Assembly: GCA_009602725.1 (NCBI GenBank)
Contig: WELB01000001.1
Span: 1,074,860 to 1,113,401 of the forward strand
Source: Spirogloea muscicola
Lineage: Eukaryota; Streptophyta; Zygnematophyceae; Spirogloeales; Spirogloeaceae
Direction of reading: 5' to 3'
Length of the DNA: 38,542 nucleotides
Below are positions 1 through 38,542 of this stretch, piece after piece. Every line of letters begins with the position of its first letter. The stretch's first letter is position 1. The notes beneath the pieces are model-generated. The model was given only the letters and a program-made list of their open reading frames with translations, did not search any database and was not told the origin of the DNA. The position numbers and the translations under genes are program-made.

Positions 1-330
1 GCGCCGCCCCAAGCGCCGCCGCCGCTCGCGGCGGCGCGCTACTCCTCCTCGGCGGCCGCGCATGGCCGCGGGCCCCTCGCCGCGGCCGCAACCACCGCGC
101 TGTTCCCGATGATCGCGCCGCGTTCGCTCTGGCGCTGCAGAGGTTCACATCCCCCCACCGCCGCCACCGCCGCCGCCGTCTCCGCCGCCGCCGCCGCCGC
201 AGCCGCCGTCGCTTGGCAGCCACGCCGCATGACGGCGGCCCTTAGCAGCAGGAGGCGGCTGCGGGGCGCCACGCCGTTCGGGCGGCATATCCGCGGACGT
301 GGAAGCGCCCGCGGAGAGCCGGTCGCATGG
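1..330. promoter_or_regulatory. CCG-rich region upstream of the Pol epsilon gene
   Basis: Very GC-rich sequence with runs of CCG/CCGCCG, most clearly at 152-205. It lies directly upstream of the first recognised Pol epsilon exon, so it probably holds the promoter, 5' UTR or a short first coding exon. An ATG at 229 in good context opens a 37-codon frame ending near a possible GT donor at about 321, but nothing in it resembles a polymerase N-terminus. The reverse strand reads through the triplets as poly-alanine, which is expected from the repeat and is not evidence of a gene. Confidence 0.4.
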
Positions 331-589
331 ATCGCAGGCTAAACGGTGGCGGTGTAGCTGGCCCGTCCGCCGATCGCACTCACTTCAAGAAGGATGGCCC
401 TGGCCACGCCGGACGACTGCAAGGCAGGCGGAGCGCTGGGAAAGACACGGTCGCAGATGTTCGGCGGACAGGGAGGTCGCGGTGCGTCACGCGCAGTCCC
501 TCGTTTGTGTTGGGGTGCCTCTTGCGAAAGCAGTGGCTCGATTTCGTCTCAGTCACGAACCAGCTCGTCGCTTATATGCAACCAAGCGC

Positions 590-3500
590 ATGCGCAGGAT
601 TCAAGCCTCTGAAGAAGAGGCATTGGAATCTCAGATGGGATTTGAGTACTTCACAGAGGGCGAGCCTCGCCTTGGTTGGCTGCTCAACTTCAGTACGGTT
701 AGTGCCAGGCTTGGCTTATGAAGTGAGACGCAATCCTAATTGTCCGGATCCAGATGCCAGTCAGTGTGCCTGGGCCGTGCCACGCCAATCCCAGAGCTTC
801 TTTCTGGGTCTCCAGGCTACTGCTTATCAGCTGACATTGGCATTCTTGAAGGCACAGCCATGCTTAAAGAGGGCCATCGTCTGCATTGCAGGGCTCAATT
901 GAAGATCAGGAGACGAGGCTGACCCGCAGCTGCATCAACCTATACTTCATGTGCCAGGTATTGCCTGCTTATTGTGCTCATTTTGCTCACTACCAAGCAG
1001 CCTGAGGGCAGGCAATCGAGTACCAGACCTCTGTTTGAGCCTGCACAGCGGTCTAGTTACACAGTCCACCTGTATAACCTATGTGGTTCACTACGTACTA
1101 TGAGTAACACAAATTTTGGAGAAACATATGGTTTGCAACACACAGCAAGCGACATGAGGAGAGAAGGGTCACCTCGAGATAATCACTGACACAAACCTTG
1201 TATTTTTTGCCTGAGACAGGACGGGTCGTCGTTCAAGGCGCGAGCCCCTTTCTTACCATACTTCTACCTTCGGACAAAGGTAAGAAAATGATCAGGCTGT
1301 CCATTAAATGGGAGACATTGTATTGTTAATTCCATTCTTCATGCAAGGAGATACTAAATAGCAGCAGGGAGAGTAGGAGGACATCTGCTTTGTTCAGTTG
1401 TTCGGGGCAAGAGGTGTCCCTTAGCAAGGGTAACAAGTGGGCAAAGGCATTGAATGTGTGAAATGATAAATCTACGATAGTGAAACCCAGGCGGCGGGGG
1501 GTTAGAGGAGGTGGAGAGGGAGGGATTTGAAGGGTTATGGATCTCGGTGGCTGGTACTCAAGAGAATCCTTGACTTTTGCAAGTCCTCACTGTGTGCTAC
1601 CTAGGCCACCTAGCAGCAACAGATGCTCAAGGAAGTTCCACTAGGGCCAGGCTTGCCTGAGGCTGCCCACTAATGCTGAGTCAAGAGTACAGAGTGGCAT
1701 GGAGATGGAGGTGGATGCACACCTCCGTCGCCGCTACGAGGGAAGGTTTGCCGACATCTGTATCGTTGAACGGGAGGACCTAGATCTGGTATTGCTACAC
1801 CTCTTCCACAGATTGCACTATGAATGCAGTGTCGCTGTAATTAATCAGTGCCCGCAGAGGCCGTAGGATCTGCTTCTGCGAAGCCTTTACAACATTCGCA
1901 GCTCAAGGAGTGGTGCACCAGAATACCATTTGTCAATGAGAGGCTCGTATGCCCTAGAGCATTAACCAGGAGTGCACACCTGTAGTCTTACCCCTGCACG
2001 CTCCTTCTCTTAATGGCTGCAGAAGAACCACATATCTGGCCTGCGTAGCTCCTTCCTGAAGCTCAGCTTCCATTCGGTTCAAGACTTGATGGATGTGAAG
2101 AGGGAGATTGGCCCTATAGTGGAGCGGAACCGCTCCAAGCTGGAAGCTGCCACAGCCTACCAAACCCTCCAGCAGGAAGGAGGGTATGTTCTTGGCCCAG
2201 CTCCATGAACCCGTTAATGGCACTCAGCATCACAAGGCATTCTACAAGTACTGGACCAAGCCTACGCTCTTCCAGACCTGAGCTCGCTTTTCCGGGCATT
2301 TTGCAACTTGGTGCTGCAGCAGAGGTACAGACAGTAGCAGGGTTCTTGAGTATATGGACTGCCTTTTGGAGATGCGGGAGTATGATGTCCCATATCACGT
2401 CCGCTTTGCCATCGATACGGGTGAGCTACTCTTGAATCCCAGCCTTCAGGCTCAACTTGCTGCTTATTTGGCTGGAAGATGTGAAAGCCCAACTCAATCT
2501 CCTAACAGAGTGACTCCTGCAACATATTGCACCAGATGTCAGATGCGGATACTGGTACACTGTGGCAGCAGAACAAGGTGAAATCAAGGTCAAGAGACGC
2601 GCAGATTTACTGCAGAGAGCAGAGCCCAGGATCTGCGCATTCGATATAGAGACCACCAAGCTTCCCCTCAAATTCCCAGATGCAACCTACGATCAGGTCA
2701 TGATGATCTCGTACATGTTGGATGGCCAGGGCTACCTCATCACCAACCGCGAGGTATGCTCCTACATGCACCCTGGTTCACACATTCGCCAGTGACTGGG
2801 CTTGTTAGCCTGTCACGACTTCAAGGCAGTGCAAATTCAGATACAGACGTGCGGTCTGCATGACTTACGCCAAAAGATTGATGCAATCAATGGATGTGTG
2901 TCCAACCATATCTCTTAGGTTGTAGGTGAAGACATTCATGATTTGGAGTACACACCAAAGCCAGAATTTGAGGGACCATTCAAAGTCTGGAATGAGGCCA
3001 ATGAGGTGAGATTGCAAGTAGCAAGTAAGAGTCCCTCTGACACTGTCCCCTGCCAGTGCTGTAGTTGCTACGCGGAAGGATGGAAGCTGAAAGCAAAAAT
3101 GCAAAGATAGATCATTAAGGGTCAATAAAGTATCGCTGAAGAAACTGGTGTGCTGGTATTATGCAGGAAGCTTTATTAAAACGATGGTTCAAGCACATGA
3201 GGGAATGCAAGCCCGGGATATATGTAACTTACAATGGCGACTTCTTTGACTGGCCATTTATAGAGGCCAGAGCAGCACACCACGGGATGGACATGCACCA
3301 GGCAGGGACTCGTCTGCCCATTGTACGTGGTAGGCAGCCACTGCATTGTCTTTGCTGCGGATTCTCACTCACATAGAGTGCATTTCGTGCAGGACTTGGG
3401 TTTCCGATGTGACATGAACCAGGGTGAGTGCCGCAGCAAAGCTGCAGTGCACCTTGACTGCTTTGCTTGGGTGAAGCGTGACAGTTACTTGCCACAAGGC

Positions 3501-4676
3501 AGCCAGGGCCTTAAGGTACTCACTGCAAATAGCAAGCATAGCACACTTGGTACTGTTCCAGAGCTGAAGCAGGAGTAGCAGCAGATTCAGCACTAGACAG
3601 TGGTCATCTGCATACTTGCCTGGGCATATTCTCATTGTGAACCCGCATCAATTGAGCTTAATTTCCTACTACGTGCCAAGGAATGCCTTCTTGACTGCCA
3701 ATCTGCTATTATCCCCTCTTTGGTCAGGCTGTTACAAAGCAGAAGCTTGGCTACGACCCACTGGAGGTCAACCCAGAGGACATGGTCCGCTTTGCCATTG
3801 AGCAGCCTCAGGTAGGATGCTGTTCCAAGGCATTTGAGACTAAGGCATGAAGGTGACAGTTCATGTGCTTTCCTTGCACCTCTTATGCAATTCTGTAATC
3901 TACTCCTCTGACAATCTCATGCAGGTGATGGCCTCCTACTCTGTGTCTGATGCCGTGGCGACGTACTATCTGTACATGACATATGTGCACCCTTTCATAT
4001 TCTCCCTCGCCACCATCATCCCCATGCCACCACATGAAGTCCTTCGGAAAGGTTCTGGAACACTTTGCGAGATGCTGCTCATGGTGCAGGTGCGAGAGCG
4101 AACTTAAGCCATTGAAATGCCTGCCACTGCACAGACAGGGCCTCCTCTCTTATCAACATTGGGGTTCCAAGACAACATTCTGAAACTTAATGAAAGTGCA
4201 ACCACTCTTTGACAGGCTTTCAAAGGAAAAATTATCTGCCCAAACAAGCACAGCTCTGAGCAGGAGAAGACATACAACAATCACATGTTAGACAATGAGA
4301 CCTACATAGGCGGGCATGTGGAGTGCTTGGAGAGTGGAGTCTTTCGATCTGACCTCCCAACACATTTTCGCCTGGAATCGAAGGCCTACCAGGTGCCTCT
4401 CATATACGGGGCACTTTCACTTACAGGTCGACTATACTTGCCAATGATTGCTGCAGGTTTGTAAGGAACCTGAGCATTGAGGTTCTTGTAAGAGCTATTT
4501 GCACGAAGTAATCTGAAAGATCGGGGAAATTTTCTCTCTGACTGGAGTGAGTACTGGCGCAGGAGCTAATTGACCACCTGGATAGGGATTTGCATTTTGC
4601 AATTGTGGAGGAGAGCAAGCTGGAAATTGCTGATGTCAGCAACTACTCCGAAGTCAAGGAAGCCATTCAGAAGCAG
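590..4676 (+). other. POLE: Pol epsilon N-terminal and proofreading exonuclease exons 1-14
   Basis: Exons read: 590-697, 892-957, 1220-1279, 1693-1788, 2023-2183, 2341-2420, 2536-2753, 2919-3005, 3167-3301, 3393-3515, 3728-3811, 3925-4089, 4216-4392, 4563-4676. Every junction keeps phase. Exo I ([13 protein letters not shown]) falls near residue 226 in exon 7, Exo II ([11 protein letters not shown]) in exon 9 and Exo III ([13 protein letters not shown]) in exon 12, each with its catalytic Asp/Glu. Exon 9 has two possible ends: CAG before a GC donor at 3302, which gives exactly the plant spacing, or a GT donor at 3323, which would add seven residues. The exon 6 start could also be 2338. Confidence 0.9.
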
Positions 4677-7600
4677 GTATGGTGTGCAGACATTATTGCA
4701 ACTGAGCTGCCTTTGAGTGGCACCGTTATGCAGCTAGCTGCCGGTCAAGCTGTTAGACCACTATGCCCAAGCACATGCCAAGCACATGTTTGGAGGTGTT
4801 AAATGGCGGTGCTGTTATGTGTAGATAGCTCAGTCTCCACTTGTCCAGCAAGGGCTGGTAAGGTGCAAGGCTCACCTCCTACTTAGAGCTACTAGTCAAG
4901 ACGGGCTTGATTAGCTTGGGAGGATGCATGACTCCGAGTCTAAGCATCATCTTGCCATCTCATCTTCCAGTTAGAAGCTCTGAGAGATGCCCCAACAAGA
5001 GATGAGCCCCCAGTCATCTACCATCTGGATGTTGCAGCCATGTATCCCAATATCATCCTTACCAATCGCCTCCAGGTTGGTCACTTATGGCTTTGATTCA
5101 CCTCCAAGTGTGCTGGACTTGCATGTATGCCACTCACTAGTCCGCTCACTATACAGATGATCCTTAGATGGGACAGGCAACTTCAAGCGTGGAAGAGCAT
5201 TTCTAGGCACTCACAAGAGACCATCATCTTGTGCAGCCGCCGTCAATCGTGACAGACGAAGTGTGTGCTGCGTGTGACTTCAATAAGCCCGATAAGACAT
5301 GCCTGCGAAAAATGGAGTGGGTCTGGAGAGGAGAGACATTCATGGCTACCCGCAGGTGCGTATCTCTTGCATCGTAAGCTTTGTCAAAGCTCTGGCCTTT
5401 TCTTTGACATGTAGTGTACGGCAAGGCATTGGTTCTGTGTTTGCTGCTGTCTTCGATACATTCTCACGCCCGCGCTGCTTGAGGAGCTGTGAGAAAACGA
5501 AATGGGACAGGCTGATGAGTGTTCGCCACTCTTACAAAGATCGAACCTGTTCTGCAGTGAGTATGGCCACCTTAAGCATCAACTTGAAGCAGAGCAGTTT
5601 GCTTCTGCAAACAAGGGAGGTGCTCCAAGACTCTTCCGAGAGCTCACAAAGGACGAACAGGAAGCCAAGCTAAAGGATCGACTCAAAAGGTACTGCCAGA
5701 AGGTAATTTTGCAACATGTCTCATGCATCAAGCACAGCAAATAACAAGAGTTTTGATGTTGAAGCCTGATTTGCAGGTGACGTCCACCCTGAATTCCTCA
5801 CAAGACAGTACTGGATTTTGCTGTCAACTTGTACATGCTTCTCCCTCAGCAATGCATCTGCACACAATCACGATCTGAACATTTCTGGTACACTGATATC
5901 ACTTATAAGCCTTGCCAACATTGTCAAAAACAGGTCTACAAGCGTGTGTTAGACAAACCATTCTCAGAGTTGCGAACGGCTGGGATCTGCATGCGCGAGA
6001 ATCCTTTTTATGTCGACACAGTGAAAAGGTTTCTGCAACCCTTGGCCTTCTCAGCCTGCAACCCACCTATGGAGGCAAGCCCTTAATGATGGACTGTGAG
6101 GAGAGAAGGCATGGCACAAGCTAAGCTTGTCCCAATTGCATGACAATCGCATTTTGTTGCTTGCCAGCTTCCGAGATCGACGCTACGAGTACAAAGGTCT
6201 GAACAAGATCTGGAATAAACGCCTCCGCGATGCCAAGTCCCTTGGCGATCCACTGGGTGTTTCAGAAGCCCAGGTACTATGATGATGTGTAGTCAGCCTG
6301 CAGATCCGATGGGCTTCCTCTTGACTGACTTCGGCTCACGGATTCTGCAGAGCACACAGGATCTGCGTCGTAGCATAGGTGCTGACAGTGTCGCTGAAGC
6401 CACTGTTTTGCACTTGAGAAGCTCCTTCAGCATGCTGGGCCATTTTAGCTGTGACACGCATCATCCAGTCTCACGTCAGCAAACTTGCTCATTTTCATTT
6501 TCAGACAGCTGGTCTTACATATCACATACCTATGAAGTTGATCTACATATGTTGGTATTACTTGCAGGACATGGTCGTCTTGTATGATTCTTTGCAGCTG
6601 GCGCACAAATGCATCTTGAATTCATTTTACGGCTATGTGATGCGAAAGTAAGAGCATTTTCTGCTTGTATCTGCTGATCATGCTCGAATTGATAGTCCTT
6701 TCCACCAGGCTGCTCTGCCAACCTCGTGTAAATATAAACATAATAATCTGTTTAAAATTCATTCTTCCATAGGCTTGGTGCTAGACTCCACTTCAATCTT
6801 CCATCAAATCCTGCTCAGGCGCAGCACCTTGCTTCTTGTGCTACAGCTTCCTCACATGAATCTCTTCCTGTAACCATCAACAACAGAGGTGCAAGGTGGT
6901 ATTCAATGGAGATGGCAGGAGTGGTCACATATACAGGTGCAAGGATCATTCAGAATGCACGAGCGCTAGTGGAGCGGATCGGAAAGCCGCTTGAGCTTGA
7001 CACAGATGGCATTTGGTGTGCCCTTCCATCGTCTTTCCCAGAGAACTTCGTCTTTAACACGAGGTAGCAGGGCTGCCCATCATGCCTAGCATCCTTCAAA
7101 CATTACCACATGGCATTCCCTCTATGTGTTAAATCATGTTCTGCTTAAAGGGCACTCCATCCAATTCAATTATATCCTGCTTTCAACACCTTCTGTACAT
7201 GTAAATTTGCATGGCATGTGTGTCTGATTGCGTGTCAGGAGTGGGAAGAAGCTATCCATCTCTTATCCATGTGTGATGCTGAACGTTGAAGTGGTGGTGA
7301 ATAACAGCAATGACCAATACCAGGTAGCTCAGAGTCGTTTGTGACTTGAAGTCTTGTCATATATGATGGTGAACATAGGCCATCATCAGTATTAGTAATT
7401 GGCTTGGTGCAACAGGGGTCAAAGTATTGAGGTCCATTCGTCCTAATTCATATGCTGTCATGAATTTAAGACATTGACTTGGGACATTGGCATTGCTCTT
7501 CTGTCTGTGAGGCAGACACTGGTTGATTCTTTGCGGAAGGTGTATGTTACAAGCAAGGAATGCTCCATTAGTTTTGAGGTTGATGGCCCTTACAAGGTAT

Positions 7601-10600
7601 TATGATCCGTGCTTCAAGGAAGAGTTGCTGCTTTCCTCATGTTGCCCTTGTACTGCATGGTAGGATAGGCAGCACATTGGAGCATGATCAGAGGGATCGA
7701 TGTCACATAAACGACTCTTGACTGCGTGACCAGGCCATGATACTGCCTGCTTCAAAGGAGGAAGGGATATTAATAAAGAAACGGTATGCCGTTTTCAACG
7801 AAGATGGCTCCCTAGCAGAGCTGAAGGGATTTGAGATAAAGCGAAGGGGTGAGCTGAAGCTGATCAAGATCTTCCAGGTACATTCACACATCTTTGCAAA
7901 GAGATTCTCAATCTTCCTCGGCACTTTCTCCAGGTTTATGTAGGTACTCAAAACAAAGCTCGTTCTTGTGCAGTCGGAGATTTTCCAGAACTTTCTTCAT
8001 GGACAGACCTTGACGGAATGCTATGCTGCAGTTGGAGCTGTTGCCAACAGGTGGCTTGACATGCTGGAGGTGCAGTCTCACTGATGCAGGACTACTTAAC
8101 TACCTGAGGCATGTTGGCCACTGTCACAGCAAGCTGTGCTTTGCTATTGTCTGTTGCAGAAGCTTATCCTCTTCCTAACACTGCCTGACACGCTACTCCA
8201 TCTTCTCCATCATGTCTTCCCTGATTAAAGAATCAAGGCATAGATGTGGCCGACGACGAGCTCTTGGAGTACATCTCAGAAGCAAACACCATGAGCAAGT
8301 CCCTTGCCGAGTATGGCGAGAAAAAGTCGTGTGCCACTACAACTGCCCGGCGGCTGGCTGATTTCCTAGGAGATGCCATGGTGAAAGACAAGGGCCTGCG
8401 ATGCCAGTACATCATAGCCAAGACTCCAACAGTGAGCAATGAATAATCGCTATCTGCCATATTCTGTCAGCATGCATATGACCACCCTTACTTGCTCGTC
8501 TGTGTCCTAATAAGACCTTAATCAGTTACAGTTCCCTTGTTCTGTTGCATACTTGTTGCTTATTCTGCTGTTTCTATGAAATTTGAAGAGGAAAGACCCT
8601 CAAATACCTGAAGAGGTGTACAAATGACAATGTTGTAGATGCATCTCATGAAGAAGTAGGCTGAGGCGTGCTCAGCGCAACACATTGGCTTGATTGGTAG
8701 GGCATGCTCTCTTTAACGTCTCACAGATATTCTTCACACCTTGACAGGGCGCTCCGGTCAGTGAACGCGCCATTCCTGTGGCGATTTTCAATACTGAGCC
8801 TGGTACTTCCGCTTCTTTTCTTTGCCTTTGACTGCCGGTGCTTAACATCCATCCTGCTTCAATCTGCCTGACCTTTAGAGGAGTCCCATGTATGAGTGAC
8901 GTCTGATGATGGCAGTTGTGGTGCTTCAGAGATAATGAGGTCATATGTGAGGAAATGGTGCAAGATGTCTGGGGACTTGGAACTACGCGCCATTGTGGAC
9001 TGGGATTACTACCGAGGTCGTCTGAGCAGTTCCATCCAAAAGATCATCACCATCCCTGCGGCCATGCAGAAGGTTGTCAGGCAGATGCCTTGTCTGCCCA
9101 ATATGCACCAGCTGTTCACGTGCAATGTATACTTAAACAAGAAGCTGTGCTGAATATGAATTTGTTTGCAGATTGTCAACCCTGTTCCACGAGTTGTCCA
9201 TCCTAACTGGCTCTGGCGGAAGGTGAGGGACAAGGATGATAAGTTTCAGCAAAGGACCATCAAAGATCTCTTCCTACCTCAGAAGTCACTGCCTGCAGCA
9301 CCAGCTAGAGACTGTGAGGAAGCTCCCAGCGTTTTGGCTCTCGAACGCGACCTTGAAGACATGGGCCTTGGGCCGTCCTCCAGGTACACATGCCGTGCGT
9401 GCACCTGCCTGATGTACATATGAAGATGAAGTAGCAGCCTACTGCATGATACAAGCCACAATATGTTGCATCTCAAGATTGTGCCTGCATGCTACCAATG
9501 TGCCAGGCAGGGCACTGGAGGAAGTCTACCAGCAAGAGCAGCTGTGAAGTCTCGTCAGGATCAGGAAGACACCGAGAGGAGCAATCATGGTGGAGGCGAA
9601 GCTGCAAATGACGAAGGTGGAAATGGGAGTCCAGGGGAGGTATTCTTGACTGGTAGGAAAGAGCTGATGGAGAGGACCAACAGAAACTTGAGCCCGGAGA
9701 GGGAGCCAGATTATGCTGTTTGGCTTGAGCACCGCAAAAGGAAGTGGCAAGAACTTCGTCAGATGAAGAAGTCGGCAAAGTAAGCAGTAACTCATCTTTC
9801 TGTGCCTTCGACAATGACAAGTAACTGAGCATCCCCCGGCCCTTATCTCTGAAGTCGTCGAAGCAGGTAGACTATTGGACTAATGTAGTCCATCAACCTG
9901 TATAGTGAACTGATGGTTAAGGAGAAGACTGAAGGTAAAGGAGAAGAAGAAGAGGTTTTCAGTATTGACAAATATACAGCAGCTATGAAGATGGAATGCA
10001 ATGCAACATCCTTGTTGCTTCTGATGACAGGGCAGAAGAAGAACAGCGAAGGCGAAGGGAGGGCAATACTACGCCTGACAAGGAACTGCAGAGCAGGGCA
10101 CGTGCACATGAAGGGGCAGGCGCATACTTTAAACAGAAGGAGGCCTCCCTGCTGCGCTCCCATTGGCAGGTGAATGCTGGTCAGTGTTAGAGGTGCAGCT
10201 CTAGGTGCATGAAAACACGAGGGTCTGTTTCTGGCATGTATATTCCACACCTTGACTCGGTCCTGAGACTCAGCTGCTTATGAGTCAATTTGTTTCGACT
10301 TGGTTTACAATCTTCTCGTACACCCACCTGGAAACATGTGCAGGTAATCCAAGTAGCACCTGGCGACAGGCCAGGCAAGTACATTGCATGGGTGTTGGTG
10401 GATCATGACATGTACAAGGTTCCTCTGACCATACCAAGGCAAATCTACATGAACACTCGAGGGGCCGGGTCGGATGATGCAATTGGGGAGAAAGTAAACA
10501 GGACTCTCCCCCATGGTCGCCCTACTCTTAACCTGCTTCAGGTACTAAATACTGATCCAAGCTATACACTTCAAGCTGCAGATGTATGTCAGCTAAGCAC

Positions 10601-13600
10601 TTCATGTCCACAGCCGCCTCAAAGCCAAGGTTGGTGAAAGATTATGTGAAGGCTTGCGCATCATGTGACGGTGTTATGACAAGAAGTCCACTGCAGGTCG
10701 TTGTGGCAGAACAACAGTTCCGAGAGGCAACCAAGGAACTGGCTGCTCACCTTACAGACCCAGATGTGGAGGTTAGCTCTTACATGCTGCTGACTGCAAC
10801 TTGTTGGTCCTATGCAAGAAAGTCGGATGCATCAGCGTGTCTGCCTGGAGAGCTAGGTGTTGTTCACGAGATAATAAACATTCGTGTTGTGGAACAGCAT
10901 TCACGGCTCTCCTGAGATGTCCTTCTTGTCCTTCCTTGCAGGGCATTTATGAAACTCAGGTGCCCCTGGAGATCAATGCCGTTCTTGAGATAGGCTGTGT
11001 CTGTGCAATCACGGCAAAGGCTAGGCATCGAAGCCTTCAAGAGGGCTGGCTCCTGGGTGAGCTGACTATGAAGACCACCACAGAGTGCCCGTACCTATCT
11101 TCAGAGGCTAGCTCTTCCTTGCTTGAAGGACTTGCCATCAATTACTTCTTCATCTACCACAGGTACATGACACATGCAGCACCTTTTGTTGCTCATGTTT
11201 GTGCATGCTGTCAATCAGCCGAAGCTGGTATATTACATCTTGTAGGCACTGTGAAAGGCAGCGGCAACCATTCCAGACAAAGGGGCACCAACATGCTTGA
11301 TCATCCTTACACACACTTGGTTGCTGCCAAGCAGAGGAGTAAGACGGTGGGCTTTGATTTCTGAGAGAGATAGGCCTTGATTCTGATCCTGGCAATGGTT
11401 TGTTCACTGCAGTACCTGCGACTCTAGGGGCTTGTTTGCAGTCTATTACCCAGCCAGTGCCTCCCTCCTTGTTCTCATTCAGAGCCAGACACGAAGTCAA
11501 GACATATCAGTACCCGTACTGGAGCGCCAGTTCCAAGTTGCAGCTTTGTCTTCTGGCAATGTAGTGCCACCAACCGCCATAGCCTGCAAGGTAGACCACA
11601 AATTTACCAAGTGCAATTTGTAGCCCATCAGCTTGTTCTTAGTGCTCTACTGTAGTAAGTCCGCGAGAAGCTTAAGCAACGTCTGTGAGATATATAAAGG
11701 TAAAGCGAATACTGTTTCACAGGTGGAATACATGCATACATCCTTGGAGGCAAGGGGCCGAATCCAGCAGGTTATTATGGAGCTGAGGTGAGCTTAGCAA
11801 GTTCATGAGTGCTTGCATGGTATTCTTGGTGTTATTTATTTATTGTGGGCTGCGATTGGGGTAGTCAAAGAGCATTGTTAAATTAAAGATGTGTTCTCAT
11901 TTACCAGGGACACGCACAGAGGCCCCGTTGTGGCCCTCCTTGAGTGCCCAAGACTTGCATCAGCCACTCACAGCTTCACACTGGATGCAAGATCTGTACC
12001 GGCTCTGGGAGATCTGCCTTGTGTTCCAGTGCCATGCAATGCTCGTGACAGCCATTATCAGGCACTCTATACAACCCATACTCACTACTCTTTTGCAATT
12101 TGAGAGCCATCAACTTACTGCCGAATCGAAAGTATCAGTCTTCCATGACAAAACTGCCCATAAGCATACCCAGCATTGCTAAGCGCTGTGATATACTTTC
12201 CTGCAGCTACCTACATGTGGCACTAACATAACCAGATGTGTGCTATGCCATATAGGCCCTCGGGTGGCAGCAAGTAGCAGCTCGCATTGCAGTCCATCGC
12301 TGCGCGTCGTCAGGCCTCTATCTCCGTGAACACATAGCCATGTCCCGCTATGCTCATGTACGGACTTACTGACGTCACCTGGTGGTCTTCATGTTCTTCA
12401 TATTCTGGAATTTCATATATTCACAACATTCTAATTGCAGAACACTCAGCTTCTATTAGCATGCGCAGCTGAAGCTCCGTCTCAGTCACCTACTCAACCT
12501 CTTCAGGTGCCCTTAGGCAACTTCGAGCCAGACTGGGTGCTCTTCACAGCGGATATGTTCTTTGCTCGAGCTCTCAGGGACAATCAGCAGGTCAGTATTC
12601 AAGCCGTAACATGGTATACTTTTGTATCCTTCAATCATCAGGTTAGGTTGTCAGTGGCGATCAGTGCAGGAATCAAGCAATGCTCCAAGCTATCATAGTC
12701 AGCAATTGCAGCTATGATGCCCCTTCAGGCAGCTGCTTTCCTTTCATAATACAGGTTGTTGCAGCGGATTCTTTGCAGAGACCACGACTGTTCCACATAT
12801 CATGGCTCTCAAGTGGACATAGTAGCGCTTTCTCATTGACAAACTAGGACTGCATCGGCACTAATCTCTACTGTGAGCTGGTTGCAGTTACTTTGGATGT
12901 CAAACAGCGGCCTACCTGACCTTGGTGGAGTGATTGAGGAGGAGGAGGCCAGCTTCGTAGATGAGGTTGACTGTGCATCATCACTATCCTCATAGGAGCT
13001 TTGCTTGAAGCCTGGATAGGCCAGCCTGTGCAATAGTTTAAATGGCACTAGTCAATGACTGGTGTAATAAATCGACTCCAATTATACTGACCTTAGGTAG
13101 AGCAACCGGAGCTGGTGTATCCTGGAGCGTATCGCCAGGTCGTCATAGAGCTCAAGGTAAAGTTGGCAAGTCCCCACACTTGTATTTGGGCCAGCTAAAT
13201 TGCTGTAATGGAAAACACGATGTAAGGATAGTTGTGGGTGGTCCTGTCCTGATTGACTTTGACTGCTTCACCTTCTCCACGCTGCATACCGGCATGCTCC
13301 AGGTGCACCACCTTGCAGTCAACGCGCTCTTACGAAGCAGCCAGATTGACGACATGGAGGGAGGCTCAGTGTTCGGTGGACAGCCCACGGACGACTTTGA
13401 GCTGCCGCTTGGTGGAAGCGTGGCGAGTCACGACGACTCGCTGTCCTGCAGCCCAGCGTTCCGCGTTCTCAAGCAGATGGTCATGGGCTGGGTGCGAGAC
13501 GCCACTGAGTTCCACAACATGTTTGCGGACGAGCTTCTGAAGCACGCGTACAGATGGCTCTGCAGCCCGCAGTCCAAGTTACACGACCCTGCCCTTCACA

Positions 13601-16506
13601 GGGTCCTGCAGAAGGTGCACAGCACTCTCTGCTGTTTGGTTGGAGAAGCCTTCTGCTGAGCAGTGATTGTCGATTCATTATCTATTTTAAAAGACATGGC
13701 TTCATAATGGGGACATTTGCATGTCGGTAGACTCTATGTCAGTATGCTATTTCCTGCTAGACCTGAGTCTGACAGCACACTGTGTTGGTGTGCCTTTACT
13801 GCTGAGGCAGGTGATGAAGAAGCTGTTTGCCTTGCTTCTTGCTGAGATGCGAAAGCTTGGAGCTACCATTGTCTTTGCGGACTTCTCACGGATCATCATA
13901 TATACAGGAAAGCACACCAAGTCTGCAGCTGAGGGCTACTGCCAGTACCTTCTCCAAACATTGGCTTCCAGGTTTGACTGCTGTCCTACCATGGTCATGA
14001 TGGGAAAAGGCCAGATCTGGCAGTTTCTAGTCACATGCACTGCGCCCCACTCCTTGCCTCTTTCATGCATGCTTACTTGAGTTGCTACTTTATTGTTTGA
14101 TTTCTGCCGGTCTGTTAATCTGCGTCATCTGGTGCTTGTCTCAGAGAATTATTTGAGTTTGTGACACTTGTACCACAACAGTACTGGCACTCTTTGCTTC
14201 TAATGGATCAGGTATATGCAGCTTCTATATTCATGAAGGCATTTGCTTAGACTGCAGACGCCATCATCGCTCATATGAAAGCTTGGAGGAGCTAATGCAA
14301 ACTCTAACGAATATGTGCAATGCCCCCCCAGTATAATTACGGCGGCATACCGATGAAGCTGGATGATGAGGACAAAGGCCAAAGTGTTGGAGATTGCATG
14401 GAGGACAACAGTCCATCCATTTTGTCCAACTGGAACATTGCCGAGTACCTGCCTCTCGCCACACGAGTAAGAAGTCAGCAAGGGAGCTTTGCTGCAATGG
14501 TGGACCTGACTTACATCCCTGGCAAGAGTTTCAGATTCAGCCATGTGCAGTAGCGCTTGCTGTGCATGGGCTCAACTTTTATGCGTCCTCTCTAAGAGGG
14601 CCACGCAAGTAACACTTCGTCAAATATCCTCGCTGCTCATGTAGGAATACTTTGAGGTTGTCATTGGAGAGTACATATATTTGCCGTGGAAGCACGCCCG
14701 CAGAAAAGCAGCTGAAAGAGCTGCTGCGTGGGACAGTGGTGATCCACCCGCCACAGCTGTTGCAGCTACAGAGATGGAAAAGGATGCCTCCGACTATCTG
14801 CAGACTCAGGTATGACAGCTCCGTGGGATGATCAGATTGTCATTGAGTTATTGAAATAGTGGCTGAATTGAACCTGTCTTTGACTGTTACTTGTCCCGCG
14901 GAATACGATCTCCTACTTGCACTGAATGTGCACGTCATTGCTGGCCAGTTGATGTGGGGATGCGGCCGAGGCTCCCAAGATGATGTGCACGTAGTACCAA
15001 ACCACAGTTCATTGAAGCGTGACGGTGGGCTGAGTGTGGCATGGTGCAGGTCGCGACATATTTCACAGGGAAGATGCTGAGGATTGTGCACAACATACAG
15101 AACTTTGTGTCTGCCAACAAAGGGGGTGATGTGGGTGACCCCAAAGCCGCTGCTGCTTGGAAGTTCCCCAAGCTCGCTGGGTCGCATCTAGAACTCCGCA
15201 ACCCAGCATTGGAGTTCATCAAGTCCATCTGCACAGTCATGTCGATTGACGAGGCTGTGTCCTACCAAGTGATGGTACGCGTGCTGCTGGCTTTATTTAT
15301 AAAAGAATTGAGATACTACCGAGCTTCTCGTCATACATCAAGCTGGTGGTCAGGCAAAGCATCAGTCCTGCAAGTACTGCAATGTGAGGGCAAGTGACAG
15401 GCATAATGGGCAGCCTTCACTCTCAAGGGAGGCACTCATACCCATCGCAGGTGATGAGACGGAACCTGCTGAAATTGATACACGTGCGGGAGTTCGCCGA
15501 GGAAGCCGTTTTTAGGAACCCGTGCCTCTCCTTCACACTGCCAAATGTCATCTGCAGGTAAGAGCATCCCAGCTCGATACGTCTTCACTAGCTCATGTGT
15601 AATGTATGTAATAGCACGGTGCGGTGATGTCCACACTCCCTTAAGTTTCAAGTTCGCCTTCGTCTTGCACTATAGCAACTCCTGATGCAGTTGCATACTG
15701 AGAGCCAACACCTTGAATGCCTGACAGCTATTGAAATGCCCAATCATTGTGCACTCTCGCAAATCCTACATTCAATCTGCATACTAAGCAGACACCTTGA
15801 CATTGATGCTCAACAGCTATTGCAATGACTGTCAAGATCTGGACCTCTGTCGAGACCCGTTGCTTCTGAGCAAGCAGTGGAAGTGCGCCGTGCCACAGTG
15901 TGGCCAGCCGTATAATCGGGAATGGATTGAGAATGCACTACTTCAAGTGAGGAACAGCATCTCAACCCAGCAACTAATAGCAACAATGGAAAACGTATGC
16001 ACTAGCAAGGGACAATGTGTGGCAGCCTCTGATAGTTGCTGCATACGTTGTTCTTCACCATGTGTTGCAGATTGTGCGACAGCGGTGCCGCCTCTTCCAG
16101 CTGCAGGACCTGCGATGCACCAAGTGCCGACAGGTGACCCACAGCCACATTTTCTTGATCTCACTGTGGAAGAGCAACAAATGACAGGCCTGCACTGTAG
16201 CTGAATATCAATACGCATTCTCCCTCCAGCAAGGTGCAATGCAGTCAACTCACGAACTTTGAGCAGGAGCAGCAAGGCTTATGGCAGAGCTCCTCATGCT
16301 GACTGCTCCTTACGAGCCCTTCTGTTGCGGCGCAGGTCAAGTCCGCCCACCTGGCTGATCAGTGCAGGTGCGCAGGTGCCTTTGAATGTACCGAGGCCCC
16401 TGACGCATTCCGCCAGCGGCTCAAGGTGTTCGCAAACATTGCGGCTTTCCACGGCTTTGAGCTGCTCCTGGAGTGTGTCCAATGGCTGCTGCAGACGAGC
16501 CCTTAA
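590..16506 (+). CDS. POLE: DNA polymerase epsilon catalytic subunit (51 exons)
   Basis: Large subunit of the leading-strand replicative polymerase, a nuclear family B enzyme with 3'-5' proofreading. Joining 51 exons (listed in the three regional entries) gives one open frame of 2,226 codons plus TAA at 16504-16506, the usual length for this family. Exonuclease motifs [17 protein letters not shown] and [13 protein letters not shown], polymerase motifs [18 protein letters not shown] and DTDGIW, and two C-terminal zinc modules are all present with their key acidic residues and cysteines, so the gene looks functional. Wording is closer to plant than to animal Pol epsilon. The start is uncertain: ATG 590 is the nearest in-frame Met before the conserved [17 protein letters not shown] block, but the frame stays open up to ATG 299 and an upstream exon is possible. 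Introns average under 200 bases; those at 1280-1692 and 8432-8747 exceed 300 and hold nothing I recognise. Confidence 0.96.
4971..9383 (+). other. POLE: Pol epsilon polymerase-domain exons 15-29
   Basis: Exons read: 4971-5075, 5237-5355, 5558-5702, 5934-6028, 6168-6273, 6568-6647, 6887-7063, 7239-7323, 7516-7596, 7734-7877, 7974-8069, 8231-8431, 8748-8802, 8930-9072, 9172-9383. Motif A ([16 protein letters not shown]) is near residue 578, motif B ([17 protein letters not shown]) spans exons 20-21, and motif C ([10 protein letters not shown]) is near residue 812. [13 protein letters not shown] in exon 16 matches the cysteine cluster that binds an iron-sulfur centre in the Pol epsilon core. The thumb and C-terminal parts of the catalytic half ([32 protein letters not shown]) are intact. 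Confidence 0.93.
9507..16506 (+). other. POLE: Pol epsilon linker, inactive C-terminal half and zinc modules, exons 30-51
   Basis: Exons read: 9507-9779, 10031-10169, 10344-10541, 10697-10771, 10942-11162, 11413-11590, 11723-11787, 11908-12061, 12256-12357, 12507-12590, 12888-12965, 13097-13156, 13303-13614, 13811-13971, 14145-14211, 14332-14466, 14645-14809, 15050-15274, 15451-15557, 15817-15946, 16071-16133, 16336-16506. Exon 30 encodes a charged, low-similarity linker. The rest follows the inactive second polymerase-like half ([44 protein letters not shown]). The end holds CysA (CNDC...WKCAVPQCG) and CysB (CTKC...QCRCAG), the region known to bind the other Pol epsilon subunits. Exon 37 ends on a GC donor at 12062. 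Confidence 0.92.
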
Positions 16507-16519
16507 GACTGGGCCTGGA

Positions 16520-16740
16520 CAAGCCAGCGTGAGTCATAGTACGACGACGTGTGTATGACAAGCTCCGAGTGCCACTCTTGGACAATCCGAGTTGGATCAG
16601 TGGTAGTGCAGGGAACCAGTCCCCTGACCTAGTAGCTCCCGTTCCCTACACATTGCTGGCAACGAGCCCTTCCAGCGCGAGCTTACTTAAGCAAGCATGG
16701 ATCATAGTACAAGACGTGAACATGACAACTCAGTAGTGCC
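16520..16740 (+). repeat. Imperfect duplication behind the Pol epsilon stop
   Basis: Elements around the Pol epsilon stop recur just downstream. ACGAGCCCTT, then CATAGTAC, then (G)ACG(A)CGTG, ATGACAA and AGTGCCAC appear in this order from about 16496 to 16575 and again from about 16661 to 16742, with internal differences. This reads as a degenerate tandem duplication of roughly 165 bases that includes the last four codons of the gene. It lies in the 3' UTR or flank. Confidence 0.45.
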
Positions 16741-16808
16741 ACCCCATCTCAGATTGTCCAAGAGTGCCACTCTTGGACAATCACTCTTGGACAATCTGAG
16801 ATGGGGTG
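16741..16808. repeat. Palindrome / hairpin downstream of Pol epsilon
   Basis: The 26 bases at 16741-16766 are repeated as an exact reverse complement at about 16782-16807. The 15-base spacer carries another copy of the ACTCTTGGACAAT motif, which also occurs at 16574-16586. The RNA could fold into a strong hairpin. It could be a miniature element, or a 3'-end or termination structure about 240 bases after the stop codon. Confidence 0.7.
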
Positions 16809-17970
16809 GTGGCAATGCAAGAGACTGATCTTCTTGCATTCTCTGACCTGACAGCCCTCTCCCTCCCCATAATCGGCTAGATGCTGATACTAATGTGCAA
16901 ATAGCTCCATGTTGGTTACGGCAAGGTGTGTAGCACTATGCACAAATTTAGCAGTTGATATAACTGGCTTATGCGCGTATTCAGATACTTGCATAGGATC
17001 TATCTTAACATGGCTGCGAGGAGGCCTGCACTGCCGAGTCAGGCATAGGTACATCAAAAGCCTCATCTCAGCAGAAGCCGGCACATCAGTACTCAGAGCT
17101 CGTGAAGCAGGTGCAATGCACGCCCCTAAGATTGAGCTGGCACAGATGGCATTGAGAATCTGGTGTTGCCCTGCCTTGACGGTGGTTACCAGTAGCAAAT
17201 CATGGGCAGCACTCGCACTTGCCACTCAGATCCACGGGGGCTCAGGCTGCCAGTCACAAGCCGCCAGAGCTTGTCAGCAGGCCTGGGACTGGACCATGCA
17301 TGTAAGCGGTGGGACAATCAGACCTGTGGAAGTATCCTCAAGCATGTCTGAATGTCACAAGTGCATGGCTGGCACACATGGTGGTCAAAGGAGTTCCAGA
17401 TTTCAGCTGGCGAAATGGGCTCCAGCGTGTGACAGGTGTCATTTCGTCTTCAAGCCTGACATGAGCAGCAAAGCTGACCTACCCTAGCTCTACAAAACTA
17501 GCTCAATGTGTAACTATGTATGAGCCATCGGCCAGGGGCCAACGAGCCAGGTGGAGCCAGCGAGCTCCGTGGCAAAGCTACACCCTACGCTAGCATTTAA
17601 ACAGGCATCCAGAAGTAGGTTGCAACCTGTGGAGTGACCAGGGCCCCCACCTCAGTCTCTCCTGGACGACTGTAGCAAGATTTGCGCACCGCCTGCAAGA
17701 AGCTTGCACAAAGGACAGCTTGGGGACATGTTTGAGGAGGTGCTGACGGGATAGCACAGAAGTCCGTGGCTCCTCTCACTGTGGGCTGCTATCTGACCCC
17801 ACTTCCAATGCCGACTTCCTCCGCCATCTTACCCTGCTTGAATGCAATCACCCACAGTGCCTCCTTGCAGATGCACGCAAGGAAGCCTGCTTCACAAGGC
17901 TCGCAAGCCTGTGCAGAGAACATCATGAACCCTGTTCAAGTCGGACCTGCAAAGCTCGCACCCTTTCCCA
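16809..17970. other. Intergenic stretch between Pol epsilon and the DUF1685 gene
   Basis: The two genes converge here. A 192-codon frame (16909-17487, +) is open but has no recognisable motif, no splice context and no family resemblance, so I treat it as chance. The interval most likely contains the two 3' UTRs. Confidence 0.5.
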
Positions 17971-20696
17971 TCAACCTGCTTGCCGCAGAGTGCAGGCCAC
18001 TGTCTGGGCCCACATTCGGAGGTGCTGCTTCATAGCAGCAGGGTGATTGCTATGGTCCGGTACAATCCACGGCTCTTCCTTGGGGGGCGAGGAGCTCAAC
18101 GAGTCCAATGACTGCCTGCAAAACCTTGGCAGGTCCTCGCTCTGCGTGTCTGAGTATGAAGCATCTCCCTCGCTCTGCACAGACTGATATTGCACAGGAT
18201 AACCCGTTCTCAGTCTTCAATGGTGCCAACCGGTGTCGCAAATCACCGACGCAGGCCAGCGGGACGTACCTCATGACTATAAACAGCTGTTACTACTTGA
18301 GAAGCTAAAGTCATGCAAAACCCACCTTGGCAGGGCTCATAGGGGGGCTGTCAGCGTTTTGCAGCCTTCCTGGAAGCGTTTGCTGACGCAAGATTCGCTG
18401 CTGCACCGTCTCCACAGCTTGGTACAGCCTCAATGCAGGTAGAGTGGAAGCCATCCTTGGGCTGATGACGCTCTGATCAAACTGCACCAGTACCACATAA
18501 CAAGCATGGTCATGGACTGGCAGTGTCCGGACAAGGACTGACTGACTTAGACCTAGGCTGGTGGAAAACTCACATTACCACCTTACCAACTGACGTGTAG
18601 ATTTCGAGTGGAACTGAACCTGTCACCTGTAGCACAAAACCATATGGTAAGGAGCTGTTTGTTAGCTCACGCCTAGGACAGTGAGCAGGAACAGCCTAAG
18701 CGAAAGTGTCATACACAGTGCCTGCAAGTTCCTCTTGCATGAGCCTTGCACAGGATTCTGATCTTCGCCGCCAGCATTCACCTGCAGCAATCATCTGAAG
18801 TGCGACGAACTTGTGACTGTTAAGTGACTAAAGTGACAAGAATGTTCCTAATGCACAAGGCCATAGATGTGTGGACAGGGGTTGAGATTATCATTCCGTG
18901 TGGATTTTGTATGGCTTCAAACGTACCTTGAAACCAAGATCGAAGAACCCGCGCAACTCTTCAATGTCAGCGTCAGTGAGACTCTTGGCTTTCTCAGGAT
19001 ATGCACTTTCCTGCTGCTTCTGAGTGCTTCTACCCATGCAAACATCGGCAGACATACTGCAATAACACCAGCAATGTCATGCAAGCATCAGCAATCTAGA
19101 CAAAGGTCTGCTAGGCTAGAGAGAGGTAGAATGGATAGCTAAGCATGCTGCCAATCATGAGTAGAACAACGTTGGGAAAGGAACACAGAGCTCAGAGATT
19201 ATATAAGGCATTTAGAATATTTAGTGGAATAGTATGTGAAGCCCAGCAGTACATGCATAGCAATACAGGATGCCATGTAATCTATGAAAATTACAGTCAA
19301 AGCATAGCAAGCAGACAAGGCATCATGAGAAGATACATAGAAAGTATGACAATGACAATTATTGGTGCGCTAGCATTGGACTATGGCAGCAAATGTGTCA
19401 ATTCACGACCTAACTTCAACCATTACGAGAACGTCAAAGAGGCATGACCCAAAAATTCCAGGTAGATACGGCAGCTGGAAGAAGGGACATTCCCCGTAAA
19501 TGAAGGACCTGAAGGTGACGACCACCAGATATGACGATTGCATGCAATCAAGAGAATGTAATCACCTTCGTGTTCGGCGAGCCCTGAGAGCTGGTCTGAC
19601 ATGCCGTCGGGAGTCAGAGCCTTGCATCGTGGCCCATCGAACATCCTCTAGGCTCCTTGACAACCTTGGCTTTCTGCCATATCGCTCCTTTCTTTGCCGT
19701 GGCAGAGTTGGGCCGTTACCATCTGGCGCTCTCTGCTCATCTCTTGAAGCTTCGCTTTCCTCGTACTTGTTCTCCTGGTTCTCTGCATGTCACACAAGCC
19801 AAGCCAGACGACATAAGAATATGTTGACAAAGGCAGCGACATTGAAGAACAAAGATTTAGACCACGTTTCATTTCTTCTTGCAATCAAATGATTACCCAT
19901 GCAGACTACGACAGACCAGTGTGGCTAGGCAGCAATGATGTCGATCCATATGGATGAAAACTTGCTGGTCAACAAACACCACATAATATCTGACCTCTTA
20001 CACATAATCATGACAATCATCACTTCCGAGGAAAACTGCTCTAAAATAGGGACGAAGACACACGCAGGCAAAATACGAAGCTCCGGCCAGGTTGTAGCTT
20101 ATTGCACATGCTACTGCATTTGCATACAACAACTTTCAAAGTACTACGACATCAATTTCTTGCACTACAGCATGTGATTTCAAAGTAACGGGCTGACAGC
20201 CGACCTTGTATGGGGGAGAGTACATCCCTGCTTGACTTTGGCCAGGCAACATTGCTGGTGAACCATCCCTCCTCAAGAAGGGTGAGCAGGGTGGGCGATG
20301 GCGTCTTCTTTGAGGAGGACGAAAGGTCCACTTGCACCCTGGGCTCTTTTTCCTCTTCAGAGACTGGCGCTGCTACGTCGAGTCCAAGAGCACTATCAAC
20401 CTGGTGGTCATCAGATGCACCTTGCTGGTCCTCCAAGGCCGCTTGCTCGGTACCGTATTCAGTACTGATTTCAGTTTCTGCCAAGACAGGGGTATCTATG
20501 CTATTTTTCCCCGACAATTCGAGAGATAGCTCATCGCTGTCGTCACGAACGCTGCACATGGCACAGAACATCAGAGAGCATGTCAGAGCATGTCAGAGCG
20601 TGTCTCAAGCATGAGCGACGTCAACCGTCCGCAAGGCTGCCTGAGAAGCATGCGCACGAAGGCCTGCGCCGCACACCTGCTGCTGGTGGCGGACAT
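17971..20696 (-). CDS. DUF1685-family protein (7 exons)
   Basis: Function unknown; DUF1685 is a family of mostly plant proteins. Exons in coding order: 20696-20677, 20551-20205, 19782-19720, 19620-19566 (or from 19647), 19056-18927, 18481-18326, 18183-17971. They join in phase to about 327 codons plus TGA at 17973-17971. Diagnostic pieces are KAKSLTDADIEELRGFFDLG, then STLPALRLYQAV, then HLRMWAQTV with ACTLRQ at the C-terminus, the same order as in plant members (LTDxDLxELxGxxDLGF, LPALxLxxAV, LRxWAQxVAC). The N-terminal half is acidic and serine-rich; TLLTLLEEGWF in exon 2 may match the conserved xLLxLxxxxWF of plant members. Exon 2 could instead end at 20421, which is also in phase. The start ATG at 20696-20694 was chosen because it gives a clean donor and phase; the first two exons are the least certain. 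Introns over 300 bases (18482-18926, 19057-19565, and 19783-20204, which is about 420 bases) hold nothing I recognise. Confidence 0.75.
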
Positions 20697-21080
20697 GCCC
20701 GGGCACGGGACCCTGGGCGCGGGAGGAGCGCGGCCGTGGAAGCACATGGAGGGCGAGGCCCGCACGGAGACGGAGGCTGGCGGCGCAGGGTCAGCGCCCC
20801 GGCGGCGGCGGCGACGCCGGCCACGCGCGTGGCGCGAGCATCGTGCGCTGCGCGCGCCGCGGCGGCGGCGGCGGCGGCGCTGGTCTGAGTCGTCGGGCGA
20901 GAGAGGGCCTGGCGTGGCTGGGGGGTGGTGGGCGGGCGGGCGGGCCAGCGGGAGTGGAGCGGGCGAGGGTGGGGGGAATCCACCGCCGTGTCCGGGAACA
21001 GCACCTTCACCGACGGAGCCGCAGCCGCACCACGAACGGGCGGCGCCGTTGGGAAGTGAGCTCTTGCCTCGCTTGCTTGT
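20697..21080 (-). promoter_or_regulatory. GC-rich, CGG-repeat promoter/5' region of the DUF1685 gene
   Basis: Strongly GC-rich, with CGG runs at 20801-20819 and 20859-20879 and a GGGCGGGCGGGC tract near 20931. It sits immediately upstream of the proposed start of the minus-strand DUF1685 gene and resembles the CCG-rich flank at 1-330 upstream of Pol epsilon. Long open frames on both strands here come from triplet bias. Probable promoter and 5' UTR; no specific factor site is claimed. Confidence 0.4.
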
Positions 21081-21173
21081 TTGTGCCTTTCAGCTTTTCG
21101 GCCCCTTTGGGACCTTCTCGTCAATCCTTGTCCGGCTGGCTTCTCCACAGCCAGTGCCGTAGATGAAGAAGCA

Positions 21174-21569
21174 AGCGCGGCCAGATGGACTGGTGGCTGG
21201 GAGAGGCCAGCCCAAAAGGAATGGACAAGGACAGAAGAATCCTGGTGCTAAGTACTAAGACAGCAGCAAGGGGACTCTCAGTAACCTCTAGTCTGAAGAT
21301 GCAAGTCCGAATAGTAGGTTGGAAGGGTCTTCTCTGTCCATTCCTTTTGGAGAAGTGGCACTCCCAATGGGGGCAAGGGCTGCGAAAAGCCAGCCCAAAA
21401 AGAATTCACAAAGGTTCAGAGGGGCCTAAGAGCGGTGAGCAGCTACAAAGGGGCCTGAGGATGCTATGGTAAAACAGGGGGAGGATGGATCACTCAGTAA
21501 GTACGAGTGAGGAGCCTCAGATCCGATTTGGGCTGGCTTCTCCCAGCCACCAGTCAATCTGGCCGCGCT
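21174..21569. mobile_element. ~396-bp element with 41-bp terminal inverted repeats
   Basis: Bases 21174-21214 recur as a reverse complement at 21529-21569 with two mismatches in 41. A second, inner inverted pair (16 bases, CCAAAAGGAATGGACA) lies at about 21212-21227 and 21335-21350. The interior contains repeat copy A. The ends carry the GGGCTGG/CCAGCC hairpin motif. The size and ends resemble a miniature inverted-repeat element or a fold-back derivative of the local repeat family. I could not define a target-site duplication. Confidence 0.55.
21352..21526 (-). repeat. Long repeat, copy A
   Basis: About 175 bases running from GAAGTGGCACTCCCAATGGG to GAGCCTCAGATCCGA, shared almost exactly with copies B and C. 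It includes a GGGCTG...CAGCCC hairpin at 21377-21396. Read on the minus strand, 21526-21494 encodes SDLRLLTRTY-stop, the end of the unknown element ORF, so the repeat is the 3' end plus downstream region of that element in antisense orientation. Confidence 0.8.
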
Positions 21570-21629
21570 TTCCTTTCACAGCCCCAGCCCCCCTTTTTCT
21601 TTTTGGAAGAGCCACTTTCCCTCACTTTC

Positions 21630-21682
21630 TTTTTGGGCTGGCTTTTCGCAGCCCTTGCCCCCAGTGGGAGTGCCACTTCTTC
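21630..21682 (+). repeat. Partial copy of the long repeat, opposite orientation
   Basis: About 53 bases match the first part of copies A-C as a reverse complement, including the GGGCTGGCTTTTCGCAGCCC hairpin at 21635-21654, with one or two differences. Confidence 0.75.
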
Positions 21683-21699
21683 TCTCGCACTTGGCTGGG

Positions 21700-21880
21700 C
21701 CGCCGGCGGCAGCACGCAACAGCCACCGCCGGACCGAGCTCTGACCCCAACCGACCTAGGAGCCGCTCGACCTGCCATCGACCTTGCTCCACACCGCCGC
21801 CGGCGCCGGCGACGGCGCCGGCGGGGTGGGACCCAACCGGCCGCTTCGCCGGCGACGGCGGAGCCCGTCATTGACGGCTG
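21700..21880. other. GC-rich block with CGCCGGCG palindromes inside the repeat cluster
   Basis: A GC-rich block with overlapping CCGCCGGCG/GCCGGC palindromes, densest at about 21795-21835, sits between repeat copies. It differs in composition from the A/T-containing repeats on both sides. I see no supported gene; frames on both strands are long because stop codons are rare at this GC content. Confidence 0.4.
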
Positions 21881-22053
21881 TTCGGCTCCTGCTCCCCCCT
21901 TTTGTTTTCACAGCCGATTCTTTCATATCAGCAGCCGCTTTCTTTTTTTTTGTTTTGTTAGAGTAACCGCGGCCAGATTACTGGAGGCTGGGAGAGAAAA
22001 GAAAGAGCGCGCCCATTGAGGATATGGGCTGGAACAGCCAGCCCAAAAAAGAA

Positions 22054-22175
22054 GAAGTGGCACTCCCAATGGGGGCAAGGGCTGCGAAAAGCCAGCCCAA
22101 AAAGAATTCACAAAGGTTCAGAGGGGCCTAAGAGCGGTGAGCAGCTACAAAGGGGCCTGAGGATGCTATGGTAAA
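22054..22175 (-). repeat. Long repeat, copy B (truncated)
   Basis: Matches copy A for about 122 bases from GAAGTGGCACTCCC through GGATGCTATGGTAAA and then diverges, so it lacks the ORF-end part. A GGGCTG...CAGCCC hairpin lies at 22079-22098. A perfect 7-bp-stem hairpin (GGGCTGG, 5-base loop, CCAGCCC) sits just upstream at 22026-22044. Confidence 0.8.
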
Positions 22176-22201
22176 GCTGCTATGGCACCTTCGTGCCGGA
22201 A

Positions 22202-22372
22202 GAAGTGGCACTCCCAATGGGGGCAAGGGCTGCGAAAAGCCAGCCCAAAAAGAATTCACAAGGTTCAGAGGGGCCTAAGTGCGGTGAGCAGCTACAAAGG
22301 GGCCTGAGGATGCAATGGTAAAACAGGGGGAGGATGGATCACTCAATAAGTACGAGTGAGGAGCCTCAGAGC
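22202..22372 (-). repeat. Long repeat, copy C
   Basis: Near-identical to copy A over about 171 bases, with a one-base deletion (CACAAGG for CACAAAGG) and a few substitutions. On the minus strand 22372-22343 still reads ALRLLTRTY-stop. Its start only 27 bases after the end of copy B suggests tandem or nested insertion. Confidence 0.8.
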
Positions 22373-22539
22373 CCTAGCTGCTGTCTCTGGCTCTGTCCAG
22401 GGGACCCACTTCCAGGACCCTAGCATCTCTGACCTGCGGCTGCTCAGCAGGAATTACTGAGCCATTCGTAGCTGCTTTGTTTCTTCTTGTGCTTGTTTTT
22501 CTTAGCACTTCCCCTGGCTCCCTTCTCGTACTTTGTCCA

Positions 22540-22592
22540 TTCTTTTTTGGGCTGGCTGTTCCAGCCCCTATCCTCTATGGGGCGCTCTTTGG
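22540..22592 (+). repeat. Hairpin module GGGCTGG...CCAGCCC followed by CTATGGGGCGCTCTTT
   Basis: TCCATTCTTTTTTGGGCTGG, then a 5-base loop, then CCAGCCCC and CCTCTATGGGGCGCTCTTT. The stem at 22549-22567 is perfect (7 bp). The same arrangement recurs at 22798-22853 and 28470-28535, and in altered order or orientation at 21997-22044, 23037-23120 and 23200-23240; 23342-23366 has only the CTATGGGCGAGCACTTTCTT half. It is the recurring unit that flanks the ORF tails. Confidence 0.75.
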
Positions 22593-22603
22593 CTCATGCG
22601 GTC

Positions 22604-22711
22604 CACGCGCGGGCTGGCCGTGCTATGGCTGCTGCTTCCGGGTCTCGGCAAAGTGCCGCTTCTCCTGCTCCGAGTTACTCTGATCTGCTGTTGCTCACAC
22701 GTGGATACTGA
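22604..22711 (+). pseudogene. 36-codon C-terminal tail of an unknown element ORF (copy 1)
   Basis: Encodes H-A-R-AGRAMAA at the start and SDLLLLTRGY-stop at the end; 35 residues plus TGA. It has exactly the same length as the tails at 22992-22885 (-) and 28048-28155 (+), and shares the H..AGRA.AA and SDL..LTR.Y blocks while the middle varies. It begins just after one hairpin module and is followed by another, so the copy is cut off at its 5' end. No complete parent gene is in this window. Confidence 0.7.
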
Positions 22712-22797
22712 GCAGCCATCTGCATCTCCCTCTGCACCATCTTGCACTTTGTAGTGTAGTCCTTTTTCAGCACCTCTTTCTTTGGCTTTGAACATTG

Positions 22798-22853
22798 TCC
22801 ATTCTTTTTGGGTTGGCTTTGCCAGCCCCTCTTCTCTATGGGCGAGCTCTCTC
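22798..22853 (+). repeat. Hairpin module, second clear copy
   Basis: TCCATTCTTTTTGGGTTGGC and then TTTGCCAGCCCC followed by TTCTCTATGGGCGAGCTCT, the same order of parts as at 22540-22592. One base in the left stem (GGGTTGG) breaks perfect pairing. It lies about 90 bases after the stop of tail copy 1, where the 3' end of the element would be expected. Confidence 0.7.
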
Positions 22854-22854
22854 T

Positions 22855-22917
22855 CTATGGTAAAACAGGGGGAGGATGGACCACTCAGTAATTACGAGTG
22901 AGGAGCCTCAGATCCGA
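22855..22917 (-). repeat. Partial copy D of the long repeat
   Basis: Shares the last ~63 bases of copies A and C (CTATGGTAAAACAGGGGGAG through GAGCCTCAGATCCGA) with about two substitutions, and continues directly into the minus-strand ORF tail ending at 22885. This is the copy that shows the ~180-bp repeat and the ORF end belong to one unit. Confidence 0.75.
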
Positions 22918-22992
22918 CAGACTAGCTGCCGGGAAGCTATCACCCTGACGAAAGCCAGAGCCCGCAGCGAGAGCACGGCCAGCTCGCAGATG
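22885..22992 (-). pseudogene. 36-codon C-terminal tail of an unknown element ORF (copy 2)
   Basis: The minus strand reads H-L-R-AGRALAAG at the start and SDLRLLTRNY-stop at the end, again 35 residues plus TGA. The conserved blocks sit at the same positions as in the tails at 22604-22711 and 28048-28155, without insertions or deletions. Upstream on its own strand it runs into the TTCTTTTTTGGG edge of a hairpin-type module, so this copy is also truncated. Confidence 0.7.
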
Positions 22993-23036
22993 CCCAAAAA
23001 AGAATGAGCAGAGTACAAGAAGCCCAAGAAGAAGGG

Positions 23037-23366
23037 GGGCCAGCAAAGCCAGCCCAGAAATGGCCCCCTTTCTCTATGGGCGCGCACTTTCTTCCAGAAA
23101 GAATGGACAATGTCAAAAGCCAAAAAACAAAATACACACAGCCAGGCAGCTAGAGAATAAGACACGACGAAGCACAGGAAGCTCAATACCCCCGGGAGAG
23201 GCCAGCCCAAAAGAAGAAAGAAAGTGCGCGCCCATAGAAGGGCTCAATGGAAGGGCTCACTTTCTTTGGGCTGGCCTCCAATAAAGTCTTTGCTTCCGTT
23301 TGGAAGAGCCACACTCATTCTTCCCACAGCCAATGCTTTCCTCTTCTCTATGGGCGAGCACTTTCT
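23037..23366. repeat. Rearranged hairpin-module fragments
   Basis: Includes GGCCAGCAAAGCCAGCCC (about 23038-23055), TTTCTCTATGGGCGCGCACT (about 23070-23089), AGAAAGAATGGACAATGTCA in reverse orientation (about 23097-23116), GGGAGAGGCCAGCCCAAAAG (about 23194-23213), its CTATGGGCG partner inverted near 23225-23240, and CTCTATGGGCGAGCACTTTC (about 23344-23363). All are pieces of the modules at 22540 and 22798, shuffled in order and strand. Confidence 0.65.
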
Positions 23367-23545
23367 TTTTTCCAGCCTCCACACGGTCCCGTCATCGGAG
23401 AGATTTCGCATCTCGGTCCTGCCTAAATGCGCTTCCCCCAGCCCACCAGCTGTGCGGTCTCCAGCAGATTCTTTCGATTCTCTTCTTATCCGTCTGGCGA
23501 GCCGGCCGCCCGAACAACATGCACGACACGTGGGCTTTAAGGATA

Positions 23546-23830
23546 ATGCCGCCCACTCCACCGTCTGCTCAAACGCCGTGGCCCGCTACCACGCGGCACG
23601 CAAGTCGTGTCACTGCGGCCTCTGGTGTCCTCTATGCGTTGCGGCGGCTTTCCCTTTTCTCACATCCGCGATTATCTGCTGCTTGTGCGTGGCGCCTCCA
23701 TGTAGCTGCCACCGATACTCCCCGCCTCTGGCACCAAGTTGTAGCGAGCATGCTACCAGCAGATGATCCATGGGTGCAGGAGTTGGAAAAGCGGCAAGCA
23801 CTAGGTGCCAAAGCTTTCACACTTATCTAA
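23546..23830 (+). CDS. Possible small F-box-like protein (94 aa)
   Basis: A 94-codon frame from ATG 23546 to TAA 23828-23830. Residues about 25-66 (ALRRLSLFSHPRLSAAC, then W, then VAATDTPRLWHQVV) follow the spacing of an F-box, the short helical motif that ties substrate adaptors to SKP1 in SCF ubiquitin ligases: leucine-rich start, RLs..C..W, and a closing D..LW. The usual N-terminal proline is not evident and no substrate-binding repeats follow, so it could be a stand-alone F-box protein, a truncated gene next to the repeat cluster, or chance. The frame is open further upstream, so the start is not certain. It ends 84 bases before the convergent nucleotidylyltransferase gene. Confidence 0.4.
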   Translation: MPPTPPSAQTPWPATTRHASRVTAASGVLYALRRLSLFSHPRLSAACAWRLHVAATDTPRLWHQVVASMLPADDPWVQELEKRQALGAKAFTLI

Positions 23831-23914
23831 AGCACCTCACAACCAGAGAAGTATATAGACTTCTGATGGACGTAAAACGCATTGTCATGGTGAATACGTT
23901 AGAAATCTGAAATG

Positions 23915-26900
23915 TCAGCTTGAGACCTTGCTACGAATTTCTGTCGAGGATATGTCCATACGAAAGTTCTCTTCCGGGATGGCCTTGAAGAGATCCGCAA
24001 TTTCGTGTGGTACATCAATATCAGAGAGCACCTGCAGCCCCTCGTGAGGAAAGGTAGGAAGTCAGATAGCAAGCCCCCGAGGCAGCAGGGCCTTATGTGA
24101 GGCTTACTGCACCGACAAGATGTCAAATTGGAGATGACAATACATCAAGTGGTTAAGAAGCTTCTCACCATGAATTTGCCATCTACTAGGCGGCCAGCAA
24201 CAAGGAAGTCACACCCTTGGCCTTTTATGTCTGCGAGGGTGTCCAGCATCTTTTGGAAGCTACTATCATAGTACTTGGGCTGCAACCGTGCACAGGCTAG
24301 CTCACAAATCAGAACAGAAAGAGCGGCAGGGAGCACTTGAAGAGCTTGAAGAGCTTTGATATTACTTTGACGTTGCTGGCTCAATCATAGCAAAGATCTG
24401 TGGCATTTCGAAATTTGTATAAGGGTCGTCATACTGGTCATTCTGCTTGCCAACCACCACAAAAACCACGTACATCGACTAGTCGAACGGCAGTGTCACT
24501 TCCAATCACAAATGTGCTTTCTGGCAACAGCTCTGCCTTCTTGAAAAATAGCGGCTGGTTTGTAATGACCACTGAAAGACCTACATAACCACACATACAG
24601 AGCACGGAGCTCAGAATTGACAATAGTGCTAGACACTGACCACCTCATGACCACAATCTGCAGCTGTTGGTAATATTGCCCACTGTAAGCAAAGACAGAC
24701 CGAGCAAGCTGCATCCCATTCTTAAGTACAGTTGTGCTAACCTGTCACTAGTGTCTGCAAAGTATTCTTGTGCAAGTGTATCCAGGACAACAGACTTTTA
24801 TGCACCAACTTGCACATTTCACATCTTCCCCATGTTCTGGGATCTTGACTTGCTAGACAAGTCCACTTACGAGTACACTTACCTCTACGCTCGAATTGAG
24901 ACAACCTTTGCTTGATGACCGTCAGACTCAGAGGCGGTTTATCAGCATTTATAGCTGATATTTCAAAGCATGGGAAGGCATCCACCTGGTTTCTGCAATG
25001 GATTGCAAAGGAATGCGATGATGTGGAAGCCCAGCATGAATACATGTGTCACTTCCTATCCAGCCTACACAAGGTCAGACTGCAAATCTGACCACCAAAC
25101 AGTGCTAAGAGAGAGTCTGATGGTGTACTTGCAAGCTGCATCCAAGAGCTTGAGATGTCCATCATGTAGGGGATTGAAGGATCCAGATAACATAATCCGT
25201 CTTCCATCTCTTGGCGAATCTACTGGCCAGGTGCCTGTTGACGTTGATCAAAGAAAGCAAACTTGTCGCATGAGCAACTAGCCAGAGGAGCTCGTCCTTT
25301 CCTCATCTCACCTGCTGCCAACCTAGCTACTAAGCTGTTCATCTCGTGACAAGAATTTGCAGTAAGATATGCAGCTTGTGTAACACATGATGACGAGTTT
25401 GTGGAGCACATCAAAGGGGTGCTCTGCTTAAGTGCACTTGCAAGAACCTGGCGAGCTGACCATGGGAATTTCCCCCTCAAGGAGCTGCGTGAGCTGCTCC
25501 TCTGCAGAGTACACTGTGTGTTTCTTCTGTACCACCTCCTCACCTTCCTTGAGCTGGATTGGTATTCTTTGATTGACGTTGCAGGCATCAGCTAAAGCCT
25601 GTCAGCTTGGCCGTCCAGAGTCAGTCCACGTTTAAGTTGCTGGCTTGACAAGGAGAGGAAAATATGCGTTGTCACCAACAGATGTTCCTCTCAGGGGTGT
25701 GCCACTACATACTTAGACAATATTCTAATGCAGGTCTGTGCAGATGGATCTAATCGTGCCCGTCAAAATTACCAACAGTAGTGATGATGGGTAATGGTTG
25801 CTTGCTCATTGGCAGTAACATCATAGCTAAATACAGATAAAGGTTGGTGTAAGCTCATTACAAGCACATTGGTCTGTCTGCCTCTGCAGAGGGTCTATCA
25901 GAAAGTCTGTAGGGTATCAGCGAACCTGGAGGACCAGCAGACTGCTGATACCATCCTCCTCTGATCTACTTCTTTCCCCCTGATACAAGGCTGCTACCAT
26001 GTTTGCTGCAAGGAGATGCTAGAGAAGCTATCCTCCTGGTGATGCATCTTGGCCATATCACCTCACAATTGATGCTTGCACGTGAACAGCGATGCCAGTA
26101 CGTGATTTGATTGATCTCAATAACAAGCCAATCAAAAAGAGGCCGGGATTGCCAACCTTGGTCAAGGTCAGCCCATACTCCCACTTTTCTGCCTGAGTAC
26201 GTACTGCCACAAAGCATCTTCGATGCTAGCAGAAACAACACAACCTTCAGCTTAATTAGCGCCGTACTTTGGAAGTGTATGTGCCGCTTTGAAGTGCAAT
26301 GCGAGGAGAATCTGTCACAGCTTATGCACAGGAATCGATAGCCCATTGACATGAAAAGGCTGCACCTGTGAGGTCCTTTTTTGGCAGGGACAGAGGCAAG
26401 AGCGCAAGTGCAGCCAATGCCGGCTACACTGTATCCTGGAAAACAGTGTTTGACAGATCAATAGCTGGTTGTGGCAGTTTCCAAATAGTCTACGAAGCAG
26501 CTACCTGGTGGCTTGCTTTGGCTTCCGAGAGCCGAAACAGATTGTTCCCATCTGTCGCCACTAGCATCTGTCGCCACTGTCGCCACTAGCTATCAATATC
26601 ACTTTAGGACTTGTTTGAACAATAATTGTGCCAGGGGTTTGCGTATGAAACTGTTGACAAGGTACATGCTCATGTCAGATGATGTGTACCGGGTGTAGCG
26701 AGCTTCAGAGCACGATTGTAGGCTGCTACTGCAATGTCATGTGCAGTAGCCTCACTTGTGAATTGCTGAGGTACCTGCACGATTAAATTGTCAATGTAAG
26801 CTTGGGCACTGAGCTTCACAACCTGTCAGGCCAGCTTTGGCCTGACAATCCCAGCAGCTCAGCAGCACCGTCAACAGTAGGTGTTCTCATTGTCGTCGGT

Positions 26901-27455
26901 CAACTTTCATTTGACCGACGAGCTACATGACTAGCTAGTGATATCTGCAAGGACTGGGGATAATCTACTGAAGCCCTTGGTGGAACAATATTTGATGAAG
27001 TAGGAGTTAGATGCTTCCTATTAGCTGCACACGCATGTGCAGAGTCAGATGTGGCACTGCCTTCTGACTATACTGAGTACTTCGATGTGTTTGAAGACCA
27101 CTGACCACCCTAAGACTTGATACACAGAGGACTCAATCTGCACGTCACCTTGCCAAGGACATTGACCATTGACCGCCGAGAGTATGGTATTGTTGCCTCA
27201 AGAAGCGTATTTGAGGCGCCTGGGACAGATAGAAGCCAACTCAACGCCTGTCACCAGCTGAGACATCGTTTTAGAACAACGAGTATGTATATGAGCAACA
27301 ACAAGTTGCAACAATGTATGTGAGTCAGTCTCTCAGCTGGCAAATCAGCAACAATCAAGACAGAGAACCTGGGAGGCGCCGCCGGACAGGCAGATGACAG
27401 CTCGTGTTGGCGCTGCATGAATGGCCTCCACGGCCGCCCGCACGGCCACGTCCAT
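23915..27455 (-). CDS. Nucleotidylyltransferase-superfamily protein with CinA-like N-terminal region (12 exons)
   Basis: Exons in coding order: 27455-27369, 27247-27149, 26774-26690, 26435-26366, 26115-26067, 26018-25926, 25598-25448, 25234-25129, 24992-24883, 24571-24474, 24279-24169, 24031-23915. They join to about 391 codons; exons 5-6 have weaker boundaries. The C-terminal half is a cytidylyltransferase-fold enzyme: GSFNPLHDGH is the nucleotide-binding signature, followed by FEISAINADKPPL, FVIGSDTA and RMDISSTEIRSK (the ISSTxIR motif). Such enzymes transfer AMP or CMP to a phosphorylated substrate; NMN/NaMN adenylyltransferases and pantetheine-phosphate adenylyltransferase are relatives. 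The N-terminal half (LSGGASQALSWLLSVPGASN, YSRRSM, then VAGIGCTCAL) resembles CinA/nicotinamide-nucleotide amidohydrolase domains. The whole order matches a plant protein family known from Arabidopsis (I recall At2g01220). Substrate is unknown. No targeting peptide is evident after MDVAVRAAVEAIH. Confidence 0.88.
26551..26589. repeat. Short tandem repeat in an intron
   Basis: CTGTCGCCACTAGCAT and variants are repeated two and a half times, inside an intron of the nucleotidylyltransferase gene. It looks like ordinary replication slippage. Confidence 0.6.
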
Positions 27456-27759
27456 ATGAACAAGCGCCGACAGGCACTTGGACCTACTACTTGTTGCTGG
27501 CCTGCAGGGAGGACCTTGTTGTAACTCGATGGTACTCAGCTACACCATCTGTAGCCGACCTCCTGACTGATCTTTCATTCCCGCCTGCGTGCGTCGCGGC
27601 AGCAGGAGCGGAAGAGAGGTGGAACGCGCGCTCTGTCGGACGACGCGCGGCAACGACTGGGGCTGCTGGCGGTAACTCATCCCGCGAGGGGGTAGTGGTT
27701 GCTGATACTGGCGATCGTGAAGGCTTGCCAAGTGCGTGCCAAGAGAGAGCGAGCTCTAG

Positions 27760-28155
27760 CGAAGGAGGTGGCAACGAAGGGCCAGCCCAGAAGACACTTC
27801 GAATAACGTCTCGACCCCCCTGCACTACTCAGACTACCCCCGCAGTGACCACCTCCTCCCGGCCGCAATCGACACTTTCGGCTGCTTGGGTCCTCGCTTC
27901 CATACCCTACTCGAGAACATAGCGAGTCTGGGATATGCACGACGCGAGGATATGCTCCCAGCCCAGATGGGTATACCGGCAGCCTATCTGTCATTTCTGC
28001 GACGTCGAGTGTCAACCTGTCTGCAACGAGCTCAGGCGTATGCTCTGCATCAGAAAGCTGGTCGAGCCTTAGCTGCTGGCACAAGAGCTAGTCAATTGCC
28101 GTCCGGTATTCGAGCGTCAGCTAGCGACCTCTATGTGCTGACTCGTGGTTACTGA
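27760..28155 (+). pseudogene. 131-codon ORF fragment of an unknown transposable element
   Basis: Open without a clear start from just after TAG 27757-27759 to TGA 28153-28155. The C-terminal 36 codons (28048-28155) are the third copy of the H..AGRA.AA ... SDL..LTR.Y tail. Before them come AAIDTFGCLGPRFHTLLENI and, further on, FLRRRVSTCLQRAQAYAL. An (A/E)TFG..GP block followed by a basic, leucine-rich LQRA/LQRGNA block recalls the segment behind the reverse transcriptase in some algal and plant retroelement polyproteins, but this is from memory and is only a suggestion. From 27890 on, the sequence is also the left arm of the inverted repeat. Confidence 0.5.
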
Positions 28156-28922
28156 GCGGGTCAGCTTAGCAGCAGGTGACGTACATTTGTCCAATGTGCT
28201 TGCCTTTGTACTTGGCCACACATGGCCTCCCCATCTCTTAATATACACGCATTTTCTGTTCGGCCACCCTGCAAAAGACGGGATACAATTTGTGGAAAAG
28301 CCGCAACATGGGATGACATACCAAAAGCAAAGCCAGTTGCTTCAATGAGAAGCAGTGATTAGCCACTCAGTAATGATCCCATTGTCGACTAGATGCAAGT
28401 GGAGTAGACTTGCAGCTACTATGTCCCACTTGTACGTGCTCACACAGGTTTGATGCCTGCTCCTTTGACATTGTCCATTCTTTCTGGGCTGGCTTTGCTG
28501 GCCCCCTTTCTCTATGGGCGCGCTCTTTCTTCTTTCTTCTTTCTGGCCAGAATAAGGAAATGCGTGTATATTAAGAGATGGGGAGGCCATGTGTGGCCAA
28601 GTACAAAGGCAAGCACATTGGACAAATGTACGTCACCTGCTGCTAAGCTGACCCGCTCAGTAACCACGAGTCAGCACATAGAGGTCGCTAGCTGACGCTC
28701 GAATACCGGACGGCAATTGACTAGCTCTTGTGCCAGCAGCTAAGGCTCGACCAGCTTTCTGATGCAGAGCATACGCCTGAGCTCGTTGCAGACAGGTTGA
28801 CACTCGACGTCGCAGAAATGACAGATAGGCTGCCGGCATACCCATCTGGGCTGGGAGCATATCCTCGCGTCGTGCATATCCCAGACTCGCTATGTTCTCG
28901 AGTAGGGTATGGAAGCGAGGAC
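27890..28922. repeat. Large inverted repeat: 365-bp arms, 303-bp spacer
   Basis: Left arm 27890-28254 and right arm 28558-28922 are reverse complements with one mismatch noticed (ATA versus ATG near 27972/28840) and no indel: paired positions always sum to 56812. The spacer (28255-28557) holds a hairpin module at 28470-28535. The arms contain the same ORF end in opposite directions (TGA at 28153-28155 and at 28659-28657). It lies between two divergent genes, the nucleotidylyltransferase (5' end 27455) and SHOC1. Such identity indicates a recent inverted duplication, or gene conversion between arms. Confidence 0.92.
28470..28535 (+). repeat. Hairpin module in the spacer of the inverted repeat
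   Basis: CATTGTCCATTCTTTCTGGG, then CTGGCTTTGCTGGCC, then CCCTTTCTCTATGGGCGCGC. Same order of parts as the modules at 22540-22592 and 22798-22853, about 5.5 kb away, which ties this locus to the repeat cluster at 21168-23370. Confidence 0.75.
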
Positions 28923-28971
28923 AAAGGAAGGGTCCAAAGCACCATCCTGCGATACTCTCGCCCTGCTTCAT
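28657..28971 (-). pseudogene. Second, inverted copy of the element ORF fragment
   Basis: Open on the minus strand from 28971 to TGA at 28659-28657. Within the arm (28922-28657) it encodes the same residues as the left copy apart from one Met for Ile. Outside the arm the two sequences differ, so the frame happens to stay open into unrelated flank. Its last 36 codons (28764-28657) are the conserved tail. Confidence 0.6.
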
Positions 28972-29170
28972 TAGCCCCCTGCTAGCCTAGGGCTTCGCTT
29001 AGTGTAGCGCCCTGTTAACACTTCCTTCGCCCTTTTTGTATTGGCTCGGCTTGGACTCCCTTTTACTTCATGAGTACCCCGCGTCTTACCTCTTCCGCGA
29101 GATTGAGCTGCAGGCCACGGGACGACGCGCAGACCTCGCATCCTCGCCCGCCGCTGAGCCCGCCCTTGTC

Positions 29171-29246
29171 AGGCGCGGCTCCAGTGTGTCAAGGCTCACT
29201 ACGGGCTACCTAGGCGCGGCTCCAGTGTGTCAAGGCTCACTACGGG
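29171..29246 (+). repeat. Direct repeat, 35 identical bases with 41-base period
   Basis: 29171-29205 and 29212-29246 are identical, starting AGGCGCGGCTCCAGTGTGTC, separated by CTACCT. The duplication lies about 250 bases upstream of the first recognised SHOC1 exon, in its promoter, 5' UTR or an unrecognised 5' exon. Confidence 0.85.
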
Positions 29247-29495
29247 TAGCTGCTGCCGCATGGCTGACAAAGCCTGACTTGAATCCAATGTCATCACCAT
29301 GGACCGTCACGCTGGCGTCAGCTGCAAGTTCTTCTGATCAGAGGTGCGACCAAGACTTGACCATAGACCTGCTTGGTGCTGCGCGCAAGCGGCTGGACTG
29401 CTGCCTGCACGCTGTCGCGGCAAATTAGCGCAGGCTCACGACTTTGCCACCTGCTTTAGCTAATTACTGCTCTACTTCCGCTGCTGGCTTTGCAG

Positions 29496-32400
29496 GCGCT
29501 TGCTCTGCTAGCTTCAAGAAGTATGGTGACAGATATGCAGGAAAGTGCGGCTGGATCTGGCCGGGATATTGCAGAGCCAGCAATAGGGCCCAGCAAGAGC
29601 AGTAACTGCAGGCTTCCTTGCGATCTACGTCCAGCTGCGCTTGACATCCCAGAACATGATACGCTTGCTGACAGCGACAGACCTGCGGCAATGTCCATTC
29701 AATCTGTGATGCAAGGTTGGACAGAAGAATGGCCCCATGACCAACCTACATCCCTTGCATCGCTCCCAGTCCCGGCCTTTCATGAGTTTGAAGCAATACC
29801 AAAGCTCCATCGTAAGAGAGCACTGTGCCTGGGTGCTCTTGAGTGTATGACTGCTCTACAAGCTCAGACTTCTAGTCACCGGCCTCCCACCCTCGAGGCC
29901 CCATGCATTGCCTCTTACAGCCAGAACGAGGCCAGCATTATGACAGGTCTTCTAAGCTTGGGGACACAGTGCTGCCTCCATTGCCCAAGCACAACAACCA
30001 TGGACATGGCTCTGCCTTCAAGCAGCTTCGAGAAGAGAATTGTCATGCCAACTCTAGTCCTGGACGGAATATCCATTCGTTCCCTGCCAATTCCCTCTGT
30101 TCCGACAGCCAGTTCCAACGGCTTCGATATGACCTACGTGCTGCAACTAGCTGAGAAGGAGTCACCACAGGCCTCTGTGAGTCTCTACAACACTCTGATG
30201 ACATCCAGTGTCACTCTCACGGACAAGCTGGAGAGGTGCCTTCCAGAGACACCGGTGCAGGTCACATCACAACGACTCCCACTACTTCAAGTAGTGATGG
30301 ATAGAGAAGTGTCACTAGCAGACACAGATACGACAGGCATCCAGCGGGAACGGTCACAGAAGGAAGGGCAGGTACCCCTGCTTACAGGCATCCCGCCCAG
30401 CTTGGTTCATCTGCCTGATAACCAAACACTGCTAGCAGTATCAAACAGGCCCTGTGCAAGCCTCGGAAAGGGTGGAGAAGCTTCACAAGCAAGAAGATTA
30501 CCTGCTCCAACCATGTCAAGCGAGCTCAGCTTCTACATAAGGACAAGGCTGCCTTGTGACCTCAACAGTGAGACGCTGAAACACTGCATAGAGGAGCAAA
30601 AGGGTGTGGAGCTGCACTTAATCAGGCCTTCAGACTCACTCTGTCAGATTCTTAGTGCTATGAAGGAGGACTACACCAGGGTTGAGGGGGATTGGGGACC
30701 GCAAGAAGGATCCAGTCATCATTTTGGCTTGGATGCACAGGGCACTGCTGCTCTGCGAGCCAAGATTGAGGGCATGGCTCAAGGGGTGGCAAGGACTCAG
30801 CTGCCAGCTCTTCGGAGTCTTGTGGCTATGCATACTCTGCGGCAGGCAGCTCGGGCGCTGGCAGACTATGGGATACGTGTCGCCCATTTATACTTGGAGC
30901 AGGCTCTTCAGCGGATGACATTCTTAGAGGCAGCAGCAACTAGGTGCCGCACAAGGCTCACTCTCGCATTTGAGGAGGTGGAATCTGGCCTGCTGGAAGA
31001 TCATCCAAAGCTCGCAGTTTTGATGCAAACTCTCAGAAGTCCGCTAGAGCTTCAGAAGCGGGCAGGCAACACCCTTGCAACCCTCATAATATTGGAACAG
31101 AGGGGCTTCTTCACTCTCTTCAGACCCTTGCTGAGCTTGGGATTGAGACCTTACCAGGTGGACAAGGAAGGCTCGCTCCTGCACAATGGAGCATTTGACA
31201 AGACAATGACACATTTGCTGAATGACATGATTGAGCAGATTCTGGCTGTTGCAGACTGCCTGCTCCTGCCTGAAGCGTACGCATAAGCTCTGCACAATCT
31301 TCTTCTGCAAAAAGCTACGACCGCACCTTATGCTCCTCATTACTGTAGTGCACAATTTGGCAGACTCTTGTCCTTTCTAGGGCCCCAGTCTACATGCATG
31401 TATATCTTATCCAGGGGATGGTTTGTCATGGGCTCAATGCTGTGTATGTCATGCAGGTACATCACAGAGTCATTCCAGTGGCAATGCTTCTCAACTGTTG
31501 TACTATATGCCTCAGAAGCTTCGCAAGAAGTTCTGGAGGCTTTGAAGCAAACGCAATGTACAGTGCACCACTTCAAGATGGAGATTGAATATTCCAAACT
31601 ACTGAGAAATTGCGGTGGAACTGAGAGACTGACACCAGGACTACACGAGCCACCTCTTATCACAGATGGCAACATTAATCAGCAACTTGAGAAGGAAAGC
31701 TGCTGGAATGCCCCGATGGTTTGCCCAACAAGCAAGCAAGCAGGGTGTCATTGCGATATGATCTTGGTGGTAAATATCAGCAGGACAGGAAGCCAACCTG
31801 GTACTCGGACTGGGCGCTGGCATTTGCAAGATCACTTACTGAGATGGGAGGCAGACAATGTGCAGGTAAAAGTCATATGATGGGAAGAATAATACTCTAT
31901 CGTACAGTATGCAATAGTCGAGCAATACCAGTCCTTAATTTCACAGCATGTCGCAGGTTATTGAGAGGGAGCTACTGCTTCCACTGGACATCATTTTGAG
32001 TCCTACAGCAGCCTTCGCACTCTACACAGAGGAGAAGCTTGAGCTTGACGCCAGACCACTCGCAAAGTCCTCAACCAACTACGTGGAAATTATTGTCGAT
32101 GACCACTTGAGAGCAATCAGCTGCGCATATGACCTGGTCATCTTGGTAGGGCCTTCTGCATCATTTGGCTTGACATATTTGAAGGGCCTTCTGTCTGGGC
32201 AAGTACATATGGCCGTATTTCACCCAGCTTGCCCGCGTATTGACGCCTGCTTAGTTCCCGATAGTCCTGCTTGCTCTGTGATCAACTGCTGTTGCAGGTC
32301 TTCGAGGGTGGTTGGCAATTCACAAGCAGAATGCTTCATGTTCTGGACGACCTTTACGCTGCTGCGCTTGGACTGGACATTCAGCTCCAATGCTTTCTAT

Positions 32401-34073
32401 CTGACACAGAAGAGCAGACAGGCGAGCTGCTTACAGAGTGCATAAATGCAGTGAGGCTCTCCTTGGCGTCCAGCTACCCAGCTATGTCAGAGTCTCCTAC
32501 CCTTGCCGAAGGCTTCTTGAACAGATTCCCAGCCTTGAATACGCTGAGTGGACATTGCATACTGTCAGCTGGTATTCCTCTCCCTGTGTTCATGTGCCTG
32601 TCTCCTGCTCAACAAGCTGCTGCAGTGAGCCAGTTCAAGGTGTCGAAGCGTGCGCTGGATCTATATCGGATGCAGTGCCAGCAGACTGTGGACGTCGGTA
32701 GCAGCAGCGTGCAATGGGACGCAACAGGTACTACGTACGGTCAAGGCCATGTTCCTGGAGGCCGAGAGCAGGTCAGCCATACCAGACAGGAAGTACATTG
32801 GCGGAGACCAGAAGAAGGCTTGCAAGAGCGGTACAGCTGCGATGGCAGCGGTGTGCGTAGGCTCAACAGACGTTCGTCAGGTGCTCTGGAGAAAGTCATC
32901 AACAGAGAAAGAGTTCCTTGTCCACAATCACATACAAGGGATGAGCTTGAAGACAAGGACACAGCAATGCATATGTCCCCAGAATATTTTGACACGGATA
33001 CTGGACTAGAAATTGAGCAGACTCAGGACATGTCCATGAAGGGAGCCCTCCGGCAGTGGCTAGCTTCTAGAAAGCAAGGGCTCCAGCAGACTCGCACCAG
33101 AAAAGCCCGGCTCATGTCAAAGGTACAGCCCACGAATATTGAGGTAAAATTGGCTCCTTCACGGAGGCGGTGGCTTGAGGAAGATTGTCATATTGGTGCA
33201 GTGCAGGACCCCTTCTTTGACCAGACTGCAGATGACGGGCACGACTCTACTTTCAGCCCAAGCGAAAACTCTCAGAGGAGTCCACTTGACAGCCTGGGTG
33301 TCACATCTGTAGATGATGCTCTCAAGAGCTGGATCGCTGCCAGGAGGACCGATTGTAAGGTTCAAAAGCAGGTATCAAAGAGGCATAGGCATAGTGCTAT
33401 TCCTGCTCTGCAGCGAAGGGTCCAACAGAGGCTGGAAATGTCTGCAGCTAAATCAGGACTGGCAGATGTTGACATCTACCAGCTACGCGCAGAGCGATCA
33501 TCTGAGAATGGTATGCTTCACGCCTTCAGCTTTTTGAGCACAGTATGCTGTTCCATAGGGAGCCTTACATGTGGATGCCGTTTATAATGCAGGGAGGCAA
33601 CCGAAGCTCCCAGAGTTTGAACAGTGGCGGCACAATGCCCTGCACACGGTCTGGGAGGACAGCAACTCAAAAATTACCCAACAAAGACGCTCTGGATCAA
33701 GCTCCACTAGCTCAGATTCTTGGCAGGATCTCCAATCATGGACCCCACTGGACAAGCGAGCCAAGCAGGTAGGTGCATCCTCGCACTGTTGCCCAGTGGT
33801 CAAGGAGCCACTTGGCTGCAATGTAATTGCAACAAAAGACTGCTACATGTGCGTACCACATAAGCAGCAAGACTGCGAGGATGTCATTGTGGATGACAAT
33901 GATTGAGGATGCTCTCTATCACTGTTGCACAACTTAGCAACAATGTGTTGTACATGGCGCAGGAACTCGGATTTGATAGAAGGGGTAAGAAGGGCCAGCA
34001 GAGCAAGCTAGTATGGACAGAACCCCAGTACATGCCCCAGAACCCGCTTGGTGACTTTAAGCTTGACCTATGA
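29496..34073 (+). CDS. SHOC1: SHOC1/ZIP2-like meiotic crossover protein (6 exons, 5' end uncertain)
   Basis: SHOC1 (ZIP2 in yeast) is a ZMM protein, an XPF-like nuclease homologue that has lost its active site and, with PTD/SPO16, stabilises crossover intermediates at meiosis. Exons: 29496-31276, 31457-31865, 31957-32145, 32298-33510, 33593-33768, 33963-34073; all in phase, 1,292 codons plus TGA at 34071. Matches to plant SHOC1, in order: AVADCLLLPEAY, FSTVVLYASEAS, a hydrophobic ILVVNIS strand, QVIERELLLPLDIILSP, ISCAYDLVILVFEGG, LDDLYAAALGLDIQLQCFLS, and a helix-hairpin-helix-like SPTLAEGFLNRFPALNTLSG followed by HCIL. The C-terminus (KKGQQSKLVWTE) also resembles plant members. The nuclease ERK motif of active XPF is not seen. 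ATG 29523 is the first in-frame Met, but an acceptor-like TTTGCAG before 29496 suggests an upstream exon I could not find. The N-terminal ~250 residues are divergent. Confidence 0.88.
33030..33350 (+). other. Duplicated motif in the SHOC1 C-terminal tail
   Basis: Two short blocks, KGALRQWLASRKQG (from about 33039) and DDALKSWIAARRTD (from about 33312), share AL(R/K).W(L/I)A(S/A)R(K/R) within an otherwise low-complexity, charged C-terminal tail of roughly 400 residues beyond the helix-hairpin-helix. Their recurrence suggests a docking peptide or amphipathic helix used twice. Function is inference only. Confidence 0.45.
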
Positions 34074-34588
34074 GTCCCACAGTAAGCTGTACATTGAGGC
34101 TACCAAGCTTTATGCCTGACAGCCTGCCACCAGTTGGCACTGCAGCTATTAAGAGGTGCCACGCCATTACCCATGTACTATCATGAGTGGAGTACTTCTT
34201 GTATGCTCACTTGCCCTTTGGTATTCATCTGTTGCATTGGCTGAAGTGCAGTCCTATGCACTTCAGACATCGCTCCATCGACTTCCATGGTGTGATAGCA
34301 TCGGGGAGATAGACACCCAACATGTGCTGGCTGCCACCTTGCAAGTGACAAGTGCTGCTGCTGCATAGAGCAAATTGTCATGGCTCTCTAGAGCTCATAT
34401 ATGATGAACCACTGCAAATAATTACAACGCCTGTACACTATCATTGGTGACATTGGAGGGCCAGAGGCCTCTAGGCCATCGAGCCCATGACAAGGTCGCC
34501 ATGATTGCAACACACATGATGCCCACCGCCAACAGCCATGTCATGCTGACTCCAACTCGGGCAGAAGAAAGGGCTCGCTAGCCAGTTA
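34074..34588. other. Intergenic stretch between two convergent genes
   Basis: 3' flanks of SHOC1 (+) and the kinase gene (-). Apart from a small palindrome (GGCCAGAGGCCTCTAGGCC, about 34458-34476) I see nothing in it. Confidence 0.6.
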
Positions 34589-37500
34589 TTACTCGATAAC
34601 TGTTCGATGGTATCCTCGCTCTTGCACGAGGCTGTCTAAATAGCTGAGCACCTGTTGACAGCACATGCATGGTGTTAGTGACTATCCACATGGCTTCTCC
34701 ATTGCCTGCAATCGGCCTTTGGCAAGCAGCAGGCTTCGGTGGGATTTTCAGCAAGAGACCGTATCTGACCACAGCACATGCATGCTTGGAACACGCAATA
34801 ACTGCTCTAATTGACGGTACATTGGAAAAGGAAAACAGTGGCAATCTAGAGCAGTGGGAAGAAGTGGGAGAGGGATGTTCATGAGCTCACCAAGTCCCGC
34901 CGCTGCATGAGCAGGTCCAACTCCTCCAGGGTGAGTACGTCCTTGAACTTGGCCAAGAGGGTCGGAAGGTCCAGGAACCGCAGGCGTAGGTACGTCTTGG
35001 CTGACACGCACCTCACGGGCCCCGTCTGGAAGGCATTCTCATGCTCCATTGTGACCACTGCCTCCTGTTGTCATATGAGACGTTTTCAGGAGTGGCAATA
35101 CATGCTCAGTCTGTATTGTATGGAAAACAGAGAGCTCATTGAGTAGCTCTTTCCTGCCAAAGCAGATGGAGCTTGGTCTAATTGGCCAAACTGGCCCGCG
35201 CCACAGGAGATCACTAACAGGAAAACTTGGAAGGAAGGAAGGAAGCGCGAAAGAAGTATAGATCAAGAAGTCAAGACGAAGTGGGGCTGCAAGTCAAGCT
35301 GGACCTTGCGGAAGCCTGCCGCGTGGTCTATGAGGAGGGGCCGCATCCTGCTGTCGCTCCAGTGCTCGCCAAAGAGGAAGTGACCATGGTGGCGGTCCGA
35401 GTTGTTCAGCAGCACGTCCAATATACGCGTGTCGCTGAGCATCGTAGCCACTGGTACGCCCCAGTTGGCGGCCGCCACCTTCCTCAGCGGCTTGCTGTTT
35501 GGGACGTAGTAGATGAACGCGCCCTCCTTAAAGTGCTTGTAGTCCACCTCCACGCCGCCTCGACGATACGCTACCTGCTAGCAACGATCTCCACAACCAT
35601 CAGGCCTGCACAATGTGCTGCAAGATGTGAAGGTGGATGGCCTTCTGGAGTGGGGCATCAGCAGTAGAGGCAGAAGCAGGCTTGAGTGGTCTGCCTGCAC
35701 CCTTACATAACACATGGAAACATTGCAAGCAGTACAACGATATTTGAGTGCAAACTGGTGAAGCAAACACAATAAACATTTTGACGCTAATGTTTATGCC
35801 AGCTTCTGCCCTTGAAGGCTTCACTTTGAAGAACAACCCACAGCTTCAAGGTCATTAGGAGGAGGAGATAAGGGGAAATCTCAACCGGGGGTATGTAGTC
35901 CATGCCCAGGAGGAGGTTAAGCTCATACGCCACCCACTCCATTGGGGCGCGATGCCAGCCCTCGGCGTCCCCTTCAACCTTCGGCTTAAAGACGGCTCCA
36001 ATCTGCAGGTACTTGGACAGGCATGCAGTCAGCAGTAACGAGGGCGACGACACCGCAGGCTGCTCGCTTGTCCGCCCTGTTGAGAGGGTGTTTGGTGCAA
36101 ATTGGGTGCAGAGGATGAGCAAAGTGGTCAACACATGCTGCAAGGGCTCGTCAGTGAGCAACAGCATTATCAAGATGTACATAAGTGAGATAGTCATTAG
36201 CCAAGCCTGTCATTTCAGATGGCTACAACAATCCGACCTCAGCATTTGTCAGCGGCTCCTGAAGCTGGACAATATAGCTCTCATGGCCAAAGTCGGACTC
36301 GGTTGCCCGGCAATCCACCACGCGGCCGCTCGTCAAAAGCTCCCGGATGGCCATATGCTTGCCGTGCACAACAGGGTCATCCTCCGTGGACCTCTGCAAC
36401 CGCAATTTCGAAGCAAATATTACTACAGATAAGAGAAGGCAACCCCAGAGCCTGTGAAGACACTACTTCAAAGATGCTATGATATATGCGGACCATATTC
36501 GCAGCTGGAGCATGTCGCCTAGTCGCCCCGGGTCCCCGTGCTTAAGGAGGACCTGACTCTAGCAAGCGCTGTGCTGACCTTGAATTGGTTGCGCTTGAGC
36601 TCTAGGGCGGAGTTGGAAAGCGTCTGGACGGCCAGCGCAATGTAGTCGTCCGCATCCAGAGCTGCGGCAGCGCCCCGATGTGACTAAGCATTGCAGCTCA
36701 TTCTGGTCAGGATGTCGCATCTGATGCTAGCATCACAGGCTTCATAAGCTTCTCTAAGTACGCAGATGTTCACTTCAGAGCACCTGTTGCAGAAGCATCC
36801 CCTGTGCAGCGCACGGTCGTCTCCATGCTCACAATGGCCGCCGTCGTAGTGCCGGGGGGGCCGCTCTGCTCACTCAGCCAGCACCATGAGACTGCTGCTG
36901 TGCAAAGAACCGGCGCTCAGCATGGACCGCAGCCCGCATCACGGTACTTGCTGTCCTATGAAAAGATTTTCTGGCTTGCCTTGCGGATGGTGGTCTTGGT
37001 GCAGGCGAGTGCACCGGGGTGCGTGACAGCGCACTCCAGGATCTCCGGGAAGACGACAGCATCGACAACCGCCGCGTCCAGTAGCTCCGTCACGACTTCC
37101 TCTGCACGGTGCTGCGGCTCCACTGCACTGCCTACGGCCAGGACCTCTGTAGCAGCGCCGCTGTCGCAGTCGCCGCCGGCCAGGTCCTCATCCAGCAGGT
37201 CCAGCCGCTGCTCAAGCCACTGGCAGCAGCAAGATGCAATCAAGGAATAGGGATTTGCATCAGAGAATATAATACCATGGTGCAAGACATCACCTGCTGG
37301 ACAGGCTTTTTACATTTGTAGCCTGCGGCCATCAAGGAGGCGCTTGCCATTCCATTGATCTACACATAAGGTCACAAGACGGACTTCACAAGCTAACAAC
37401 GAGTAATAAGCCGCGTGACATGAATGTGGGTCAGAAAGCACCCGGGGCTGCCTTCAGTGACAGGCACTGGTAAGATCCCACTACACTGACCCTAACCCAA

Positions 37501-38542
37501 AATTCCAAACCCTCAATCCCAAAACCTAAAGCCCTGTGACAGCATACCATGTGGTCATTGTCCTCCGCAGGGGCTTCGTCAGGTCGACCTTCGCTCAGCA
37601 GCGGCGGGGCCTTGTTCTGCAGGCCCTCGACGGCGGCGGCGGCCTTTGCGGCCACGGCAGCCTGCAGCTCTCTGTCCAGCTCGCGGATGCTCGCCCGCAG
37701 CCGCTCCGCCTCGGCGCGGAGCTCCTCGGCGCGCCGCTCCTCGGCGCGCCGCGCCTCCGCCGCGCGCCGCAGCTCCTTGCTGCACCGCAGCTCCTCTGCC
37801 TGGCGCAGCCTCGCCAGCTTGGTCAGCTTCGCCACCTCCAGCCGCGAGTCCTGGATCCTGCGATCGACGCCTCCAGCGACCGACTCAGAGACTGAAGCCG
37901 CAGTGCTCGCAGTGAGCATCGCAGGCCGCCATGGCCGCCTCGACAAGTCGCTGTCTCATCTCACATCTAAACCCTAACCCTTAAATCCTAATACCATAAA
38001 CCTTCCCTAAACCCCACTCCTAAATCCTAAATGTCATCCCTTGTAAATCCTAAACCCTTAAATATCTAACCCTGATCCCTCAAACACCAATACTCCAAAC
38101 CCGGAATCTTAAACCGGCGGTTAGAAACACATAGCTCTTGCCGCGCGCACTGCACGGCCACCATTGCCGTCGCGCCAACGACCGTCGGCGGCGCTCGGGC
38201 GGCGGCTCGGAGCTCACCGGTGCCCCAGCGCAGAGACCGTCTCCCGCAGCGTCTGCAGCATGGCGCTGTTCTGCCGCTCCACCACCGCCAGGCCCTCGGC
38301 GATGCGCTCCATGTCAACGTCTCCCAGGAAGTCCCGCGCCGGCTCCGCCTGCGGCGGCGACGCCGGGGCCGCGCCGCCGTCGCCGTCTGGCACGGCGGAC
38401 GCGGGCATGTCCAGGGTGCTGCTGCCGACCCACGGCAGCTGGCCAGCGAGGCTGCCGAGCTTCCGGCGGATCGAGCCGTTGGCCCGCTGCTGCTGCGGCG
38501 GCAGCGGCGGCGGCGGCGGCGGAGTTGGCGGCGTGGCTGCGG
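34589..38542 (-). CDS. FAM20C-like atypical protein kinase, N-terminus outside the window (10 exons seen)
   Basis: Exons in coding order: 38542-38218 (runs off the edge), 37950-37548, 37219-36980, 36865-36784, 36661-36579, 36393-36238, 36002-35886, 35574-35305, 35064-34891, 34651-34589 (TAA). All junctions keep phase. The first part is proline-rich (PPPPPLPP) and then an Ala/Glu/Arg-rich coiled coil (about 37880-37600). The catalytic part follows FAM20-type kinases: IGAVFKPK with the probable ATP-binding Lys; E.VAYELNLLLGMDYIPPVAYR, like the E..A..L..ILG...VPPV.GR of FAM20C; NNSDRHHGHF with the probable catalytic Asp; and LLIDHAAGFRK with the metal-binding Asp. FAM20C phosphorylates secreted proteins in the Golgi; whether this protein enters the secretory pathway cannot be judged without its N-terminus. 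PI4K-like kinases share the weak D(R)...D signature and are the main alternative. The intron after exon 3 has a GC donor (AAG/GCAAGC, 36979). Confidence 0.8.
37486..37531. repeat. Degenerate telomere-like repeats in an intron
   Basis: ACCCTAACCC, AAACCCTCAATCCC and AAAACCTAAAGCCC form imperfect CCCTAAA units, the complement of the plant-type TTTAGGG telomere repeat. They lie in the 37220-37547 intron of the kinase gene, close to its donor. Confidence 0.7.
37967..38075. repeat. Second block of degenerate telomere-like repeats in an intron
   Basis: TAAACCCTAACCCTTAAATC and following TAAACC, CCTAAACCCC, CCTAAATCC, CCTAAACCC and CTAACCC units across about 110 bases. They fill much of the 37951-38217 intron of the kinase gene, again next to the donor of the following exon in transcript direction. 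Units vary in length, so these are old or intron-type repeats, not a fresh telomere insertion. Confidence 0.75.
38492..38525. repeat. CGG/CAG triplet tract coding for Pro/Gln-rich segment
   Basis: CGGCGGCAGCGGCGGCGGCG and adjoining triplets on the + strand encode PPPPPLPPQQQ on the minus strand in the first visible kinase exon. A triplet microsatellite within coding sequence, likely variable in length between strains. Confidence 0.65.

Follow-up and report, generated by a model that had tools for sequence, protein, structure and literature searches.

A very probable R2-like non-LTR retrotransposon superfamily behind three conserved 35-residue protein ends

Element copies in the window

The window is the whole 38,542-nt stretch of DNA that was analysed. 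Three frames in it, at 22604–22711 (+), 22885–22992 (−) and 28048–28155 (+), each translate to 35 residues and a stop, with an H..AGRA.AA start and an SDL..LTR.Y end common to all three. Translation of the frames thus bears out the three 36-codon tails (stop included) with shared start and end blocks that an earlier, sequence-only reading had described. Pairwise identity among the tails is 0.50–0.64 for DNA and 0.49–0.66 for protein.

The tail at 28048–28155 lies in a family A copy at 27823–28255 (+), which is 5′-truncated at element position ∼3539 of ∼3970, has a 3′ UTR of ∼100 nt, ends in CGCA followed by T4 and is 99.8% identical to full-length A (locus L022, from 1479); no flank duplication was seen for this copy. 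A second family A copy, at 28558–28922 (−), is 5′-truncated at position 3606, is 100% identical to A over the aligned part and has a 6-nt flank match, TTCCTT. Its tail, 28657–28764 (−), closes the minus-strand frame 28657–28971 and corresponds to an inverted twin that had been noticed before. The twin exists, but it is a separate insertion: the two A copies have different truncation points and different flanks and therefore represent two insertions facing tail to tail, and the differing truncation points rule out a palindromic duplication of the tail. Between them, at 28464–28530 (+), lies an orphan 3′ terminus of the B/L034 type, made up of hairpin and end motif, which matches 22792–22854 at 87% (alignment A3).

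The family B copy at 22582–22852 (+) comprises the tail 22604–22711, a 3′ UTR and a terminal hairpin at ∼22811–22828, and is 99.2% identical over 266 nt to the 3′ end of the L024 element, which has a 1130-codon frame. It sits inside a family C copy, with the flank duplication CTCTATGG at 22574–22581 and 22853–22860. The interrupted C copy, at 22853–22993 (−), holds the tail 22885–22992 and the start of the 3′ UTR, and shares 96% DNA identity over 137 nt and 97% protein identity with L027. A fourth remnant of the same end belongs to a family D copy at 22367–22581 (+), the coding part of which (22367–22460, +) is cut inside the block and retains the last 30 of the 35 residues, ending SISDLRLLSRNY; a 3′ UTR and a hairpin at ∼22550 follow. 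This copy matches L032 with 83% DNA identity over 225 nt (tblastn 1e-10).

Further hairpin-bearing remnants are family C 3′ ends (tail end, 3′ UTR and hairpin) at 22195–22370 (−; 98% over 177 nt to L027) and 21351–21526 (−; 99% over 173 nt to L027), a family C 3′ UTR at 22052–22175 (−; 99% over 124 nt to L027) and a family C 3′ terminus at 21627–21683 (+; 98% over 55 nt to L027), together with an L035/L032-like terminus at 21998–22056 (−; 91.5% over 59 nt to L035) and an L036-like terminus at 21527–21578 (+; 91% over 53 nt to L036). Antisense DLRLLTRTY-stop pieces, previously noted in repeat copies, were located at 21464–21526 and 22313–22375 and represent the ends of copies of the C type; this repeat has a third member, 22855–22917, which is tail C itself. 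The starts of the B, C and D copies vary and their 3′ ends are shared, in agreement with the proposal that the cluster copies are 5′-truncated with the 3′ end kept. Pfam gave no result for the window frames alone, and Rfam gave no match over 20500–30000.

Conservation of the tail

In six further long frames of the genome (L031–L036) the last 35 codons start with H and end with SD(L/F)..L(T/S)RGY, without exception, so the likeness of the window tails is not due to chance. The L032 and L035 tails are 84% identical; the remaining pairs within L031–L036 are 46–67% identical. L030 and L037, which have no intact in-frame tail, were not included when the tails were compared; L030 was kept in alignment A1 and L037 was used in neither. 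A dN/dS-type comparison between the nine tails was run as pN/pS. pN was lower than pS in all 36 pairs (mean 0.283 versus 0.680), whereas two other reading frames of the same DNA gave pN > pS (0.446/0.314 and 0.449/0.287); the tails are thus real protein ends under selection, the first of which had been supposed.

The distance from H to the stop is exactly 35 residues in nine of nine tails. The equal length that had drawn attention is therefore real, but its cause is conserved spacing within the protein and not equal truncation. The conserved block extends beyond H, which is only its start, and 36 codons are not a truncation unit: the B copy starts at 22582, 22 nt upstream of H, the C copy at 22993, one base upstream, and the two A copies at 27823 (+) and 28922 (−). 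These variable 5′ ends rule out a fixed truncation point at 36 codons.

The encoded protein

The parent protein had been called unnameable from the window; the longer copies encode a reverse transcriptase and then an R2-type RLE motif set. They contain a single ORF in the order finger(s), reverse transcriptase, CCHC, RLE motif set and tail. The frames used exclude very long open frames that arise from runs of N (seen in L023, L025, L026 and L029). Pfam matched RVT_1 at 1e-18 in the 1267-codon family A frame and in 10/10 aligned members, and the reverse-transcriptase motif in the long frames is (Y/F)ADD. A 10-member profile searched against the PDB returned three R2 proteins first (7e-12 to 4e-11), then 8c8j as the best non-R2 match (7.6e-4) and LINE-1 ORF2 (1.5e-3 to 5.3e-3). 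A search with a single protein sequence gave no such preference for R2, which came at 7.2e-4, behind reverse transcriptases of group II introns (2.9e-4) and of the retron type (5.1e-4). For the N-terminal finger, zf-C2HC_2 was matched in A at 4e-4, below the curated cut-off, with weak C2H2-type matches in some other members; a C..C..H..C at A residues 247–266 is aligned in 9/10 sequences, which are all those that reach the region.

The C-terminal domain looks like a putative RLE, its residues matching most of the published signature. Residues C26, C28, H40, C44, H54, E75, D96, D111 and K138 (alignment A2) are invariant in 9/9 C-termini, and the Y of KX2(K/H)Y is present in 8/9; the RLE features described in the available text of PMC5678591 include the catalytic PD..D and the K of KX2KY. 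P precedes D96 in none of the nine C-termini, the position being occupied by L, A or V. The C, C, H and C of the CCHC are invariant in 9/9 with the spacing CX1CX11–12HX3C, compared with CX2–3CX7–8HX4C for RLE elements in the same source (PMC5678591). The GXW after the fourth strand is seen as GXXW in 8/9 and as GXXF in family A. When the C-terminal domain alone was used as a profile against the PDB, no R2 or other nuclease was matched at E up to 10, and the RLE call therefore rests on motif order and position. The putative role of the 35-residue end is most likely to complete the RLE/RNA-binding C-terminal lobe.

Copy number, truncation and insertion sites

The family A element is ∼3.97 kb long, with a defined 3′ end and a shared 5′ end; 6/10 inspected 5′ ends start at AACGGCTCCCC. 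Many further genomic copies were found. Exact A 3′ ends number 428 in the genome (reversed control 0), and the reverse-transcriptase matches listed number 122 at 50–100% identity, among them 11 that are identical over 330 residues, nine of which carry the 1267-codon frame. L021 and L022 are identical over 3968 bp and have unrelated upstream flanks and different 3′ flanks, from which it follows that family A was recently mobile. Searches for relatives in viral contig and genome contig collections gave 18 and 226 pattern matches, respectively, none of them confirmed. A green host is likely, given the four Rubisco small-subunit loci of this genome, each split at the same place and one of them on a contig of >1.4 Mb.

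For the analysis of truncation, 20 A copies were drawn from the pattern matches; two of them (L041 and L042) yielded no row that could be used, and six (L038, L048–L051 and L057) have N in the 5′ flank. All 12 pattern-sampled copies with readable flanks retain only 55–392 nt. Three further A rows that are cut by the locus end (L007, L008 and L019) were left out. A flank match of at least 6 nt was found in 19/35 readable A copies (re-paired flanks: mean 7.3%, highest 20.6% of 500) and in 10/17 distinct B copies (re-paired flanks: mean 21.1%, highest 41.2%); no such match was found in 16/35 readable A copies, including the plus-strand A copy of the window, and 7/17 B copies. In the B count L014 and L084 are one insertion, and L077, L078, L085 and five 51–53-nt ends of other families were left out. 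The sites with flank duplications are rich in pyrimidines and often of the CCTY type. Other elements are among the flanking sequences, which vary between copies, and there is no single fixed 28S rDNA site. Flank duplications in about half of the copies, truncation and shared 3′ ends together give the pattern of target-primed retrotransposition that the sequence-only reading had recognized. An apparent splice-acceptor-like preference for CAG after the junction was seen by eye.

Exact hairpin-arm motifs occur 2193 times in the genome (reversed control 0). Compensatory change in the 3′ hairpin was found in 0/15 pairs, with no excess over shuffled letters, and the folds of the C, A and A2 ends are only slightly better than those of shuffled sequences (z = −0.58, −0.75 and −1.12). 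The arm motifs far exceed the 122 reverse-transcriptase matches listed, and the copies at 28464–28530, 21527–21578 and 21627–21683 are little more than a hairpin, as would be expected if some short repeats of the 21–23 kb cluster were SINE-like non-autonomous elements with a borrowed hairpin 3′ end. We consider this improbable, as the larger window copies (A, B, C and D) continue into the coding tail to differing extents, the outcome expected from random 5′ truncation.

Discussion

It is very probable that the tails are C-termini of the single protein of an RLE-type (R2-like) non-LTR retrotransposon superfamily with many 5′-truncated copies in the genome. Because a reverse transcriptase is followed by an R2-type RLE motif set, the elements belong to a known kind, the RLE-encoding non-LTR retrotransposons, with the putative RLE assigned from its motifs. 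The earlier term 'unrecognised family' consequently does not hold at the level of class, RLE-type LINEs being known; this branch of them nevertheless seems little described, and no apurinic endonuclease (APE) was found, unlike in Dualen/RandI of green algae.

Dualen/RandI is the RLE-bearing LINE named for green algae in the available parts of PMC8226300 and PMC3747384, and the host is probably green. Dualen/RandI encodes APE plus RLE (PMC4640811, in part), so the present elements would have to be such LINEs seen without the N-terminal APE, which we judge very improbable. In full-length A copies the first ATG follows ∼0.1 kb after the start of the element and no APE precedes it, and the N-terminus of the elements holds fingers where Dualen would have APE. 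No endonuclease/exonuclease/phosphatase (APE) domain was found in the 10 members (Pfam, E up to 1), and PF03372 has 10 genome matches (27 candidates), none less than 157 kb from any reverse-transcriptase match listed. These two results and the R2-first PDB profile led us to reject both Dualen and an APE-type L1 as the kind of element. Processed pseudogenes of an ordinary host gene family would look similar, being 5′-truncated and 3′-anchored, but this origin of the tails has next to no probability; it is contradicted by the reverse transcriptase encoded, at many places in the genome, by the long frames of which the tail is the end.

For the R2-like retrotransposons favoured here, the protein would bind its own mRNA in the 3′ UTR, perhaps via the terminal hairpin, and the RLE would nick the purine strand opposite CCTY. 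The nick would prime reverse transcription, beginning at the RNA 3′ end; synthesis would usually stop early and leave a 5′-truncated copy with a few T's at the junction.

Our results suggest that the green lineage contains RLE-only LINEs; for this lineage PMC8226300 and PMC3747384, as far as their available text goes, name just Dualen/RandI. It is a tentative and rather doubtful proposal that the elements are RLE-only LINEs of a distinct green-lineage clade, either sister to CRE, R2, R4, NeSL and HERO or outside them, with its own 35-residue end, a 3′-terminal RNA structure common to the families and a relaxed pyrimidine-rich target enabling genome-wide spread. Such a clade could be the RLE-only relative that gave rise to the APE-plus-RLE Dualen in green algae.

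Most descriptions of RLE LINEs present them as site-specific. The superfamily seemingly combines an R2-like enzyme, many short pyrimidine-rich sites and identical full-length copies in one genome, and so offers natural variants with which to study how target choice is fixed or relaxed and by what means the 3′ ends of RNA are recognized. R2 itself, according to published abstracts, is under development for gene insertion.

The elements resemble R2 (R2 clade, animals) in their single ORF, N-terminal finger(s), reverse transcriptase, CCHC residues and RLE motifs with a displaced K/Y motif, as well as in the target-primed mode, and R2 proteins are the closest solved proteins by profile. They differ from R2 in a dispersed pyrimidine-rich target in place of one fixed 28S site, in knuckle spacing, in having no P before the first D, in the conserved 35-residue C-terminal end and in a probably photosynthetic host. 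The HERO clade, likened here by description only, is also RLE-type and contains many non-specific families (PMC4640811, available text). Dualen/RandI shares with the present elements the RLE type, the green lineage and, from the accessible portion of PMC3747384, 3′ ends other than poly(A); Dualen, however, also encodes the APE that was not found here. Zepp/ZeppL of Coccomyxa and Chlamydomonas are likewise LINEs of green algae (PMC8226300, in part), but they are L1-type, whereas by profile R2 is a closer match than LINE-1 to the present reverse transcriptase.

Tails and parent proteins

The tails from which an element family had been proposed, each of 36 codons with the stop, all translate to 35 residues followed by a stop: tail A at 28048-28155 (+) and its second copy at 28657-28764 (-), tail B at 22604-22711 (+) and tail C at 22885-22992 (-). 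The list stands as given but missed a fourth tail remnant, of family D, at 22367-22460 (+), which ends in SISDLRLLSRNY and has 30 of the 35 residues. Nine tails, of which three lie in the window and six at other loci of the genome (L031-L036), were compared over their final 35 residues; an initial H, AGRA and a terminal SD(L/F)..L(T/S)R(G/N)Y are kept in all nine. pN is lower than pS in 36 of 36 pairs of these tails, which are not all equally independent because L032 and L035 are 84% identical across the whole protein; in the remaining two reading frames of the same DNA pN exceeds pS. The lower pN and the fixed length together indicate that length and sequence were held at the protein level, in line with the view that these were real protein ends.

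Further copies were found when the genome was searched with the frame that contains tail A, and likewise with tails B and C; at least 150 matches were scored for each, so that copy numbers from these match lists are lower bounds. Nine of the 150 matches listed for the tail A frame sit in frames of exactly 1267 codons. Tail B terminates a 1130-codon frame (L024), and tail C terminates frames of 718 (L027) and 683 codons (L028). The parent protein, which the sequence-only reading could not name, carries a reverse transcriptase (RT) domain: frame 1546-5349 of L022 matches RVT_1 (1e-18) and, weakly, a C2HC finger in Pfam. At 50-100% identity the RT of A gave at least 122 genome matches, 121 of 1595 candidates having been scored; eight RT representatives were retrieved, six with an intact in-frame tail. 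Ten sequences (alignment A1) share a single architecture, in which a proline-rich N-terminus with finger(s) is followed by the RT with (Y/F)ADD, a linker, CCHC, an endonuclease-like region and the tail. RVT_1 was matched in all ten, and no apurinic endonuclease (APE) domain in any of them (Pfam, E up to 1).

Element A and its insertion sites

Loci L021 and L022 share 3968 bp at 100% identity and have different upstream sequences and different 3' flanks (L008 was used for L021). Ten 5' ends were examined (L021, L022, L059-L066), six of which start with AACGGCTCCCC; the L021 start lies about three bases after the start of this string, in L060 the string is present but different bases separate it from the next element part, L065 joins slightly inside the element and the L064 end was not placed on it. 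From the shared 3968 bp and the recurrent 5' start, element A is about 3.97 kb long. It has one ORF and a 3' UTR of about 100 nt ending in CGCA and T's. Its 3' end, CCATCTCTTAATATACACGCATT, occurs exactly 428 times in the genome (reversed control, 0). Twenty copies were drawn from this list, of which 18 gave alignments and 12 a readable 5' flank; these 12 start at positions 3576-3913 of 3967 and retain 55-392 nt, the 5' truncation with a kept 3' end that had been read as the mark of target-primed retrotransposition.

The A loci L002-L020 are the best protein matches and a non-random sample. Among the 35 A copies whose two flanks could both be read, 19 have flank matches of at least 6 nt (re-paired-flank control: mean 7.3%, highest 20.6%) and eight have matches of at least 8 nt (0.2%, 3.2%), the longest being 20 nt (L009). 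For family B the figures are 10 of 17 distinct copies (21.1%, 41.2%) and 6 of 17 (2.6%, 20.0%), and the B copy of the window has the match CTCTATGG. No flank match of 6 nt or more was found in the remaining copies of the 35 A and 17 B checked, the A (+) copy of the window among them. The base after CGCA is T in 41 of 41 A rows, with a second T in 40; the base at position 5 is C in 31 rows and T in 10. Thirteen of the 41 rows have a run of four or more C's no further than 14 nt from the 5' junction (background: 4.3% of windows from these loci; 5 of the 41 rows in the interval -60 to -46). By eye, the A insertions in L002, L003, L009, L010 and L014 sit a short way 5' of a pyrimidine tract that leads into CAG, an arrangement resembling 3' splice sites.

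Arrangement of copies in the window

The cluster at 21.2-23.0 kb consists largely of nested 3' ends of the superfamily. C-type copies lie at 21351-21526 (-), 21627-21683 (+), 22052-22175 (-) and 22195-22370 (-), with ends of L036 type at 21527-21578 (+) and of L035 type at 21998-22056 (-). A D copy (22367-22581, +) is followed by a B copy (22582-22852, +) inserted into a C copy (22853-22993, -). Two A copies face each other at 27823-28255 (+) and 28558-28922 (-), with an orphan B/L034-type end between them (28464-28530). A further repeat of the cluster is a 153-nt stretch at 21167-21317, which shares 85% identity with positions 4224-4375 of L034, downstream of the element there. Elsewhere, in L022 from about 5450 and in the 3' flanks of L003, L012 and L014, A copies directly adjoin ends of other families as nested insertions. 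No Pfam domain was matched (E up to 1) by the 598-codon open frame at 29490-31286 (+).

3' terminal hairpin

A GGGYTGG-type hairpin precedes the terminal motif in seven of nine non-A representatives (B, C, C2, L032, L034, L035 and L036), is partial in L033 and is absent from L031; A and A2 ends have different short hairpins of GGCC type. Folding was much better than in shuffles for B (z -3.35), L032 (-3.70) and L034 (-3.65), and not far above shuffles for C, A and A2. Of the cells in an alignment of ten 3' ends (three of these ends being window copies), 83.9% pair, compared with no more than 51% after sliding, the paired structure having been derived from these same sequences; no pair is altered on both sides, and pairing shows no excess over shuffled letters. 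Recognition of the hairpin by the RT is for these reasons proposed by analogy with the stringent-type LINEs outlined in excerpts of PMC3747384. The hairpin-arm motif ATTCTTTTTGGGCTGGC has 2193 exact occurrences in the genome (reversed control, 0).

Host genome and comparison with known elements

Four genome loci match PF00101 (Rubisco small subunit), each split at the identical model position, and one lies on a contig of more than 1.4 Mb (C8). A nuclear rbcS suggests a host of the green lineage. The genome also holds a second, different-looking RT set (RVT_1 to 8e-39, e.g. C33:908349-908831 and C170:276821-277303); nine of the 150 places listed for it have a frame of precisely 1237 codons.

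Among the papers listed, which covered neither Repbase nor most subscription journals, no title or abstract opening describes LINEs with only a restriction-like endonuclease (RLE) in green algae. Published accounts give RandI, RTEX and L1 for green algae (PMC3747384) and, for relatives of Chlamydomonas, Dualen together with LINEs of L1/Zepp-like type (PMC8226300); CRE, R2, R4, NeSL and HERO are given as the groups into which RLE elements apart from Dualen fall, and Utopia is reported from Amoebozoa, SAR and Opisthokonta (PMC4640811).

With the ten-member whole-protein profile, three R2 proteins were the top PDB hits (7e-12 to 4e-11), followed by 8c8j (7.6e-4) and LINE-1 ORF2 (1.5e-3 and weaker); with the A protein as single query, RTs of group II introns and of retron type (2.9e-4, 5.1e-4) outrank R2 (7.2e-4). 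A profile of the RLE region alone retrieved no PDB nuclease (E up to 10), and the assignment of the putative endonuclease as RLE is accordingly a call from its motifs. The RLE LINE signature, as excerpted from PMC5678591, combines the CCHC knuckle with an H close to where helix 1 begins, an acidic position following strand 1, a PD..D core, the motif KX2KY with its catalytic K displaced, and GXW. Its counterparts C26, C28, H40, C44, H54, E75, D96, D111 and K138 are invariant in nine C-termini (alignment A2), as is R93, and the Y of KX2KY is present in eight of the nine. The A2 C-termini deviate from the published motifs in that P is absent before D96, the CCHC knuckle is spaced differently and GXXW replaces GXW, with F for W in family A.
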